A stretch of 64,000 nucleotides of DNA from Flintibacter muris (lineage in GTDB: Bacteria; Bacillota; Clostridia; Oscillospirales; Oscillospiraceae). The position numbers and the translations under genes were made by a program. The stretch lies in contig NZ_CALPCP010000002.1 of NCBI RefSeq assembly GCF_943192995.1, positions 248,001 through 312,000 on the forward strand, in the 5' to 3' direction. Below, in pieces: positions 1 through 64,000 of the stretch; position 1 is the first letter of the stretch, and every line of letters starts with the position of its first letter. The notes under the pieces were generated by a model, which had not been told where the DNA came from, did not search any database, and was given only the letters and a program-made list of their open reading frames with translations.

Positions 1-22
1 AGATTGAGATTGTCTGGAAATT

Positions 23-202
23 TCAAGATACCTTGGCCAGCGCATAGAGCAGGCGGCTGGGCAGTGCTTCAAGCCGGTTTAAGACCTGATTTATCGTTTC
101 CCTGTTTTGTCCAATATGGTTTACGATGTTGAGTTGAGGATATGCGGCGTTTCTATACTCCAATACAGCAAGAACAGAAACGCGCTTTTTTATGCACTCA
201 TA
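23..202 (-). pseudogene. Possible gene relic, C-terminal helix-turn-helix-like fragment
   Basis: An open frame of 59 codons on the minus strand has no ATG or GTG start and begins just after a TGA. It ends in a run of helix-forming residues (for example RLEALPSRLLYALAKVS). The middle part (LNIVNHIGQNRETINQVL) looks like a small helix-turn-helix segment, but I do not recognise the family. Lack of a start and the flanking stop codons suggest the tail of a decayed gene rather than an active one. It could also be chance reading frame. Confidence 0.25.
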
Positions 203-314
203 TCATTGCGGTGCCTTCAAAGCAGATCACCGGAGCTACAAAAAAGATGGCCTAAATGATGGAAAACGGCCTGGATGATGAGGAGGAGGCTTAAAGGCTC
301 ACAGTAAAACGCAA

Positions 315-340
315 AAATCCCGGCCATAAGGCCGGGATTT
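315..340 (-). terminator. Rho-independent terminator of the pilus operon
   Basis: An 11-bp perfect stem (AAATCCCGGCC with GGCCGGGATTT) closes a 4-base loop. Read on the minus strand it is followed by TTTTTGC. It lies about 105 bases beyond the pilT-like stop codon. Confidence 0.75.
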
Positions 341-365
341 CGAGCAATATTCAAAATTGCTGACA

Positions 366-431
366 GCCGGGGCTGCAGAGGCAGCCAAAGGCCGCCCCAT
401 GTATGGCAGCAAATCTGACGATTACTGTAAA
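366..431. repeat. Degenerate copy of the GGGGCGGCC palindromic repeat
   Basis: The segment holds GGGGCTGCAGAGGCAGCC followed by GGCCGCCCC and then the flank GGCAGCAAATCTGACGATTA. The same flank follows the palindromes at 6963-7020 (GGCAGCAATTCCGACGATTG) and 24670-24777 (GGCAGCGAATTTGATGGCCG). It is therefore a member of the same dispersed family, with a damaged left arm. Confidence 0.55.
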
Positions 432-444
432 TTGCCCAAATAGC

Positions 445-1503
445 CTATCCCAAACGGCGGCGAAGCTGTTCCGGATTGTCGGAGTACTCCAGAGCCGTCT
501 CCGCTGTGATCTCTCCCGCCTTGCACAGGGCCATGATGGACTGGTCCATGGCGATCATGCCCTCCGCCCCTCCGGAGGCGATAACGTTGTCGATCTGGTG
601 GCTCTTGTTGTCCCGGATCAGGCTGCGGATGGCGCTGTTGACATGCATGATCTCGTAGGCGGGCACCATGCCGCCGTTTTTGTCGGGCAGCAGCTGCTGA
701 GACACCACCGTGCGCAGCACCATGGACAGCTGGGCCCGGATCTGCTCCTGCTGGCCGCTGGGGAAGGAGTCCACAATGCGGTCCACCGTATTCACGGCCC
801 CCTTGGTGTGGAGGGTGGCAATCAGGAGGTGGCCTGTCTCCGCCGCCGTCATGGCGGTGTGGATGGTCTCCCGGTCCCGCATTTCGCCAAGGAGGATTAC
901 GTCCGGGGCCTGGCGCAGGCAGGCCCGCAGGGCGGCCAGATAGTCCTCGGTGTCAATGGCGATCTCCCGCTGGCTGACGATACTCTTGGCGTTGCGGTGG
1001 AGGTACTCAATGGGGTCCTCCAGGGTGATGATATGCCCGCTGCGGGTCTGGTTGATGCGGTTGATCACGCAGGCCTGGGTGGTGGATTTTCCGCTGCCCG
1101 CCGTGCCGGTGACCAGCACCATGCCGTGGGTCAGACTGGCCAGCTCCATTACCTGGGGCGGGATGTGCATGGTCTGCCAATCCGGGATGCCGAAGGCCAC
1201 CACCCGGACTACCGCGGCCATGGAGCCGCGCTGGCGGTAGGTATTCACCCGGAACCGGGCCAGGCCGCCCACGGAGAAGGAGAAGTCGTCATCTCCATCC
1301 CGCATATAGTTGTCCATAGGCCTGCCGGCCTGAGTGTAGAGCTGGGTAATCAACTCCTCCGCCGTCTCGGGGAAGATGCGCTCCTCCCCGATGGGGATCA
1401 TCTTCTTGTCCAGCTTCTCACACACCGGACCGCCTGCCACAATAAACAGGTCGGAGGCCTTGTCATCCACCGCCCGTTTTAAATAATCCAACAGCTGTGC
1501 CAT
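445..1503 (-). CDS. pilT: PilT-like type IV pilus retraction ATPase
   Basis: The 352-residue product is a hexameric secretion/pilus ATPase of the GspE/PilT family, acting on the cytoplasmic face of a type IV pilus machine. Visible features are an N-terminal ASDLF segment, Walker A GTAGSGKST (about residues 132-140), an Asp-box around LEDPIEY, a Walker B-like region DVILLGEMRD and a His-box ATLHT. The sequence AIRSLIRD matches the AIRNLIRE signature of retraction ATPases, which favours PilT over PilB. It is the last gene of a six-gene minus-strand operon. The ATG is preceded by AAAAGGAG. No extension ATPase, prepilin peptidase or secretin gene lies in this window. Confidence 0.93.
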   Translation of the reverse strand: MAQLLDYLKRAVDDKASDLFIVAGGPVCEKLDKKMIPIGEERIFPETAEELITQLYTQAGRPMDNYMRDGDDDFSFSVGGLARFRVNTYRQRGSMAAVVRVVAFGIPDWQTMHIPPQVMELASLTHGMVLVTGTAGSGKSTTQACVINRINQTRSGHIITLEDPIEYLHRNAKSIVSQREIAIDTEDYLAALRACLRQAPDVILLGEMRDRETIHTAMTAAETGHLLIATLHTKGAVNTVDRIVDSFPSGQQEQIRAQLSMVLRTVVSQQLLPDKNGGMVPAYEIMHVNSAIRSLIRDNKSHQIDNVIASGGAEGMIAMDQSIMALCKAGEITAETALEYSDNPEQLRRRLG

Positions 1504-1527
1504 AGCGCAACTCCTTTTCTTATGTGT

Positions 1528-1971
1528 TCAGAACAGTTCCCCGTCCCAGATATCCAGGCTGTCGTCGTACTCCCACGCGCCCACGGCCGCAGCCTGCCAG
1601 CGCAGAATGCTGTAACTGCCGTCCGCCGGGTTCACCAGCACCTCCACCTGGAGCTCCTGGGTGTCAGAGATGGGGATCTCATAGGTGTAGCGGATCATCA
1701 GGGGACTATGCCAGGAGTCCTCCTGATGGCTCTCCGCCTCCACCGGCACCTCGCCGTTTCTCAGCCGGGCCAGAATTTCCTGGGCCTTGCAGTCAGCCTC
1801 GTAGTAGCCGCTCACCGCCTCAGCCGCCGCGTCTCCCAGGCGCACGTCCGCCCGGACGGTGGACAAACTCAGCAGGGCAAACACCGTCAGGGCCAGCACG
1901 GCGAAGACCACCAGCAGGGAGGACCCGCCCAGCGCCGGGGGGGAAAAGCTCTCTTTTTTCCGCTCAGCCAT
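1528..1971 (-). CDS. Small membrane-anchored pilin-like protein
   Basis: The 147-residue protein starts with a short charged segment and one hydrophobic helix (LLVVFAVLALTVFALLSLS, about residues 19-37). An extracytoplasmic domain rich in acidic and aromatic residues follows. Size, topology and position between the PilC-like and PilT-like genes fit a minor pseudopilin. I see no perfect class III prepilin cleavage site, so processing is uncertain. Its start overlaps the preceding gene by 8 bases, indicating translational coupling. Confidence 0.7.
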   Translation of the reverse strand: MAERKKESFSPPALGGSSLLVVFAVLALTVFALLSLSTVRADVRLGDAAAEAVSGYYEADCKAQEILARLRNGEVPVEAESHQEDSWHSPLMIRYTYEIPISDTQELQVEVLVNPADGSYSILRWQAAAVGAWEYDDSLDIWDGELF

Positions 1972-2434
1972 GGGCGCTCACCTCCTGCCAGGCCACCTCA
2001 ATCTCAAAAATGCGGGTAATCTCCCCGTCTGCGGGGGCGACGGACTCCACATAGACCTCTGCCTTGCCCAGGCCGGGAATTGCGCTGTCCAGCTCGCTGA
2101 CCCGGGCGAAATAGTACTGCTTTCCCGAGCTGAGGGACTGGCCGCCCTCAATCAGCTCCCAATTTTCGTCAAACCGGGCCGTATAATCGCCCTGGTCGGT
2201 GGCAAGGCTCTGTCCGGTCACGGTGCACAGGGCCTCGCCCGGGTCTCCGCCGTTGCTGCGCAGGGCCTCCGCCACATTCTGGCACAGGAGCACCGCCCGG
2301 TCCTGGGCCTCTCCACCCTTGGACATGCTGTCCGACTTGACAAAGGCCTGAAGGCACAGAGCAGCGGCCAGGGCAAATACCAGCAGCATAACCATCTGCT
2401 CCATCATAGCCAGGGGCGCTTTACTTCTTGTCAT
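1964..2434 (-). CDS. Small membrane-anchored pilin-like protein
   Basis: The 156-residue product has an N-terminal hydrophobic helix after MTRSKAPLAMMEQ (VMLLVFALAAALCLQAF) and a soluble remainder. This is the topology of the other small proteins in the operon. It overlaps the upstream gene by the four bases ATGA and the downstream one by 8 bases, so the three are probably made in step. A minor pilin role is inferred from context. I recognise no enzymatic motif. Confidence 0.7.
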   Translation of the reverse strand: MTRSKAPLAMMEQMVMLLVFALAAALCLQAFVKSDSMSKGGEAQDRAVLLCQNVAEALRSNGGDPGEALCTVTGQSLATDQGDYTARFDENWELIEGGQSLSSGKQYYFARVSELDSAIPGLGKAEVYVESVAPADGEITRIFEIEVAWQEVSAHG

Positions 2435-2916
2435 GCGTCAATCCCCTCCCCGCTCCGCAGATTCAACAGGAGGGTATCCTTTACTCCGCCGGGGGCGGTG
2501 ATTTCCACCGTCAGCAGCTGCTCCTCCAGCGACAGCGCAAAGCCCTCCGACTCCACCAGCTGTCTGCCGTCGCCGGGCACCATGGGCTCCCCGCACCAGG
2601 TGTACAGCTCCCACAGCCAGCCGTCGTACTGATAAATATAGGTGATGTACTCGGCCTGGGCGTCCAGAATCAGGGTCTGCACGCCCTCAATATTCTCCAC
2701 CACAATGCCGCCGTATCCGGCGTCGGCCTGCCTCACCTTGGTGGTGATGTACTGTACGCCTGTGCGCCGGTCAAAGGCGGCCTGATCCCGCGCTGTCAGG
2801 CGGCGGTAGGCGTCCGCCCCGGTGAGCAGCACCGCCAGCACGCAGGCTGCGAATACCCCAAAGAGCAGCAGGGCGGCCAGTCCGTCAATATGATGTTGTA
2901 TGGGTTTTTGTTTCAT
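2431..2916 (-). CDS. DUF4860-like pilin-associated protein
   Basis: The 161-residue protein has one N-terminal membrane helix (residues about 13-31, LAALLLFGVFAACVLAVLL). It then has a region with TGVQYITTKVRQAD and VENIEGVQTLIL that resembles DUF4860 proteins found in Clostridial type IV pilus clusters. The family is known only by context. It sits in the middle of the operon with 4-base overlaps on both sides. A structural or minor pilin role is inferred. Confidence 0.7.
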   Translation of the reverse strand: MKQKPIQHHIDGLAALLLFGVFAACVLAVLLTGADAYRRLTARDQAAFDRRTGVQYITTKVRQADAGYGGIVVENIEGVQTLILDAQAEYITYIYQYDGWLWELYTWCGEPMVPGDGRQLVESEGFALSLEEQLLTVEITAPGGVKDTLLLNLRSGEGIDA

Positions 2917-3236
2917 GGCTCATTCACCAGCACTGTAATGTCCGGCATCAGATTGTCGGCAAACACGCTGTAAAACACCGTGTACCGCTCCTCGTCCACC
3001 TGGACGCCGTAGCGCTCCTTTAAATAGTCCAGATTGGGGGGATAAACCCCCTCTGTGGCGTAGCAGGCCACGCAGCCCCGGCGCAGGGCCTCCTCCAACT
3101 GGCGCTGGTCCTCCGCCTCATGGCCGCTGTTCAGGCTGTTCAAGGCGGTGGAGAAGGCTACCAGCACCACAACGCAGAACGCGGGCAGCAGCAGGCCGCG
3201 CAGCAGCCCCCCCCAGGGCGTTTTTTTTCTCTTCAT
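2913..3236 (-). CDS. Small pilin-like protein with homopolymer-rich 5' end
   Basis: The 107-residue product has an N-terminal hydrophobic helix (LLLPAFCVVVLVAF) and a short domain with CVACYATEGVYPPNLDYL. That segment resembles the start of many prepilin-type proteins, where a helix is followed by a YP.NLD.L motif. It lies 6 bases after the PilC-like gene and overlaps the next gene by 4. The first 12 codons carry a run of eight A's (3221-3228 on the complementary strand) and eight G's (3207-3214), a possible slippage site. Confidence 0.7.
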   Translation of the reverse strand: MKRKKTPWGGLLRGLLLPAFCVVVLVAFSTALNSLNSGHEAEDQRQLEEALRRGCVACYATEGVYPPNLDYLKERYGVQVDEERYTVFYSVFADNLMPDITVLVNEP

Positions 3237-3242
3237 AGCCCG

Positions 3243-4286
3243 TCACCCAATGGCCGACATGATGTGCATCAAGGGCAGCATCACCGACAGCAGAATCAGT
3301 CCCACCAGAATGGAGCACACCAGCACCAGGGCGGGCTCCACCCGGCTCACCTGTTCCTCCAGAGCCAGCTCACTGTCCTCCGACAGGCCGGCGGCAATCT
3401 TCTCCATGGCGGAGTCTCCCGCGCCTCCCCGCTGACCCAGCTCCAGCAGACGGCATGGGCCGGCGGGCAGCAGGCCGCTGTCCTTCATGGCGGTGCTCAC
3501 CCGCTCCCCCCGGTCCAGCCGGGCCCGGCAGTCCAGGCAGCGCGCCTTGGCCTGGGGTACGTCCTCCATCAGGCCGGAGGCCAGCTCCACCGCCTCCTCC
3601 AGGGGCATTCCGCTGGCCATACCCATAGCCAGGGCCTGGGCCAGGCGGGCGTCGTTCATCTTACGGGCAATGCCCTTGTCACCCCGGCTGCCCCGCCACA
3701 GGCCGGTAACCTTCTCCCGAAAGGCGGGCAGGGCGGCAAAGGCGGCCAGCAGGGCCACCAGGGCGGCCAGCACAACCCACAGCACAGGCATAGCCCCGTC
3801 CAGCACCTGTCCCAGGGCCAGCAGTCCCCCGGCTACACCGGTGAGCCGCCCGCCCAGGGAGGCGTACACGTCGTTGAAGATGGGCAGCACCCGCACCAGC
3901 AGCACCGCAATTACCACAAGCATGAGCAGCAGCATCACCGCCGGATAGAGCAGGGCGCTCTTGATGCGCCGGTCCAGCCGGGCCCGGCCCTCGTAGTACC
4001 GGGCCAGGGCGGCCAGGGCCTCCTCAGTGCGGCCGGCCCGCTCGCCTACCTCCACCAGTCCGCAGACATAGACGGGGAACCGCCCCGTCTCCTTCATGGC
4101 GGCGGACAGCGACGCGCCGCAGTCCACCTGATCGGCCATGGCGGCCAGCATGGGGCCATAGGCCTTGTCGCTCTCCTCGGCCAGCAGCGTGAGGGCGTCT
4201 CCCGTCCCCACACCGGCGTGGAACAGCATCGACAGCTCCAGGCACAGGGAGGAAATCGCCTCATGGGAAATGATGTTCTTGTCCAT
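3243..4286 (-). CDS. pilC: PilC/GspF-type inner-membrane platform protein
   Basis: The 347-residue product has the type II secretion/type IV pilus F-family layout. There are two cytoplasmic helical domains, a pair of central membrane helices (PAVMLLLMLVVIAVLLVRVL and a segment near VLWVVLAALVALLAAF), and a C-terminal helix (LVLVCSILVGLILLSVMLPL). The family organises pilus assembly at the membrane and docks the cytoplasmic ATPases. It is the first gene of the operon that ends with the PilT-like ATPase. It is slightly shorter than typical PilC (about 400 residues), as is common in Clostridia. Confidence 0.88.
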   Translation of the reverse strand: MDKNIISHEAISSLCLELSMLFHAGVGTGDALTLLAEESDKAYGPMLAAMADQVDCGASLSAAMKETGRFPVYVCGLVEVGERAGRTEEALAALARYYEGRARLDRRIKSALLYPAVMLLLMLVVIAVLLVRVLPIFNDVYASLGGRLTGVAGGLLALGQVLDGAMPVLWVVLAALVALLAAFAALPAFREKVTGLWRGSRGDKGIARKMNDARLAQALAMGMASGMPLEEAVELASGLMEDVPQAKARCLDCRARLDRGERVSTAMKDSGLLPAGPCRLLELGQRGGAGDSAMEKIAAGLSEDSELALEEQVSRVEPALVLVCSILVGLILLSVMLPLMHIMSAIG

Positions 4287-4323
4287 GAAATGACTCCAAT
4301 CTACTTTTATGATGTGTGTATGT

Positions 4324-4356
4324 AAAATGGGCTTGCAAAAGCCGCAAGCCCATTTT
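4324..4356 (-). terminator. Terminator after the transglutaminase-like lipoprotein gene
   Basis: A 13-bp perfect stem (AAAATGGGCTTGC with GCAAGCCCATTTT) closes a 7-base loop. Its T-rich arm faces downstream on the minus strand. It lies about 50 bases beyond the stop codon at 4408 and just upstream of the pilus operon, separating the two transcripts. Confidence 0.75.
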
Positions 4357-4407
4357 AATTCAAATCTGTCCGTTCGTAAAGAGGTTTTCCAATTTTTTAT
4401 TTTCGGC

Positions 4408-5412
4408 TCAGTACAGATACTGTTCTTTGTAGTTGCTGCCGTCGCCGATATAGTTCATAATGGACTCGCTGCTCTTGCCCGAGGAGGCGAAGGTGGGGTC
4501 CATCCGCTGCCAGGCGCTGCCGTCAAAGAAAATGGCGCCGTCCACCCAGCCGGTTTCCTCCGACCAGACGTTGATCCAGGCGTGGTACTGCTTGCCGGCG
4601 TAACCTACAACCAGCTTGCAGGGGACGTTCAGGCTGCGGAGCATGCCGGTCATCAGGCTGGCGTAGTCAAAGCAGATGCCCTTCTTGGCGGCCAGCACAT
4701 TGTCCAGCACAGGCAGATAGCCGCTCTTGACGGTCTTAGCCAGCACCTTGTCATAGGTCAGGTTGTTCACCACATAGTCGTAGATAATCTCCACCAGCTT
4801 CAGCGGGTCGGTCTCGGAACCAGCCAGCTCGGCGGCCTTGGCCACAGCGTTGGGGGCCACGCTGTAGTCTACATACTGGTTGGGCCGCAGGAAGGGGGCA
4901 AACTCGTTGGCCAGTGTCACCTTGAAGCTGGCGGACAGCAACTGGGCATAGGAGGTTTTCTGGGTATTCTCCAGTACGGTTACCGTATAGCTTCCGCTGC
5001 CGTCGGACAGGGGGAAGGTGGTCCACTCGCCCACAGGCAGGTCATAGGTGTACACCAGCTTGGGGGTGGGGCAGGTCACCTGTACCTTCAGCCGGGTCTT
5101 GGTGGTGCCGGTGAACTTGACCATCACATAGCCGTCTTTCACGTTGGAGTAGTCGATTACAGCCCGGCTGTTCTGCTTGGTCTGCTTGCCGGAGGCCACG
5201 GGCATGACCAGGTCGTTCAGCGCGGCGGGGGCGCCGGCCAGAGCCACCGCCTCATCCTCAATCTCAATCTCCTCCACGGAGACCCGGTCCAGATAAATGT
5301 CCTCCTCATTCACCCCGCCACTGGCGGCGGGGGCGCCGGCCTGAGCACAGCCGGTCAGCAGCAGGACCAGCGCAAGGCCCAAAGGAATCAATCGTTTCCA
5401 AAGCTTCATCAT
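4408..5412 (-). CDS. Transglutaminase-like lipoprotein
   Basis: The product (about 334 residues from the ATG at 5412) starts with a lipoprotein signal: a charged end, the hydrophobic stretch LIPLGLALVLLL and lipobox LTGC. It should sit on the outer face of the membrane. The C-terminal half has a transglutaminase/papain-like core. A catalytic Cys lies in KGICFDYASLMTGML, a His in YHAWINVW and an Asp in MDPTF. Such proteins may act as cysteine proteases or cross-linking enzymes at the cell surface. The substrate is unknown. A GTG at 5418 is an alternative start, but the GAGG at about 5418-5421 is better spaced for the ATG at 5412 or 5409. A clear promoter lies upstream. Confidence 0.85.
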   Translation of the reverse strand: MMKLWKRLIPLGLALVLLLTGCAQAGAPAASGGVNEEDIYLDRVSVEEIEIEDEAVALAGAPAALNDLVMPVASGKQTKQNSRAVIDYSNVKDGYVMVKFTGTTKTRLKVQVTCPTPKLVYTYDLPVGEWTTFPLSDGSGSYTVTVLENTQKTSYAQLLSASFKVTLANEFAPFLRPNQYVDYSVAPNAVAKAAELAGSETDPLKLVEIIYDYVVNNLTYDKVLAKTVKSGYLPVLDNVLAAKKGICFDYASLMTGMLRSLNVPCKLVVGYAGKQYHAWINVWSEETGWVDGAIFFDGSAWQRMDPTFASSGKSSESIMNYIGDGSNYKEQYLY

Positions 5413-5501
5413 AAACACCTCATTTCAAACATAAGCGGTTTTACTATCTTTCACGTCCAGGAACGGGACGCAGCAAGGCTTTTCCCCTTGACGCTATGGT
5501 C

Positions 5502-5530
5502 AGTATAGCACAACCTAACTCAAATGTGAA
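5502..5530 (-). promoter_or_regulatory. Sigma-A promoter for the lipoprotein gene
   Basis: On the minus strand TTCACA (5530-5525) and TATACT (5507-5502) are separated by exactly 17 bases. They lie about 90 bases upstream of the lipoprotein start. Confidence 0.65.
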
Positions 5531-5693
5531 GTACTTTTCTCAAAAAAACTTTCATCTTTTTTATTTTTGTATAACTTCCCCAAAATATGGGCAGGTCAAC
5601 GCAGCCAGCTTCAAAATTGCGGTCCCTATTGCCGGAGTCGGCCTCCTGGCCGGCTTATTTGTCAAGATTTTGACGTTTGCTATAAAATATCCG

Positions 5694-5722
5694 TTGCATT
5701 TGCCGGAAAAATATGCTATATT
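5694..5722 (+). promoter_or_regulatory. Sigma-A promoter for the BTAD regulator
   Basis: TTGCAT (5694-5699) and TATATT (5717-5722) have a 17-base spacer. Transcription would begin near 5729, downstream of the in-frame ATG at 5713. That supports the ATG at 5755 as the true start. Confidence 0.6.
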
Positions 5723-5754
5723 TTGGAAAGAATTTATCTCCACAGAAAGGTCGG

Positions 5755-6954
5755 ATGCTGTTGAACGCCACTGCTTTGGAAGTTTGCACTCTGGGCGGGT
5801 TCACCATCCGCCGGGGAGACAGGGAATTTAACGTCAGCGGTCGCTCCCGAAAGCTCTGCCTGCTGCTGGCCTTTCTCATTTCCCGGCGGGAGCGCCCTGT
5901 TCCCTATGAGGAGCTGATTGAACTGCTCTGGGATGAGGACGGCCGGGGAGCCAACTCCTTTAACGCGCTGAAGGGCATCCTTCACCGCGCCAGAGGCTGT
6001 CTGGACCAGCTGGAGAAGGGGGCCGGACGGACCCTGATCCTCAGCCGGGAGGGCGGCTGTCAGTGGAACGATCAAATTCCCCTCACCCTGGACTGTGAGC
6101 GCTTTCTCCAGCTCCTCCAGAACGCCGGGCAGGCCCAGCGGGAGGACCGGCGGCTCTCCCTCCAGTTGGATGCCCTGGCCCTCTACTGCGGGGATTTTCT
6201 CCCCGCCCTGTCCGGCTGTCCCTGGGCGGCGGAGCAGACCGAAATGCTTCACCGGCTTTATCTCCAGACCACGCTGGAGGTCCTGCCCCGGCTGGAGGCG
6301 GCGGGGCGCTGGGAACAGGCCGCCCAAACGGCAGGGAATGCACTCGCCCTGGAGCCCTGCCACGAGGAGCTGTGCCGCCAGCGGATGGAGGCCCTGCTCC
6401 GTCTGGAGCGTCAACGGGAGGCCATCCTGGTCTATGAGGCATTTCAGGACCGGCTGCTGAACCAGCTGGGGGTAATGCCCTCCGACCGGCTGCGGGAGCT
6501 CTACCGCCAGGCACACAGCCTTCACAACCCCCGGGCCATCTCCGCCGTCACCCTTTTAGAGCGCCTTCAGGAGCCCCCTCAGCCCGGAGCACTGCTGTGC
6601 GACTTTGATTTCTTCCGGGTAATCTGCCACTCCATGGCCCGAAGGGCCGGACGCAGCGGCGAACCGCTCCATATCGCCCTGCTCTCCCTCGCCGCACCGG
6701 AGGGCAGAGAGCTGGCCCGGCACAGCCTGGACCGGGCTATGGACAACCTCCAGGCCCTTATCCTGACGCAGCTGCGGCGAGGTGACGCCGCCGCCCGGTG
6801 CAGCATCTCCCAGTTCGTCCTGCTGCTGCCCCAGTCCGGGTACGAAAACAGCCGTATGGTCTGCCAGCGAATCGTCAGAGCCTTCGTCCGGCAATACCCC
6901 CACTCCCCTGTTGTTTTACAGTTCACTGTCCAGCCCGTCCCTGCCGGGTCCTGA
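5755..6954 (+). CDS. BTAD-domain transcriptional regulator with degenerate GGDEF-like tail
   Basis: The product (about 399 residues) starts with a winged-helix DNA-binding domain (LGGFTIRRG through LNALKGILHRARGCL). A bacterial transcriptional activation (BTAD) helical repeat domain follows (about residues 110-270). This is the layout of SARP/AfsR-type regulators. The last 110 residues resemble a GGDEF domain whose signature is lost: RCSISQFVLLLP stands where R.GGDEF...LP is expected. It is therefore unlikely to make cyclic di-GMP, although it might still bind a ligand. The ATG at 5755 is chosen because it has AGAAAGG upstream and lies after the predicted transcription start. Targets are unknown. 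Confidence 0.8.
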   Translation: MLLNATALEVCTLGGFTIRRGDREFNVSGRSRKLCLLLAFLISRRERPVPYEELIELLWDEDGRGANSFNALKGILHRARGCLDQLEKGAGRTLILSREGGCQWNDQIPLTLDCERFLQLLQNAGQAQREDRRLSLQLDALALYCGDFLPALSGCPWAAEQTEMLHRLYLQTTLEVLPRLEAAGRWEQAAQTAGNALALEPCHEELCRQRMEALLRLERQREAILVYEAFQDRLLNQLGVMPSDRLRELYRQAHSLHNPRAISAVTLLERLQEPPQPGALLCDFDFFRVICHSMARRAGRSGEPLHIALLSLAAPEGRELARHSLDRAMDNLQALILTQLRRGDAAARCSISQFVLLLPQSGYENSRMVCQRIVRAFVRQYPHSPVVLQFTVQPVPAGS

Positions 6955-6962
6955 CCGGTATA

Positions 6963-7020
6963 GTAGGGGCGGCCACAGGCCGCCCCTGCAAGTGGCAGCA
7001 ATTCCGACGATTGCTATAAA
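6963..7020. repeat. GGGGCGGCC palindromic repeat
   Basis: GTAGGGGCGGCC and GGCCGCCCCTGC form a near-perfect hairpin. It is followed by GGCAGCAATTCCGACGATTG and CTATAAA, the flank shared with the copies at 366-431 and 24670-24777. It lies directly after the regulator stop codon. Confidence 0.7.
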
Positions 7021-7029
7021 AAACACCTT

Positions 7030-7064
7030 CGCGCCTGGAATGTTCATGTTCCGGGCGCGTTTTT
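7030..7064 (+). terminator. Rho-independent terminator after the BTAD regulator
   Basis: An 11-bp stem with one G-T pair (CGCGCCTGGAA with TTCCGGGCGCG) is followed directly by TTTTT. Confidence 0.8.
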
Positions 7065-7129
7065 CATAGGATAGCATCGACAGCTGCCTCCTTACGGGGA
7101 GGCCGATCAAGGAAAAGGAAGTGCTGACT

Positions 7130-7906
7130 ATGGCAAAAAAACGGGATCAGATCAGAATTTTTTTCATCGAACGAAGGTGGTGGACTGCGGCCGCCTGCCT
7201 CTGTCTGGCGGCGGTAATGTTCTATGTGGTCAACTACCCAGCCGCCGTGGGCGCCTCCGCCACCACGCGGCAGCTGCCCATCTACTGCGTCCAGCGGGAC
7301 CAGAAGCTGGTGTCCATCAGCTTCGACGCCGCCTGGGGCAACGAGGACACCCAGCAGCTTATTGACATTCTGGGACAGTATCAGGTTCCGGCCACCTTTT
7401 TTGTGGTGGGCGAATGGGTGGATAAGTACCCTGAGTCGGTCAAGGCCCTCCACGACGCCGGCCATGAGGTGATGAACCACTCCAATACCCACGCCCACTA
7501 TCCCCAGCTCTCCGCCGACGAGGTGGTAGCCGACCTGAACACCTGCAATGACAAGATCGAACAGGTCACCGGCGTGCGCCCCACCCTGGTCCGCCTGCCC
7601 TATGGCGACTACGACGACAATTCCATCAACGCCGTGCGCTCCATCGGTATGGAGCCGATCCAATGGGATGTGGACAGCCTGGACTGGAAGGATCTGGCCG
7701 CCGGGGAGATCATCCAGCGGGTGACCTCCAAGGTTCAGCCAGGGTCTATCGTCCTGTTCCACAACGCCGCCCTCCACACGCCCGAGGCCCTGCCCACCAT
7801 TATCCAGACCCTTCTTCAAGAGGGCTACACCTTTGTGCCCATCTCCCAGATTATTCTTACCGGAACCTACACCATTGACCACACAGGACGGCAGTGTCCA
7901 TCGTAA
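7130..7906 (+). CDS. Polysaccharide deacetylase, PdaB-like
   Basis: The product (about 258 residues) has an N-terminal membrane anchor or signal (WWTAAACLCLAAVMFYVV, about residues 18-35) and a NodB-fold deacetylase domain. The motif FDAAWGNEDT replaces the usual TFDDG and resembles PdaB-type proteins. HSNTHAH supplies the metal-binding histidines, and RLPYGDYD corresponds to motif 3. It probably acts outside the membrane on peptidoglycan or another N-acetylated polymer. The ATG at 7130 has AGGAA at a good distance. A GTG at 7121 in the same frame sits too close to its ribosome site. Confidence 0.88.
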   Translation: MAKKRDQIRIFFIERRWWTAAACLCLAAVMFYVVNYPAAVGASATTRQLPIYCVQRDQKLVSISFDAAWGNEDTQQLIDILGQYQVPATFFVVGEWVDKYPESVKALHDAGHEVMNHSNTHAHYPQLSADEVVADLNTCNDKIEQVTGVRPTLVRLPYGDYDDNSINAVRSIGMEPIQWDVDSLDWKDLAAGEIIQRVTSKVQPGSIVLFHNAALHTPEALPTIIQTLLQEGYTFVPISQIILTGTYTIDHTGRQCPS

Positions 7907-7933
7907 ACCGGCCTGGCTGTATCCCCAAAAGCC

Positions 7934-7962
7934 TTGCGAATATCCTCCAAATATGTTACAAT
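7934..7962 (+). promoter_or_regulatory. Sigma-A promoter for glyA
   Basis: TTGCGA (7934-7939) and TACAAT (7957-7962) are separated by 17 bases. The roughly 150-base leader that follows contains two hairpins, ACACTT/AAGTGT near 7980-8000 and TCAAAAGAA/TTCTTTTGA near 8051-8080. I see no T-run terminator or riboswitch that I can name. Confidence 0.6.
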
Positions 7963-8116
7963 CCCCCTCATATAGTCAATACACTTAAAAAACGCAAGTG
8001 TTGTCTATAAAATCCCAAGCCAGCAGTCTGCGGCGGGAATTGCCCCAGAGCTCAAAAGAATCATTTTGGTTCTTTTGAAGCGCTTTGACTATTACAAATG
8101 AAAGCGAGGACCTCAA

Positions 8117-9361
8117 ATGTTTCAAGATAACCTGGCCCTGGTTAAGGAGATGGACCCGGAAATCGGGAGGATGATCGATCTGGAATTTCAGCGGCAAAAC
8201 CGGAATATTGAACTGATTGCCTCTGAAAATATTGTCAGCGAAGCTGTGATGGCGGCCATGGGGTCGGTGCTCACCAACAAATATGCCGAGGGCTACCCCG
8301 GCAAGCGGTATTACGGCGGCTGTGAAGACGTGGACCTGGTGGAGGAGGAGGCCATCCGCCGGGTATGCCGGCTGTTCGGCGCCTCCTATGCCAACGTGCA
8401 GCCCCACTCCGGGGCTCAGGCCAACATGGCGGTCTATCAGGCCCTCTGCCAGCCGGGCGATACAGTGCTGGGTATGAGCCTGGACAACGGCGGGCATCTG
8501 ACCCACGGTTCCCCTGTAAACCAGTCCGGCCTGCTGTACAACATCATCCCCTACGGCGTGGACGGAGACGGTCTGATCGATTACGACGCTCTGGAAAAGC
8601 TGGCTCAGGAGAAAAAGCCCAAAATGATTATTGCCGGGGCCTCCGCCTACCCCCGGGCCATTGACTTTGCCCGCTTCGCCAATATTGCCAGGAGTGTGAG
8701 AGCCTACCTCTTTGTGGATATGGCCCACATTGCCGGCCTGGTGGCCGCGGGAGTTCACCAAAACCCGGTACCCTACGCCGACGTGGTCACCACTACCACC
8801 CACAAAACCCTGCGCGGCCCCCGGGGCGGTGTGATCCTCTGCCGGGACGAGGAGCTGGGCAAGAAATTCAACAAGGCCATCTTCCCCGGCACCCAGGGCG
8901 GGCCGCTGATGCATGTGATCGCCGCCAAGGCCGTGTGCTTTGGGGAGGCCCTCCAGCCCTCTTTCCGGGAATACGGCCAAAAGGTAATTGAAAACGCCCA
9001 GGCCCTGGCCCAGGGACTGCTGAAACGAAAGCTGAACCTGGTTTCCGGCGGCACGGACAACCACCTGATGCTGCTGGACCTGCGGGGGCTGGACGTCACC
9101 GGCAAGGAGCTGCAAAACCGGCTGGACGAGGTGTATATTACCGCCAACAAAAACGCCGTTCCCAATGAGCCCCGCAGTCCCTTCATCACATCCGGCCTGC
9201 GCCTGGGCACCCCCGCCGTCACCACCCGGGGCTTTGGCCCTGAGGAGATGGACCTGATCGCCGGCTGGATTGCCGATACCATTTTTGATTTTGAACACAC
9301 CGCCCAGTCCGTGCGCCAGGGCGTCACCCAGCTGTGCGCCCGCTACCCGCTGTACCGCTGA
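8117..9361 (+). CDS. glyA: Serine hydroxymethyltransferase
   Basis: The 414-residue product interconverts serine and glycine while loading tetrahydrofolate with a one-carbon unit in the cytoplasm. The family hallmarks are clear: ENIVSEAV near the N-terminus, [13 protein letters not shown], and the PLP-binding lysine in [14 protein letters not shown] (about residue 227). Length matches the usual 410-420. It is monocistronic, with its own promoter upstream and a terminator just after the stop. Confidence 0.97.
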
Positions 9362-9376
9362 ATGTCTTATAGAAAA

Positions 9377-9404
9377 ATGGAGAGGACTTTAAAAGTCCTC
9401 TCCA
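9377..9404 (+). terminator. Hairpin terminator after glyA
   Basis: ATGGAGAGGACTTT pairs with AAAGTCCTCTCCAT. A TTTTT run occurs a few bases later (9411-9415). It lies 16 bases after the glyA stop and may also serve the convergent gene on the minus strand. Confidence 0.7.
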
Positions 9405-9431
9405 TCCGCATTTTTACGATTTGAACATCAA

Positions 9432-9821
9432 TCAGTCCTGCTTGTCTTCCTCCGCAGGCGCTTCCTCTGTGGGCTCGGCTGCTTCCACGGCCTCAACTTC
9501 CACATCTACATCCACAACCTCGGGCTCAGGGTCGCCGGGCTGCTTCAGCTCCGCAATCCGCTCGTTGTTGGTCTCAATCAGGGCCTTGGAGGCGGTAATC
9601 CGCTCACAGGCGGCGGCGTAGGCTCCGTCGGGGGCGGCGCCGTTTTCGGCGTAGTACAGCTTGCCCAGCTCAATATAGGCCTTCTTGATGGCGTCTTCCT
9701 CGGCCATATTGGCGGTTTTCAGCTTGGCAATCTCCGCCAGACGCTTGGACTGAGCCACGCCCGCCTGGGCCAGATCGGCAGCTCTGTCCTTCAGGGACTC
9801 AAAAGTGCTCTTAAAATCCAT
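9432..9821 (-). CDS. Small coiled-coil protein with acidic tail, unknown function
   Basis: The 129-residue cytoplasmic protein has a helical, probably coiled-coil N-terminal half (MDFKSTFESLKDRAADLAQ and following) and a very acidic, low-complexity tail (VDVDVEVEAVEAAEPTEEAP). I recognise no catalytic motif. The N-terminal pattern resembles small helical proteins of Clostridia that sometimes also carry zinc ribbons, but no cysteine pair is present here. It has its own ribosome site (AAGGAGG) and promoter. Confidence 0.75.
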   Translation of the reverse strand: MDFKSTFESLKDRAADLAQAGVAQSKRLAEIAKLKTANMAEEDAIKKAYIELGKLYYAENGAAPDGAYAAACERITASKALIETNNERIAELKQPGDPEPEVVDVDVEVEAVEAAEPTEEAPAEEDKQD

Positions 9822-9865
9822 TACAGTAACCTCCTTAAAATTACGGTTCCCCGTTCGTTGCCTCT

Positions 9866-9894
9866 ATTCTAGCTGATTTTCTCCCCGAGCGCAA
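9866..9894 (-). promoter_or_regulatory. Sigma-A promoter for the coiled-coil protein gene
   Basis: On the minus strand TTGCGC (9894-9889) and TAGAAT (9871-9866) have a 17-base spacer, about 45 bases before the ATG. Confidence 0.6.
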
Positions 9895-9951
9895 GTGGCT
9901 TTATCTTTATTTAATGATTTTTTCATGAGAAGTATATTCCCTTTTTATGAA

Positions 9952-9982
9952 AGCGGGCCCCCGGCTGTACCGGAGGCCCGCT
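9952..9982 (-). terminator. Terminator after the uracil permease gene
   Basis: A 13-bp stem with one mismatch (AGCGGGCCCCCGG with CCGGAGGCCCGCT) closes a 5-base loop. On the minus strand it is followed only by TTTC, so it may be a weaker terminator. Confidence 0.6.
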
Positions 9983-9999
9983 GATGCTGAAATTCACTT

Positions 10000-11346
10000 T
10001 TAATACCGTCCAAAGTCACCGGAGCGGCCCTTGGTTACGTCGGAGCCGAACTCATAGTCCTTGCCGGGGAGGATAGCGTTGAGGCCAATACCCGCGATCG
10101 CGGCAATGGCCAGGGAGGTAAGAGTGATGGAGGTGCCCCCCACGTTGAAGGTGAGGCCGGAGAACTCGTTGTTAAAGCCCCAGATTTTAAAGCCCAGGCC
10201 GCACACCATAATAACGGCGGCAATAATCAGGTTCCGGGAGTTGGTAAAGTCCACCCGGTTTTCCACCACGTTGCGCACACCGATGGCGGAGATCATGCCA
10301 TAGAGGATGAAGGACACGCCGCCTATGATGGCGGTGGGGATTGAGTTGATGACGGCGGCGAATTTGGGGGAGAAGGAGAGCACCACAGCGTAGATGGCGG
10401 CCAGACGGACCACCTTGGGGTCGAAGACCCGGGACAGCTCCAGCACGCCGGTGTTCTCGCCGTAGGTGGTGTTGGCGGGACCGCCAAACAGGCCGGCGAT
10501 CGCGGTGGCCACGCCGTCGCCGGTCAGGGTGCGGTGCAGACCGGGGTCCTCAATAAAGTTTTCCTCCACCGTGGCGGAGATGGCGGACATATCGCCAATG
10601 TGCTCCATCATGGCGGCAATGGCAATCGGGGCCATGACCAGGATGGAGGTGATATCAAATTTGGCCAGCACAAAGGGCTGGAGGCCCACGGAGTCAGCGG
10701 AGGCCACGCCGGAAAAGTCCACCTGATTTGTTATCAGCGCCACCGCATAGGGGATGAGCACTCCCAGGAGGATGGGAATGATCTTAACCATACCCTTGCC
10801 CCAGATATTGGCCGCCACAATGACGGCAATGGACAAAATGGCCAGCCACCAGCAGGTGGAGGCGTTATTGATAGCGCTGGGAGCCAGGGACAGCCCAATG
10901 AGGATAATGATAGGGCCGGTGACCACAGGAGGCAGAAAACGCATCACCTTGTGGACGCCCACCGCCTTAATCAGTCCGGCCAGCACCAGGTAGAGCAGTC
11001 CAGCCACCACAATGCCCCCCAGGGCGTAGGGCAGTTTCTCCTCGCCGGTCATGTTGGCGTAGATGCCGGAGTTCAGCTCCGCCACAGCGGCAAAGCCGCC
11101 CAGATAGGCGAAGGAGGAGCCCAGAAAGGCGGGCACCTTCCATTTGGTGCAGAAGTGGAAAAACAGGGTACCCAGGCCGGCAAAGAGCAGGGTGGTCTGG
11201 ATGGACAGGGGCAGGCCGTAGCCCTGGACCAGGATGGGCACCAGAACAGTGGCCCCAAACATGGCAAACATGTGCTGCAAGCCCAGGATCAGCATCTTGG
11301 GCAGGCCCAGCTGCCTGGCGTCGCGGATGGGTTGGTTGTTGTTCAT
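10000..11346 (-). CDS. uraA: Uracil/xanthine permease (NCS2 family)
   Basis: The product (about 448 residues) is a nucleobase:proton symporter of the inner membrane with about 14 hydrophobic segments. Family features include GLQHMFAMFGATVLVPIL near the N-terminus and NTTYGENTGVLELSRVFDP in the substrate region. That second motif is typical of uracil permeases. The ATG at 11346 is chosen because AAAGGAGAACAAC precedes it. The frame extends upstream to 11385, but that extension crosses a transcription terminator. Regulation appears to be by attenuation (see the leader peptide and terminator upstream). Confidence 0.93.
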   Translation of the reverse strand: MNNNQPIRDARQLGLPKMLILGLQHMFAMFGATVLVPILVQGYGLPLSIQTTLLFAGLGTLFFHFCTKWKVPAFLGSSFAYLGGFAAVAELNSGIYANMTGEEKLPYALGGIVVAGLLYLVLAGLIKAVGVHKVMRFLPPVVTGPIIILIGLSLAPSAINNASTCWWLAILSIAVIVAANIWGKGMVKIIPILLGVLIPYAVALITNQVDFSGVASADSVGLQPFVLAKFDITSILVMAPIAIAAMMEHIGDMSAISATVEENFIEDPGLHRTLTGDGVATAIAGLFGGPANTTYGENTGVLELSRVFDPKVVRLAAIYAVVLSFSPKFAAVINSIPTAIIGGVSFILYGMISAIGVRNVVENRVDFTNSRNLIIAAVIMVCGLGFKIWGFNNEFSGLTFNVGGTSITLTSLAIAAIAGIGLNAILPGKDYEFGSDVTKGRSGDFGRY

Positions 11347-11374
11347 GTTGTTCTCCTTTCTCTCTCGCACGCAT

Positions 11375-11401
11375 AAAAAAAGCAATCACCAATGTGATTG
11401 C
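11375..11401 (-). terminator. Leader terminator (attenuator) of the uracil permease gene
   Basis: On the minus strand an 8-bp perfect stem (GCAATCAC with GTGATTGC) closes a 4-base loop and is followed by seven T's. It lies between the promoter and the permease start, two bases after the stop codon of a short leader frame. This is the position expected of a translation-coupled attenuator. Confidence 0.7.
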
Positions 11402-11403
11402 CG

Positions 11404-11463
11404 TCACGAAATAGAAATACAGAGGCCGCCAAGGGCAGAATAAACGTACATCAGCGCAAACAT
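11404..11463 (-). CDS. Putative 19-residue leader peptide of uraA
   Basis: The short frame encodes MFALMYVYSALGGLCISIS. It has a very strong ribosome site (AAAGGAGGGG, 6 bases before the ATG). It starts about 24 bases after the predicted transcription start and stops two bases before the attenuator hairpin. The last codons are U-rich. In E. coli pyrBI a similar layout lets low UTP pause the polymerase so that the trailing ribosome blocks the terminator. Here the same mechanism is inferred. Alternatively it could be a genuine small membrane peptide. Confidence 0.55.
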   Translation of the reverse strand: MFALMYVYSALGGLCISIS

Positions 11464-11493
11464 GGCGTTCCCCTCCTTTTTTCTACCCGAAGT

Positions 11494-11522
11494 ATCATAT
11501 CAGAAACTGTCCCGCCGCGCAA
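11494..11522 (-). promoter_or_regulatory. Sigma-A promoter of the uraA leader transcript
   Basis: On the minus strand TTGCGC (11522-11517) and TATGAT (11499-11494) are 17 bases apart. Transcription would start near 11487, so the leader peptide and attenuator lie inside the transcript. Confidence 0.7.
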
Positions 11523-11541
11523 TTAGCAGTTTCCACAAAAT

Positions 11542-12204
11542 TCAAGCCCGCCGTCTGCCCCTTCCTGTCCACAAATCAGCAGTGATGAGGGCAGCGCACC
11601 AAACCAGCAGCAGGACCAGAATCAAAATGGCGCAGTTGCGGAAAAAATCCTGGGGCAGAAAGAGGATAATAGGGTCGCTCCGCCAGTCGAAAATCCAGTT
11701 GTCCTTTCCCGGGAAAAACAGGGCATGGAAGATGACAAAGGCCCGGTCGAAGTCCAGGGCCGCCAGTCCGCCTACGGTCAGAAAGGAGGTTCCCAGCCCT
11801 GCCGCCGCCCACAGACCGGGTCCCCGGCCCAGAAAACGGTGGGGACGCATCTTCCTCATTTTACAAATGACCAGCACAGCCAGCAGCAATACCAGCGCGG
11901 CCCTCAACACCCGCAGATCCAGCAGGAACAGTCCCCGCACGTCGGCGAAGTGGTCCGCCCCGGACTGGGAGAAGGCCAGCACCCCGGCGGAGAAGTCCTT
12001 CCGCTTCCCCAGGCAGAAGTCCATCATCTCGTCGTAGGCGGTTTTGATCTCCTCCTCCGTCAGGCCATAGCCGGTTAAACCCATGGGGCCGATATGGGCG
12101 TAGTAAAAGCTCCGGCACAGCAGAGGGACGGCGACAGAGCCCGTGAGCACCACCAGGGCAATCAAAACGGACAGAATGACAGACAGGGGCTTGCTGGTTT
12201 TCAT
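11542..12204 (-). CDS. TIGR01906-type integral membrane protein
   Basis: The 220-residue protein has about five hydrophobic segments: a first helix near residues 8-30, then pairs around LRAALVLLLAVLVICKM, LWAAAGLGTSFLTVGGLAAL and NCAILILVLLLVWCAALIT. It carries the pattern FHALFFPGKDNWIFDWRSDP, which I associate with the TIGR01906/DUF1461 family of uncharacterised membrane proteins in Firmicutes. Function is unknown. It lies downstream of cstA but is separated from it by a hairpin terminator. Confidence 0.8.
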   Translation of the reverse strand: MKTSKPLSVILSVLIALVVLTGSVAVPLLCRSFYYAHIGPMGLTGYGLTEEEIKTAYDEMMDFCLGKRKDFSAGVLAFSQSGADHFADVRGLFLLDLRVLRAALVLLLAVLVICKMRKMRPHRFLGRGPGLWAAAGLGTSFLTVGGLAALDFDRAFVIFHALFFPGKDNWIFDWRSDPIILFLPQDFFRNCAILILVLLLVWCAALITADLWTGRGRRRA

Positions 12205-12226
12205 TAGATACCTCCAGATGTTTCAG

Positions 12227-12256
12227 AAAGCGGGCCCGGTATTCCAGGCCCGCTTT
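12227..12256 (-). terminator. Terminator after cstA
   Basis: A 10-bp perfect stem (AAAGCGGGCC with GGCCCGCTTT) closes a 10-base loop. On the minus strand it continues into TTTCT. It sits between the cstA stop and the start of the next minus-strand gene. Confidence 0.65.
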
Positions 12257-12284
12257 TTGCTCTGTTTGGATGGAACAGGGAAGT

Positions 12285-14000
12285 TTAGGCTTTCTTCTTG
12301 CCGCCGAAGATGACCCGGCAGCCTTCAATCGCCAGCACGATAGCCAGCACGAAGAGCAGGGTGCCCAGAATAGCCTGGGCGTAGGTGCCCCAGTCCACGC
12401 TCTCAGCGCCGACGGCGATCAGCTTCACCCGGGCGGTGACGGTCTGGAACAGGGAGCACAGGGTAACCACCAGCATAAACAGCATGGGGATGTAGAACAT
12501 CTTGTTGTTCCGGCCAATGTTGCCCAGCCAGGCGCAGACGGTGAGCAGGGCCAAAGCGGCCAGCAGCTGGTTGGCAGCGCCGAACAGGGGCCAGATCTTG
12601 CCGTAGCCGGTCATACCCAGGCCAACGCCCAGCACCACGGTGATGGCGGTGGCCACCACGGGGTTGGTGAGGGTGGCGCGGAAGCCGCTGACATCCTTAT
12701 AGGTCTCGCCGGGGGCCAGCCAGAACTCCTGGAACATATACCGGGCCAGACGGGTGGCGGTATCCAGGGAGGTCAGGCAGAAGGCGGACACGGTGAGCAC
12801 CAGCAGGGCCTGAACGGTGGGCTGGGTAGCCTCCAGGCCGGGGATGCAGGCCACCATCCGGGACAGGCCGGTGGCGAAGACGGTGGTGGGGGTGCGCAGG
12901 CCGTCCAGGTACTCCTGCCAGATAAAGCCCACAGCGCACAGGGAGATCAGGGCCAGGGCGCACTCAATGAGCATGCCGCCGTAAGCGATAGGCTTGGCGT
13001 CCCGCTCGTGGTCCAGCTGCTTGGAGGTAGTGCCCGAGCCCACCAGGGAGTGGAAGCCGGAGATGGCGCCGCAGGCGATGGTGACAAACAGGGCGGGGAA
13101 CATGGTGCCCAGAGAGGTGGTACTGATGGTGTCTACCCAGCCGGTGAAGGCGGGGATCTCCATGCTCAGGTTGTTGCCGGTGAGGCCGGCGCCTACCACG
13201 CCCACAAAGGCGATAATCATCATGCCGTAGAGCAGGAAGGAGGACAGGTAGTCACGGGGCTGGAGCAGAATCCACACCGGAGCCACCGAGGCAATGAGGA
13301 TATACACGCCGATAATCCACATCCACACGTTGTTGCTCAGGTAGATGGGGTGGAAGTTCAGGCCAATAACCAGGCAGGCCACAATACCGATTACGCCCAC
13401 CACAGTGGCCACGGACAAAGGCGCGCCCCGGCGGTACACGCACAGGCCGAAGATGATAGCCATCACGATAAACAGGATGGAAATCATGGCCACGGCGGCG
13501 TTGTCCTCGTTGTGAGCGCCGTCGGCAGTAAAGCCGTTGAAGGTGCCGGCCACAATGGAGGCAAAGGCGGCCACCACCAGCACCAGGGTCAGGTAAGAGA
13601 ACACGATAAACAGCTTTTTGGCCCGCTCGCCAATGTTGGCGGCCACCACCTCGCCCAGGGTCTGGCCCTTGTGGCGGATGGAGGCGAACAGCGCGCCGTA
13701 GTCATGGACGGCGCCGAAGAAGATGCCGCCAACGAGGACCCACAGCACCACGGGGACCCAGCCGAAGACGGCCGCCTGGATGGGGCCGTTAATGGGGCCG
13801 GCGCCGGCGATGGAGGAAAAATGGTGTCCCATCAGGACGGGGGCTTTGGCAGGGACGTAGTCCATGCCGTCCTCCAGCTCATGAGCTGGAGTGGTCTTGC
13901 TGTCGTCCACGCCCCACTGCTTGGCCAGCCAGCCGCCGTAGAAGATGTAACCGGCGATCAGAATGGCGCAGCCGACTAAAAGTACCAGTACTGCATTCAT
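12285..14000 (-). CDS. cstA: Carbon starvation protein A, peptide/pyruvate-type transporter
   Basis: The 571-residue product is a many-helix membrane transporter of the CstA/BtsT family, which imports peptides or pyruvate under carbon limitation. Family marks include MGHHFSSIAGAGPINGPI near residue 57 and the stretch FHSLVGSGTTSKQL. Length is in the range of the shorter Firmicute CstA proteins. It follows a small unknown gene by 20 bases, and the pair shares an upstream promoter. Confidence 0.95.
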   Translation of the reverse strand: MNAVLVLLVGCAILIAGYIFYGGWLAKQWGVDDSKTTPAHELEDGMDYVPAKAPVLMGHHFSSIAGAGPINGPIQAAVFGWVPVVLWVLVGGIFFGAVHDYGALFASIRHKGQTLGEVVAANIGERAKKLFIVFSYLTLVLVVAAFASIVAGTFNGFTADGAHNEDNAAVAMISILFIVMAIIFGLCVYRRGAPLSVATVVGVIGIVACLVIGLNFHPIYLSNNVWMWIIGVYILIASVAPVWILLQPRDYLSSFLLYGMMIIAFVGVVGAGLTGNNLSMEIPAFTGWVDTISTTSLGTMFPALFVTIACGAISGFHSLVGSGTTSKQLDHERDAKPIAYGGMLIECALALISLCAVGFIWQEYLDGLRTPTTVFATGLSRMVACIPGLEATQPTVQALLVLTVSAFCLTSLDTATRLARYMFQEFWLAPGETYKDVSGFRATLTNPVVATAITVVLGVGLGMTGYGKIWPLFGAANQLLAALALLTVCAWLGNIGRNNKMFYIPMLFMLVVTLCSLFQTVTARVKLIAVGAESVDWGTYAQAILGTLLFVLAIVLAIEGCRVIFGGKKKA

Positions 14001-14020
14001 TGATGATTTTTCTCCTCTCC

Positions 14021-14542
14021 TTAATGATTTGCAGGGATGATACGGCCCGTCAGCCGCTCCAGGTCCTTTTTCAGGGCCCTTCCGGCGCGGTTGACGGTCA
14101 CTTCGCCGGTGGACAGGTCCACGGCGGCTATTCTAAACTCCATCCATCCATGGAGCGATAGCTTAAATTCCCGGCGCTTTTTCAGCTTTTTCAGCTGGTC
14201 CAGAGCGTCCGGCTGGGCGCTGTCGTACAGCACCACGGCGGTAAGGTAGGTATACATGTGCTGGGAGTGGGGGCGTACCCGGGGCTCGCCGTCGGCCAGG
14301 GTCCTTTGGAATATCTCCTCCACGGCGGCTCTGTCCAGCTCCCCCGCGTCCCACAGGTAGAGGTACTCGTGGTTCTCCGCCGCCCACAGCTCCGCCTTTT
14401 TCACCAGTACATACTGGCTGTCCCGGGTGTGGTAGGCGCACAGGGCCTTCAGGGCCGTGCCGTCGTTCACATCCTCCACGTCATAATAGGCGGCGTAGGC
14501 GTCTTTCAGCCCCTTCAGGACCTGTTCACTGAGCTGAGACAC
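14021..14542 (-). CDS. Unknown protein co-transcribed with cstA
   Basis: The 173-residue product is soluble, with no signal peptide or membrane helix. I do not recognise it. Visible features are AAYYDVEDVN near the N-terminus, an HTRDSQYVLVKKAELW segment, and a C-terminal region (EFKLSLHGWMEFRIAAVDLS) that reads like a beta-rich unit. Its place 20 bases upstream of cstA under the same promoter suggests a role in transporter control or substrate handling. The start is GTG at 14542 with AGAGAGGAA upstream. Confidence 0.75.
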   Translation of the reverse strand: MSQLSEQVLKGLKDAYAAYYDVEDVNDGTALKALCAYHTRDSQYVLVKKAELWAAENHEYLYLWDAGELDRAAVEEIFQRTLADGEPRVRPHSQHMYTYLTAVVLYDSAQPDALDQLKKLKKRREFKLSLHGWMEFRIAAVDLSTGEVTVNRAGRALKKDLERLTGRIIPANH

Positions 14543-14607
14543 AGCGTTCCTCTCTTTCTCTCCCCTTCCCTTGGGGGGACTTTATGAATAAATTGTGAAG
14601 CACCATA

Positions 14608-14636
14608 ATCATAGCAGATCATCCCATTTTTTTCAA
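14608..14636 (-). promoter_or_regulatory. Sigma-A promoter for the cstA operon
   Basis: On the minus strand TTGAAA (14636-14631) and TATGAT (14613-14608) have a 17-base spacer, about 65 bases upstream of the first start codon. Confidence 0.7.
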
Positions 14637-14743
14637 GAAAAACCTTTGGTGTATCTATACAAAGAATGAAGCCCAACAAGTTGTTTTTTCACGCTAATGC
14701 ATAGTACCGTGAAAGTGAAAAGCGCTCCGTTCGCAGATTGAAC

Positions 14744-14874
14744 TGTAGGGGCGGCCACAGGCCGCCCCTACGAAGCTGGTGTCAGCAATTTTGTCGCTGC
14801 AGGGCGCGACGACCCCGGCGCGCCGTTTACAAAGGCTGCCAACCAGCGGCGGGCCGAGTCGTCCCGCCCTACAG
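14744..14874. repeat. Composite GGGGCGGCC repeat with inverted ends
   Basis: The element begins CTGTAGGGGCGGCC and ends with CCCGCCCTACAG, so its ends are inverted repeats. Inside are the hairpin GTAGGGGCGGC/GCCGCCCCTAC (14746-14771) and a second GC-rich palindrome GGCGCGAC...GGCGCGCC. It lies between two divergent promoters and has no coding capacity. It looks like a small mobile or formerly mobile repeat. Confidence 0.6.
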
Positions 14875-14925
14875 ATAAGGCGGATGTTCTAACATTGATT
14901 TTCCCGCGATTCAAACGGGGGTCCG

Positions 14926-14954
14926 TTGACAACCCTGTCCCAATCCAGTACAAT
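14926..14954 (+). promoter_or_regulatory. Strong sigma-A promoter for the LtaS-like gene
   Basis: A consensus TTGACA (14926-14931) and TACAAT (14949-14954) are separated by 17 bases. Transcription would start close to 14961, leaving a leader of about 37 bases. Confidence 0.75.
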
Positions 14955-14997
14955 AGTCCAGGCTTGATTTCCTTTTCCGATCAGGAGGTGAACATCT

Positions 14998-17043
14998 GTG
15001 GACAATGGAACAACCCCCTGGGCCAAATGGGGCCGGCTGGCCGCCCCCTCCCTGTTCCTGCTGGCGGTTATTTACTATGAGGAGCTGTTTTTAAAGCTCT
15101 ACTGCTTCCGGTCCCTGACGGCGGCAGGGGCGGTCTTCACCTTTTTATTTACTCTGCCTGTGGCCCTGCTGCTGGGACTGCTGTGCGGCGGCGTGTCCCC
15201 CAGGCGGGGACGGGCCCTGCTGCCCCTGATTACCGCGCTGGTCTCTTTGTGGATTGGCGCTCAGCTGGTGTACTACCATCTGTTTAAAACTTTTCTTACC
15301 ATTTATTCCCTGACCAAGATGGCCATGGTGGCCGGGGCCTTTGGCGACATGGCGGTGGGCCAGGTTTTTGCCAGCTGGTTCCCCATCTCCATGATGGCCG
15401 CGCCCTCCATCCTGGCCTGGATATTCCGGGGCAAGCTGATTCCGGACGGCTCTGACGCAGCCAGAGGGCTGCGTCCCCGTTGGGCGGCCATGGCCGCCGC
15501 GGTTCAGTTGGTGTCCATGGGACTGGTGCTGCTGTGCGGCGGCGGGGTGCTATCTCTGCGGTACATCTACTACCGCACCGCCTCCCCGGAGCTGGAGGTC
15601 CAAAACTTCGGCGTGTTCACCCAGACCCAGCTGGAGGTCAGGCGGGTACTCTTCGGCATCAAGCCGGACAGCACCGAGCTGGAGGATGAGCCGGAGCCCG
15701 ACAAAGCTCCGCCCGATCTGGAGCCCACCCTCCCCCCGCCGGACGACGCTCCCCCCACCGGCAGCGTCTTTTCCCCGGAGGCAATCCCCGGCTACCACAC
15801 CCTGCCTATCGACTTTGACTCCCTGATTGAGCAGGAGGAGGACGAGGGGCTGAAAAGCGCTCATCTGTGGTTCTCCCAGCGCGCCCCCACCCCGGAAAAC
15901 CTGTGGACGGGCTACTTTGAGGGCAAAAATCTCATCTGGATTGTGGCGGAGGGCTTTTCCACCCTGGCCATGGACCCGGAGCGGACCCCCACGCTGTGGA
16001 AGCTGTCCCACCAGGGCTTTGTCTTTGACAACTTCTACACTCCGCTGTGGGGGGTGTCCACCTCTGACGGGGAGTACGTCACTACCACCGGCCTCATCCC
16101 CAAGTCTGGGGTGTGGAGTTACTCCCTGTCCTCAGAGAACTACATGCCTTTTGCCCTGGGCAGGCAGTTCCGCAAGGAGGGCTATCGCACCTTCGCCTTT
16201 CATGACTACCTTTATAATTATTACGACCGGGACAAGTCCCACCCCAACATGGGCTATGACTACTACGCCATCGGCCAAGGGCTGGAGCTGGAGGAGGTCT
16301 GGCCTCCCTCCGACCTGGAGATGATGGAAAAAATTGTCCCCATGTTTGTCGAGGAAGAAAAATTTATGGTCTACTGCCTCACCGTCAGCGGACATCTGAC
16401 CTACACCCTGGACAGCAACGCCATGTCCCGGCGCCACTGGGACACGGTGGCCGGCCTTCCCTACAGCGAGGAGGTCCGGTGCTACCTGGCCTGCCAGATG
16501 GAACTGGAGCTGGCCATGAACAGCCTTCTCAGCCAGCTGGAGGCGGCGGGGAAGCTGGACGACACGGTGATCGTCCTGTCCGCCGACCACTACCCCTACG
16601 GTCTGACCGACGAGCAATACAGTGAGCTGCTGGGCCACGAGGTAGACCCGGTGTTTGAAATTTTCCAAAACACCCTTATCCTCTGGAGCGGCGACATGGA
16701 GGGCACCGCCGTCCATGTGAACAAATACTGCTCCAGCCTGGACGTGATGCCCACCCTGTCCAACCTGTTCGGCCTGGATTACGATTCCCGGCTTATCATG
16801 GGCTCGGACATCCTGTCCAGCACACAGCCTCTGGTCATCTTCGCCAACTACAGCTTTATCAATGGGGAGGGCTACTACGATTCCCTTCTGGACCAGTTCA
16901 CCCGCTGGGACGGGGAGGAGCCCGACCTGGAGGAGGTGGCCGGAATGGTGGCCGAGGTGCAAAACCGGGTGGCCTACTCGGGTACGATTCTGGACTGCGA
17001 CTACTACCAGCTGGTCCTGGAGTGGGCCGGGATGATCACATAG
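14998..17043 (+). CDS. LtaS-like membrane phosphoglycerol transferase/sulfatase-fold enzyme
   Basis: The 681-residue protein has about five N-terminal membrane helices (to about residue 190), a proline- and acid-rich linker (near residues 225-255) and an extracytoplasmic alkaline-phosphatase-superfamily domain. Motifs fit lipoteichoic-acid-synthase-like enzymes. LIWIVAEGFSTLAM supplies a metal-binding Glu, STSDGEYV the catalytic Thr or Ser region, and SGHLTY and LSADHYPYG further metal ligands. The likely job is transfer of phosphoglycerol or phosphoethanolamine onto a surface polymer. The start is GTG with AGGAGG 9 bases upstream. Confidence 0.85.
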   Translation: MDNGTTPWAKWGRLAAPSLFLLAVIYYEELFLKLYCFRSLTAAGAVFTFLFTLPVALLLGLLCGGVSPRRGRALLPLITALVSLWIGAQLVYYHLFKTFLTIYSLTKMAMVAGAFGDMAVGQVFASWFPISMMAAPSILAWIFRGKLIPDGSDAARGLRPRWAAMAAAVQLVSMGLVLLCGGGVLSLRYIYYRTASPELEVQNFGVFTQTQLEVRRVLFGIKPDSTELEDEPEPDKAPPDLEPTLPPPDDAPPTGSVFSPEAIPGYHTLPIDFDSLIEQEEDEGLKSAHLWFSQRAPTPENLWTGYFEGKNLIWIVAEGFSTLAMDPERTPTLWKLSHQGFVFDNFYTPLWGVSTSDGEYVTTTGLIPKSGVWSYSLSSENYMPFALGRQFRKEGYRTFAFHDYLYNYYDRDKSHPNMGYDYYAIGQGLELEEVWPPSDLEMMEKIVPMFVEEEKFMVYCLTVSGHLTYTLDSNAMSRRHWDTVAGLPYSEEVRCYLACQMELELAMNSLLSQLEAAGKLDDTVIVLSADHYPYGLTDEQYSELLGHEVDPVFEIFQNTLILWSGDMEGTAVHVNKYCSSLDVMPTLSNLFGLDYDSRLIMGSDILSSTQPLVIFANYSFINGEGYYDSLLDQFTRWDGEEPDLEEVAGMVAEVQNRVAYSGTILDCDYYQLVLEWAGMIT

Positions 17044-17044
17044 C

Positions 17045-17082
17045 GCAAGGACGCCCGCCGGGAGACCGGCAGGCGTCCTTGC
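17045..17082 (+). terminator. Hairpin after the LtaS-like gene
   Basis: GCAAGGACGCC pairs with GGCGTCCTTGC over 11 bp, immediately after the stop codon. No T-run follows, so termination may be inefficient or factor dependent. Confidence 0.5.
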
Positions 17083-17521
17083 TGCATAAAAGAAAGGGAA
17101 GGTATATGACAATATGATAAACCGTCTGCAAGACGGGAATCTTTGGTCTGCCGCGCCGGGGCGGACGCCCGCAGGGCGGCAGTAGGTGGCGTGGTTTACG
17201 CCGGAGGTTGGTAATATGTCCGGCATTTTCCGCGGCTTGCCGGACCGGGGGACAGCGGCTGCCGCCCCAGGAGGAAAACCAGATCAGTTCCTTGATCTGC
17301 CCATAGAATACCACACTGGCCTCCGCTAATCTTCACCAGACTTGGAACTTTTTGTGAAGAATGTGTGAAGAAGGCCGGGACGGTTTGAACCGGCCCTGGC
17401 AGCCAGAACCCTTACAGACAACATTTGCGGAGCGGGGGCGGATTTTAGGGGCGCTGAGCAGCAAAAAAATTAAAAAAATTTTCTAAACCCCCTTATCTTT
17501 CCGGAATTGGGGACGATAAAA
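17083..17521. other. Non-coding stretch upstream of flagellin
   Basis: This stretch of about 440 bases has no convincing gene. It has several GC-rich inverted repeats, then an A/T-rich block (17462-17490) and GACGATAA at 17512-17519. That octamer resembles the -10 element of flagellar sigma-D promoters (GCCGATAA), but no TAAA lies 15 bases upstream, so a sigma-D promoter is only possible. I found no match to a cyclic di-GMP riboswitch. Confidence 0.4.
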
Positions 17522-17703
17522 GGTTAAGGACAACGGAAAAGGTCCTTAACCCCCTGATATTTCACCCGGTCCTAGGCCGGTTGGAATATAGTACCGCGCT
17601 GAAAATGTTGAGCATTGTGGCCACGTGCTCAACCATGGAAGGCGCAAAACAGATTTGTGCCGGAAGCAAGGATGCGATAAGGCACACTAAAATTTGAAAG
17701 GAG
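17522..17703 (+). promoter_or_regulatory. Structured flagellin 5' leader with candidate CsrA sites
   Basis: A 10-bp hairpin (GGTTAAGGAC/GTCCTTAACC, 17522-17551) carries GGA in its loop. A second hairpin, GTTGAGCA/TGCTCAAC, follows. A third, TGTGCC (17656-17661) with GGCACA (17681-17686), exposes GGAAGCAAGGATGCG in its loop. CAAGGATG (17667-17674) matches the core of the CsrA site consensus. The Shine-Dalgarno AAAGGAG (17697-17703) would be the second site. CsrA control of flagellin translation through paired leader sites is known in Bacillus. Here it is inferred. Confidence 0.5.
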
Positions 17704-17711
17704 TCAATCCC

Positions 17712-19415
17712 ATGCGTATTCAACACAATATTATGGCTATGAATGCCTACCGCAACTACAACAACAACGCCAGCAAGCTGTCCGGCAACCTGGAGAAGCT
17801 GTCCTCCGGCTACAAGATCAACCGCGCCGGTGACGATGCCGCCGGTCTGGCTATTTCCGAGAAGATGCGCGCCCAGATCACCGGTCTGGAAGCCGCTCAG
17901 AAGAACGTGAAGGACGGCATCTCCCTGGTGAAGACCGCTGAGGGCGCCATGCAGGAGATTCAGGACATGCTCAACCGCATGGACTACCTGGCCACCCAGT
18001 CCGCCAACGGCACCTATCAGGACGCGGTGGACCGTGAGAACCTCCAGAAAGAGGTTGACGCTCTGAAAGAGGAAATCAACCGTATCGCCGACAGCGCCAA
18101 CTTCAACGGCATCCAGTTGCTGGACGGCACTCAGGCCGGTAGCACCACCAGCGCCATGGACGCCGGTGACCTGGTTTCTGTCACTGCCGTTAAGGACGCT
18201 GAGCAGCCCGCCAAAACCGGACAGAAGGGTGAGTACAGTGTTGACCTGAGCAACTTTGAGGGCAAGACCACCGGCACCAGCGTCACCATCAAGGTGGGCG
18301 GCAAGACCGTCGCCTCAGTGGCCGTTACCGGCGCTACCGCGAGCAAGCCCGCAACCGTTACCGCTGCCGACATCAAGGCTGGCACTATTGCGAGCACTGT
18401 GACAATCGGCACCACCAAGTTTGATGTTAAGCTGGAGGGCGACAAGATCAAACTGACGATGAAGTCCATTCCCAAGACTGACTTTACCACTGATATGAAG
18501 GTCACCACAAGTGGTCTTACAGGTTCCACAGCTGGTGCCGGTAACCAGGGTCTGCCTGAGGCTGTCACCGTTGAGAAGCCCGCCTATAAGGAGGCGAACA
18601 ACGAGTACGCCCAGGGTAAATTTACTCTCACTTCTGACCAGATCAAGGACGGTGCCCAGATCCGCATCGGTCAGGACGTCTACACCTTCGCGGTTGGCAA
18701 GGACAGCACGGTGAAGGGCAACAACGTGATCGACCTGAAGCACATGAAGGAAGGCGACACCGATATCGAGAAGGAAGCGGCCCGCGTGCTGTCTTCTGTC
18801 GCCAGCGGCAACAAGTGGTTCAAGGTGACCAGCGATAACAGCACCGGCACTGTGTATCTGACCGAGAAGATGAACGAGAACCGCCCCTATAAGAACGACA
18901 TGGTGGGCAAGAAGAATGCTGGCGCTGATACGGATGCCGACTGGAACGGCACCGGCGACGGCGCCGTGGCTATGGTGCGGTACAGCGCCACCGGCGGCCT
19001 GAGCGCCAGCAAGGATGGCGGTCTGACCCTCCAGATCGGCGACACCGCTGACAGCTTCAACCAGATGAGCGTTATCATCGGCGATATGCACACCTCCGCT
19101 CTGGGCATTGATCCTGTGGACATCGGCACCCAGACCGGCGCTCAGGATGCTATCAAGACCATCAAGGCCGCCATCAACAACGTGTCCTCCGTCCGTGGTG
19201 ATCTGGGCGCTGTCCAGAACCGTCTGGAGCACACCGCCAACAACCTGTCCGTGATGGCCGAGAACATCCAGGACGCCGAGTCCACCATCCGCGACACCGA
19301 CGTTGCCGAGGAAATGATGAGCTACGTCAAGAACAACATTCTGGTTCAGTCCGCCCAGGCCATGCTGGCCCAGGCCAACCAGGTGCCTCAGGGCGTGCTC
19401 CAGCTGCTGGGCTAA
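17712..19415 (+). CDS. fliC: Flagellin
   Basis: The 567-residue filament protein has the conserved D0/D1 ends: MRIQHNIMAMNAYRN at the start, NLEKLSSGYKINRAGDDAAG following, and a C-terminus ending QANQVPQGVLQLLG. The middle (about residues 140-440) is a variable, threonine- and lysine-rich surface region that offers many Ser/Thr sites for O-glycans. Arg89, Leu93 and Glu114 line up with the TLR5-contact residues of Salmonella flagellin. The ATG at 17712 follows AAAGGAG. An in-frame TTG at 17694 lies upstream of the ribosome site and is not used. A strong terminator follows, so it is mainly monocistronic. Confidence 0.97.
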   Translation: MRIQHNIMAMNAYRNYNNNASKLSGNLEKLSSGYKINRAGDDAAGLAISEKMRAQITGLEAAQKNVKDGISLVKTAEGAMQEIQDMLNRMDYLATQSANGTYQDAVDRENLQKEVDALKEEINRIADSANFNGIQLLDGTQAGSTTSAMDAGDLVSVTAVKDAEQPAKTGQKGEYSVDLSNFEGKTTGTSVTIKVGGKTVASVAVTGATASKPATVTAADIKAGTIASTVTIGTTKFDVKLEGDKIKLTMKSIPKTDFTTDMKVTTSGLTGSTAGAGNQGLPEAVTVEKPAYKEANNEYAQGKFTLTSDQIKDGAQIRIGQDVYTFAVGKDSTVKGNNVIDLKHMKEGDTDIEKEAARVLSSVASGNKWFKVTSDNSTGTVYLTEKMNENRPYKNDMVGKKNAGADTDADWNGTGDGAVAMVRYSATGGLSASKDGGLTLQIGDTADSFNQMSVIIGDMHTSALGIDPVDIGTQTGAQDAIKTIKAAINNVSSVRGDLGAVQNRLEHTANNLSVMAENIQDAESTIRDTDVAEEMMSYVKNNILVQSAQAMLAQANQVPQGVLQLLG

Positions 19416-19453
19416 TCCCTCAACGGCTGAAACATTATCTATACGCACAATTA

Positions 19454-19489
19454 AAAGGGGGCTGGGCCTGTGCCCGGCCCCCTTTTTGA
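19454..19489 (+). terminator. Strong terminator after flagellin
   Basis: A 14-bp stem with one G-T pair (AAAGGGGGCTGGGC with GCCCGGCCCCCTTT) closes a CTGT loop and runs into further T's. It separates flagellin from the glycan genes, whose first start lies only 22 bases further on. Confidence 0.85.
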
Positions 19490-19511
19490 GTGAAAAAAGG
19501 AGACTTCCGGA

Positions 19512-21536
19512 ATGAGAACAGTAGAAATCGCGCGGCGGCTTGCCCAGTTAAATGAGACGGAACAGGCGTGCCAGGCCTATATTCTGGCCCTGCATGAGCT
19601 CGGCGGCGCGGACCCGGATACGGAGCTGGAGGCCGCCTTGTATATCCTGCAATTTGGCAGCGGGGAGAACTATAAAATCTCTTACACAGTTTTTCGTGAC
19701 CTGTACAACGCGGGCTTTTGCAAAGAGGACATGTTACAGATTATGGACGGGGCCTTTTACACCCCGAATCTCAAGCTGATGCAGACGCGCTACCGGAAAA
19801 ACTGCGCCCTGCTGGGGAAATACCCCTATATCTTCCGAAAGGACTTTTTGAAATTTGAGGACCTTCCCATCCGCTTTTACCCCTTTGATGACAACAGCTA
19901 TACCCCCTTTTACGTGGAGGAGGAGCGGTTTGGCGACTATATAGACTTTAGAGAGCCGGTTATTAAGCACTATTTTTTCAATGACTTGGAAAATCCCATC
20001 CTGGCCAAGGATGTTTATTCACAATATGAACTGGAATACCTCCGGGACAACGTGCGCCGCAGTGAGGACGTGGCCCGGGAGAACCATATTTACCTGCACT
20101 ACACCAGCTGGCGGGAGTTCTGCGCCTGCCTTGCCTGCCTGAATATAAAGCCCCTGCTGGAGGAGAAAAAAATTGTCTTCCTCTTTGAGGAGGAGATCGA
20201 GCAATACCCCATCGACTTTAAAGAGCGCTTCCGGATTGACTACAGCAAGCTGAATGTAAGACCCCTGGCCATTCGTGAAGTCACCCGGATGATCTGGCAC
20301 GGACAGCTGAGCAGCCATAACGGCGGTGACCTGTTCAACGAGGTGTTCGACGCCCATCCCAACCTGATCGCCATGCCCTCCATCCTGATGTCGAATATAG
20401 AGGAGACCATTGAAGTGACCCGGAGGGAACTGGAGGAGAGCGGCAGCCTGGCCGAGGCCCAGCAGCGCCTCAGCTACTGGAACGACCCGAAGCTGATTGA
20501 GGAGCTCTACCACAACCGGGCCCGGACAGATAAGGATATTTTGATCGGTATGTACCTGTACCGAAAGGAGTACACAGGATTTTTAGACCCCAACTCCCGC
20601 ATTGTCCCAGCCCTGTTTTTCCAGCCCCATTTCAGCAACATCATTTATTCCATGCGCTCAGACTCCAAGGGCCGCACTGTGCTGTACTCGGAGGAATACG
20701 AGACAATACGGACCTCGCCGGTGTTTTTGGGCTTTAAGTATATTAAGACCTTTCTGCCCATGCGCCGTCCCACCACCAGCCACGGCGGCACAGTGAAGTT
20801 TATGGACGGCATGGCCGCCTATGAAAATGAACACAGGAATGAGGACGGCGTGACAACAGTGGCCACCGACGCCGTCTCAGAACGGGTGATGAACCGCAGC
20901 TTTATGGTGGACAAGCAGGACCGCATTTGCCGTGACAGCGTAATCGTCCGCTTTGAGGACGGCAAGCTTAATCCCACAGCGACCTTCACCGCCCTGGCCG
21001 CCTTCCTGGACCTACCCTATACCCAGACCATGACTAAATGCACAGACTGCGGCAAAGAGGCGATTGTACCCGGTAAGGCCACAGGGTTTGACCCGGTGAC
21101 TGTCTATAAAACCTATGACGAGTATGTCAATGACAAAGAGCGCATTTTTATCGAGTTTTTCCTCCGGGACGCCTACCAGTATTATGGCTATGATTTTCAC
21201 TACTATGACGGAAAGCCGATGGACAAAGAACAGGTGGACGAGCTGCTGAAGGGCTTTGACACCATAGACAGCTATATTCGAAAAACCTGGCGGCTGGCAG
21301 TGGCCCGAACAGAGGTCTGGCAGGACGGCGTGCTTGTTGAGGACGAGAAAGTCCGGGATGAGGTACACGAACAGATGGTGGACAACTATATACAGCGCGT
21401 TTGGGAAAGCCGGCGGAAGATGGCGGATGTCCTGATGAATGATCTGCGCTTTGTGGGCAAAAACGGCCAGCCCCTGCACATGATGCCTCTGCTGAAACCC
21501 AGCCCCGAGCTGCTGGAGCAGCCGCTGTACCACTAG
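19512..21536 (+). CDS. Large sulfotransferase-like protein, first gene of the glycan island
   Basis: The 674-residue cytoplasmic protein has no membrane helix. The N-terminal 250 residues are helical and unassigned. Around residues 261-290 the pattern GQLSSHNGGDLFNEVFDAHP resembles the sulfotransferase 5'-phosphosulfate loop and helix (..RSGTS.L...LDAHP). Near 474-502 VRFEDGKLNPTATF with AAFLDLP resembles the 3'-phosphate motif (RYEDL..NP...L..FL.L). The P-loop is divergent, so activity is uncertain. The next gene encodes an APS-kinase-family protein and a PHP phosphatase lies three genes on, which supports use of a 3'-phosphonucleotide donor. Ribosome site AAGGAG. Confidence 0.6.
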   Translation: MRTVEIARRLAQLNETEQACQAYILALHELGGADPDTELEAALYILQFGSGENYKISYTVFRDLYNAGFCKEDMLQIMDGAFYTPNLKLMQTRYRKNCALLGKYPYIFRKDFLKFEDLPIRFYPFDDNSYTPFYVEEERFGDYIDFREPVIKHYFFNDLENPILAKDVYSQYELEYLRDNVRRSEDVARENHIYLHYTSWREFCACLACLNIKPLLEEKKIVFLFEEEIEQYPIDFKERFRIDYSKLNVRPLAIREVTRMIWHGQLSSHNGGDLFNEVFDAHPNLIAMPSILMSNIEETIEVTRRELEESGSLAEAQQRLSYWNDPKLIEELYHNRARTDKDILIGMYLYRKEYTGFLDPNSRIVPALFFQPHFSNIIYSMRSDSKGRTVLYSEEYETIRTSPVFLGFKYIKTFLPMRRPTTSHGGTVKFMDGMAAYENEHRNEDGVTTVATDAVSERVMNRSFMVDKQDRICRDSVIVRFEDGKLNPTATFTALAAFLDLPYTQTMTKCTDCGKEAIVPGKATGFDPVTVYKTYDEYVNDKERIFIEFFLRDAYQYYGYDFHYYDGKPMDKEQVDELLKGFDTIDSYIRKTWRLAVARTEVWQDGVLVEDEKVRDEVHEQMVDNYIQRVWESRRKMADVLMNDLRFVGKNGQPLHMMPLLKPSPELLEQPLYH

Positions 21537-21554
21537 AGAAGGGAATCAATACAT

Positions 21555-22058
21555 ATGAGCGAAAAGGGAACTGTCTACTTTTTCACCGGCCTGGCCGGCG
21601 CGGGCAAAACCACCATCGGCGGGCTGTTTTACCAGCGGCTGAAGGCGCAGAAGTCCAACGTCTTTCTGGCCGACGGCGACCAGACCCGAAGCATTTTTGG
21701 CCGTTCAGGCTACTCCACCGAGGCCCGTCTGGACGCGGCCCGGCGGGGCTTCCGCCTGTGGCGGGAGCTGGCCGAGCAGGGAATCGACGTGGTGGTGTGC
21801 AGCATTGCCATGTATCAGGAGATCCAGCGCTGGAACCGGGAAAACATTGAAAACTATAAGGAAATCTACATCAAGGTGACCCGGGAGACCCTGTATCGCC
21901 GGGACCAGAAGCAGCTGTACTCCTCCGGACGGAAGGAAGTGGTGGGGGTGGACCTGCCCTATGATGAGCCCCAGGACGCCGACGTGGTGGTCCAGAACGA
22001 CGGCCAGGAGACCCCAGAGGAGATCGTATCCCGGCTCAGGGGCATGTTTGGACTGTAA
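21555..22058 (+). CDS. cysC: APS-kinase-family (CysC-like) kinase
   Basis: The 167-residue product has P-loop GLAGAGKTT (residues about 13-21), ADGDQTRSIFG in place of the DGDN.R motif, RDQKQLYS, and VVGVDLPYDEP, which parallels the TGIDDPYE.P end of APS kinases. Classic APS kinases make PAPS, the sulfate donor. A subgroup in glycan loci, such as Campylobacter Cj1415, instead phosphorylates cytidine diphosphoramidate, and residues like WNRENI and RDQK fit that subgroup as well. Both make a 3'-phosphonucleotide. No ATP sulfurylase is in the window. It is flanked by the sulfotransferase-like gene and a cytidylyltransferase. Confidence 0.8.
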   Translation: MSEKGTVYFFTGLAGAGKTTIGGLFYQRLKAQKSNVFLADGDQTRSIFGRSGYSTEARLDAARRGFRLWRELAEQGIDVVVCSIAMYQEIQRWNRENIENYKEIYIKVTRETLYRRDQKQLYSSGRKEVVGVDLPYDEPQDADVVVQNDGQETPEEIVSRLRGMFGL

Positions 22059-22069
22059 AGGAGCGGCTT

Positions 22070-22780
22070 ATGAACATTGCCTTGATTATCGCCGGCGGCA
22101 GCGGGCAGCGGATGCAGCAGGAGATTCCCAAGCAGTTTCTGAATGTGAACGACAAGCCGGTTATTATCTATACCCTGGAGGCGTTCCAGTCCCACCCGGA
22201 TATCGACAAAATCGGAGTGGTCTGCCTGGACGGCTGGTACGACATCCTGCGGGCCTATGCTAGGCAGTATGGGATCGACAAGCTGGAATGGATTGCCCCC
22301 GGCGGAGAAAACGGACAGGCCTCCATCCGCAGCGGCGTTTTTGAGGCGGAACGGCGGTACGCGGGGGACGATATCATCCTGGTCCACGACGCGATCCGCC
22401 CCATGGTGTCCCAGGAGATCATCTCAGACTGTATCGTGCAGTGCAAAAAGCACGGCTCCGCCATTGTGGTCACCCCCTGCAACACAGTTGTGCTCAGACG
22501 CACAACGGAGGAGAGCTCCCAGGAGGTGGTTCTCCGGGAAGAGCTGGCTGTAACCCAGACACCTCAGGCTTTCCCCATCAAGCGCCTGGCCGACGCCCAC
22601 CGGAAGGCGCTGGAGCTGGGGATCACCAACTCCATTGCCAGCTGCACCCTGATGGTGGAGCTGGGGGAAGAAATATTTTTCTCTATTGGTGCGGAGACCA
22701 ACATCAAATTGACTACGCCGGATGATCTGAAGATATTTAAGGCGCTGCTGGCGCTCAGAGATGCCGGTGCCCGGACTTGA
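22070..22780 (+). CDS. IspD/TarI-type CTP:polyol phosphate cytidylyltransferase
   Basis: The 236-residue enzyme has the nucleotidyltransferase start IIAGGSGQRM and PKQFL, then VHDAIRP and TQTPQAF, all hallmarks of the IspD/TarI family. It would activate a phosphorylated alcohol or sugar as a CDP derivative. Its place between the CysC-like kinase and an epimerase, in a glycan island, makes an isoprenoid role (true IspD) less likely than CDP-ribitol-like or other CDP-linked donor synthesis. The strong ribosome site AAAGGAG lies 6 bases before the ATG. Confidence 0.82.
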   Translation: MNIALIIAGGSGQRMQQEIPKQFLNVNDKPVIIYTLEAFQSHPDIDKIGVVCLDGWYDILRAYARQYGIDKLEWIAPGGENGQASIRSGVFEAERRYAGDDIILVHDAIRPMVSQEIISDCIVQCKKHGSAIVVTPCNTVVLRRTTEESSQEVVLREELAVTQTPQAFPIKRLADAHRKALELGITNSIASCTLMVELGEEIFFSIGAETNIKLTTPDDLKIFKALLALRDAGART

Positions 22781-22786
22781 GAAGCT

Positions 22787-23827
22787 ATGAGACTTGTTGA
22801 AAACCAGCGATATGCCGCCTCCCTTGCCCGCGCGCTGTCCGGCCTGGAGCTGTCACCCTTGCAGGGGAGGCGGGTTCTGGTTGCCGGGGCCGCAGGGATG
22901 CTGGGGAGCTGCGTGGTGGACCTGCTGCGCAGCTATGGACAGTGCGAAATAATTGCCATGGGGAGAAATGCGTCTGCCCTTGAGGAGCGGTTCGGCCCGG
23001 CGGATGATACATACTCCTTCTGCCGGCAGGATGTGTCAGAGCCTGTAACACAGGGCCTGGGAGATGTGGACTATATCATCCACGCCGCCAGCAACGCGGA
23101 CCCGGTGCGTATGGCAAAAGACCCGGCAGGGACTTTGATGGCCAACGTGCAGGGGACAAAAAATCTGCTGGACTATGGCCTGTCCCACGGGATGAGACGC
23201 TTTTTGTTTGTCTCCTCCGGGGAGGCATATGGCCGGCCCAACGCCAATATGGACGATTTTACCGAGGACTACTGCGGTCCTCTGGACCTGTCCGGTCCCC
23301 GCAGCTGTTATCCCGAGGGGAAGCGGGCGGCGGAGGTGCTGTGCCAGAGCTATATCAGCCAGTTTGGGGCGGATGCGGCGGTTGTGCGGCCCTGCCACCT
23401 GTTTGGACCGACCATGGCCCGGGGGGACAGCCGGGCGGTCTCTGAGTTTCTTCGGAGCGCAGCGGAGGGCCGGGATATTGTGATGAAGAGCGCAGGTCTG
23501 ATGGAGCGCTCCCACTGTTATGTGGTAGACGCCGCCCAGGCGCTGCTGGCTGTGCTGACGCAGGGGGAGCGGGGCAGGGGATACAACGTTGCGGACAGGC
23601 GGTATCAGATGCGGATCTGTGATTTTGCCAGGCGGGCAGCCCAGGCGGGCGGCTGTCAGGTGATTTTTAAGGAGCCCAGTGAACTGGAGCGGGCCGGCTA
23701 TTCCAAGGTCAGCCGGGCGGTGCTGGATGCCTCCCGGCTGGAGGCGCTGGGCTGGCGACCTCAGACGGAGGAAGCGATTACGCAGACCGTTGCAATTCTC
23801 AGAGAAAGTAAGAGAAGTGAGCCATAA
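22787..23827 (+). CDS. NAD-dependent sugar epimerase/dehydratase (extended SDR)
   Basis: The 346-residue protein has a Rossmann motif GAAGMLG (residues about 33-39), HAASNADP, an SSGEAYG segment and the catalytic YPEGK (YxxxK). This is the layout of UDP-sugar epimerases, decarboxylases and dehydratases. Overall it resembles UDP-glucuronate decarboxylase-like proteins, but the substrate cannot be read from sequence. It follows the cytidylyltransferase by 6 bases and may act on the same CDP-linked or phosphorylated sugar. Confidence 0.85.
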   Translation: MRLVENQRYAASLARALSGLELSPLQGRRVLVAGAAGMLGSCVVDLLRSYGQCEIIAMGRNASALEERFGPADDTYSFCRQDVSEPVTQGLGDVDYIIHAASNADPVRMAKDPAGTLMANVQGTKNLLDYGLSHGMRRFLFVSSGEAYGRPNANMDDFTEDYCGPLDLSGPRSCYPEGKRAAEVLCQSYISQFGADAAVVRPCHLFGPTMARGDSRAVSEFLRSAAEGRDIVMKSAGLMERSHCYVVDAAQALLAVLTQGERGRGYNVADRRYQMRICDFARRAAQAGGCQVIFKEPSELERAGYSKVSRAVLDASRLEALGWRPQTEEAITQTVAILRESKRSEP

Positions 23828-24640
23828 ATGCGAATTGTTGATTTACACACCCACAGTACGGCCTCAGACGGACAGTACGCCCCGGAGGAGGTAGTCCGCC
23901 AGGCAAAGGAGCGGGGGCTGGAGGTGCTGGCCCTCACGGACCACGACACTCTGGACGGTGTGGAGGAGGCGGTCAGGGCCGGGGAGCGCTTGGGACTCAA
24001 GGTGCTCCGGGGCATTGAGATCGGTGCGGCGGAGTATGAAAACCTGCACATTCTGGGCTACAACGTCTCCTCTGAGGCCCCGAAGCTGACGGAACTGTGC
24101 AGAAAATTCAAGGCGGGGCGGGATGCGCGAAGCTTCCGGATTTTGAACTATCTGCATGAAAACGGCTTTGAGCTGACCCTGGAGGAGGTAGAGGCGTTGG
24201 CCGGGGGGAGCATCATTGGCCGGCCCCACTTCGCGCAGGCCATGGTCCGCCGGGGCTATGTGAGCAGCAACCGGGAGGCCTTTGACCGCTGGCTGGACAC
24301 GGAGGACTACCACCAAAAGGTGAAGCGGTTCAAGGCGGAGGCGAAAATCTGTCTGAAGGCCATCAAGGCCGCCGGCGGCAAGGCGTCCCTGGCACACCCC
24401 TACCAGGTCGGCCTGGAGGACGGGGCGCTGGAGGAGCTGGTCGCCCAGCTCAAGGAGGACGGCCTGGACGCCATTGAGTGCTACTATCCCCGGCATACAA
24501 CCGAGCAGACGGCCTTCTATCTCCGCCTGGCGAAGAAATACAATCTGCACATAACCGGCGGCAGCGACTTTCACGGTGAGAAGGTAAAGCCGGATATTCA
24601 GCTGGCGGCCTGGGAGCTGGAGCTGGATTGGCTTTTATAA
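23828..24640 (+). CDS. PHP-domain phosphatase, TrpH/RNase AM-like
   Basis: The 270-residue protein is a PHP metal-dependent phosphoesterase. DLHTHSTASDG, LTDHDT, GIEIG, a HP in ASLAHPY, and GSDFHG provide the metal ligands in order. Characterised relatives of this length (the YciV/TrpH group) hydrolyse the 3'-phosphate of adenosine 3',5'-bisphosphate or short RNAs. Beside an APS-kinase-like and a sulfotransferase-like gene, a role in clearing the inhibitory 3',5'-bisphosphate by-product is attractive. That is inference. The start lies directly after the preceding stop. Confidence 0.85.
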   Translation: MRIVDLHTHSTASDGQYAPEEVVRQAKERGLEVLALTDHDTLDGVEEAVRAGERLGLKVLRGIEIGAAEYENLHILGYNVSSEAPKLTELCRKFKAGRDARSFRILNYLHENGFELTLEEVEALAGGSIIGRPHFAQAMVRRGYVSSNREAFDRWLDTEDYHQKVKRFKAEAKICLKAIKAAGGKASLAHPYQVGLEDGALEELVAQLKEDGLDAIECYYPRHTTEQTAFYLRLAKKYNLHITGGSDFHGEKVKPDIQLAAWELELDWLL

Positions 24641-24669
24641 CAAGCCTTAAAATGGTTGATGTCAGAGCA

Positions 24670-24777
24670 GTAGGGGCGGCCTGTGGCCGCCCGCGGAAAA
24701 GAATAGGCCTGTCTGTTGCAGACGGGCGGCCGCAGGCCGCCCCTGCATATGGCAGCGAATTTGATGGCCGCTATAAA
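24670..24777. repeat. GGGGCGGCC palindromic repeat, long form
   Basis: The element of about 108 bases has outer arms GTAGGGGCGGCC and GGCCGCCCCTGC plus inner arms. It then carries the flank GGCAGCGAATTTGATGGCCG and CTATAAA. The internal sequence AATAGGCCTGTCTG matches that of the copy at 43889-43981. It lies in a 169-base gap inside the glycan operon, immediately before an aminotransferase ribosome site. Confidence 0.7.
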
Positions 24778-24809
24778 TGCCTGAAAACACAACGAAAGGA
24801 GGGGACAGA

Positions 24810-25931
24810 ATGGAAACCATCAATGTGACCCGCTCCTCCATGCCCCCCTTTGAGGAGTACTGCGAAGAGATTAAAGAGCTGTGGGACAGCCGCTGGCTGA
24901 CCAACGTGGGAGCCAAACACCGGCAGCTGCAAGAAAAGCTGACGGAGTATCTGGACGCCCCTCATATGGATATTTTGACCAACGGACACCTGTCCCTTGA
25001 GCTCTCGCTTCAAGCGCTGGAGCTTGAGGGAGAGGTGATTACCACGCCCTTTACCTTTGCCTCTACCACCCAGGCGATTGTACGAAACGGCCTGACACCG
25101 GTGTTTTGTGATGTGGACCCAATTACCCTGACCCTGGACCCGGCGAAGATTGAGCCGCTGATTACCGAGCGGACCTGCGCCATTGTGCCCGTCCATGTCT
25201 ATGGAAATTTCTGTGATGTGGAGGCTATTGGAGAGATTGCACGAAAGCACAGCTTAAAGGTGCTGTACGATGCCGCCCATGCCTTCGGCGCCCGGTACAG
25301 AGACCGGGGGGCGGGGGCATACGGCGACGTATCCTGCTTCAGCTTCCATGCCACCAAGGTGTTCCACACCCTGGAGGGGGGCGGCTCCTGCTTTCAGGAC
25401 GGGGCCTTTGGTAAGCGGCTGGCCCGGCTGAAAAATTTCGGCCTCAACGACCCGGAGACGGCGACGGCTTGGGGCGGAAACGCCAAGCTGGACGAGTTCC
25501 GGGCGGCCATGGGCCTGTGCAACCTGCGGCATGTGGAGGAGGAGATCGAAAAGCGGGGCAGGGCGGAGGCGCGCTACCGGGAACATCTGGAGGGCGTCCC
25601 CGGTCTGAGACTGAAAGCTGTCCAGCCGGAGGTCCAGCCCAACCATATCTATTTTCCCGTCCTTTTTGATGAAGAAGTCTTCGGCGTGAGCCGGGACCGG
25701 GTCCGGGACGCCCTGGGGGAACAGGGAATTTCTGCCCGGAAATACTTCTACCCCCTGACCAGCACCTTCCCCTGCTATCAGGGACGGTTTGACCCGGGAA
25801 TTACCCCCATTGCCCTGGAGGCCAGCCGTCAGGTGCTGTGCCTGCCCATGTATGGGGAGCTGTCCGGAGAGACGGTGGACCGCATCTGTGATGTGATTTT
25901 GAACTGTCCAAAGCGGGGAGGGGCGCCATGA
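24810..25931 (+). CDS. DegT/DnrJ-type dTDP-sugar aminotransferase, VioA-like
   Basis: The 373-residue PLP enzyme belongs to the sugar aminotransferase family. Signs are [21 protein letters not shown] and the PLP lysine in [14 protein letters not shown]. The neighbouring rmlA and rmlB make dTDP-4-keto-6-deoxyglucose. No 3,4-ketoisomerase is present, so direct 4-amination to dTDP-viosamine (VioA type) is the simplest route. A 3-aminotransferase (FdtB/QdtB type) remains possible. The ATG at 24810 follows GAAAGGAGG. The stop overlaps rmlA by four bases. Confidence 0.85.
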
Positions 25932-26812
25932 AAGGGATCATCCTGGCCGGGGGCTCCGGCACGCGGCTCTACCCGCTGACGGCAGTGGTGTCCAAGCAGC
26001 TGCTGCCCGTATACGACAAACCTATGATTTACTACCCCCTGTCCACCCTGATGCTGGCCGGCATCCGGGACATTCTGCTGATCTCCACCCCGGAGGACCT
26101 GCCCAGGTTCCGGGAGCTGCTGGGGGACGGGGGCCATTTCGGCATCCGCCTGTCCTACGCGGAACAGCCCCACCCGGAGGGGCTGGCCCAGGCCTTTCTT
26201 ATTGGGGAGGAATTTTTGGGTGGCGAGCCCTGCGCCATGGTGCTGGGGGACAACATTTTTTATGGCGGCTGGTTTCGCAGAGGGCTGCGTGTGGCGGTGG
26301 AAAACGCCCGGAATGGAAAGGCCACCATTTTCGGCTACTACGTCCGGGACCCGGAGCGGTTCGGTGTGGTGGAGTTTGACCAGAATTACCGCATCCTCTC
26401 TCTGGAGGAGAAGCCGGAGCGGCCCAAGTCCAACTACTGCGTCACCGGCCTGTATTTTTACGACGGCCGGGCACCGGAGTTGGCCAAAAAACTGAAGCCT
26501 TCCGCCCGGAGGGAGCTGGAGATTACCGATCTGAACCGGATGTACCTGGAGGAAGACCGGCTGCGGGTCCAGGTGTTGGGCAGGGGCTTTGCCTGGATGG
26601 ACACCGGCACGGTGGAAAGCTTGATGCAGGCCGCCGTGTTTGTAGAGGCGGTGCAGAACCGGCAAGGGGTGGTCATCTCCGCGCCGGAGGAGATCGCCTA
26701 TCAGGCCAAGTGGATTGGTCAGGGGGAGCTGCGGAAGGCCGCCGCGCTGTATGGGAAGTCGCCCTACGGGGAGCACCTGCTGCGGGTGGCGGAGAACAGA
26801 TTCTCCTATTAA
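25928..26812 (+). CDS. rmlA: Glucose-1-phosphate thymidylyltransferase
   Basis: The 294-residue enzyme makes dTDP-glucose from glucose-1-phosphate and dTTP. The N-terminal [16 protein letters not shown], then [26 protein letters not shown] and the EEKPE.PKSN pattern are classic. Length is typical (about 290). Its start overlaps the aminotransferase stop (ATGA), and rmlB follows after 52 bases, so the three genes form a dTDP-aminosugar unit. Confidence 0.96.
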
Positions 26813-26864
26813 AAGGTCCTTGCTTTCGGTCCAAAGAGCGGAAAGCAAGAAAGGAAATACATTT

Positions 26865-27884
26865 ATGACGGTTTTGGTAACGGGAGGCGCCGGTTTTATC
26901 GGCGCAAACTTCATATTTTACTGGCTGAAAGCCCACCCCGGTGACCGGGTGCTCTGTGTGGATAAATTAACCTACGCCGGGAATCTGTCCACCCTGTCAG
27001 CGGTGCTGGAACATCCTGATTTTCGCTTTGTCAAAACGGATCTCTGTGACCGGGAGGCGCTGGACCGGCTGTTTGCAGAGGAACACCCCGGCACGGTGGT
27101 GAACTTCGCGGCGGAGAGCCATGTGGACCGCTCTATCGAGGACCCGGAGGTCTTCCTCCGGACCAACGTGATGGGGACGGCGGCCCTGCTGGATGTCTGC
27201 CGGAAATATGGGACGCTCCGCTTTCACCAGGTGTCCACCGACGAGGTCTACGGGGATCTGCCCCTGGACCGCCCAGGCCTACGGTTTACTGAGGAGTCCC
27301 CCCTGCGGCCCAGCTCGCCTTACAGCGCCTCCAAGGCCTCAGCCGACCTGCTGACCCTGGCCTGCTTCCGGACCTACGGCCTGCCTGCCACGGTGTCCCG
27401 CTGCTCCAACAACTACGGGCCCTGGCAGTTTCCGGAAAAGCTGATCCCCCTGATGATTGCAAATGCCCTCCAGGATAAGCCCCTGCCGGTGTACGGCACA
27501 GGAAAAAATGTCCGGGATTGGCTGTACGTGGAGGACCACTGTAGAGCTATCGACCTGATTTTACGGAGAGGTAAGCCCGGAGAGGTCTACAACGTCGGCG
27601 GGAACTGCGAAATGAACAATCTTGCTATGATAAAGCGTGTCTGCCAGGAACTGGGGAAGCCGGAGAGTTTGATTACCTATGTGACAGACCGAAAGGGCCA
27701 CGACCTGCGCTACGCCATTGACGCTGGGAAGCTCCAGCAGGAGCTGGGCTGGCAGCCGGCGACCCGCTTTGACGAGGGCATCCGGCAGACCGTCCGCTGG
27801 TATCTGGAACACCGGAGCTGGTGGGAGGAGATCGTCTCAGGAAAGTACCTGGACTACTATGAGAAAATGTATGGGGACCGGTGA
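26865..27884 (+). CDS. rmlB: dTDP-glucose 4,6-dehydratase
   Basis: The 339-residue extended SDR enzyme converts dTDP-glucose to dTDP-4-keto-6-deoxyglucose. It has GGAGFIGANF at the N-terminus, KLTYAGNL, FAAESHVDRSI, STDEVYGDL and the catalytic YSASKAS. The start at 26865 follows AAGAAAGGAA and gives the normal family length. The reading frame runs about 150 bases further upstream without such a site. No rmlD is nearby, which argues against rhamnose and for the aminosugar branch. Confidence 0.96.
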   Translation: MTVLVTGGAGFIGANFIFYWLKAHPGDRVLCVDKLTYAGNLSTLSAVLEHPDFRFVKTDLCDREALDRLFAEEHPGTVVNFAAESHVDRSIEDPEVFLRTNVMGTAALLDVCRKYGTLRFHQVSTDEVYGDLPLDRPGLRFTEESPLRPSSPYSASKASADLLTLACFRTYGLPATVSRCSNNYGPWQFPEKLIPLMIANALQDKPLPVYGTGKNVRDWLYVEDHCRAIDLILRRGKPGEVYNVGGNCEMNNLAMIKRVCQELGKPESLITYVTDRKGHDLRYAIDAGKLQQELGWQPATRFDEGIRQTVRWYLEHRSWWEEIVSGKYLDYYEKMYGDR

Positions 27885-27916
27885 AAGCCACTAAAAATGC
27901 AAAGGAGCATCTGTAA

Positions 27917-28978
27917 ATGAATATATTTGAAGAAACAATCCATGAGATTAAAGTTTCTCCGTATCCATTAGTTATTTATGGTGCCGGTTGGGTCGGCGAG
28001 GCAATATACACCTATCTGAAAAAGAATAATATAAATATCTATGGCTTTGCCGTTGACCGGGGCTTCTTACCGGAGAATAAAAGTTTAGATGGATTGACTA
28101 TTTTTGATATGGATGAGCTCCTTAAAACGGCGCGATATAATGTGATTCTTGCCTTTGTCGACTGCCCTGCCAATAAAATAGAGCAGTTGGAGAGCCATGC
28201 TAATGTGAACAAGTGTTACCAAATTGATTTTGTTGGCAAAAATGCGGCTGGTTGGGATGGTCAAATGTATGATAGTTTTTTGAATGAGAATGAAGCAATT
28301 TTGACTAGATTGCGAGAAGACCTTTCTGACAAGGCATCTAAGCAGGCGCTGGATGAATTTATTCACCAAAGGAATACAGGTGTATTCTGCAAGCCTTATT
28401 CTCATAAACCGGAGTATTTTGATGATGAGATCATATTGCTGTCAGAAGACGAGGTGTTTGTTGACTGTGGAACCTATGATGGAGACAGTATTTTGGCATT
28501 CTGTGATGCGTTGAAAGAGAAAGGTATTTCCGGCTACAAAAAAATATACGCTTTTGAAGCGGATGAGGGTAATGCGCACAAATTGAGGAAAAATTTGTCC
28601 AGGCTGGAAAATGTGCAACTGATTGTGAAAGGTGTATATGACAAGGTGTGTACACTTCATTTTTCGGAAAGCGGTACGATGGGTTCTATGGTTGCGGATG
28701 AAGGAAGCAGGATTGAGGCGACAACAATTGATGAGACTATAGGCGACGAAGAAGTAACGTTTATTAAAATGGATATAGAGGGATGTGAGTTGAAAGGGCT
28801 GAGGGGTGCAGAAAAGACAATTAAGCGCTGGAAGCCTAAATTAGCGATTTGTGTCTATCATCGCGTGGAGGATTTGGTCACGATTCCCCAGTATATTCAG
28901 AGCTTGCGTCCGGACTATAAGCTATTTTTCAGAAATTACCGCCAGATTGGGCTGGACTCTATCATCTATGCCATATAA
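27917..28978 (+). CDS. FkbM-family methyltransferase with N-terminal Rossmann domain
   Basis: The 353-residue protein has an N-terminal nucleotide-binding-like segment (LVIYGAGWVGEAIYTYL, residues about 19-35). A methyltransferase core follows, with VFVDCGTYDGDSILAF (SAM motif I), IYAFEADEGNAHKLRKNL and FIKMDIEGCELKGLRGA, the FkbM signature. Such enzymes O-methylate sugars. It is clearly more AT-rich than rmlB just upstream, marking a composition break and probable separate origin. Ribosome site AAAGGAG. Confidence 0.88.
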   Translation: MNIFEETIHEIKVSPYPLVIYGAGWVGEAIYTYLKKNNINIYGFAVDRGFLPENKSLDGLTIFDMDELLKTARYNVILAFVDCPANKIEQLESHANVNKCYQIDFVGKNAAGWDGQMYDSFLNENEAILTRLREDLSDKASKQALDEFIHQRNTGVFCKPYSHKPEYFDDEIILLSEDEVFVDCGTYDGDSILAFCDALKEKGISGYKKIYAFEADEGNAHKLRKNLSRLENVQLIVKGVYDKVCTLHFSESGTMGSMVADEGSRIEATTIDETIGDEEVTFIKMDIEGCELKGLRGAEKTIKRWKPKLAICVYHRVEDLVTIPQYIQSLRPDYKLFFRNYRQIGLDSIIYAI

Positions 28979-28994
28979 ATGGGGAGTAATCAGG

Positions 28995-29939
28995 ATGGAT
29001 TTACAAAAGCAGGTAGATATCAGTGTTATCGTTTTGAGTTTTTTCCATGAAACATATATTGCTCAGGCGTTAGACAGCATTTTAGATCAAGAGACCAGTC
29101 TCCGGTACGAGGTTTTGATTGGAGACGACGCGTCTCGGGACCGAACGCCGGAGATCATCAAGGAGTATGCGGCCCGATACCCAGATGTTATTTTTCCTAC
29201 CCTGCGTGAAGAAAATGTAGGGGCAAATCAAAATGGGACAGAGCTGTTGGAGCGGGCGCGGGGGAAGTATATCGCAATATTGGAGGGAGACGATTTCTGG
29301 CTGGACCCGTACAAGCTGCAAAAACAGTGGGGATTTCTGGAATCCCATCCGGAGTACAGTGCTTGCTGCGGAAAATGTCTGATTGTAGATGAAAACGGAC
29401 AGCCGGACTACACACAGGTTCCCCATTTTGTCTGGAACAAAAAGATTTTTACCTTGGATGACTTGATCGAAAGCTGGAATGTGCCCGGACAGGCGGGCAC
29501 CATGATGTACAGGCGTGTGACAGATACAGACCCTGCGCTGAGCCATATTCATCGCAATGTAGGGGACAAGACCAGTGTGCTGGTACTGCTGTCCAAGGGG
29601 CCGATTTATTGCAGTAACGAGGTTCTGTCTGCTTACCGCCGTGTAGACAAAAGCGGAAAACACAACTGGTTTTCCATTCACCACAGCAACCCGTACCGAA
29701 ACTACGATATGTTTATGTACCCATGCAAGCTGGAAACCTGGGCCAGGAAGCATATGGACCTGCCCCGGAACAAGCACTTCGGAAAACGGAGCGAGTACCG
29801 GTTCTGCCGGTTCGTGGAGGAACTGGTGAGAGAGCCGTCTTGGACAAGGGTGAAATATCTGGCCGAGATGGTGGCGGGCAGCCATCAGCCGGCCAAGTAT
29901 GGCTGGACAATTCTGAAAGCACTGATTGAAATGGAGTGA
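28995..29939 (+). CDS. Family 2 glycosyltransferase
   Basis: The product (about 314 residues) has the GT-A start ISVIVLSFFHETYIAQALDS, IGDDASRDRT for the nucleotide-sugar site and EGDDFW as the DxD-like metal motif. The acceptor is unknown. Similar enzymes build flagellin or surface glycans in Clostridia. The ATG at 28995 is chosen because GGGGAG lies just upstream and the next in-frame start would overlap the preceding gene by more than 100 bases. Confidence 0.9.
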   Translation: MDLQKQVDISVIVLSFFHETYIAQALDSILDQETSLRYEVLIGDDASRDRTPEIIKEYAARYPDVIFPTLREENVGANQNGTELLERARGKYIAILEGDDFWLDPYKLQKQWGFLESHPEYSACCGKCLIVDENGQPDYTQVPHFVWNKKIFTLDDLIESWNVPGQAGTMMYRRVTDTDPALSHIHRNVGDKTSVLVLLSKGPIYCSNEVLSAYRRVDKSGKHNWFSIHHSNPYRNYDMFMYPCKLETWARKHMDLPRNKHFGKRSEYRFCRFVEELVREPSWTRVKYLAEMVAGSHQPAKYGWTILKALIEME

Positions 29940-29946
29940 ATACATT

Positions 29947-31350
29947 ATGAAATTTTGTGAGAGACCTTTTAATAGTATTTATTTGCCGCCCAGCGGTGAA
30001 GTTTGGCCCTGCGCCTGGATGCACTTTGTGATGGGGAGTCTGAACGATCAGGATTTGGATGAAATTTGGAACAGTGATGCGGCAAAGGCGGCGCGTGAAA
30101 CAATTTTGGACGGTTCCTTCGCATTCTGCCGGAAAACCTCCTGCCAGTTTATTGAACGGGGAACACTGCCGGATCTGTCCGAGGAGGAAATAAAAGAGCG
30201 GGCTGTTGCCGCGGAGTCGCCGGAACTTATTACTGTGGCGAACGATAAGATTTGTAATATTGCCTGCACAACCTGCCGTACATCCCTTTTCTGTCCGGAG
30301 GAGGGGTACCGTGAGAAGCTGGATGTGATGCTGGAGCGGCTTTTGCCTGTTCTAAATCGCGCGAAGCATGTGGATTTAAATGGGTACGGTGAGTTTTTGG
30401 CAAATCCCAGCTTTGTGAAGCTGCTGGAAAGGCTGCGTCCGGAGCGGGAGGATTTTCAGATTACATTTGAAACTAATGGCATCCTGTTTGACGAGGAGCA
30501 TTGGGCGAAATTTTCTCATTTGCAGGACTACTATCTGAATGTTGTTGTGACCATAAACAGCCTGCGGCGGGAGACCTATCAGTATCTCACCGGCGGATTT
30601 GATAAGCTGGAGCAGGCTTTGAACAATTTGAAATTTCTCAGCAGACTGCGCAGAGAGAATAAGATTAACTGGCTGATGGTAACTATGGTGGTCCAGGACT
30701 CCAATTTCTGGGAAATTCCGGAGTATGTGCGTACATTTGCCCACTCAGAGGATTACGAGGCAGACCAAATTATACTGAAACCGGTCTACAACTGGTATGG
30801 GATGAAGCATGATACCTACTGGTTTAAAAATATTCTTAATCCGCTTCATCCCTATCATAAAGCTTATCTGAGAATATTAGAGGATGACTGCTGGAAGGAG
30901 CCGAAGGTGCTCAACTGGGGCTGCCACAATATCCGTGAGGCCAGGCTGCACCCCCTGAGCCATGAGCAGATTAATAACCAGCTTCTGCTGAAAATCTATG
31001 AAAATGACAAGGGGATGTCCCCGGAAGATTACCTTGGAGCAGCTGTGAAACGTGTGTGTGGAAGCCGAATCGGCGTTTACGGGGAGGATGAATTTTCCCA
31101 GGCAATGCTCCGGCTGCTGCAAAAGACAGATGTGGAGCTTGCTTTCCGGCTGACTCGGTTTAAGGACGAGGAGGGAGAAATTCCCACAATTTCGCTGCAA
31201 AATCTCCGCCCGGAGATGGCGGATGCTATCCTGATGCTGGACTCCTACGATCAGGCGCATTGGACGGATAACCTGCGCAACCGGAAATTCCAGGGGCCGA
31301 TTGTCAATTTGGAGGAACTGCTGAACGAGGATAAGGAAAACAAACAATGA
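29947..31350 (+). CDS. Radical SAM protein with N-terminal SPASM-like module
   Basis: The 467-residue product begins with a segment (CERPFNSIYLPPSGEVWPC, MGSLNDQDLDEIWN, then FCRKTSC) that looks like a SPASM iron-sulfur module, which normally sits at the C-terminus. The radical SAM cluster motif CNIACTTC follows near residue 107. The last 120 residues resemble the Rossmann-like domains seen in neighbouring genes (GVYGEDEFSQAMLRLL). The order SPASM then radical SAM is unusual. The substrate may be a sugar or lipid-linked glycan, but this is not known. The ATG at 29947 has GGAG 9 bases upstream. Confidence 0.82.
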   Translation: MKFCERPFNSIYLPPSGEVWPCAWMHFVMGSLNDQDLDEIWNSDAAKAARETILDGSFAFCRKTSCQFIERGTLPDLSEEEIKERAVAAESPELITVANDKICNIACTTCRTSLFCPEEGYREKLDVMLERLLPVLNRAKHVDLNGYGEFLANPSFVKLLERLRPEREDFQITFETNGILFDEEHWAKFSHLQDYYLNVVVTINSLRRETYQYLTGGFDKLEQALNNLKFLSRLRRENKINWLMVTMVVQDSNFWEIPEYVRTFAHSEDYEADQIILKPVYNWYGMKHDTYWFKNILNPLHPYHKAYLRILEDDCWKEPKVLNWGCHNIREARLHPLSHEQINNQLLLKIYENDKGMSPEDYLGAAVKRVCGSRIGVYGEDEFSQAMLRLLQKTDVELAFRLTRFKDEEGEIPTISLQNLRPEMADAILMLDSYDQAHWTDNLRNRKFQGPIVNLEELLNEDKENKQ

Positions 31351-31844
31351 GCAGGGGTATTATTTGGGGAACAGCCGGAGTGTTGGCAGGCGCTGTCGCT
31401 GGAGGCGTGCTGGTAAAGAAGGTCTGGCTGGACAAGTACCGCAAACAGAAAAATGAGCTGGGCACCATCAGCCGGGAGCGGGACTTGCTCTACACCTGGC
31501 TGATGTTGGAGCAGAAGGGCGCGGATTTTTCGGAATACTTTTTGACTCACGGATACAAAACCGCAGCAATTCTCGGCATGAACCGGGAAGGAAGGCGCCT
31601 CTTTGACGCACTGAAGAAACATGAGAAAATCTCTGTTGAATTTGGTGCGGAGATCGACAACTTCGCGGCGGTACATGAGTCGCTGACCGTCTACCGGGTA
31701 GGAGACGACCCGCTGCCCGAGGCGGACTGCATGGTGGTCTGCGATTTGGAGCGGGTTCCGGAAAAACTCGCAGCAGTCAAAAAGGAATTCCAAGGAGATG
31801 TTGTGACACTGACCCAGATATTATCTTGGCTATTGAACCGTTAA
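31347..31844 (+). CDS. Small protein with membrane helix and Rossmann-like domain
   Basis: The 165-residue product has a glycine/alanine-rich N-terminal helix (IIWGTAGVLAGAVAGGVLV), a coiled-coil-like stretch and a Rossmann-like remainder (AAILGMNREGRRLFDALKK, then DCMVVCDLERV). It overlaps the radical SAM gene by four bases. The C-terminal part resembles the Rossmann-type half seen in the preceding radical SAM protein and in the FkbM protein. Function unknown. A membrane anchor for the glycan machinery is one possibility. Confidence 0.7.
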   Translation: MSRGIIWGTAGVLAGAVAGGVLVKKVWLDKYRKQKNELGTISRERDLLYTWLMLEQKGADFSEYFLTHGYKTAAILGMNREGRRLFDALKKHEKISVEFGAEIDNFAAVHESLTVYRVGDDPLPEADCMVVCDLERVPEKLAAVKKEFQGDVVTLTQILSWLLNR

Positions 31845-31854
31845 GATCTGGCTG

Positions 31855-32127
31855 GTGAGATTAAAAGTATTTAGAGAAAGTAGTTGGCAGATAATGTATG
31901 GTCTTATCAAAAGCGCACAAGAATCTTATAACTATCTACAAGACGATTTATCAAAGAAAATTTTCATGGCTCGTCTAGTTGTAGATATTGAGCCATCTAT
32001 GTCAAATATAATATATCATCAGCCAGGGGATATGCTGGCGATCATGGACTATTTGCATGAATCAGTGCCAGAAGACCGCTATCGGCTGCGTCATTTTATT
32101 ATGAAACAGTGCTATATGCCTCAATAG
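31855..32127 (+). pseudogene. Fragment of a Rossmann/FkbM-type glycan gene
   Basis: The frame of up to 90 codons contains SAQESYNYLQDDLSKKIFMA and RLVVDIEPSMSNI. That pattern I associate with the first part of much longer sugar-modification proteins in Clostridial glycan loci. Nothing follows it. It is AT-rich compared with its neighbours. An ATG at 31894 with AGAGAAAG some distance upstream would give 77 residues. It is most likely a truncated relic, though a functional small protein cannot be excluded. Confidence 0.5.
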
Positions 32128-32146
32128 ATTAGAGGGGGGTGTATCT

Positions 32147-33256
32147 GTGAAAAAATTGGGATTTGGCTGCCTGCGTCTCCCATTAACTGACGAGTTGGGG
32201 GGAGCGGTGAATCAGGCGCTGTTTAACCGGATGGTGGACCGTTTCATGGAAGCGGGATTCAATTACTTTGACACAGCCCATTCCTACCTGAATGGGAAAA
32301 GCGAGACAGCAATTCGTGAGGGGCTGGTAAAGCGCTACCCTCGGGAAAGTTTTCTGCTGACGGACAAGCTCACCACGCCGCTGTTCAAAACAGAGGCGGA
32401 TATCCGCCCTCTGTTTCAGGAACAGCTGGAGGCCTGCGGGGTGGAGTATTTCGACTACTACCTGATGCACGGACTGAGTGAACGGCTCTATGAGCGGTTT
32501 GTAAACTGCAACGCCTTCGATGTAGTGTTGGGTCTCAAGGCGGAGGGGAAGGTGCGTCATATAGGCATCTCCTTCCATGACAAGCCTGCTGTGCTGGAGC
32601 GGATACTTCGGGAACACCCTGAAATTGAGGTGGTCCAGATCCAGCTTAACTACGCTGACTATGACGATCCGATTATCGAAAGCGGTGCGGTGTATGAGGT
32701 CTGCCGGAAATTTGGCAAGCCCATCCTGGTTATGGAGCCGGTGCGGGGCGGCGGCCTGGCCCACCACCTGCCGGATGAGGCCAAAAAAATATTGGAAGAC
32801 CTCCATGGCGGCAGTCCTGCCAGCTATGCCCTCCGCTATGCGGCGTCGTTTGAAGGTGTGGTAACGGTACTCAGCGGCATGAGCAATATGGAGCAGGTGG
32901 AGGACAACGTCAGCTTTATGAGTGACTTCCAGCCTCTGACCGAACGGGAGCTGGAGGCGATCGATCAGGTACGGGATGTCCTGAAACGGCAGGACCTGAT
33001 CCCATGCACCGGCTGCCGGTACTGCATGGAGGGGTGCCCCCAAAATATCCTGATTCCCAGGTTATTTGCCTGCATGAATGAGCGGAAAAAGCTCAAGGAT
33101 TGGAATAACTACGGTACTTATCTCCACTATACCACGAAGTACGGCAAAGCCAGCGACTGCATTGGCTGTAGCCAATGCGAACAGGCATGCCCGCAGCGCC
33201 TGCCTGTGAGGAAACTTCTAAAGGAAATTGCCGTGGTGTACGACCACTGTGAGTAA
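32147..33256 (+). CDS. Aldo/keto reductase with C-terminal double [4Fe-4S] domain
   Basis: The 369-residue product has an AKR barrel (GFGCLRLPL, NYFDTAHSY with the catalytic Tyr in the Asp/Tyr set, HIGISFHD) and a ferredoxin-like tail. The tail has CTGCRYCMEGCPQ near residue 288 and CIGCSQCEQACPQ near 344, ligating two iron-sulfur clusters. Such proteins are common Clostridial oxidoreductases. Here it opens the acyl/aldehyde block and may reduce a sugar or aldehyde intermediate. The start is GTG with GAGGGGGG upstream. Confidence 0.9.
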   Translation: MKKLGFGCLRLPLTDELGGAVNQALFNRMVDRFMEAGFNYFDTAHSYLNGKSETAIREGLVKRYPRESFLLTDKLTTPLFKTEADIRPLFQEQLEACGVEYFDYYLMHGLSERLYERFVNCNAFDVVLGLKAEGKVRHIGISFHDKPAVLERILREHPEIEVVQIQLNYADYDDPIIESGAVYEVCRKFGKPILVMEPVRGGGLAHHLPDEAKKILEDLHGGSPASYALRYAASFEGVVTVLSGMSNMEQVEDNVSFMSDFQPLTERELEAIDQVRDVLKRQDLIPCTGCRYCMEGCPQNILIPRLFACMNERKKLKDWNNYGTYLHYTTKYGKASDCIGCSQCEQACPQRLPVRKLLKEIAVVYDHCE

Positions 33257-33272
33257 AAGGGGAAGATGACCA

Positions 33273-33929
33273 ATGAAGCTTGCCATATACGGTACCGGCG
33301 GATCGGGGCGGGAGCTGTACGAGATCATCACTGTTACCAGGGAGTGGGATGGAAGATGGGAAGAGATTGTCTTTATTGACGACACCAAGCCGGAGGGGGA
33401 ATTTCTCTCCTGCCGGATGGTTCCTTTTGCCTCTTTCTGCGAATTATTCCCGGCGGATGATATTGAGGTGGCCATTGCGATCGGTGAGCCGGCGGGACGG
33501 AAGGCACTTTACGAGCGGGTGACCGGAGCCGGCTACCATCTGGCGACTATCATCCATCCCACCTGTGCCCTGAGCCCCAGTGCGGTATTTGGACAGGGTG
33601 TAATTGTGAAGGACAGCGTGTCCATTTCAGCGGGGGCCGTTATTAAAGATAACGCCTACATAAATGGTATCTCCATGATTGGACACGACGTAGAGATTGG
33701 CGAGCACTGCCAGATATCCAGCCATGCGGTCATTGCCGGGAACACGAAGGTTGGCCCGGGGGTATATGTGGGCATCTCAGCCTGTGTCCGGGACCACATT
33801 GAAATTGGCGAAAACGCCATTATCGCCATGGGTGCGGTAGTGATGAAAAGTGTCCGTCCGGGGCGGACCGCCATGGGAAACCCGGCCCGGGAGATTGCGG
33901 AAAATAAGGATCATCAGGTGTTTAAATGA
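33273..33929 (+). CDS. PglD/NeuD-type sugar O/N-acyltransferase
   Basis: The 218-residue enzyme has an N-terminal nucleotide-sugar-binding Rossmann domain (LAIYGTGGSGRELYEI) and a C-terminal left-handed beta-helix of hexapeptide repeats (for example VEIGEHCQISSHAVIAG). The final GNPAREI is typical of this family. It transfers an acyl group from a CoA or ACP donor to an aminosugar. It could acylate the dTDP-aminosugar made upstream. It overlaps the following gene by four bases. Confidence 0.9.
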   Translation: MKLAIYGTGGSGRELYEIITVTREWDGRWEEIVFIDDTKPEGEFLSCRMVPFASFCELFPADDIEVAIAIGEPAGRKALYERVTGAGYHLATIIHPTCALSPSAVFGQGVIVKDSVSISAGAVIKDNAYINGISMIGHDVEIGEHCQISSHAVIAGNTKVGPGVYVGISACVRDHIEIGENAIIAMGAVVMKSVRPGRTAMGNPAREIAENKDHQVFK

Positions 33930-34660
33930 GAAAGACAGTTATCATTACCGGGGCGAACCGGGGAATCGGGCGGGCGTCTGTAAAGGCTTTCGCGGAACAG
34001 GGCTACGACATCTGGGCCTGCGCCCGAAAGCCCAGTGAGGCCTTTGAGGCGGACATGGCGGCAGAGGCGGCACGGACCGGTGCGTCCATCACGCCGGTCT
34101 GCTTCGATCTGCTGAATGAGGAAGAGGTCCGGGCGGGCGTGAAGCAAATCCTGAGGGAAAAGCGGGATGTAGACGTGCTGCTCAACTGTGCCGGGATTCC
34201 CTGCGGCGGGCTGTTTACCATGACCCCTCTGGACAAGCTGCGGGAGGTCTACCAGGTGAACGTCTTCGCCCAGGTGCAGATCATGCAGTTGGTGGCCCGG
34301 CGGATGATGCGTCAAAAGCGGGGCTGTATCATCAATCTGTGTTCGGTGGGGGGCATTGAGGCCCAGCCTGGCTACCTGGCATACGGCTCCAGCAAAGCGG
34401 CCATGATCTGGATTACCCGGTGCGCCTCCCGGGAACTGGGACCCTACAACATCCGGGTGAACGGCATTGCTCCCGGCCTTATTGATACGGACATGGGCGG
34501 CTTTAAGCCGGAGGCGGAGCGGGACAAGGTGCTGGGCCGAACCAGTCTGGGCCGTCTGGGCCGTCCGGAGGAGGTCGCGGCGGCGGCGGTGTATCTGGCG
34601 TCGGAGGACGCGTCCTTTATGACGGGCCATATTATGGTATTGGACGGAGGCAGGATATGA
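33926..34660 (+). CDS. SDR family 3-oxoacyl-ACP reductase-like enzyme
   Basis: The 244-residue enzyme has TGANRGIGRA for NADP binding, NCAG, an active-site Ser in INLCSVGG and YGSSKAA (YxxxK). Length and motifs match FabG-like reductases. In this block, with an acyl carrier protein, it may reduce an ACP-bound ketoacyl or another keto intermediate. It is coupled by ATGA overlaps to the acyltransferase and the transketolase half. Confidence 0.88.
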   Translation: MRKTVIITGANRGIGRASVKAFAEQGYDIWACARKPSEAFEADMAAEAARTGASITPVCFDLLNEEEVRAGVKQILREKRDVDVLLNCAGIPCGGLFTMTPLDKLREVYQVNVFAQVQIMQLVARRMMRQKRGCIINLCSVGGIEAQPGYLAYGSSKAAMIWITRCASRELGPYNIRVNGIAPGLIDTDMGGFKPEAERDKVLGRTSLGRLGRPEEVAAAAVYLASEDASFMTGHIMVLDGGRI

Positions 34661-35490
34661 GCGAGCTTGCAGAAAAAACCCTACGGCTGACTGAGATGGC
34701 CAGGCGGATACGGCTGAACGCCCTGGACATGGCGCTGGCGGCGGGGAGCGGAGGCTCCCACGTGGGGGGCAGTCTGTCCTGCATTGAGATATTGGCGGTG
34801 CTCTACGGGGAAGTTTTGCGCTTTGATGCCAAAAATCCTCTGGACCCCAATCGGGACCGCTTTATCCCCAGCAAGAACCACTGCGTGCTGGCTCACATCC
34901 CGGCTCTGGCTGAGGCGGGCTTCATCCCCCGTGAGGAGATTTTGGAGTTCCAGAAGGACGGCGGACGGCTGACCGGCTACCCCCGCCGGCCGGAAATCGG
35001 CCTGGAGTACTCCGGCGGCAGCCTGGGCATGGCCCTGTCCGTGGGCATTGGGATGGCACTGGCGGCCCGGGAGCAGGGCCGGCCCTCCAAAATTTACATT
35101 CTGATGGGGGACGGCGAGTTGAACGAGGGCAGCGTGTGGGAGGGCTTTATGTCCGCCACCCACTACGGCCTGGACAACCTGACGGCCATCATTGACCGCA
35201 ACCGCCTGTCCTACGACGGGGACACCGAGGCGGTGATGGGGCTGGACAGTTTGAAAGACAAGCTGGCCAGCTTCGGCTGGCATGTGTCACAGTGTGACGG
35301 CCACAACGCCCAGGCGCTGCTGGAGGCTTTCTGGGATACCGAAAGGGGCCACCCCCACGTTGTGATTGCCGAGACGGTGAAGGGAAAGGGAATCTCCTTT
35401 GCGGAGAACCGCCCGGAGTGGCACCACCACCGCCTGTCCCAGGAGGAGTATGACCGGGCCAGAGGAGAAATTTTGGGAGACAGTCTATGA
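34657..35490 (+). CDS. Transketolase, N-terminal (TPP-binding) subunit
   Basis: The 277-residue product corresponds to the first half of transketolase. LGMALSVGIGMALA and GDGELNEGSVWEG provide the TPP/metal-binding motif. Split transketolases are normal in many bacteria and work as a pair with the C-terminal subunit, which overlaps here by four bases. Its location in a glycan island suggests a dedicated two-carbon transfer in making an unusual sugar or hydroxyketone, rather than central metabolism. Confidence 0.93.
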   Translation: MSELAEKTLRLTEMARRIRLNALDMALAAGSGGSHVGGSLSCIEILAVLYGEVLRFDAKNPLDPNRDRFIPSKNHCVLAHIPALAEAGFIPREEILEFQKDGGRLTGYPRRPEIGLEYSGGSLGMALSVGIGMALAAREQGRPSKIYILMGDGELNEGSVWEGFMSATHYGLDNLTAIIDRNRLSYDGDTEAVMGLDSLKDKLASFGWHVSQCDGHNAQALLEAFWDTERGHPHVVIAETVKGKGISFAENRPEWHHHRLSQEEYDRARGEILGDSL

Positions 35491-36464
35491 AGTACACACC
35501 GGCAAATATCAAAATGTGGGCCAGAATGGGCCAGCGGGGGGCCGTTTTTGGAATTGCCCTGCCGGATATCGCCGCCGGAAAAGAGCGGGTCAAGCTGCTG
35601 ACGGCGGACCTGGCCCTCCTGTCCGGTATGGAGCGGTATGTGAAAAAATACCCGGACAAGTTCCTGAATGTGGGTATTGCGGAGCAGAATATGATCGGAA
35701 TTGCCGCCGGGCTGGCTATGGAAGGATACTGCGTCTTCGCCTCCACCTATGCCTCTTTTATTGCGGTGCGCAGCCTGGAGCAGGTCCGGCAGAACCTGGC
35801 CCATATGGGCTGCAACGTGAAGCTAATCGGCTCCAGCGCCGGGACGGCGGCGGCCAAGTCGGGCATCTCCCACTGGGCCACTGAGGACCTGGCCTTTATG
35901 CGTGCCCTGCCCAAGCTGACGGTGCTCTCCCCGGCGGACAGCCTGGAGGCTGTGAAAATGGCCCGGTGGGCGGCGGACATGGAGGGTCCGGTGTACCTGC
36001 GTCTGAGCGGGGGACTGAGCTGTCCTGTGGTCTACGAGGAGGACTATGAGTTTATCCCCGGTAAGCTGGTCAGGCTCCGGGAGGGGGACGGCCCCGCCGT
36101 CATTGCCACGGGACTGATGGTCAGCGAGGCACTGAAGGCAACGGCAATGTTAGAGGAGCGGGGAATTTCCTGCGCCCTTTACAATATGCACACTATAAAG
36201 CCTGTTGATAAAGAGGGCCTGTCAGAGATATTTGCCCGGCACAGCCTGGTGGTCACGGTGGAGGAGCACATGGTGACCGGCGGCATGGGCAGCGCCGTGG
36301 CGGAGTACAAGTCTACCTTGTCCAACGGGCCCAGGCAGGTGTTTTTGGGCTTTCAAAACACCTTCTGCCAGGCGGGAAGTCAGCGCTATGTCTGGGAACA
36401 GGCTGGGCTGACGGACACTCAGCTTGCGGAGCGAATTGCACAGGAATGGGAGAAAGAGGCATGA
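35487..36464 (+). CDS. Transketolase, C-terminal subunit
   Basis: The 325-residue product has the central pyrimidine-binding domain with the catalytic Glu in VGIAEQNMIGIAAGLA, and the C-terminal domain (EEHMVTGGMGSAVAEY). It resembles DXS/transketolase C-halves. It pairs with the preceding gene and overlaps LuxE by four bases. Confidence 0.93.
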   Translation: MKYTPANIKMWARMGQRGAVFGIALPDIAAGKERVKLLTADLALLSGMERYVKKYPDKFLNVGIAEQNMIGIAAGLAMEGYCVFASTYASFIAVRSLEQVRQNLAHMGCNVKLIGSSAGTAAAKSGISHWATEDLAFMRALPKLTVLSPADSLEAVKMARWAADMEGPVYLRLSGGLSCPVVYEEDYEFIPGKLVRLREGDGPAVIATGLMVSEALKATAMLEERGISCALYNMHTIKPVDKEGLSEIFARHSLVVTVEEHMVTGGMGSAVAEYKSTLSNGPRQVFLGFQNTFCQAGSQRYVWEQAGLTDTQLAERIAQEWEKEA

Positions 36465-37540
36465 TTGAGGATTTCCACCAACTGAATCCCTACAGCCTGG
36501 AGAAGGCAGAAAAGAGTCGGATGCTCACAGAGGAGCTGAAGGAGCTCACCCGCTTTCACCGGGAGCGCTGTCCGGAGTACGCCAATTTTTTGGAGACCGT
36601 GGGCTATGATGAGACAAAGGTGACTGCTCCAGCAGATATCCCCTTTTTCCCGGTGCGGCTGTTCAAGGAGTTCGACCTTTTGAGTATCGGCCGGGAGGAG
36701 GTCTTCAAGACCATGACCTCCTCGGGCACCACGGGCCAGCGGGTTTCCAAAATCTTTGTGGATCAGAAGACCGCTATGCTCCAGCAGAAGGTGATGCTCC
36801 GCATTCTGGGGGACTTTTGGGGGAAGGGCCGGCTGCCCATGCTGGTGGTGGATACTCCGGCGGTGTTGAAGGACCGGAAGTCCTTCACCGCCCGGGGGGC
36901 GGCCATTCTGGGCCTGCAGTTTGCCGCCTGGGAGATGGTCTTTGTCCTCAACGACGACATGACGCTGAATGTGGACAAGCTGCGGGAATTTACCGAGAAA
37001 TACCAGGGAAAGCGGTTTGTCATTTTCGGCTTTACCTTTCTGGTGTGGCAGCACTTCTACCGAGAGCTGCTCCGGCTGAACCAGTCCTTCGACCTGTCTG
37101 AGGCCTTCCTTATGACGGGGGGCGGCTGGAAGAAGCTGGAGAGTGAGGCGGTCTCTCAGGAGGAATTCAAGCGGCGGCTCCGGGAGACCTGCGGTATCCG
37201 CCATTTTCTGGACCACTACGGCATGGTGGAGCAGACCGGCACGATCTACGCCGAGTGCGAGTGCGGCCACCTCCACGCCAGTATCTATTCTGATGTCATC
37301 ATCCGGGATCACCGGGACTTTTTCCCTCTTCCCGCAGGAAAACGGGGGATCATTCAGGTGGTCTCCATCCTGCCCCGTTCCTACCCGGGACATTCCCTTC
37401 TCACCGAGGACGAGGGGGTTATTCTGGGGGAGGACGACTGCCCCTGCGGGCGGAAGGGCAAGTATATCCAGATTCTGGGGCGCATGAAAAGCGCGGAGCT
37501 GAGGGGGTGCAGTGATACCTATGGGGCTGAGTTCCGATAA
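36461..37540 (+). CDS. luxE: LuxE-like acyl-protein synthetase, copy 1
   Basis: The 359-residue enzyme activates a carboxylic acid with ATP. In luminous bacteria LuxE forms an acyl-enzyme that hands the acyl group to the reductase LuxC. Motifs: MTSSGTTGQRVSKI (adenylate-forming loop), FLDHYGMVEQTG and the end GEDDCPCGRKGKYI. The start overlaps the transketolase stop (ATGA), and its 3' end overlaps luxC by 20 bases. A paralogue lies at 44711. Chain length of the substrate is unknown. Confidence 0.88.
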   Translation: MIEDFHQLNPYSLEKAEKSRMLTEELKELTRFHRERCPEYANFLETVGYDETKVTAPADIPFFPVRLFKEFDLLSIGREEVFKTMTSSGTTGQRVSKIFVDQKTAMLQQKVMLRILGDFWGKGRLPMLVVDTPAVLKDRKSFTARGAAILGLQFAAWEMVFVLNDDMTLNVDKLREFTEKYQGKRFVIFGFTFLVWQHFYRELLRLNQSFDLSEAFLMTGGGWKKLESEAVSQEEFKRRLRETCGIRHFLDHYGMVEQTGTIYAECECGHLHASIYSDVIIRDHRDFFPLPAGKRGIIQVVSILPRSYPGHSLLTEDEGVILGEDDCPCGRKGKYIQILGRMKSAELRGCSDTYGAEFR

Positions 37541-38702
37541 TTTGACCTTTTTGGTGGGGAATCTGGAGCGGCTGCGCCAGATGCCTGAGACCCCCGCCCT
37601 TCCCGCCTTTTCAGAGCGGGCGGTGAATTTTTTGGCAAGCCTGTCCCGTCTGCTTCTCCGGGATAAGCGGGGCAGTGTAGACGTGAAGTCCTACGCCTAC
37701 TGGATTCGCCGGGCCTCACTGGAGACGGCCGCCCGGGAGGGAGTTTTTCAAAACCGGCTGGGCCGGGGGGTGGCCCTGCATATCGCCCCCTCCAATGTGC
37801 CGGTAAACTTTGCGGTGTCTATGACCTCCTCCCTTCTGGCGGGGAACTGTACCGTGGTTCGGGTGTCCGCCAAGCCCTTTCCCCAGGTGGACCTGATCTG
37901 TGAGGCCATCAACCTCCTTTTGGACGGGGAGTGTGCCGGTATGCGGCCTTACATCTGCGTCCTGCGCTATGAGCACAGCGGGGAGATTACCCAGGCCCTG
38001 TCCTCCATGTGCGACCTGCGGGTGATCTGGGGCGGGGACCGCACCATTGAGACCATCCGCCAGGCGCCGCTGCCTCCCCGGGCGGTGGAGCTGGCCTTTG
38101 CGGACCGGTACTCCATCGCTGTCATTGACACGGAGACCTATCTGGAGCAGAATCCGGAAGAAATTGCGAAGAAGTTTTACACAGATACCTACTACACAGA
38201 CCAGAACGCGTGCAGCTCCCCACGGCTGGTGGTCTGGCTGGGGGACAGAATCCAGGAGGCCCGAGAGTGGTTCTGGGGTGCGCTGGGGAAGATCGTCCAA
38301 CGGGACTACCACATGCAGTCCATCCAGGCTGTGGACAAGTATTCCGCTGTCTGTGCCCTGGGCATGAGCCGCCCCGGCGTCCGGTATGTGCCCGGGGATA
38401 CCCTGGTGGTGCGGGCGGAGCTGGACCGGCTGACGGCGGATGTGATGGACTATAAGTGCGGCGGCGGCTGTTTCTTTGAGTATGCCGCCAGGGACCTGGA
38501 GGAGATCGTCCCGGTGCTGACCAAGCGCTGTCAGACGGTGGCGGTGCTGGGTGTGGACCGGGAGCGGGTCCGGGAGCTGGTGTTCTCCAGGGGTGTTCGA
38601 GGGGTGGACCGAATAGTCCCCCTGGGCGGGACCATGGAGCTGTCTTTTACCTGGGACGGCTTCAAAATGGTGGAGAGCATGAGCCGGTATGTCTATGGAT
38701 GA
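37521..38702 (+). CDS. luxC: LuxC-like acyl-protein/acyl-CoA reductase, copy 1
   Basis: The 393-residue product is a reductase of the LuxC family that makes an aldehyde from an activated acyl group. It shows HIAPSNVPVNFAVSMTSSLL (cofactor region) and the active-site Cys in DQNACSSPRLVVW. The ATG at 37521 is chosen because it aligns exactly with the paralogue start at 45780. A GTG at 37512 is an alternative not available in the paralogue. It overlaps luxE by 20 bases, implying a tight LuxE-LuxC pair. Confidence 0.87.
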   Translation: MGLSSDNLTFLVGNLERLRQMPETPALPAFSERAVNFLASLSRLLLRDKRGSVDVKSYAYWIRRASLETAAREGVFQNRLGRGVALHIAPSNVPVNFAVSMTSSLLAGNCTVVRVSAKPFPQVDLICEAINLLLDGECAGMRPYICVLRYEHSGEITQALSSMCDLRVIWGGDRTIETIRQAPLPPRAVELAFADRYSIAVIDTETYLEQNPEEIAKKFYTDTYYTDQNACSSPRLVVWLGDRIQEAREWFWGALGKIVQRDYHMQSIQAVDKYSAVCALGMSRPGVRYVPGDTLVVRAELDRLTADVMDYKCGGGCFFEYAARDLEEIVPVLTKRCQTVAVLGVDRERVRELVFSRGVRGVDRIVPLGGTMELSFTWDGFKMVESMSRYVYG

Positions 38703-38712
38703 GGTGATTGAG

Positions 38713-39456
38713 ATGCTGCTGAAAGGAAAAACGGCTGTGGTCACCGGCTGCAGCCGGGGGATCGGCAAGGCGATTCTGGAGCGCATGGCCGCCAACGGCG
38801 CGGATGTGTTTGCAGTGGTGCGCCGGGAGAGCCCGGAATTTGCTGAGCACTGCGCCAGTCTTTCGACGGAGCACGGTGTGGAAATCCAGACTGTTTATGC
38901 GGATTTTGAAAGCGAGGACGAGGTGACCGCCGCCGCAAAGAGCATCCTGAAAACCAAGCGGCAGATCGACATTCTGGTCAACAATATTGGAATCGCCTTC
39001 CCTCAGCGAATGCTGGCTATGACCCCTATGGGTGCAGTCAAAGAGTCCTTTCAGGTGAATGTCTTTTCCGGTCTTCTGTTCACGCAGTTGATTAGTAAGA
39101 GTATGATGCGGGTCAAACAGGGCAGTATTGTATTTCTGTCCTCCTCCGCCGCATTTGACGGAGGTTCGAATATTGAGTATTCCGCAGGGAAAGCCGCTGT
39201 GTTGGGTGTGACCCGGCGGCTGGCAGTGGAGCTGGGGGCCTTCGGTATCCGGGTGAACGCCGTTGCCCCTGGCCTGACCGACACGGACATGGGCAGAATG
39301 ACCAGCGAGGAGGTCAAAACCATTGCCTTGAGTAGGAATATCATGAAGCGGCTGGGCCAGCCGGAGGAGATTGCGGATGCGGTGGTCTTCCTTGGGTCAG
39401 ACCTCTCCCGGTTTATGACAGGTCAGGTGCTGCGGGTAGACGGCGGTTTGTTGTAA
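38713..39456 (+). CDS. SDR family FabG-like reductase
   Basis: The 247-residue enzyme has TGCSRGIGKA, NNIG, SSSAAFDG and the catalytic YSAGKAA. The ATG at 38713 gives the normal FabG length and has GAGGTG 6 bases upstream. Earlier in-frame ATGs overlap luxC and lack a site. It is similar in role to the reductase at 33926. A keto group on an ACP- or nucleotide-bound intermediate is the likely substrate. Confidence 0.87.
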   Translation: MLLKGKTAVVTGCSRGIGKAILERMAANGADVFAVVRRESPEFAEHCASLSTEHGVEIQTVYADFESEDEVTAAAKSILKTKRQIDILVNNIGIAFPQRMLAMTPMGAVKESFQVNVFSGLLFTQLISKSMMRVKQGSIVFLSSSAAFDGGSNIEYSAGKAAVLGVTRRLAVELGAFGIRVNAVAPGLTDTDMGRMTSEEVKTIALSRNIMKRLGQPEEIADAVVFLGSDLSRFMTGQVLRVDGGLL

Positions 39457-39485
39457 GTTAACTGTGTTGTGGTAAGGAGTATGTT

Positions 39486-41297
39486 ATGGCAATGATACGA
39501 GTAGCGGACTACATTATGAAGCGGATTTATGAGGAAGGGGTTCGGCATCTGTTCTATGTTCCGGGGGGACAGTGTGTCTACCTTACGGACGCCCTGCGCA
39601 GAATTGACGGCATCCAGGGTGTGGCAATGCACCATGAGCAGGCGGCAGCCATGGCGGCACTGTCCTATGCGCTCATAAACGAGAACTTTGGCGCCTGCCT
39701 TGTGACAACCGGATGTGCGGGGACGAACACCATGACTGGTGTACTTCATGCGTGGCAGGATAGTATCCCCTGCATCTTTATATCAGGACAGCAGAACTAT
39801 CATCAAACGATTAAGGCATCCGGCCTGCCTCTGCGTGCTGTTGGTGTACAGGAAGCGGATACGGAAAGCATCATGAAGCCTGTTACAAAATTTTCTGTGA
39901 CCGTAGAGAGCGAGGATAAAATCGGCTATTACATGGACAAGGCGATTTATCTGGCAAAAGAGGGGCGGAAGGGGCCGGTCTGGGTTGATGTGCCGCTGAA
40001 TGTTCAGAACGCTGTAGTTAACGAGGAGCGGCTGGAACGCTTTGTACCGGAGGCTGTGGAGTTGCCCAGGGCCGCCGAGGAGGATGTGCAGTATGCGGCG
40101 CAGGCGCTGAGGCATGCGCAGCGGCCGGTGATTCTGGCCGGGCACGGTATCCGAAGCGCTGGAGCGATTGAGGAATTCAAGCGTCTGGTTGAAAAGATAT
40201 CGATCCCTGTGACATTTACAAGGTTTTCTTATGACTTTTTACCCTCTGACCAGCCTTTGCATATGGGAATCGTGAGTGCTTTGGGAGGAGCCTCCCGCTA
40301 TGGGAACTTTACCATTCAAAACGCTGATCTGGTGCTCAGTATCGGCTGCCGGCTCCATTCTGATACGACAGGGACAGAGTTTGAAAAGTTTGCCAGAGAG
40401 GCAAAGATCATTGCAGTAGACATTGACGGGGTGGAACACAGCAAAAAAAGCGTTAAAATTGACCGTTTTATTCTTGGAGACGCAAAGGATTTTCTGACTA
40501 AGCTGAATGCAGTTGAGTTGGGACGGACTTCCCAAGTGTGGCTGGACAAATGCCGCCATTGGAAGGAAATTTTCCGGCATCAAAGCGAATGGGATGAGCC
40601 GGATCATCTGGTTGATTTGAAGGTATTTATGGAACGGCTGTCCCTGAAGATGCCGGAGCATAGCGTATTGATTTCTGACGCGGGCCTGACTGGAATTACC
40701 GTTCCGGCGGCCAGCCGGATCAAGGCGTCGGACCGGGTTATCCCCTCTTTTGTCCAGGGTGAGATGGGCTACTCCCTGCCGGGGGCCTGCGGGATTGCCG
40801 TGCTGGCGGAGGGCCCGGTGATCTCCTACACTGGCGACGGCTCCTTCATGATGAATTTGCAGGAGCTGCAAACGGTGGTCCGGAATCAGTTCAATATCAA
40901 GATTGTCATCATGAACAACAACGGCTATTCCGGTGTCCGCCACGGCCAGCGGGCCCATTTCCGGGGAAAGACCATTGGCACCGATCCCAGCAACGGTCTG
41001 GACTTTCCGGACTATGGAAAAATCGCCGCCGCTTTCGGTATCGCCTATTGCAAAGTGGAGAATACCGGACAGATCGACCAGGGAATCGACCAGATTTTGG
41101 TTTCTGAGGGCCCCTTTATCTGTGAGGTCATGTGCGATCCGGACCAGTTCGACCTCCACAACGCCCTGGTGACCTACGGCAAGCGGAAGTTTGGCTTCCG
41201 TCCCATTGAGGACCAGTCCCCCTTTATTGACCGGGAGACCTTCTTCCGGGAGATGATTGTGGAGCCGCTGGAGGAGAGCTATGGGACGCCCGTATAA
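39486..41297 (+). CDS. Acetolactate-synthase-like TPP enzyme
   Basis: The 603-residue enzyme has the three-domain layout of acetohydroxyacid synthases. A catalytic Glu lies in MHHEQAAAMAA (about residue 45). The TPP motif is GDGSFMMNLQ ... NNNGYSG (about residues 455-485). The family decarboxylates a 2-keto acid and adds the unit to a carbonyl. In a glycan island, relatives such as YerE add a two-carbon branch to a CDP-keto sugar. Here the acceptor could be a keto sugar or the aldehyde made by LuxC. Ribosome site AAGGAG. Confidence 0.9.
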   Translation: MAMIRVADYIMKRIYEEGVRHLFYVPGGQCVYLTDALRRIDGIQGVAMHHEQAAAMAALSYALINENFGACLVTTGCAGTNTMTGVLHAWQDSIPCIFISGQQNYHQTIKASGLPLRAVGVQEADTESIMKPVTKFSVTVESEDKIGYYMDKAIYLAKEGRKGPVWVDVPLNVQNAVVNEERLERFVPEAVELPRAAEEDVQYAAQALRHAQRPVILAGHGIRSAGAIEEFKRLVEKISIPVTFTRFSYDFLPSDQPLHMGIVSALGGASRYGNFTIQNADLVLSIGCRLHSDTTGTEFEKFAREAKIIAVDIDGVEHSKKSVKIDRFILGDAKDFLTKLNAVELGRTSQVWLDKCRHWKEIFRHQSEWDEPDHLVDLKVFMERLSLKMPEHSVLISDAGLTGITVPAASRIKASDRVIPSFVQGEMGYSLPGACGIAVLAEGPVISYTGDGSFMMNLQELQTVVRNQFNIKIVIMNNNGYSGVRHGQRAHFRGKTIGTDPSNGLDFPDYGKIAAAFGIAYCKVENTGQIDQGIDQILVSEGPFICEVMCDPDQFDLHNALVTYGKRKFGFRPIEDQSPFIDRETFFREMIVEPLEESYGTPV

Positions 41298-41326
41298 CCA
41301 AAATACATTGTAAAAAGGTGATTGCT

Positions 41327-41566
41327 ATGACGAATTTGGAAAAATACAACCAGGCCTTTGTGGAGGCTCTGGAAATTTCGGAGGATCAGCTTCCCGGTTT
41401 GGAATACCAGGGCATTGAGCAGTGGGACTCCGTGGGCCACATGGGTCTGGTGGCCACCCTGGAGGATGCCTTCGATATTATGATGGACACGGATGACATT
41501 ATTGATTTCAGTTCCTACGAGAAGGGAAAAGAGATTTTGTCCAAGAGTTACGAGATTGAATTCTGA
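41327..41566 (+). CDS. Acyl carrier protein
   Basis: The 79-residue acidic protein has IEQWDSVGHMGL, where the Ser of DSVGH is the phosphopantetheine site (about residue 36), followed by the helix pattern ATLEDAFDI. It would carry the acyl group for the ligase, reductases, thioesterase and LuxE/LuxC enzymes around it. The ATG at 41327 follows AAAAAGGTG. It is distinct from a housekeeping AcpP in its DSVGH rather than DSLD motif. Confidence 0.92.
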   Translation: MTNLEKYNQAFVEALEISEDQLPGLEYQGIEQWDSVGHMGLVATLEDAFDIMMDTDDIIDFSSYEKGKEILSKSYEIEF

Positions 41567-41586
41567 GGATTAGAGAGGGTGGATTG

Positions 41587-42420
41587 ATGAAGTGCTTTGT
41601 CTGTGGTTCAGAAATGAAGGGCTATTTTAGAAAAAAGATGTTGCCGGAGATGCCGGAATGGGAATATGTACGGTGTGAAAACTGCGGCCTTGTCCTCTGC
41701 CAAACGGTTTATGAAATGTCGGATAGGGAATGGAAACAGATCAATGACGGATGTGGAGAAAAATTTGGGCATGATGAGGACCCGGACGACCCTCGCTGGG
41801 TAGAGCGGCTGAACTGTCAGGCAAAGCTGTTTGCAGGGCTGGCCGACCAAGGTGTTTGGGAACCGGAGATGCGCTTTGTGGACTACGGCTGTGGAGACGG
41901 GAAGCTGGCGGACTATGTGCAAAATGAGCTGAATGTCAGCAAAACAGGGATGTCTTCCTCCCATAAGCTCCTGAAATATGAAAAATTTATCCGCCCGGAA
42001 GGAGAAAACGACTTTTTGCGGGATGAGGACATGAAGCCCGGCAGCTTTGATATGGTAGTTTCCTGTTCTGTGTTTGAGCATCTGCTGGGCAGGCCTGATG
42101 TGGATGAAATTATCGGCCTGCTGAACGACAAGGGGACGCTCTGTATGCATACTCTGGTCTGCGAAGAGGTGCCGCAGGACCCGGACTGGTTCTATCTGCT
42201 GGGCGGACACTGTACGCTGTGGACAAACAAGAGTATGGCCCTGCTGTTTGAGCAGTACGGCTTTGCAGGCTGTGCCTATCATGTAGAGGGGCGTATGTGG
42301 TTCTTTTTCAAGGACAGGCAGCGGTTTGAGCAGCTGAGGAGCAAAGCTCCGTCCATTCCAGGTGAATGGGTGTTTTCCGACAAATTTGTGGACTACTGGA
42401 AGCAAAAGCCCTATCGCTGA
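41587..42420 (+). CDS. Class I SAM methyltransferase with N-terminal zinc knuckle
   Basis: The 277-residue protein has two cysteine pairs (CFVCG and CENCG) that likely bind zinc, then a SAM-binding motif VDYGCGDGKLAD near residue 98 and DMVVSCSVFEHL. It is typical of methyltransferases in O-antigen and flagellar glycan loci, including C-methyltransferases for deoxysugars. The substrate is unknown. It lies between the acyl carrier protein and the AMP ligase. Confidence 0.88.
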   Translation: MKCFVCGSEMKGYFRKKMLPEMPEWEYVRCENCGLVLCQTVYEMSDREWKQINDGCGEKFGHDEDPDDPRWVERLNCQAKLFAGLADQGVWEPEMRFVDYGCGDGKLADYVQNELNVSKTGMSSSHKLLKYEKFIRPEGENDFLRDEDMKPGSFDMVVSCSVFEHLLGRPDVDEIIGLLNDKGTLCMHTLVCEEVPQDPDWFYLLGGHCTLWTNKSMALLFEQYGFAGCAYHVEGRMWFFFKDRQRFEQLRSKAPSIPGEWVFSDKFVDYWKQKPYR

Positions 42421-42453
42421 AACTTATGTGGTCCAAAAGAGGGAGGATTACAG

Positions 42454-43866
42454 ATGATCTGGGACTTACAAAAATACCATGACAATACGGCCATACTGGA
42501 TGAATACGGCGTATCCCTGACCTATGGAACGCTGGCCGAAGAGGGGCAGCGCCTTGCGGATGCCATAGGACGCCGCTGTCTGGTGTTTGTCCTGTGCAGG
42601 AACGAGATTGGCGCACTGGTGGGCTATACCGGTCTGATTAACGGCGGATGTGTTCCCCTTTTGCTGAACAGCCATATGGACGGTGAGGCCTTGACAGGGC
42701 TGCTGGAAACCTATCAGCCTCCCTATTTGTGGGCGCCGGAGGACAAGCTGGATGCTTTCCCGGGTATGACGCAGGTGTACAGCGCCTTTGGCTGCTGTCT
42801 CCTGCGGACCGGTTACGGGACTGAGTACCCCCTGCATCCAGACCTGGCCCTGCTGCTGACCACCTCCGGCTCTACCGGAAGTCCCAAATTTGTCCGCCAG
42901 AGCTACAGAAATATCCGTGCCAACGCTGAATCTATCGCGGCCTATCTGGAGCTGGATAAGACAGAGCGCCCAATTACCACCCTGCCCATGAGCTACACCT
43001 ACGGTCTGTCCATCATCAACAGTCATCTTCTGGTGGGAGGGACACTGCTGCTCACCGAGAAGTCCCTGATGCAGCGGGAGTTCTGGTCCTTCTTCAAGCA
43101 GGGAGGGGCGAGCTCCTTCGGAGGGGTACCCTATACCTACGAGATGCTGGATAAGATGCGTTTTGACCGGATGGAGCTGCCCTCTCTGCGCACCATGACC
43201 CAGGCGGGAGGCAAGCTGTCCCCGGCACTGCATAAGAAGTTCGCTGAGGATGCTCAAAAGAAGGGCAGACGGTTTGTGGTGATGTACGGACAGTGCGAGG
43301 CTACCGCCCGGATGGCCTATCTGCCGGCGGAGAAGGCGGTGGAGAAATGCGGGTCCATGGGGATTGCCATCCCCGGAGGAAAATTCTGCCTGATCGACGC
43401 TGACGGCGGGCAGATTATCACTCCCGGCGTCACCGGCGAGCTGGTCTATGAGGGGGCAAATGTGACCCTTGGCTACGCGGAGCGGGGAGAGGACCTGGCC
43501 AAGGGGGACGAGCGGGGCGGTGTGCTCCAGACTGGTGATATGGCAAAATTTGATGCGGACGGCTACTATTACATCACTGGCCGGAAAAAGCGCTTTTTGA
43601 AAATTTATGGCAACCGGGTGAACCTGGATGAGGTGGATGGACTGGTGAAGGAAAAATTCCCGGCCCTGGACTGTGCCAGCGCCGGGGTGGATGACCATTT
43701 GTATGTGTTTATCACAGACAGGACCCAAGGGGAGGCTGTGAAGGACTTTTTAGTCCGCCGGACCAAGCTGAACCCGGCGGCTTTCCAGGTGATTGCCATT
43801 GAAAAGATTCCCAAAAACGACGCGGGAAAGACGCTTTACCGGGAGCTGGAGGCCTATTATACCTAG
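42454..43866 (+). CDS. AMP-dependent acyl ligase (acyl-CoA/ACP synthetase family)
   Basis: The 470-residue enzyme is an adenylate-forming ligase. LLLTTSGSTGSPKFV is the ATP loop, MYGQCEATARM the A5 region, LQTGDMAKFDADGYYYITGRKKR the hinge and KNDAGKTLYRELEAY the catalytic Lys end. It would activate a carboxylic acid and load it on CoA or on the nearby acyl carrier protein. The ribosome site GGGAGG is strong. The substrate cannot be predicted from sequence alone. Confidence 0.9.
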   Translation: MIWDLQKYHDNTAILDEYGVSLTYGTLAEEGQRLADAIGRRCLVFVLCRNEIGALVGYTGLINGGCVPLLLNSHMDGEALTGLLETYQPPYLWAPEDKLDAFPGMTQVYSAFGCCLLRTGYGTEYPLHPDLALLLTTSGSTGSPKFVRQSYRNIRANAESIAAYLELDKTERPITTLPMSYTYGLSIINSHLLVGGTLLLTEKSLMQREFWSFFKQGGASSFGGVPYTYEMLDKMRFDRMELPSLRTMTQAGGKLSPALHKKFAEDAQKKGRRFVVMYGQCEATARMAYLPAEKAVEKCGSMGIAIPGGKFCLIDADGGQIITPGVTGELVYEGANVTLGYAERGEDLAKGDERGGVLQTGDMAKFDADGYYYITGRKKRFLKIYGNRVNLDEVDGLVKEKFPALDCASAGVDDHLYVFITDRTQGEAVKDFLVRRTKLNPAAFQVIAIEKIPKNDAGKTLYRELEAYYT

Positions 43867-43888
43867 AGCAATATGACACCAGAGCTGT

Positions 43889-43981
43889 GGAGGCGGCTGT
43901 GGCCGCCCGCAGAACCGAATGGGCCTGTCTGCAATAGGCGGGCGGCCACAGGCCGCCCATACATGTGGCGGCAGATTATAG
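43889..43981. repeat. GGGGCGGCC-type palindromic repeat inside the operon
   Basis: The element contains GGCTGTGGCCGCCCGCAG, then GGGCCTGTCTGC, and the arm GGCGGGCGGCCACAGGCCGCCC. It is the close relative of the copy at 24670-24777 and fills most of the 138-base gap between the ligase and the thioesterase, without coding capacity. Confidence 0.65.
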
Positions 43982-44004
43982 AAAGTCAGAAGGGGGGATA
44001 TCCA

Positions 44005-44721
44005 ATGCAGATGTTTTGCTTTCCCTACGCGGGGGGCACAGCGGATTTTTTCAGCCAGCTGGAGCCTTGGTTTCCCCCTTCCGTTGAACTGGTAAAACTG
44101 GAGTATGCCGGCCACGGTGCAAGGTGTCAGGAGCCTTTTTATCAAAATTTTTCCCAGCTGGCAGACGACCTGTACCAAACAGTCAAGGGCCTGTACTGCC
44201 CCGGCGGGGAGTATACCCTCTTCGGCTACAGCATGGGGAGCGTTGCGGCGGTGGAGGTTCTGGTTCGAGTTCTTCAGGACGGCCAGCTGCCTCCTCCAAA
44301 GCGGGTGTTTTTGGCGGCCCATGAGCCCTGTACCAAGCGGGAGCTTCTGCGCTTTCGGGGGGATGAGGCGGATGAGTGGGTCAAGCGGCGGACCATCTCC
44401 CTGGGGGGCGTGCCGGAAAGACTGCTGGAAAACCGGACCTTCTGGCGGGTGTATTTGCCCCTCTACCGGGCGGATTACACCCTGATTACCAATTACGACT
44501 TCGACAAACTGACCCTTGCCTGTGAAATTCCCCTGACCGGCCTGTATGGAGCTCAGGATATTGTTCCGGAGGAGATGTGGGGTTGGAGAAAGTATTTTCA
44601 AGGTGAGTGTGAGTTTGTGGAATTTGAAGGAGGCCACTTCTTTATTACACAGCGCCGTCAGGAGCTGGCGGAGTTGATTGTAGACCGCATGGAGGGGGGA
44701 GCGGGTACAGATGGAATTTGA
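44005..44721 (+). CDS. Type II thioesterase (alpha/beta hydrolase)
   Basis: The 238-residue enzyme matches editing thioesterases of polyketide and peptide synthases. It has FCFPYAGGTADFF near the N-terminus, the nucleophile in GYSMGS (about residue 78) and GGHFF near the C-terminus for the catalytic His. It would hydrolyse acyl groups from the acyl carrier protein. The ATG at 44005 has AAGGGGGG upstream. Longer in-frame starts lie inside the repeat. Confidence 0.9.
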   Translation: MQMFCFPYAGGTADFFSQLEPWFPPSVELVKLEYAGHGARCQEPFYQNFSQLADDLYQTVKGLYCPGGEYTLFGYSMGSVAAVEVLVRVLQDGQLPPPKRVFLAAHEPCTKRELLRFRGDEADEWVKRRTISLGGVPERLLENRTFWRVYLPLYRADYTLITNYDFDKLTLACEIPLTGLYGAQDIVPEEMWGWRKYFQGECEFVEFEGGHFFITQRRQELAELIVDRMEGGAGTDGI

Positions 44722-45799
44722 GGAGCTTTTACAGATTGAGCCCTACTCCCTGAACAGCAGGGAGAAGGAGCGGCTGCTGTCCAGGCGGCTGAATGAGCTC
44801 ACCCGGCTCCACCGGGAGAACTGCCCCGCCTACGCCCGTATTCTGAACAGCTTTTCCCAGGCGGCGGAGGGCTCCGGGTTGGAGGACATTCCCTTTCTGC
44901 CTGTCCGCCTGTTTAAGGAGCTCACTCTGCGCAGCGTCCCGGAGGAAGCGGTGGTCAAAACCATGACCTCCTCCGGCACCGGCGGGCAGGCGGTATCTAA
45001 GATTGATCTGGATCGGACAACCGCCTCTAACCAGCAGAAGGGGCTGGTGAAAATTGTGTCCAGCTTTACCGGTTCCGGCCGGATGCCTATGATTATTATC
45101 GACTGCCCGTCGGTGGTGAAGGATAGGCGGATGTTCTCCGCCCGGGGGGCGGGCATTCTGGGCTTCTCTATCTTTGGGACCAAAAAGCTCTACGCTCTGG
45201 ATGATGAGATGGGGCTGGACGTGGAGGGACTGCGGGAGTTTTTGGAGGTCCACCAGGGCAAGACCATCCTCCTGTTTGGCTTCACCTTTATGGTCTGGCA
45301 GCACTTTTACCGGGAGCTGCTCCGGCTGAAAGAGGAGGGCGTAACCTTCGACCTGTCTGACTGTATCCTGATTCACGGCGGAGGCTGGAAAAGGTTGCAA
45401 AGCGAAGCGGTAGGCCAGCAGGAGTTCCGCCGCCGCCTGAAAGCGGTGTGCGGACTGGACTGGGTCCATGACTACTACGGCATGGTGGAGCAGACCGGCT
45501 GTATTTACATGCAGTGCGAATGCGGGCACCTGCATGCCAGTGTCTTCTCTGATGTAATCGTCCGCCGCCCTCTGGACTTTGGCGTGTGCGGGGTGGGGGA
45601 GCCAGGGATTTTACAGGTGCTCTCCACCATACCGGAATCCTACCCAGGCCACTCCCTGCTGACGGAGGACGAGGGGGTTCTTCTGGGGGAGGACGACTGC
45701 CCCTGCGGCCGAAAGGGCAAGTATTTCAAGGTGACCGGCAGACTGAAAAACGCGGAACTGAGGGGGTGCAGCGATACCTATGCGGCAGGCTATCAGTAA
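44711..45799 (+). CDS. luxE: LuxE-like acyl-protein synthetase, copy 2
   Basis: The 362-residue paralogue of the gene at 36461 shares the EELLQIEPYSL-type start, MTSSGTGGQAVSKI, HDYYGMVEQTG and GEDDCPCGRKGKYF. It overlaps the thioesterase by 11 bases and luxC copy 2 by 20 bases. The two LuxE proteins are clearly related but not identical, so they may have different acyl substrates. Confidence 0.88.
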   Translation: MEFEELLQIEPYSLNSREKERLLSRRLNELTRLHRENCPAYARILNSFSQAAEGSGLEDIPFLPVRLFKELTLRSVPEEAVVKTMTSSGTGGQAVSKIDLDRTTASNQQKGLVKIVSSFTGSGRMPMIIIDCPSVVKDRRMFSARGAGILGFSIFGTKKLYALDDEMGLDVEGLREFLEVHQGKTILLFGFTFMVWQHFYRELLRLKEEGVTFDLSDCILIHGGGWKRLQSEAVGQQEFRRRLKAVCGLDWVHDYYGMVEQTGCIYMQCECGHLHASVFSDVIVRRPLDFGVCGVGEPGILQVLSTIPESYPGHSLLTEDEGVLLGEDDCPCGRKGKYFKVTGRLKNAELRGCSDTYAAGYQ

Positions 45800-47000
45800 A
45801 GAGGAGCAAGCGGTTTTGGAGCGGCTGACCTACCTCACTGGAGACCCGGATACAGTGGCCGGGATGGACGCTCTGCCTACCCGTCCTCCCTTCGACGGGG
45901 AGGTGCTGGAGTTTCTGAATGATGTCTCCAAGCCCCTTCTCACTAACGGAAGGGAGTACCCGGATGTGGTGACCTTTGCCTTTTGGATTCGGAAGGCGTC
46001 TACCCAAAGTCTGAAGGACCGATTTTCCCGGGAGGACGGAAACCTGCGATTTGGCCGGGGCACGGCCTTCCATATCGCTCCCTCCAACGTGGCGGTGAAC
46101 TTCGCTTATTCCTTGGCAGCGGGACTGCTGACCGGAAACGCCAATATCGTCCGGCTCCCCACCAAGCGTTTCCCTCAGGCGGAGTTGATTTGTAAGGCCG
46201 TCAACACAGTTCTGGAACAATACCCCGGCCTGCGGCCCTACATCTGTCTGGCCCGGTATGACCGGAACCGGGATGTCAACGACCTGCTGTCCCGTCTGGC
46301 GGATACCAGAATCGTCTGGGGAGGCGACGCCACCATTGCGGAGCTGCGAAAATCCCCGCTGGCCCCCAGGGCGGGGGAGATCACCTTTGCAGACCGGTGC
46401 TCCCTGGCGGTGATTGACAGCGAATGGTATCTGGAAAAAGCGGACCGGCACCGGACCACTCAGAATTTTTACAACGATACCTTCCTCACCGACCAGAACG
46501 CCTGCACCAGCCCAAGGATTGTTGTCTGGTTAGGTGAACGCCGGGCGGAGGCGAAGGAGGCGTTCTGGGGTGCGCTCCATGAACTGGTAAAGTCCCGGTA
46601 TGAATTCCAGCCGGTGCAGGGGATCGACAAACTGGTGAAAAGCTGCTTGCTGGCAGCGGGGCAGGAGGGTGTTCAAGTCCAGCCCCGTCCGGATAACCTG
46701 ATTTACAGAGTTGCGGTGCCTGCTCTTTCAAAAGACCTCCTGGACCAGACGGGAAATTCCGGTTATTTCCTGGAGTATGACTGCGGGAATATCCTGGAAC
46801 TGCGGGAGCTGTGTAATGACCCTCGATGTCAGACGGTCGCCTGTATCGGGGAAAAGGGAACGCTGATATCGCTGCTCAAGACTGGAATTAAAGGAATCGA
46901 CCGGGTTGTCCCGGTGGGGAAAACCATGGATTTTGATCTGATCTGGGACGGGTATGACCTGTATGAACGGCTGACCCGGTTGATTCAGATGGTTGGATGA
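45780..47000 (+). CDS. luxC: LuxC-like acyl-protein/acyl-CoA reductase, copy 2
   Basis: The 406-residue paralogue of the gene at 37521 has HIAPSNVAVNFAYSLAAGLL and the active-site Cys in DQNACTSPRIVVW. Its start overlaps luxE copy 2 by 20 bases, the same overlap as copy 1. The surrounding DNA GAGGGGGTGCAG and GATACCTATG is shared by both copies. This is the last high-GC gene before a sharp shift to AT-rich DNA. Confidence 0.87.
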   Translation: MRQAISKEEQAVLERLTYLTGDPDTVAGMDALPTRPPFDGEVLEFLNDVSKPLLTNGREYPDVVTFAFWIRKASTQSLKDRFSREDGNLRFGRGTAFHIAPSNVAVNFAYSLAAGLLTGNANIVRLPTKRFPQAELICKAVNTVLEQYPGLRPYICLARYDRNRDVNDLLSRLADTRIVWGGDATIAELRKSPLAPRAGEITFADRCSLAVIDSEWYLEKADRHRTTQNFYNDTFLTDQNACTSPRIVVWLGERRAEAKEAFWGALHELVKSRYEFQPVQGIDKLVKSCLLAAGQEGVQVQPRPDNLIYRVAVPALSKDLLDQTGNSGYFLEYDCGNILELRELCNDPRCQTVACIGEKGTLISLLKTGIKGIDRVVPVGKTMDFDLIWDGYDLYERLTRLIQMVG

Positions 47001-47018
47001 GACCTGATCTGTAGTCCA

Positions 47019-47061
47019 AGGGAAGATCTTCCCTTCGCTTTTCTGCGGTGAAACCGCAGAA
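47019..47061. repeat. Tandem palindromes at a base-composition border
   Basis: AAGGGAAGATCTTCCCTT (47019-47036) is a perfect 18-base palindrome. TTCTGCGGT and ACCGCAGAA (47041-47061) form a second hairpin. They sit in the 99-base gap exactly where the DNA changes from GC-rich to AT-rich. No T-run follows. Confidence 0.5.
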
Positions 47062-47099
47062 AGATTGTATTCAAAGTGAACTGGAAAGAGAGTGTTTAT

Positions 47100-48245
47100 A
47101 TGCTTCAGTTAGACCCTCGGCTGATTGCCGACCTTGTAGGCAAAGATTTGATTGCCTTTGGAACTGGCGGAATCGGAAAGATGTTAATTCCCTATTTGGC
47201 ACAAGAACCGGATATTAAACTCCATGGCGTGACCAACAGCAGAGTTACTACAGTGGATGCTGGTACTTTTTTGGATACAAGACTTCCCATTCGCAGTCTT
47301 GATACCTGGGCGAAGCTAATACCGGAGGCGACGATCTTATTATGTGTCATACGAAAAAATGAAGCATCTGCTTGGTCTGCATGTGAGGCGGCTGGCTTTA
47401 AGAAGATTATTATTGCTCCCTTTTATCTAATAGAGATGCTTCAGGACTTATATAACCCTGGTCGAATGCCAACCGCTCACCCCATGCTGCGGATGATGTG
47501 CCTAGCCAACGAGTTGCGGGATATCCATAAAGCGTCATTTGCAGAGTTCAAGGGCTGTCATCGGGGACAGACAGTTGCAGTAGTGGCGACGGGGCCTACA
47601 CTGAATTATTATACTCAGGTGAAGGGAATTCCGCACATTGGAACAAACGCGAGTTTTTTAAAAGAAGGAATGAGCTTAGATTACTACTTTATACGTCATT
47701 ATGAACGAGAATGGTGTGACAAGTTAAAAGAATATAATTTTATAAAATTTTTTGCAAGAAATGAATGGACTGAGCAGCATCATGACTATGATAGATTTCC
47801 AGAGTATCTGATTGAAGAAAATAATGGTCGGAGATTTTTTACTGGAGAGCCAAATAATGAATTATATGAGGATATAACCTATTATCCCTTGATGGGGGGG
47901 TATTCGATTATCTTTCAAGCACTGCAATTTGCAGTATTTACAAGACCAAAGCGAATTTTGCTGATTGGTTGCGATTGCTCATATAATGGACATTTTGATG
48001 GTACACCTCTTGTTTCGTCAGTAACAGTTTTATTACCTGCGGAGCGTTTTGTACCACAATGGATAGAAGCATATAAGAAGTTAAAATTATTTACAGAACA
48101 GCACTATCCGGATATGGAGATTATTTCTGTCAATCCGGTAGGACTGAAGGGGATGTTTCGTGACATGTATACTGAGAGTTATTTGGAGGAACATCCAGAG
48201 ATAAATCGTACAGAATGTGAAATTTTTGATGAGATAGAGCTTTAG
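47100..48245 (+). CDS. DUF115/Maf-like putative glycan transferase with Rossmann N-domain
   Basis: The product (about 381 residues) has an N-terminal PglD-like Rossmann domain (LIAFGTGGIGKMLIPYL). From about residue 155 it has a second domain with VAVVATGPTLNYY, IGTNASF and LIGCDCSYNGHFDG. That pattern is typical of DUF115 proteins, which include Maf, the transferases that attach nonulosonic acids to flagellin. It heads the pseudaminic-acid block, which fits. It is shorter than Maf (about 600 residues), so an alternative role in sugar handling remains open. The ATG at 47100 is preferred over a GTG at 47076. A run of seven G's occurs at 47894-47900. Confidence 0.65.
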   Translation: MLQLDPRLIADLVGKDLIAFGTGGIGKMLIPYLAQEPDIKLHGVTNSRVTTVDAGTFLDTRLPIRSLDTWAKLIPEATILLCVIRKNEASAWSACEAAGFKKIIIAPFYLIEMLQDLYNPGRMPTAHPMLRMMCLANELRDIHKASFAEFKGCHRGQTVAVVATGPTLNYYTQVKGIPHIGTNASFLKEGMSLDYYFIRHYEREWCDKLKEYNFIKFFARNEWTEQHHDYDRFPEYLIEENNGRRFFTGEPNNELYEDITYYPLMGGYSIIFQALQFAVFTRPKRILLIGCDCSYNGHFDGTPLVSSVTVLLPAERFVPQWIEAYKKLKLFTEQHYPDMEIISVNPVGLKGMFRDMYTESYLEEHPEINRTECEIFDEIEL

Positions 48246-48304
48246 GATAGCTGGTTATTCTTTGTAGCGTAGATAGTATCAGATTTGCAAAGGAGGAAAG
48301 TATA

Positions 48305-49279
48305 ATGGGTTCTCAAAAACGAGAATTAAGGCTGGATAGGCCAATTGTTTTTTCGGAGACCCCACCATTTCCGCATAATATGCTAATGGAGTTAGCAAAT
48401 ATTTGTAATCATGAATGTGTGTTTTGTGGTTATAAAAATATGAAACGCAAGAAAATGATGTGTGATAAGCATTTCATGTTTGATATTATGAAGCAAGCAT
48501 ATGAAAACGGCACACGTGAAGTCGGTTTTTATATGATTGGAGAACCATTTATTTGCAACGATTTAGCGGAATATGTTTCTTGTGCCAAAGGTCTTGGCTA
48601 TGAATATATTTACTTAACGACAAATGGTGCGCTAGCAACAGTGGAACGTTGTAAGGAACTGATTTCTGCAGGGATTAGCAGTATTAAATTCTCAGTAAAT
48701 GCATCGACCAGAGAAAGTTATATTGCCGTTCATGGCAGAGATGATTTTTATATAGTTAGGGAAAATATTTTTAACTTAAAGAAGTATTTGGAAAATAATA
48801 AAATCAATGTGCCATTATTCATTTCCTTTGTAAAAAATGAACTCAATAAACATGATGTCGAAAAATTAGAGAGGGAATTTGATTCTGTAGTGGATAAAAT
48901 ATATGTTTTTCCCTGTGCAAATCAAGGAGGGACGATGAAGAGGAAACTGCTTGATCAAGGGATTGTCAAAGAAGACGAGATGTTCCCCGGATCTGTTGCT
49001 CCTTGTGCAATGTGTTTTAATAGGCTTCATATTACATGTGAGGGATATCTCAATGCTTGCTGTGCAGATAGTGATGGATATTTGTCAGCGATTGACTTGC
49101 ATCAAACTTCACTAATTGATGCATGGAATTCTGAAATAATGATTGAATTGCGAAGAAAGCATCTTCGAAATGAATTAAGTGGACTTTTATGTCAAAACTG
49201 CATCAACAATACTGAAGAGATATTTTCACCGCTCAATAAAGATCTATGCCTAGCTTTTAGTAACGAGAAATTAAGCTGA
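48305..49279 (+). CDS. Radical SAM/SPASM protein
   Basis: The 324-residue enzyme has the cluster motif CNHECVFC (near residue 37) and a C-terminal SPASM-like region with CAMC, CCADSDGYLSA and CQNC. No peptide precursor gene lies beside it. In glycan islands such proteins may modify sugars or lipid-linked intermediates, but I know of no defined reaction. Strong ribosome site AAAGGAGG. The DNA is AT-rich like its neighbours. Confidence 0.88.
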   Translation: MGSQKRELRLDRPIVFSETPPFPHNMLMELANICNHECVFCGYKNMKRKKMMCDKHFMFDIMKQAYENGTREVGFYMIGEPFICNDLAEYVSCAKGLGYEYIYLTTNGALATVERCKELISAGISSIKFSVNASTRESYIAVHGRDDFYIVRENIFNLKKYLENNKINVPLFISFVKNELNKHDVEKLEREFDSVVDKIYVFPCANQGGTMKRKLLDQGIVKEDEMFPGSVAPCAMCFNRLHITCEGYLNACCADSDGYLSAIDLHQTSLIDAWNSEIMIELRRKHLRNELSGLLCQNCINNTEEIFSPLNKDLCLAFSNEKLS

Positions 49280-49299
49280 TTTGATAAGGGGGGATTATA

Positions 49300-50292
49300 A
49301 TGCTGAATGATAAAACAATTCTAATTACAGGCGGGACTGGCTCTTTTGGGAACCACTTTACAAGCTATGTTTTGCAGCACTATAAACCTAAAAAAATTAT
49401 TATTTACTCTCGAGATGAGTTCAAACAGTTTCAAATGCGCAACCGCTTGATGGAGTACGATTCAATTATGCGTTATTTTATCGGTGATGTGCGTGATGAA
49501 GCCAGAATGAGACGGGCCTTTGAAGGGGTGGACTATGTCATCCACGCTGCGGCGCTGAAACAGGTTCCAGCCTGCGAGTATAACCCCAACGAGGCCATTA
49601 AAACCAATATCCATGGTGCGATGAATGTAATTGAAGCGGCTTTGGATACAAGTGTTAAGCGGGTTGTTGCGCTGTCTACAGATAAAGCGGTAAACCCTGT
49701 TAATCTGTATGGTGGAACGAAGCTGGTGTCGGACAAGCTATTTATAGCGGCTAACGCATATTCTGGCTTTAAAGATACTCGGTTTGCCATTGTCCGTTAT
49801 GGAAATGTAGCAGGCAGCCGGGGCTCAGTCATCCCGTTTTTCCACAGCTTGGTGGAGGCCGGAGAGACAGAGCTGCCTATTACGGACTTGGAAATGACGC
49901 GCTTTTGGATCAGCCTGGAGCAGGGCGTAGAGTTGGTTATTAAAGCACTGGCGGAATCCAAAGGTGGAGAGACCTTTATTGCCAAAATTCCTTCCTTTAA
50001 AATTACGGATTTGGCTAAGGCAATTCTACCGGGCTGCACAATGAAAGAAGTTGGTATTCGTGAAGGTGAGAAGCTCCATGAGGTGATGATTACTAAAGAA
50101 GATTCTTTACATACTTATGAGTACAGTAAGCATTTTGTTATTTATCCTCACATGTCTTGGTGGACAGAAAAGAATGCTGTGCCAGGGGGAAGACCGGTGA
50201 TGCGTGGATTTGAATATTCTTCTGGTACAAACAGTCAGTGGTTGTCTGTAGATGATTTACAGGAACTGTTGCAAAAGGTTTTTGAGCTCTGA
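49300..50292 (+). CDS. pseB: UDP-N-acetylglucosamine 4,6-dehydratase (inverting)
   Basis: The 330-residue extended SDR enzyme starts the pseudaminic-acid pathway, converting UDP-GlcNAc to UDP-2-acetamido-2,6-dideoxy-L-arabino-4-hexulose. Features are GGTGSFGNHF, YSRDEFKQ, HAAALKQVPACEYNP, the catalytic segment STDKAVNPVNLYGGTK and FWISLEQGVELV. Length is typical. The N-terminus and KQ-rich loop fit PseB rather than WbpM/CapD. Confidence 0.94.
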   Translation: MLNDKTILITGGTGSFGNHFTSYVLQHYKPKKIIIYSRDEFKQFQMRNRLMEYDSIMRYFIGDVRDEARMRRAFEGVDYVIHAAALKQVPACEYNPNEAIKTNIHGAMNVIEAALDTSVKRVVALSTDKAVNPVNLYGGTKLVSDKLFIAANAYSGFKDTRFAIVRYGNVAGSRGSVIPFFHSLVEAGETELPITDLEMTRFWISLEQGVELVIKALAESKGGETFIAKIPSFKITDLAKAILPGCTMKEVGIREGEKLHEVMITKEDSLHTYEYSKHFVIYPHMSWWTEKNAVPGGRPVMRGFEYSSGTNSQWLSVDDLQELLQKVFEL

Positions 50293-50350
50293 TTGCTGAC
50301 TTATGAGAAAATTGCAAAAAAGTTTAAAAAAGAAAGGAAAAAGTGAAAAA

Positions 50351-51391
50351 ATGAGCAAAAATATGGATAAAATATGCGGGGGGGGGGTGCTCGATGACAT
50401 TTCGGTTAATAGAGGTGTCACCGATGTAGAAGCAGAAAATCGAGGACATGTTACAAGATATGATGTATCGAATATGCTTGAGAAATTAAAAAGAATTCAT
50501 GGCCAGCGTTTTATAGATTATCGAAATGCATGGGATCAGACATGCAAGTGTGAGGAAGCGTCAGAATATCCTCTTTTCATTGAACTGGCAATAAATTCTG
50601 ACTGCAACATGCGTTGCAAAATGTGTGCAAGAAGTTTTGATGAAACTTTGAACAGCAAGCATATCAATATGCCATTGGAAATGGTTGATACCATCGTTGC
50701 GCAATGTAAAGATTTTCATTTGCCCGCAATTTTGATTGGTCAGGAATCTGAATGTCTTTTACATCCAGAGCTCAAAGAAATCGTACGCAGAATTCGTATG
50801 ATCGATCCAGTAGATTTCTTTCTGATTACAAATGGGACTCTTTTAAATAAAGAACTGTCAAAATTTTTGATAGATTTTGGTCTGGACAGACTCGAAGTAT
50901 CAATTGATGCAGCCACAAGTGAAACCTATAAAAAAATACGGGGCGGCAGCCTGGAAATGTTGGAACGCAATATTGCTGACTTTTTAGATGCCAGAACTGA
51001 AATGGGAAGTGAAAGACCATTTCTTAGAGTTAGTTTTTGCAGACAGCAAGATAATTTAATGGACGAAGAAATATTTTTAAATAAATGGGCCAAAGTCGCG
51101 GATATGGTAGATTTTCAAGACTATATCGATTTCTCCAATACTACATATCTGAAAGACAGAGAATATAAAGAATATCACTGTCCTGATCCCTTCCAGAGAT
51201 TAGTTATAGATTATAATGGAGATATATTTGGGTGTTGTTCCTTTGGGTATAATCATTACTTCAAGGTAGGGAATCTAAAGGACATTTCTATTTTAGATGC
51301 CTGGAATTCAAGAATGATGAAGGAACTCAGGGAAAGTTTTATCAGGCAGGATTTGAAAAAGCCATGTTTAAACTGTCGTGCAAATCGTTGA
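50351..51391 (+). CDS. Radical SAM/SPASM protein with a G10 tract near the start
   Basis: The 346-residue product has the cluster motif CNMRCKMC (near residue 94) and a C-terminal SPASM-like region (CCSFG, CLNC). Codons 9-12 contain ten consecutive G's (50378-50387). With ten G's the frame is open. One fewer leads to TAG within about 15 codons, and one more gives TGA within four. This is the layout of a phase-variable gene. The ATG at 50351 has GAAAGGAAA upstream. The frame extends to 50303 without a good site, and an ATG at 50474 could allow restart after the tract. Confidence 0.85.
   Translation: MSKNMDKICGGGVLDDISVNRGVTDVEAENRGHVTRYDVSNMLEKLKRIHGQRFIDYRNAWDQTCKCEEASEYPLFIELAINSDCNMRCKMCARSFDETLNSKHINMPLEMVDTIVAQCKDFHLPAILIGQESECLLHPELKEIVRRIRMIDPVDFFLITNGTLLNKELSKFLIDFGLDRLEVSIDAATSETYKKIRGGSLEMLERNIADFLDARTEMGSERPFLRVSFCRQQDNLMDEEIFLNKWAKVADMVDFQDYIDFSNTTYLKDREYKEYHCPDPFQRLVIDYNGDIFGCCSFGYNHYFKVGNLKDISILDAWNSRMMKELRESFIRQDLKKPCLNCRANR
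50378..50387 (+). repeat. Homopolymeric G10 tract, candidate phase-variation switch
   Basis: Ten uninterrupted G's lie inside the 5' coding region of a radical SAM gene. It is the longest homopolymer of G or C that I saw in the window. Confidence 0.8.
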
Positions 51392-51464
51392 GGTATAATC
51401 TTTTTCAGGATTTATTTGACTCGTTATGAAAAGACATCAATATGCGGTATGAGAGGTGAAGCAG

Positions 51465-52364
51465 ATGGAACTATGTCTTGGTACAGTTCAATTTGGCATG
51501 GACTATGGTATCCGAGGGAAAAGAAAGCCTTCTCTTTCCGATGCCTTAGATATGATAGATTATGCAATACATCATGGCGTCCGTACAATTGACACCGCCA
51601 ATGCCTATGGTGAAGCGGAAGATGTAGTAGGTACTTATCTAAAGAAGAACCAAGGAATGCGACAGAGGATACATATCATCTCGAAATTTCGTCCGAATCT
51701 TTTAGATGATGTTCTGGCAGAGCAGTATTACCAGGTCATGAAGGCCAATTTGGAGGAATCCTTGCAAAAACTGCATACCGACTATTTAGACGGTTACCTG
51801 CTTCACAGCGCGCGTTATGTATATAACGATACGATCATTGATGCACTGTTGAAGCTGAAAAAAGAGGGGTATGTCAAAAAAATTGGAGTTTCAGTCTATG
51901 AGATCGATGAAGCAAAAAAAGGAATCTCCCGAGATAATTTGGATTTTTTGCAGCTGCCTTTTAGTGTTTTGGACCAGCGTATGCTGCATGACGGAGTTTT
52001 TGAGTTGGCTGAAACGAAGGGGTTCCCATTGCATACCCGCAGTGCTTTTGTTCAAGGCCTGGTAATGATGGAGCCAGAAGAGGTTCCACTGTTTTTGCGG
52101 GAGAAAGCAGCACCAATTCTTCAAGCGGTAGGTGAGGTATGCCGGAAAACTGGCCTTACCAGGACACAGCTGGCCGTAGGGTTTGTAAAGCAGCAAAAGG
52201 CTGTTACCCACTTAGTGTTTGGGGTGAGAAATATAGAGCAGTTGAAGGAAGACATCATGATGTTTTCCAAGGATTTATCTTCTGATGTAGTAGAAGTTTT
52301 GAAATCAGGCTTTGCTAATGTAGAGGCAGAAATTGTAATGCCAAGTTTATGGAAAAGGAGTTAA
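51465..52364 (+). CDS. Aldo/keto reductase
   Basis: The product (about 299 residues) is an AKR barrel without iron-sulfur tail. LGTVQFGMDYGI, TIDTANAYGEAE (catalytic Asp/Tyr) and YLLHSARY support this. In pseudaminic- and legionaminic-acid loci such enzymes often sit among the cytidylyltransferase and transaminase genes. The reaction is unknown. The ATG at 51465 follows AGAGGTG. A GTG at 51456 is possible but overlaps that site. Confidence 0.88.
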   Translation: MELCLGTVQFGMDYGIRGKRKPSLSDALDMIDYAIHHGVRTIDTANAYGEAEDVVGTYLKKNQGMRQRIHIISKFRPNLLDDVLAEQYYQVMKANLEESLQKLHTDYLDGYLLHSARYVYNDTIIDALLKLKKEGYVKKIGVSVYEIDEAKKGISRDNLDFLQLPFSVLDQRMLHDGVFELAETKGFPLHTRSAFVQGLVMMEPEEVPLFLREKAAPILQAVGEVCRKTGLTRTQLAVGFVKQQKAVTHLVFGVRNIEQLKEDIMMFSKDLSSDVVEVLKSGFANVEAEIVMPSLWKRS

Positions 52365-52369
52365 TAACC

Positions 52370-52487
52370 ATGGATTCAAAGAGCATTTTTGCTGGAAAGT
52401 GAAGGGGACGCCTATTTTGAAAGAAATATTCACGGTGATCATACAAGAGGAGCTAGAACTATCGCTGAATTCTTAAGGAGCATATAG
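52370..52487 (+). pseudogene. Frameshifted relic of a SAM methyltransferase start
   Basis: An ATG at 52370 preceded by AAAAGGAG begins MDSKSIF. The frame then hits TGA, but after a shift at the T-run (52386-52390) it continues as LLESEGDAYFERN and ends at TAG. E.GDA.F.RN is the start of many small SAM-dependent methyltransferases in glycan loci. Only about 38 residues remain before the next gene, so both a frameshift and a deletion seem to have occurred. Confidence 0.45.
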
Positions 52488-52522
52488 AAGATATATACCA
52501 ATTTGTCAAAGAAGGATAAAAT

Positions 52523-53290
52523 ATGAAATATGCCGCAATGCTACAAGCCCGGTGTGGATCCTCACGCTTGCCAGGAAAAATTCTGATGAACATAGGAGGG
52601 AAAACGGTACTCCAGTGGGTAATTGAGCGGGTGCAGCGGAGTAAATATATTGATGAAGTTATTGTTGTTACTTCCATAGATAAGAATAATCTGCCTGTTC
52701 TGCGTCTGTGTGCTGATTTAGGCGTACAGGTTTTTGCGGGGGCGGAGGATGATGTACTGGACCGGTATTATCAGATGGCAAAGCTGATCAAGCCGGATTA
52801 TGTGGTGAGGGTTACAGCGGATTGCCCTTGCTATGACTGGAGCATATTAGATCAGGCGATAGAGTCTATGCCTCTCGAGACGGACTATCTCTCTGATTTT
52901 GGTGAGACCCTGCCAGATGGCCTAGATATTGAAATTGTGAAGTTTAGTGCGTTGAAGCTTGCCTGGCAAAAGGCAAACTTGGCCTCAGAGCGGGAGCATG
53001 TGACGCAGTATATCCGTAAGCGTCCGGAGAAATTTCAACACAAAAATTTTGTCTGCCCATTTGGAGATTTTGGTTATTTGCGCTGGACTTTGGATGAGCA
53101 AGAGGACTTTGTTTTTATTAAAACAATATATGACCATTTCCTTTCTATGGGACAGGAAGACTTTTTGACCCAGGATATTCTGGAGTTTATCAACGAACAT
53201 CCGGAGTTGAGTAAGATCAATGCTAAATATGCCCGGAATGAAGGGCTTGAAAAATCTTTTCGTGAGGACAAAATTATGGAACAGCTTTAA
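52523..53290 (+). CDS. pseF: PseF/SpsF-like CMP-nonulosonate cytidylyltransferase
   Basis: The 255-residue product is a nucleotidyltransferase of the SpsF group. AAMLQARCGSSRLPGKIL (CTP loop), VTSIDKNN, DDVLDRYYQ and RVTADCPCYD support this. In pathway context it would activate pseudaminic acid as the CMP derivative. The SpsF group also includes proteins of unclear substrate, so the exact role is inferred from the neighbouring pse genes. Confidence 0.82.
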   Translation: MKYAAMLQARCGSSRLPGKILMNIGGKTVLQWVIERVQRSKYIDEVIVVTSIDKNNLPVLRLCADLGVQVFAGAEDDVLDRYYQMAKLIKPDYVVRVTADCPCYDWSILDQAIESMPLETDYLSDFGETLPDGLDIEIVKFSALKLAWQKANLASEREHVTQYIRKRPEKFQHKNFVCPFGDFGYLRWTLDEQEDFVFIKTIYDHFLSMGQEDFLTQDILEFINEHPELSKINAKYARNEGLEKSFREDKIMEQL

Positions 53291-53307
53291 AAGTAGGGGG
53301 GATTATG

Positions 53308-54621
53308 ATGTCAAAGGGACAACATTTATATAAGCGGGCCAAGGAGATCATACCTGGCGGTACACAGTTGCTCAGCAAGCGCCCGGAGATGTTTCTTCCG
53401 GAGCGGTGGCCTGCCTACTACAGTAGGGCAAAGGGCTGTGAGGTCTGGGATCTGGATGGCAATCATTACTATGACATGAGTTTGATGGGCGTTGGGGCCA
53501 ATGTGCTCGGTTATGCCTATGAGCCGGTGGATGAGGCGGCAAAGCAGGCGATTTCCTCCAGTGGGATGTGTACCCTGAATGCGCCTGAGGAGGTAGAGCT
53601 TGCAGAATCATTGCTGGAACTGCACCCTTGGGCGGATATGGTACGCTATGCCAAGGCAGGAGGTGAGGCGATGTCAGTTGCGGTACGAATTGCTCGGGCC
53701 TATACACAAAAGGACATTGTACTTGTCTGCGGCTATCATGGGTGGCATGACTGGTATCTTGCCGCAAATCTGGTCAAGGGCGATCCCTTGGCCGGAGTGC
53801 ACTTGAAAGGGCTGGAGCCGGCTGGCGTTTCCAGAGAGCTTGCTGGCAGTAATTTGATTTTCCACTATAATCGTTTGGATGAATTTCAGCAGTTGACGGA
53901 GGAGAACAAAGGGCAAATTGCCGCAGTGATTATGGAGCCCATTCGGAATGACTATCCCCAGGATGGATTTTTGACAGAGATTCGCAGGATAACAGCCGAA
54001 GAGGGTATCCCCCTCATTTTTGATGAAATATCCTCCGGGTTCCGGATGTGCTGTGGTGGGAGTCATTTGGTATTGGGGGTAGAGCCCGATATTGCTGTTT
54101 TCGCCAAAGCCATGACCAATGGTTACCCTGTTGCAGCAATTATTGGCAGAAGGGAGATTATGTCGGCCGCACAGGACACGTTTATCAGCAGTACTTTCTG
54201 GACAGAACGGGTGGCGTTGGCAGCGGCGGTCAAAGCGATACAGGAATATCGCGTTCATAATGTTGCGGAGCATCTCATGTCTATGGGAAAGCTGATTCAG
54301 GAAGGATGGGTGCGTCAAGCTGAGGTGGTTGGGTTACAGATTCACACAGGCGGGATTTATCCGCTGAGCCATTTTGACTTTGAAAACAATCAACCCTTGG
54401 CATGTAAGACATACTTTACTCAAGAGATGCTAAATAGTGGCTATCTGGCCTATACTGGTTTTTATGCTTCCTATGCTCACACAGAACAGATAGTGGACAG
54501 CTACCTTTCTGCCTGCGGTCAAGTGTTTCAGAAGATTGCTGCTATACTTGATAAGGGAGAAAATATTGCTGACCATTTGGATGGACCGGTTTGCCACACT
54601 GGATTTCAGCGTTTGAATTAG
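53308..54621 (+). CDS. Class III PLP aminotransferase (glutamate-1-semialdehyde mutase-like)
   Basis: The 437-residue enzyme has IPGGTQLLSKRPE at the start, VCGYHGWHDWY, FDEISSGFR and the PLP lysine in FAKAMTNGYPVAA. The family includes glutamate-1-semialdehyde aminomutase and aminotransferases of nonulosonic-acid loci. Since PseC is separately present, this enzyme may act on a side chain or on an altered sugar. Start 53305 or 53308 (adjacent ATGs), with AGGGGGG upstream. Confidence 0.87.
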   Translation: MSKGQHLYKRAKEIIPGGTQLLSKRPEMFLPERWPAYYSRAKGCEVWDLDGNHYYDMSLMGVGANVLGYAYEPVDEAAKQAISSSGMCTLNAPEEVELAESLLELHPWADMVRYAKAGGEAMSVAVRIARAYTQKDIVLVCGYHGWHDWYLAANLVKGDPLAGVHLKGLEPAGVSRELAGSNLIFHYNRLDEFQQLTEENKGQIAAVIMEPIRNDYPQDGFLTEIRRITAEEGIPLIFDEISSGFRMCCGGSHLVLGVEPDIAVFAKAMTNGYPVAAIIGRREIMSAAQDTFISSTFWTERVALAAAVKAIQEYRVHNVAEHLMSMGKLIQEGWVRQAEVVGLQIHTGGIYPLSHFDFENNQPLACKTYFTQEMLNSGYLAYTGFYASYAHTEQIVDSYLSACGQVFQKIAAILDKGENIADHLDGPVCHTGFQRLN

Positions 54622-54642
54622 TAAAAAGGAAGTATGTAGACC

Positions 54643-55836
54643 ATGTCAAATTTAGCGTTATATGGTGGGAAACCGGTCCGTGCAGCGCGGCTTTCCTATG
54701 GGCACCAATACATAGATAGAGACGATATCCAAGCGGTTACGGAGGTCTTAAAAAGCGATTTCCTGACCTGTGGTCCCAAAGTGTCAGAATTGGAGACTGC
54801 GCTGTGTAGCTTGACTGGCGCTGCGCATTGTACAGCGGTATCTAATGGCACCGCTGCACTGCATGTGGCCTGTCTTGCCGCCGGGATCGGTCCAGGTGAT
54901 GAAGTAATCACTACGCCGATTACCTTTGCGGCATCATCCAACGCAATTTTATATTGTGGCGGAACTCCTGTATTTGCGGATGTTGATTCGAAGACCTATA
55001 CAATCAACCCTGAGACTATTGAGCGGTGTGTCACGGAACGGACTAAGGCTATTATCGCGGTGGATTTTACCGGAGCCCCCTGTGATTACAATGGAATCCG
55101 CGCTGTCTGTGAAAAGCACCGCCTGCTGCTGATTGAAGACGCTGCCCACTCCATAGGAACTGCCTATCGAGGGACACCAGTGGGGAGTATTGCTGATTTG
55201 ACCACCTTCAGCTTTCACCCTGTAAAGACTATTACGGCAGGGGAAGGAGGCGCAGTTCTGACAAACGATGACACGCTGGCGAAGCGGGTGGAGTTATTTG
55301 CCAGGCACGGTATCACACGGGACCCTGCGCTTTTGCAGGCGCAGGGGAATTCCAACTGGTACTATGAGCAGCAAATGTTGGGGTACAACTACCGTATGAC
55401 AGATATACAGTGCGCTTTGGCCCTGAGCCAGCTAAAAAAGCTGGACCGTTTTGCTGCCCGGCGGAAGGAATTGGTTCGGCGGTATGATGAGGCATTCAAA
55501 GAAATTCCAGAGGTGATTGTTCAGACAGAAGTGGAAGGCTCCGATACAGTGCGGCATCTGTACATTCTTCGCCTGAAGCTTGACCGCCTCAATTGTGGAC
55601 GGAAAGAGTTCTATGACGCCATGCAGGCGGAAAATATCGGGGTCAACGTGCACTATATCCCGGTATATTGGTTCCCATATTATCAGTCGCTTGGCTATCG
55701 AAAGGGGCTCTGCTCCAATGCGGAAGCTTATTACGAGAGCAGCATGACGTTACCTCTATTCTATGGTATGACAGATGAGGATCAAGATGACGTAATCCGG
55801 GCAGTGAAAAAGCTGGTGGAATATTTCCGAAATTAA
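54643..55836 (+). CDS. pseC: UDP-4-amino-4,6-dideoxy-N-acetyl-altrosamine transaminase
   Basis: The 397-residue DegT-family enzyme performs the second step of pseudaminic-acid synthesis. ALHVACLAAGIGPGDEVITT, DVDSKTYTINP, DAAHSIG and the PLP lysine in FSFHPVKTITAGEGG are diagnostic. Length and motif choice (HPVKTITAGEGG) fit PseC. It precedes pseI by 13 bases. Confidence 0.94.
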   Translation: MSNLALYGGKPVRAARLSYGHQYIDRDDIQAVTEVLKSDFLTCGPKVSELETALCSLTGAAHCTAVSNGTAALHVACLAAGIGPGDEVITTPITFAASSNAILYCGGTPVFADVDSKTYTINPETIERCVTERTKAIIAVDFTGAPCDYNGIRAVCEKHRLLLIEDAAHSIGTAYRGTPVGSIADLTTFSFHPVKTITAGEGGAVLTNDDTLAKRVELFARHGITRDPALLQAQGNSNWYYEQQMLGYNYRMTDIQCALALSQLKKLDRFAARRKELVRRYDEAFKEIPEVIVQTEVEGSDTVRHLYILRLKLDRLNCGRKEFYDAMQAENIGVNVHYIPVYWFPYYQSLGYRKGLCSNAEAYYESSMTLPLFYGMTDEDQDDVIRAVKKLVEYFRN

Positions 55837-55849
55837 ACGGAGGCGGAGC

Positions 55850-56881
55850 ATGTTTAGGTTATGGGAGAAGCTGGCGGCGAATCAGGTCTATGTAATTGCA
55901 GAAATGAGCGCCAATCATGCGGGGAAGTTGGAGAATGCCCTGGAGATTGTGCGTCAGGCAGCTAAAGCTGGTGCGGACTGTGTAAAAATCCAGACTTATA
56001 CGGCAGATACGATGACGATAGACTGCGACAACGAATATTTTCGGATCAAAGGTGGACTTTGGGACGGCTATAAGCTATATGACCTGTACAAAGAGGCCGG
56101 TACCCCGTGGGAGTGGCAGGGACGCATCAAGCAGGAGTGTGAGCTCTGCGGTGTGGACTTTCTCTCGACGCCGTTTGACTGGACTGCCGTTGATTTTTTA
56201 GAAGGAATCGGCTGTGAAGCTTATAAAATTGCTAGTTTTGAATTGGTAGACATACCTTTAATTGAATACGCCGCTTCCAAAGGTAAACCGATGATTATCA
56301 GCTGCGGAATGGGAAGCATTGAGGAAATCCAAGATGCACTGGACGCTTGTAAACGGCAGGGGAATGATCGGGTTGTATTGCTGAAATGCTGTAGTGAGTA
56401 TCCGGCTAACTACAGAGATATGAACCTTGCTACCATCACGGATATGCAGGAGCGATTCGGAGTGCCGGTAGGATTGTCCGATCACTCCATGGGTTCCATC
56501 GGCGCTGTGGTGGGTGTTTCCTTGGGGGCACAGGTGATAGAAAAGCATTTCTGCCTCAGCCGAGCTATCAAGAATCCGGACAGTGAATTTTCTATGGAGC
56601 CGCAGGAGTTTGCGGAGATGGTGCGGGATGTGCAAGACGCTGTTCAAATTCGGGGCCGAGTAAGCTATGAGCTGACAGAATCGGAAAGAGCGTCCACTGT
56701 GTTTCGCAGGTCGATTTTTGCTGTGAAGGATATTCAAAAAGGAGAGCAATTTACAGCAGAAAATATTAGATGTATCCGGCCTGGATATGGAGCTAAGCCC
56801 AAATATTATTTTAACTTGCTAGACCAGCGGACTTCTAAAGATGTTTTAAGGGGAAGTCCATTAAATTCAGATTCGAAATGA
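55850..56881 (+). CDS. pseI: Pseudaminic acid synthase
   Basis: The 343-residue enzyme condenses the 2,4-diacetamido sugar with phosphoenolpyruvate. It has an NeuB-type barrel (YVIAEMSANHAGKLE, DCVKIQTYTADTM, STPFDWTAVDFLE, LSDHSMGSIGAVVG) and a C-terminal antifreeze-like SAF domain (FRRSIFAVKDIQKGEQFTAE). ADTMT and SKG elements favour PseI over NeuB or LegI. Confidence 0.94.
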   Translation: MFRLWEKLAANQVYVIAEMSANHAGKLENALEIVRQAAKAGADCVKIQTYTADTMTIDCDNEYFRIKGGLWDGYKLYDLYKEAGTPWEWQGRIKQECELCGVDFLSTPFDWTAVDFLEGIGCEAYKIASFELVDIPLIEYAASKGKPMIISCGMGSIEEIQDALDACKRQGNDRVVLLKCCSEYPANYRDMNLATITDMQERFGVPVGLSDHSMGSIGAVVGVSLGAQVIEKHFCLSRAIKNPDSEFSMEPQEFAEMVRDVQDAVQIRGRVSYELTESERASTVFRRSIFAVKDIQKGEQFTAENIRCIRPGYGAKPKYYFNLLDQRTSKDVLRGSPLNSDSK

Positions 56882-56890
56882 GGTTTTATT

Positions 56891-57415
56891 TTGGATTTAG
56901 ATGGATTTGGCGGCAAACCGATACAAGGATGCTGTGATTGGACTTGTAAATTGTTCTTAATAGAAGCGTGCGCGGATGATGAGCAGCAAATTTTATCATG
57001 GCGAAATGAAAAAAAAGTTCGGCGGCAGTCATTTACAACTCACGAAATTACACCGGAGGAACACCATAGCTGGTTTTATTCCGTTTTAAAAAATCCGAAC
57101 ATAAAAGTTTTGATTTTATATTTAGGCAAGCGTCCTGTTGGTATTGTTCGTTTTGAATGTCAAGGTGTACAGGCAAAAATATCATATAGTATTGATGATA
57201 ACTATCAAGGTTTGGGGTTGGGTAATAAGTTGATTGGTATGTCAGTAAACTATGCAGAAAGAAAGCTGAATGTATCACAGCTTTGTGCAAGCACGAAACA
57301 AGATAATGAGGCGTCGAAAAAGGTTCTGCTTTTAAATGGGTTTCGACAAATTGACATAGAGTTAGAGCAGGACAGTAGTGTTTTTTGCAGGGCACTTACC
57401 CCCCGAGGGGTGTGA
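56891..57415 (+). CDS. PseH-like GNAT acetyltransferase
   Basis: The 174-residue product carries a GNAT fold (ISYSIDDNYQGLGLGNKLI is the acetyl-CoA loop region, after LSWRNEKKVRRQS). In the pse pathway it would N-acetylate the 4-amino group. It starts at TTG with GAGG 7 bases upstream. The first 17 residues (LDGFGGKPIQ...) look like the C-terminal end of PseG proteins, suggesting it was once fused to one. It is AT-rich and in the same reading frame as the following gene. Confidence 0.8.
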   Translation: MDLDGFGGKPIQGCCDWTCKLFLIEACADDEQQILSWRNEKKVRRQSFTTHEITPEEHHSWFYSVLKNPNIKVLILYLGKRPVGIVRFECQGVQAKISYSIDDNYQGLGLGNKLIGMSVNYAERKLNVSQLCASTKQDNEASKKVLLLNGFRQIDIELEQDSSVFCRALTPRGV

Positions 57416-57901
57416 TTGCGGGTAAGCCATATGCATAACTTTGATCTTGTAGTTAGCTATACTTACCGATACCTTATTCCAGAGGAACTGCTGCAAATAT
57501 TCCATTTTAATGTAGTAAATCTTCACAATTCGTTTTTACCGTGGAACCGTGGCGCAGATCCGAATTTGTGGAGTATTGTAAGTGATTGTCCAAGAGGTGT
57601 AACTTTGCATTACGTATCGTCGGGATTGGATAAAGGCGACATCATTGCTCAAAGGCTGGTTCCTTTATCTTCAGAAGATACGCTGAAAACAAGCTACGAT
57701 ACATTAGACAGAGCGGCTCGAGAACAATTTCAAGATGCGTTTCAGTGGTACCAAAATTGGCCTCAGATGCGAAAAACAGCTATAGGAGAAGGAAGCTATC
57801 ATTCATTAAAAGATGGAGAACATTTACATCGGATGATTGTTTCTTATGATATGTCAGTTGAAGAATATCGAAAACTTGTGAAAAAACAAACGGCGGTTTA
57901 G
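57416..57901 (+). CDS. N-terminally truncated formyltransferase-like protein
   Basis: The 161-residue frame aligns to the body of formyltransferases. LVVSYTYRYLIPEELL, then VVNLHNSFLPWNRGADPNLW (the HxSxLP core) and DKGDIIAQR support this. The usual first 60 or so residues, which form the first half of the Rossmann fold, are missing. It begins at TTG directly after the stop of the GNAT gene in the same frame. An ATG at 57431 is another possible start. It may be a truncated pseudogene or a trimmed functional domain. Confidence 0.65.
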   Translation: MRVSHMHNFDLVVSYTYRYLIPEELLQIFHFNVVNLHNSFLPWNRGADPNLWSIVSDCPRGVTLHYVSSGLDKGDIIAQRLVPLSSEDTLKTSYDTLDRAAREQFQDAFQWYQNWPQMRKTAIGEGSYHSLKDGEHLHRMIVSYDMSVEEYRKLVKKQTAV

Positions 57902-57903
57902 TT

Positions 57904-58920
57904 ATGATTTTTGTTCGTGCTGATGGCAATCCATTTATTGGGACAGGCCATATCATGCGCTGTCTCTCACTGGCGGATGCCCTTCGGGAGCAGGATATAA
58001 AAGCTGCATTTGTTACAGCGGAACCATATGTTCAGAACTTAATCCAAGCACGTGGCTATTTATGTACGGTGTTGGGAACAGCCTATGACCAAATGGAGGA
58101 GGAGCTTTCTGTTTTCCTGCCGCTTTTAGAGCGGGACCGGCCTGAGCTGGTGATATTGGACAGCTACTTTGTCGCGCCAAAGTACATGGAGGCAATTAAA
58201 AATATTGCGCCGCTTCTCTATATTGATGATATGGACGCATTTGATTATCCGGCGGATGCTGTTGTGAACTACAATATTTATGGACCGGAGCTTCCATATC
58301 CGCAAAATAAAAGATATTTTCTCGGTCCCCGGTATGCTCCTCTGCGTAAGGAGTTTCAGGGATTGGAACGGCGTGTTGTCCGGGAGCGGGCAGAGAATGT
58401 GTTGATTTCCACCGGTGGTACAGATCAATATCATGTGGCCTTGCGCTGTGCAGAATACCTGCGAGAACATCCACCACAGGGAAATATGGTATTTCACTTT
58501 GTACTTGGAGCCATGAATCAGGATGTGGCAGAGCTGGAAATAATTGCAGAGGAACTTCCGCTTGTCAGGCTGCACCGTCAAGTAACAGATATGTGTTCCC
58601 TGATGCTGCAATGTGACATAGCAATCTCTGCGGCAGGAACTACCCTTTATGAGTTGTGTGCCTGTGGATTACCAACGGTGACATATATCTTGGCTGACAA
58701 CCAGATTCAAGGGGCAGAGGCATTTCAAAGAGCGGGATTGATGCCTTGTGCTGGTGATATACGGAAAAATGTACATTTTCCAAGGCACTTTTTTGAATCG
58801 CTGAATACACTGGCAAACAACTTTGCATCGCGTCAACATATGTCAGAGCAAATGCAAAAGGCGGTCGATGGAAGGGGCGCTGAACGGATAGCGGTTGAAA
58901 TCTGTAGTATTTTTAGATAA
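57904..58920 (+). CDS. pseG: UDP-2,4-diacetamido-2,4,6-trideoxy-altropyranose hydrolase
   Basis: The 338-residue GT-B-like enzyme removes UDP to free the sugar for PseI. Signs are RADGNPFIGTGHIMRCLSLA at the start, STGGTDQYH and SAAGTTLYELCACGLPT. The C-terminus ends VDGRGAERIA, as usual for PseG. Length is typical (about 330-340). Confidence 0.93.
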   Translation: MIFVRADGNPFIGTGHIMRCLSLADALREQDIKAAFVTAEPYVQNLIQARGYLCTVLGTAYDQMEEELSVFLPLLERDRPELVILDSYFVAPKYMEAIKNIAPLLYIDDMDAFDYPADAVVNYNIYGPELPYPQNKRYFLGPRYAPLRKEFQGLERRVVRERAENVLISTGGTDQYHVALRCAEYLREHPPQGNMVFHFVLGAMNQDVAELEIIAEELPLVRLHRQVTDMCSLMLQCDIAISAAGTTLYELCACGLPTVTYILADNQIQGAEAFQRAGLMPCAGDIRKNVHFPRHFFESLNTLANNFASRQHMSEQMQKAVDGRGAERIAVEICSIFR

Positions 58921-58931
58921 AAATACGATTG

Positions 58932-58979
58932 GCACGGAAGGCTCCTTCCGTGCACTCAGTGAGAGATTCTCACTGAGTG
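58932..58979. repeat. Tandem hairpins between pseG and a glycosyltransferase gene
   Basis: GCACGGAAGG pairs with CCTTCCGTGC (58932-58953). CACTCAGTGAG pairs with CTCACTGAGTG (58953-58979). Both stems are perfect, they abut, and no T-run follows. The arrangement echoes the tandem palindromes at 47019-47061. Confidence 0.5.
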
Positions 58980-59006
58980 ATAACTGCTCGAGAGGATGTA
59001 TTATAT

Positions 59007-60746
59007 ATGAAACGTATCAGTAAACTAGCATGTGATTCTCCGGATGCGATTAATAGATTATATATGCGGTATGTGCAGCCAAATGAAGTAGTATTTAGAA
59101 AAAACTATTTGGAAAATTGTTGTATTTGGAGCACAGTAGAATTTGAAAGTTGTACTTTGGATTTTGTTCCTGTGGTGGATGGGGAATATTTGATTATAGA
59201 CAAAGAAATCAGAAAAATTCTGGGTACATTTACGCCTAGTCCATTTGAGGAAAATAAATGCGGTGAGGAGACAATTTCCAGCATTTTGATTGCTGATGAA
59301 TGGGATGTGCGTAAAGTACTTCCCGCTATATTGGAAAAGAAATGGTCATATGTATATTTTGTTTTTAATCAAGAGGTCAATAAATTCGCTTCTTTCTTTA
59401 AAATAAAAGAGTTCCTATCGATCTTTCCTGCAAATATCAAATTTTTTGGTACAACGGAAGAAATGCGCCAATACTTTTTGGAAGATCATGATGCCTATTT
59501 ACCAAAAAGGATAGTTGCTTTGGAACCGGAAAAGTATCAGAAAATTTTTGAGGATATCCATGATGCGAGAATCCAAAGTGGAGTTCCTTCCAACAATGAG
59601 TTTTTATCAATATGTATTCCCACCTATAATAGAGGAAAACTTGCATTAAAGTCGATAAAAACTGCGTTAACTTCTGACTATGATGCGGAGATCGAATTTA
59701 TTGTGTGTGACAATGGTTCAACAGAAGGGGCACAGGAGTATAAGGAAATTGAAAATATGAAAGATTCGCGCCTTCGGTATTACAGATCTCCACAAAACAG
59801 AGGCTATCAAAACAACATTTTAAATTGCCTTCAAAAGGCAAAGGGAAAATTTGTCTTATTTATTAGTGATGAAGATTCAATCATTCCAGAGAATATTGGA
59901 ACAGCGCTGAACTGGCTGAGCAATCATCGGGAAGGTGTTGGCGCTTGTATATTCAGCGGCAGCGGAACTGAAGAATGGGCAGTCCATAAGGAAAAGGTAT
60001 TTGAGCCTGGCCCGGATGCGGTGATCAGAGCATACTACATGAACTATGTGACTGGTTGCTGTTTTAACTTAGATAGCATAAAAGAACGGGATCTGTTCCG
60101 AAGCGCGAAGGAGATCGAAAATAATTTCTACTATAGAATCTACACACATTGCGCATTGGGGGTGATTTTGGCTCTTCAGTTTAAAGTTGTAGATTCAAAT
60201 ATTGTGCTGTGGCATTTTGGGGAAGAAAGAGCACAGAGTGACGATTGGGGAAGGGAAGGGGTAATTCGCAAATCAGAAACTCCAGAGAGCAGGTCTCTCC
60301 AATCAGTGGATGCAGTAAAACTAGTAAAGGGTCAGCTTTCCGAAAAAGATCTGCTGGAGATTTTTTCAAACCGCATGAATACATATTATGACCTGCTTTC
60401 CCTGTATTATAAGCTTCCGGAATATTCCGATGATTTTAAGAAAATGTACAGTTGGATAAACATTTGTACCTTGCATTATAAAAATTATTATCAGCTTATA
60501 GAGGAACTAGGGGTAAAAGATATTTTGCCTTTTGTTGAAAAGATGAACAGGACCGCGTTCAATTGGCTGGTTTGCAAGCGGAGACAAAAATTATGCACTC
60601 CAGAAGAAAACCTTTTATCTTCTTTGCAGGCCCAGGTAGCAAAATACCATTTTGACAAAGGGACTCCTTTTGGGCAGATAGATTTTGAAGGAATTGAGAA
60701 GGACCTATGTGGTTGGGTAAAGGAGTTTTTAGAGAAAAGGAGTTGA
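59007..60746 (+). CDS. Family 2 glycosyltransferase with long N-terminal domain
   Basis: The product (about 579 residues) has an unassigned N-terminal domain (to about residue 190). A GT-A domain follows, with ICIPTYNRGKLALKSIKT, CDNGSTEGAQEY and FISDEDSI (DxD-type motif), and then a helical tail. The N-terminal domain contains a Rossmann-like stretch around VRKVLPAILEKKWSYVYFVF. The DNA is strongly AT-rich. The ATG at 59007 follows GAGAGG. The frame extends to 58977, inside the hairpin region. The acceptor is unknown. Confidence 0.82.
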   Translation: MKRISKLACDSPDAINRLYMRYVQPNEVVFRKNYLENCCIWSTVEFESCTLDFVPVVDGEYLIIDKEIRKILGTFTPSPFEENKCGEETISSILIADEWDVRKVLPAILEKKWSYVYFVFNQEVNKFASFFKIKEFLSIFPANIKFFGTTEEMRQYFLEDHDAYLPKRIVALEPEKYQKIFEDIHDARIQSGVPSNNEFLSICIPTYNRGKLALKSIKTALTSDYDAEIEFIVCDNGSTEGAQEYKEIENMKDSRLRYYRSPQNRGYQNNILNCLQKAKGKFVLFISDEDSIIPENIGTALNWLSNHREGVGACIFSGSGTEEWAVHKEKVFEPGPDAVIRAYYMNYVTGCCFNLDSIKERDLFRSAKEIENNFYYRIYTHCALGVILALQFKVVDSNIVLWHFGEERAQSDDWGREGVIRKSETPESRSLQSVDAVKLVKGQLSEKDLLEIFSNRMNTYYDLLSLYYKLPEYSDDFKKMYSWINICTLHYKNYYQLIEELGVKDILPFVEKMNRTAFNWLVCKRRQKLCTPEENLLSSLQAQVAKYHFDKGTPFGQIDFEGIEKDLCGWVKEFLEKRS

Positions 60747-60754
60747 TTTGCGGC

Positions 60755-61534
60755 TTGAAGGTAGTAATTTTAGCTGGCGGATTCGGGACGAGAATATCAG
60801 AGGAGTCTCAATTCAAGCCAAAGCCCATGATAGAGCTTGGAGGAATGCCAATTTTGTGGCACATTATGAAGCTTTACAGTCACTATGGCTTTTATGAGTT
60901 TATTATCTGTGCAGGCTACAAGCAGCATGTCATTAAGGAGTACTTTTCAGACTATTTTCTCCATACCTCAGACATTACCTTTGACTTTGCAAGTGGGAAA
61001 AATGAAATGATTGTTCATCACAATGTCTCTGAACCGTGGAAGGTGACGGTGGTGGATACTGGGTTGCAAACTATGACTGGCGGCCGGATAAAGCGGGTGC
61101 GGGAATATATTGAGGACGAGCCATTTATGCTGACCTATGGTGATGGTGTATCAAATGTAAACATTGCAGAGTTGGTAGAATTCCACCAATCTCATGGGAA
61201 GCTGGTTACAATTTCTTCCTATAATGCTGGACAGCGTTTTGGCATACTGGGTATTGCTGAAGATGGAAGTGTCCGTGAATTTCGTGAGAAGGCACAGGGA
61301 GATGGAAATCTAATCAATATTGGTTACATGGTTTGCCAGCCAGAGTTTATCGGTTACATTGACGGAGACGATTCTATTCTGGAAAAGGCTCCGTTGGAAA
61401 GAGTATCAAAGCTTGGACAGTTGATGGCCTATAGGCATGATGGATTTTGGAAATGTATGGATACTGTTCGGGAAAAGGACCAGTTGGAAAAAATGTGGGC
61501 TTCTGGTCAGGCTCCCTGGAAGGTATGGGCATAA
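60755..61534 (+). CDS. rfbF: Glucose-1-phosphate cytidylyltransferase
   Basis: The 259-residue enzyme makes CDP-glucose. VVILAGGFGTRISEES, KPMIELGGMPILWHIMK, LTYGDGVSNVN and DGFWKCMDT are typical. It begins at TTG, because AGGAG lies 12 bases before it and no ATG is in frame until much later. CDP-glucose feeds 3,6-dideoxyhexose synthesis. A 4,6-dehydratase (rfbG) is not in the window, but rfbH begins at the right edge. Confidence 0.92.
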   Translation: MKVVILAGGFGTRISEESQFKPKPMIELGGMPILWHIMKLYSHYGFYEFIICAGYKQHVIKEYFSDYFLHTSDITFDFASGKNEMIVHHNVSEPWKVTVVDTGLQTMTGGRIKRVREYIEDEPFMLTYGDGVSNVNIAELVEFHQSHGKLVTISSYNAGQRFGILGIAEDGSVREFREKAQGDGNLINIGYMVCQPEFIGYIDGDDSILEKAPLERVSKLGQLMAYRHDGFWKCMDTVREKDQLEKMWASGQAPWKVWA

Positions 61535-61549
61535 GAAAGGCGGATATCA

Positions 61550-62659
61550 ATGATTATACGGGCGAAAACGAAAGATTTATTCCATGGGCGGCCCTTGAGC
61601 GCCAAACAGAGGGAAAACTCCCGCCTAAATTTGGAAGAACTTCAGGCGGGGCATACTGTATTGCGCTCCATGCCTCGCAGGCTGGTACTGGAATTGACCA
61701 ACGCTTGTAATCTCAATTGTATGATGTGCGGCCGTAATGCGGCAACGTTTCAGCCGACGGTATTTCAACTGGATTGGCTGCGATATTTTGAACCTATACT
61801 GGATACGGTGGAAGAGGTGACCCTGATGGGATGGGGAGAGCCTACGATTCACAAGGATTTTGTCCAGATGCTTGAACTGATTCACCAGCACGATGCCAGG
61901 ATATATTTTTGCACCAATGGAATGCAGCTCAGTCAGTTGGAAAATGCGATTTTTGACAATCAAGTTGACGTTTTTGCTGTGAGTGTAGATGGGGCTAAGG
62001 CCGAAACAAATGCCCGTATCCGAAGGGGATCTGACCTGAATAAAATTGTAGAGTCACTTCGGAGGATCAAGCAGCGCCAGCGCACTTCAGGACTATCTTA
62101 TCCGTATGTTAATTTCGTTTTCTGTGCCATGAAATCTAATTTGCATGAACTGCCTGACTTGGTTCACCTTGCCGCAGATATTGGGTTAGAAGAGGTAAAA
62201 GTGGTATACCTGACTGCCTTTGACAGCATTCTGAGTCAGGAGAGCTTGTGGGATTGCCGCACGGAGGTTGAGGCGGTTTTCCAGGAGGCCGCCGAACTGG
62301 GAGAGTCATTGGGCGTTACTTTAAAACTGCCTTATTTACAGGGGGAGGACCCGGCGGGTGAAGCGCTCCATCGGGATTGCTTTGTGACCTGGAGAGATTT
62401 TTTTCTGGGATCTGATGGCATGGTGCGGCCCTGTATGTCTACACCGGTCCAGTTTTTCGCCTTTGATATGAATAGGCCCTTTGAGGATATGTGGAATGAT
62501 ACTCACTTCCAGCAGTACCGGGCGCAGGTCAACACGTTTCGGATGGACGAGCCCTGCCGGCGCTGTTACCAATCTTCACATTGCAACTGGAACCAAAAAA
62601 GATCCTTCCTGCAAATGGAAGAGACATTTGCGCCGGCTTGGAGTAAGGTGGAGGCTTGA
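61550..62659 (+). CDS. Radical SAM/SPASM protein
   Basis: The 369-residue enzyme has the cluster motif CNLNCMMC (near residue 60), MGWGEP in the core and a C-terminal SPASM-like end (CMSTPVQFFAFDMNRPFEDMW, CRRCYQSSHC). It is the fourth radical SAM protein of the island. It lies between the CDP-glucose gene and an RmlC-like epimerase, so a CDP-sugar or glycan substrate is possible. Function is not established. Confidence 0.88.
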   Translation: MIIRAKTKDLFHGRPLSAKQRENSRLNLEELQAGHTVLRSMPRRLVLELTNACNLNCMMCGRNAATFQPTVFQLDWLRYFEPILDTVEEVTLMGWGEPTIHKDFVQMLELIHQHDARIYFCTNGMQLSQLENAIFDNQVDVFAVSVDGAKAETNARIRRGSDLNKIVESLRRIKQRQRTSGLSYPYVNFVFCAMKSNLHELPDLVHLAADIGLEEVKVVYLTAFDSILSQESLWDCRTEVEAVFQEAAELGESLGVTLKLPYLQGEDPAGEALHRDCFVTWRDFFLGSDGMVRPCMSTPVQFFAFDMNRPFEDMWNDTHFQQYRAQVNTFRMDEPCRRCYQSSHCNWNQKRSFLQMEETFAPAWSKVEA

Positions 62660-62706
62660 CAGGTAAAGAGCCTGTCTGACAGTTCAAATAAGAGAAAGGC
62701 GTGTTT

Positions 62707-63294
62707 ATGGCAGTAATAAACAAATTCGATTTTCATGAGACTGAAATTATCGGGTTAGTAAAGATTACTCCATTTTGTTTTGAGGATACCCGTGGTAAAT
62801 TGACAAAAAATTTTTCACAGGTAGTCTTTGAAACGAATGGCTGCCGGTGTGATTTATCGGAGGAACTGATTGTAGTGAAAAGTCATTCTGGTGTAATCCG
62901 TGGTTTGCATGTTCAGCGCGTAAAACAAGCGGATAAGCTTGTCTGCTGTGTTTCCGGTCATATATGGATTGCAGTGGTTGATTTGAGAAAGAATAGCCCA
63001 TCTTTTAAAAAATGGTTGGGCTTTCATTTAAAAGCTAAGGAGGATATGGAGCTTTTTATTCCTTGCGGATGTGCAATGGGGTATTTGGCAGTGGAAGAAT
63101 CTTCTACTATCTGTACATACAGCGAGAAGTTCTATTCAGAATATGACTGTGGAATCCGGTGGGATGATCCTGAGCTTGGTATTCAGTGGCCGCTTGAGCT
63201 GGCAGGTGGGCGGGAAAAGATTATATTATCAGAGAAGGATCAAAATCTTCCGAGCTTTCATGAGTTTATGGAATATTATGGCGGCCTTTCATGA
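62707..63294 (+). CDS. rfbC: RmlC-like deoxysugar 3,5-epimerase (cupin)
   Basis: The 195-residue protein has the RmlC fold pattern: FEDTRGKLTKNF, SGVIRGLHVQ with the catalytic His region, IWIAVVDLRKNSPSF and GCAMGYLAVEESS. Its position beside CDP-glucose genes suggests it acts on a CDP-4-keto-deoxyhexose rather than on dTDP-rhamnose intermediates. The ATG at 62707 follows AGAAAGG. A GTG at 62701 is less well placed. Confidence 0.85.
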   Translation: MAVINKFDFHETEIIGLVKITPFCFEDTRGKLTKNFSQVVFETNGCRCDLSEELIVVKSHSGVIRGLHVQRVKQADKLVCCVSGHIWIAVVDLRKNSPSFKKWLGFHLKAKEDMELFIPCGCAMGYLAVEESSTICTYSEKFYSEYDCGIRWDDPELGIQWPLELAGGREKIILSEKDQNLPSFHEFMEYYGGLS

Positions 63295-63322
63295 AAATTG
63301 AGTTGGATTGGAGGATCAGACG

Positions 63323-64000
63323 ATGCCTATGTGGGATAACGAGAAAAAAGCACGTCAGGAGATCAAAAATTTAGTTGCATCTTATTATCATAAATACATA
63401 GAAAAGGCAGAAGGATTTCAGCCTGGTGACCGAATTGCCTATGCAGGGCGTGTATTTGATGAAAGTGAGATGTGTGGACTGACCGATGCTCTGTTGGATT
63501 TTTGGCTGACGTCAGGCCGTTTTGCGGAGCGGTTTGAGACAGAGTTTGCTCAATGGCTTGGTGTTCGGTATGCCAGCTTGGTGAACAGCGGGTCATCTGC
63601 GAATTTGATTGCCTTCTCGGCACTGACTGCCCCGGAATTGGGAGAGCGGCAGATTTGCCGGGGAGATGAGGTCATTACCGTTGCTGCGGCGTTTCCCACA
63701 ACGGTGACGCCCATCCTGCAATATGGAGCGGTTCCAGTTTTTGTAGATGTGACGATTCCGCAGTATAACATTGATGTGACAAAGCTGGAGGAAGCCTTGA
63801 GCGGAAAGACAAAAGCGGTCATGATTGCTCATTCTTTGGGAAATCCCTTCGATCTGACAGAGGTGAAAGGGTTCTGTGACCGGCATAATCTTTGGCTGAT
63901 TGAGGATAACTGTGACGCGTTGGGAAGTGTTTATAAACTGAATGGTGACGAGCGACTGACAGGAACAGTGGGCGATATTGGCACCTCCAGCTTTTATCCG
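63323..64000 (+). CDS. rfbH: RfbH-like CDP-6-deoxyhexulose 3-dehydrase, partial
   Basis: The first 226 codons of a gene run off the right edge. It belongs to the DegT family: [53 protein letters not shown] and EDNCDALGS. The N-terminal stretch ([21 protein letters not shown]) matches RfbH/AscC, which removes the 3-hydroxyl to give CDP-3,6-dideoxyhexoses. The residue replacing the PLP lysine lies beyond the window. GGAGGA precedes the ATG. Confidence 0.87.

Follow-up and report, generated by a model that had tools for sequence, protein, structure and literature searches.

The window analysed here is a stretch of 64,000 nucleotides from Flintibacter muris, in which a flagellin gene is followed on the same strand by five genes of a putative group-transfer module. 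The features are listed below, with the short names used in the text.

17694..19415, + strand: flagellin (open reading frame as listed, ATG at 17712), presumed to accept the group itself or to carry the glycan that does
19464..19480, + strand: hairpin of terminator type with a T run, in the gap from flagellin to ST
19512-21536, + strand: ST, 674 aa, putative group transferase with a sulfotransferase fold and TPR-like helices at the N-terminus
20319..20330, + strand: ST residues N270-G271-G272-D273, putative counterpart of the donor 5'-phosphosulfate loop, from the alignment range
20937..21020, + strand: ST residues 476-503, sulfotransferase-type motif VRFED..NP..FLDLPY (hhalign, TEG12 match)
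21555-22058, + strand: KIN, 167 aa, kinase of the APS-kinase superfamily, candidate CDP-polyol 3'-kinase
22070-22780, + strand: CYT, 236 aa, IspD/TarI-type cytidylyltransferase
22787-23827, + strand: SDR, 346 aa, extended SDR, candidate CDP-ketose reductase
23828-24640, + strand: PHP, 270 aa, PHP phosphatase, candidate for hydrolysis of a nucleoside 3',5'-bisphosphate by-product

A preliminary description of this DNA had reported the five-gene run beside the flagellin, and the open reading frames are present at the coordinates it gave, all on the + strand and separated by 18, 11, 6 and 0 bases. Its family calls also held, with matches of KIN to PF01583 (85 bits), CYT to PF01128 (124 bits), SDR to PF01370 (157 bits) and PHP to PF02811 (62 bits). 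The hairpin between flagellin and ST is by itself not above chance, since nine terminator-like sites with a T run were observed in the region against 6.8 ± 2.6 in shuffles. Further 3' in the window lie sugar and glycan genes (DegT, RmlA, RmlB, FkbM and GT2).

Profile searches gave no family match for the window ST itself; the Pfam family Sulfotransfer_3 matches 11 of 68 ST members (best E 0.0044), the window protein not being among them. The motif at residues 476-503 aligns by hhalign with Sulfotransfer_3 proteins at E 0.0066, yet with a probability of 5.8%; a match to TEG12 has an E of about 1. The sequence-only case for a sulfotransferase being weak, the question was settled by a structure model. 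The AlphaFold2 model of ST (pLDDT 93.5) contains a sulfotransferase domain, sulfotransferases make up the best 24 of the 50 rows listed in its comparison with structures (VIA-align, Foldseek top 1000 chains), and the closest fold among the matches listed is tyrosylprotein sulfotransferase. The sulfotransferase-like motifs previously read in this protein are therefore borne out, and the fold whose absence from a predicted structure was to have counted against that reading is present. Residues G272-D273 are kept in all 76 STs outside the phosphoramidate loci described below, while V/I and N/F take their place in all five phosphoramidate STs. For locus L076, recombination was considered as the cause of the change at G272-D273, and no sign of it was seen. 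The same locus carries a second ST-like gene.

The comparison set comprises 81 loci, namely the window and 80 kept out of 123 confirmed. Homology to flagellin lies within 1.5 kb 5' of ST in every one of the 66 loci whose sequence extends at least 400 bases on that side; together with the modelled fold, this upholds the earlier claim of a module linked to flagellin and containing an enzyme of sulfotransferase fold. FliB, the flagellin lysine methylase, sits between flagellin and ST in L049, and by homology also in L059 and L076; TldR-like or Hin-like genes lie upstream in 20 of 37 loci. KIN is found 3' of ST in 76 of the 77 loci that are long enough to show it, at a median distance of 20 bases, so the pairing goes beyond chance. 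No KIN was found in L103 although 6.4 kb of sequence follows ST, and in L091 it comes down to 28 residues at a distance of 1.5 kb. Some Oscillospira-group gut-type bacteria carry a fixed core of ST and KIN behind a flagellin gene, joined to exchangeable gene sets that seem to build different chemical tags.

A cassette type was assigned in 68 of the 81 loci, with nine others cut and four without assignment. The types are CYT-SDR (14 loci, plus three with CYT only), RPE-CYT-MDR (six), TagD-type (seven), phosphonate (14), phosphoramidate (five), methyltransferase fusion (14), ATP sulfurylase (three) and DUF2284-type (two), and the cargo assigned to them is read off gene families. L072 has a phosphonate cassette in which PEP mutase, phosphonopyruvate decarboxylase and AEP aminotransferase all score above their cut-offs. 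Phosphoramidate cassettes include, in one example of each, a match to NF004508 (911 bits, cut-off 501), a protein whose best family is gamma-glutamyl-CDP-amidate hydrolase (111 bits, the cut-off of 250 not being reached), an NTP transferase and a methyltransferase. NCBIfam names NF004508 merely 'hypothetical protein'; we take it to be the Cj1418 glutamine-kinase type. No phosphoramidate genes were recognised in the window cassette. In the methyltransferase-fusion loci no cytidylyltransferase was recognised, and our best explanation leaves their donor unaccounted for. Some loci are short: in L026 and L101, for instance, ST, a kinase-methyltransferase and PHP are the only genes before others that are unannotated.

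KIN scores 165 bits against NF004041 (cut-off 127) and 88 bits (87.7) against the APS kinase family TIGR00455, under the cut-off of 138.7; the sulfurylase-linked kinase of L086 (120.3) is likewise under it. Ala61 of KIN (21735..21737, + strand) occupies the position of the ENIRR Asn, presumably a residue with a role in APS binding, which is present in 31/31 sampled APS kinases, 3/3 sulfurylase-linked KINs and 0/62 other KINs. Where the sampled APS kinases have the motif ISP, the window KIN has IAM. In the kinase tree, a branch with support of 100/98 separates 66 KINs from the APS kinases and from the three sulfurylase-linked KINs, and both the window KIN and the kinases of phosphoramidate-type cassettes are among those 66; the tree comparison proposed earlier thus places KIN with the latter and apart from APS kinases. 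The idea that the sulfurylase-linked kinases are closer kin of APS kinases was dropped, as they form a third clade. The L065 kinase clusters with APS kinases, yet lacks the ENIRR Asn, and the search of its genome, made via L039, gave no ATP sulfurylase. Among KINs, residues differ by cassette.

The best solved relative of CYT is a ribitol-5-phosphate cytidylyltransferase, and a housekeeping IspD role is less likely because a better-scoring IspD is present elsewhere in the genome. SDR matches CDP-glucitol synthase structures (8v4g/8v4h) over residues 18-326 at E 3e-30 to 4e-30, although UDP-glucuronate decarboxylases match slightly better, which counts against a CDP-polyol reading. CYT adjoins SDR, giving a neighbouring PF01128 and PF01370 pair as defined for CDP-hexitol/pentitol synthesis; such a pair first yields CDP-6-fructose, from which CDP-glucitol or CDP-mannitol is made (PMC10918830, in the text available). 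For PHP, the nearest NCBIfam family is the 3',5'-nucleoside bisphosphate phosphatases (NF041577, 187 bits, below the cut-off of 400), in line with the by-product phosphatase proposed at the outset. A PHP homologue lies 3' of ST in 39 of 81 loci, or 32 of 53 where there is 6 kb of room, which counts against a general role.

From gene content and order, the ST fold, the lost APS-kinase residues, the failure to find ATP sulfurylase and the cassette-tied residue changes, all seen in sequence or model, we infer the nucleotide base, the 3' position, the polyol, the acceptor and every reaction of the following scheme. CYT and SDR would join a ketose phosphate to CMP and then reduce it, giving a CDP-linked polyol, and KIN would place a phosphate on the ribose 3'-OH. 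ST may then bind this 3'-phosphonucleotide and move the polyol phosphate to a hydroxyl of flagellin or its glycan, releasing cytidine 3',5'-bisphosphate for recycling by PHP. The window probably holds one variant of a platform for group transfer, linked to flagellin, that works in this way, and judged from its genes this copy looks suited to attaching a sugar-alcohol phosphate, not sulfate. 'Another group carried on CDP', named earlier as a possible cargo, is supported. To our knowledge, 3'-phospho-CDP-polyols and 3'-phospho-CMP-phosphonates would be metabolites known from no report.

It is unlikely that the substrate of KIN is instead the cargo itself or some other small molecule, leaving ST to take a plain CDP-polyol. 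Cassette-dependent KIN residues would also suit direct contact with the cargo, and plain CDP-threonine is proposed for the C. difficile type A pathway; against this, the transferase there is described as TagF-like (PMC10714395, in the text available), whereas the ST fold is that of 3'-phosphonucleotide-binding enzymes. Moreover, cargoes of unrelated chemistry all go with one KIN family, for which a shared nucleotide is the simplest account, and the Campylobacter kinase step gives a 3'-phosphonucleotide (PMC11800397, in the text available).

Production of PAPS by KIN and sulfation of flagellin or its glycans by ST, the favoured cargo of the preliminary description, is very improbable in F. muris despite the fold of ST, the superfamily of KIN and the ATP sulfurylase of three sister loci. 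In the window genome (97% complete) neither ATP sulfurylase (PF01747), which was to be sought there, nor CysD above cut-off was found. Among 50 ST genomes, ATP sulfurylase was found in exactly the three with the ATP sulfurylase cassette, at positions consistent with the gene in that cassette, and CysD above cut-off in none; no PAPS route was found in the other 47. As KIN has also lost the Asn and ISP motif of APS kinases, we reject sulfation at the window locus; KIN falls outside the APS-kinase clade, and sulfation would leave the operon's cytidylyltransferase without a role. What stands of the preliminary description is the flagellin-linked module, the ST fold, the non-APS kinase grouping, the PHP type and the CDP-carried group. 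Least probable of all is a core that modifies an unconnected surface glycan and merely hitch-hikes beside flagellin on the chromosome, which the glycan genes next in the window would suit, but which is opposed by the upstream flagellin in all 66 loci with room, the intervening FliB, and L026 and L101 with their short gene sets.

In sister loci the same core is combined with cassettes that look designed for phosphoramidate, phosphonates, ribitol- or glycerol-type phosphates and possibly methyl phosphate. In the three that have ATP sulfurylase, where the kinase also differs, the cargo would be sulfate as PAPS; these three look like flagellin sulfation loci. We give roughly even odds to a general platform in which one sulfotransferase-fold family transfers sulfate (from PAPS), phosphoramidate, phosphonate or polyol phosphate (from donors based on 3'-phospho-CDP or 3'-phospho-CMP) to flagellin, the genes for kinase and cargo being swapped as cassettes downstream of the transferase gene. 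Flagellin switching by Hin or TldR would therefore also switch surface chemistry. If so, the 3'-phosphate on the CDP donor would be explained as the handle gripped by a sulfotransferase-fold enzyme, the Campylobacter phosphoramidate transfer step would become testable by analogy, and the NF004041 label 'adenylyl-sulfate kinase' would need correction for KIN-type kinases. Phosphonates, phosphoramidate, polyol phosphate and sulfate would join the proposed chemistry of gut-bacterial flagellins, which encounter host immune receptors and phages.

As the preliminary description had supposed, no described system with such a gene set appeared among the matches listed in the literature searched, which covered few subscription papers. 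One related system is the Campylobacter jejuni O-methyl phosphoramidate pathway (Cj1415-Cj1418, Cj1421/Cj1422), in which Cj1415-Cj1418 make the 3'-phosphate of CDP-phosphoramidate, a 3'-phospho-CDP donor (PMC11800397, in the text available). Its enzymes are apparently those of the phosphoramidate-type sister loci, whereas its target is capsular polysaccharide, with one cargo and no flagellin link. The ST domain fold is shared by the PAPS-dependent sulfotransferases, among which tyrosylprotein sulfotransferase comes nearest, but these lack the N-terminal TPR-like region, show scarcely any sequence similarity, and use a donor to which no route was found in 47 of the 50 ST genomes or in that of the window. 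C. difficile type A flagellin modification (cd0240-cd0244) likewise has a phosphodiester-linked flagellin group from a proposed CDP-activated donor, but the available text of PMC10714395 mentions no 3'-kinase. Synthesis of CDP-6-glucitol and CDP-mannitol (HS5.18/HS5.17, Mnp1/Mnp2) uses the family pair of CYT and SDR but serves capsule or LPS, 3'-phosphorylation not being mentioned in the available part of PMC10918830. The csrA-tldR and hin switches concern flagellin choice ('glycosyl' being absent from the text searched of PMC13418256), and they act in flagellin loci of the same kind in the related organisms Oscillibacter and Flavonifractor plautii.

Five genes form a single co-directional run behind the flagellin gene (17694..19415) in the window, with intergenic gaps of 18, 11, 6 and 0 bases, and their open reading frames lie where the preliminary description had placed them. 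Family scans also recovered the enzyme families it had named for KIN, CYT, SDR and PHP, and returned no significant family for ST.

Genes of the window referred to in the text
19512-21536, +, ST, 674-residue protein with a sulfotransferase domain in its AlphaFold2 model
21555-22058, +, KIN, APS-kinase-superfamily kinase
22070-22780, +, CYT, IspD-family cytidylyltransferase
22787-23827, +, SDR, extended SDR
23828-24640, +, PHP, PHP enzyme
29926-31347, Radical SAM/SPASM protein, in the island part after the sugar genes

The ST C-terminus reads QPLYH (window 21519-21533, and the ends of related STs); its last histidine is invariant in 13/13 and nearly invariant among 68.

ST was detected in the window's genome and in nine of 36 same-genus genomes searched (10/60 genomes overall), and in 5 of 398 genomes of a phylum sample, the window's counted. 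One of these five, G367, matches the ST profile at positions 36-229 only; this N-terminal part lies on a protein with glycosyltransferase domain PF13524 (L132, 7326-9389), with a Maf-type protein (PF01973, PF20157) encoded a few genes away. The 81 loci counted here are the window and the best 80 of 123 confirmed by contig scan (L numbers denote related loci); the records of those 80 are titled as Oscillospiraceae genera, as other Clostridia or Bacillota, or simply as uncultured bacterium. All 66 loci with 400 or more bases upstream of ST show homology to the flagellin C-terminus within 1.5 kb on that side, strand being taken from the locus maps. KIN follows ST in 76 of 77 loci with contig sequence beyond ST; four of these KINs run off the contig end (L029, L055, L059, L080), and all that L091 shows is a stretch of 28 residues 1.5 kb away. 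The ST-KIN gap has a median of 20 bases and exceeds 1 kb in L037, L091 and L076. No kinase was found behind ST in L103 (2281-6350), where ABC transporter-like genes (by eye) and an NTP transferase occur. A FliB flagellin lysine methylase stands between flagellin and ST in L049 (7753-8979; 148 bits, cut-off 85) and, by homology, in L059 and L076.

Past the ST-KIN core the genes vary among the 81 loci.

Cassettes behind the core, by number of loci (family scans cover a single example per cassette gene, remaining members being assigned by tblastn to these references)
CYT + SDR (window type): 14
CYT only: 3
Ribulose-phosphate epimerase homologue + CYT + medium-chain dehydrogenase (named by eye): 6
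TagD-type cytidylyltransferase fused to oxidoreductase, some with a LicD-like gene (by eye): 7
Phosphonate genes: 14
Phosphoramidate genes: 5
Kinase-methyltransferase fusion: 14
ATP sulfurylase: 3
Short SDR + DUF2284 + NTP transferase: 2, one being Flavonifractor plautii ATCC 29863
Cut loci: 9
No assigned cassette: 4

The phosphonate examples (PEP mutase, 404 bits; phosphonopyruvate decarboxylase, 452; AEP aminotransferase, 429) and that of ATP sulfurylase (271 bits, cut-off 24.3) scored above cut-off, and the ribulose-phosphate epimerase example below it (162 bits, cut-off 212.6). The phosphoramidate examples gave NF004508 (911 bits, cut-off 501), a family named 'hypothetical protein' that we take to be of the Cj1418 type, and, as best family, gamma-glutamyl-CDP-amidate hydrolase at 111 bits, below the cut-off of 250. 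L033 carries a 1-deoxyxylulose-5-phosphate synthase homologue and an RpiB-like isomerase, a pair found by homology in L034; the ATP sulfurylase cassette of L086 (5865-8143) includes an exchanger-like membrane protein (PF00999) and a 319-residue pyruvate-kinase-barrel protein, as by homology do those of L078 and L062. Four ST loci, each with a different cassette, share one draft genome.

Sulfation by the window locus, as first proposed for flagellin glycans, found no support: neither PF01747 (ATP sulfurylase) nor CysD above cut-off was detected in the window's genome, which has one 22-bit CysD fragment. ATP sulfurylase was present in 3 of 50 other ST-bearing genomes, the three holding the ATP-sulfurylase flagellin cassette, at coordinates consistent with the cassette gene and, in two of three, with agreeing contig numbers; CysD exceeded its cut-off in 0/50, with lower matches in nine. 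Single absences may be gaps, since many genomes are drafts whose completeness is not stated. The ENIRR Asn occurs in 31/31 APS kinases (30 chosen with TIGR00455, and CysC of E. coli), 3/3 sulfurylase-linked KINs and 0/62 KINs of other assigned cassettes; six KINs whose loci are CYT-only, cut or unassigned, and five short KINs, stand outside this count. This position holds Ser in phosphoramidate KINs (5/5), Gly or Ala in CYT-SDR KINs (14/14), Gly in epimerase-type KINs (6/6), Trp or Arg in methyltransferase-fusion KINs (14/14) and Asp in 7/14 phosphonate loci, other KINs being mixed. A careful kinase tree (83 rows) has three clades: APS kinases (14 rows; 100/99), sulfurylase-linked kinases (three rows; 99/98) and further KINs (66 rows; 100/98), the last including the window's and the phosphoramidate-type KINs. 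This tree places the sulfurylase-linked three with neither side, and their grouping with APS kinases is not upheld. An exception is the L065 kinase, which falls among APS kinases in a quick tree.

Cassette labels change 20 times on the KIN tree against a shuffled mean of 46 (71 rows) and 32 times on the ST tree against 44 (67 rows), both below every shuffle and based on different row sets; kinase and cassette thus tend to move as a unit and to be combined with different transferases. Cassettes of the sulfurylase, methyltransferase and phosphoramidate types adjoin STs that share 69-71% identity (L062, L071, L076), and STs 84% identical adjoin CYT-SDR and epimerase cassettes (L038, L041). The loop bearing G272-D273 of ST, by alignment range a putative counterpart of the sulfotransferase 5'-phosphosulfate site, keeps these residues in 76/76 other loci and has V/I and N/F instead in 5/5 phosphoramidate loci. 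As the ST tree, which has no row for L077, separates L076 from L087, L093 and L095, and no stretch of its ST closer to those three was found, this change arose at least twice. A further ST-like protein encoded in L076 is shorter and 27% identical, and either of the two may serve its phosphoramidate cassette.

Among the 37 loci that extend 2.5 kb or more upstream of flagellin, 20 have TldR-like or Hin-like genes in that stretch; none was found at that place in the window. TnpB-like proteins occur at L072 (1900-3075), L088 (4871-6055) and 14 other loci, their genes lying 283-998 bases upstream of flagellin in the 14 loci, of these 16, that have calls for both; L023 and L079 are apparently one locus entered twice. 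Their usual RuvC residues appear replaced (GLKYS, REVNAAKNI) relative to what we presume to be the intact motif. By sequence they look like TldR-like repressors, as in Oscillibacter; the portions available of a 2026 paper describe csrA-tldR and hin flagellin loci in Oscillibacter and F. plautii (PMC13418256). Such a flagellin switch would presumably switch the chemistry of the flagellin too. HTH proteins of ~190 residues upstream of flagellin (L033, 1342-1926; L037, 1466-2026; others) cluster with nearby resolvases and are perhaps resolvase-derived regulators.

The most economical reading runs from cassette to KIN, ST and PHP: each cassette would supply a nucleotide-activated acid, KIN would add a 3'-phosphate to it, ST, whose N-terminal part may be a flagellin-recognition module, would move the activated group, and PHP would remove the nucleoside bisphosphate. 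For methyltransferase-fusion cassettes, methyl phosphate is our guess at the group. The other option raised initially, a group carried on CDP, fared better than sulfate, and the genome and model evidence makes CDP-based 3'-phosphonucleotide transfer reasonably probable. The window's CYT and SDR are the same PF01128 and PF01370 family pair that, in the accessible text of PMC10918830, was shown to produce CDP-6-fructose and then CDP-6-glucitol, Mnp1/Mnp2 yielding CDP-mannitol. SDR aligned over residues 18-326 with 8v4g, named in that text, and 8v4h (E 3e-30); because UDP-glucuronate decarboxylases slightly outscore both and the best solved relative of CYT is a ribitol-5-phosphate cytidylyltransferase, any choice of polyol is tentative. 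A precedent for the donor comes from Campylobacter, where, according to the excerpted source, Cj1415-Cj1418 yield CDP-phosphoramidate 3'-phosphate and mutants deleted for Cj1421 or Cj1422 lack the modification (PMC11800397). C. difficile, as far as the consulted sections of PMC10714395 describe it, offers a precedent for a phosphodiester on flagellin, there with a TagF-like transferase and a proposed plain CDP donor.
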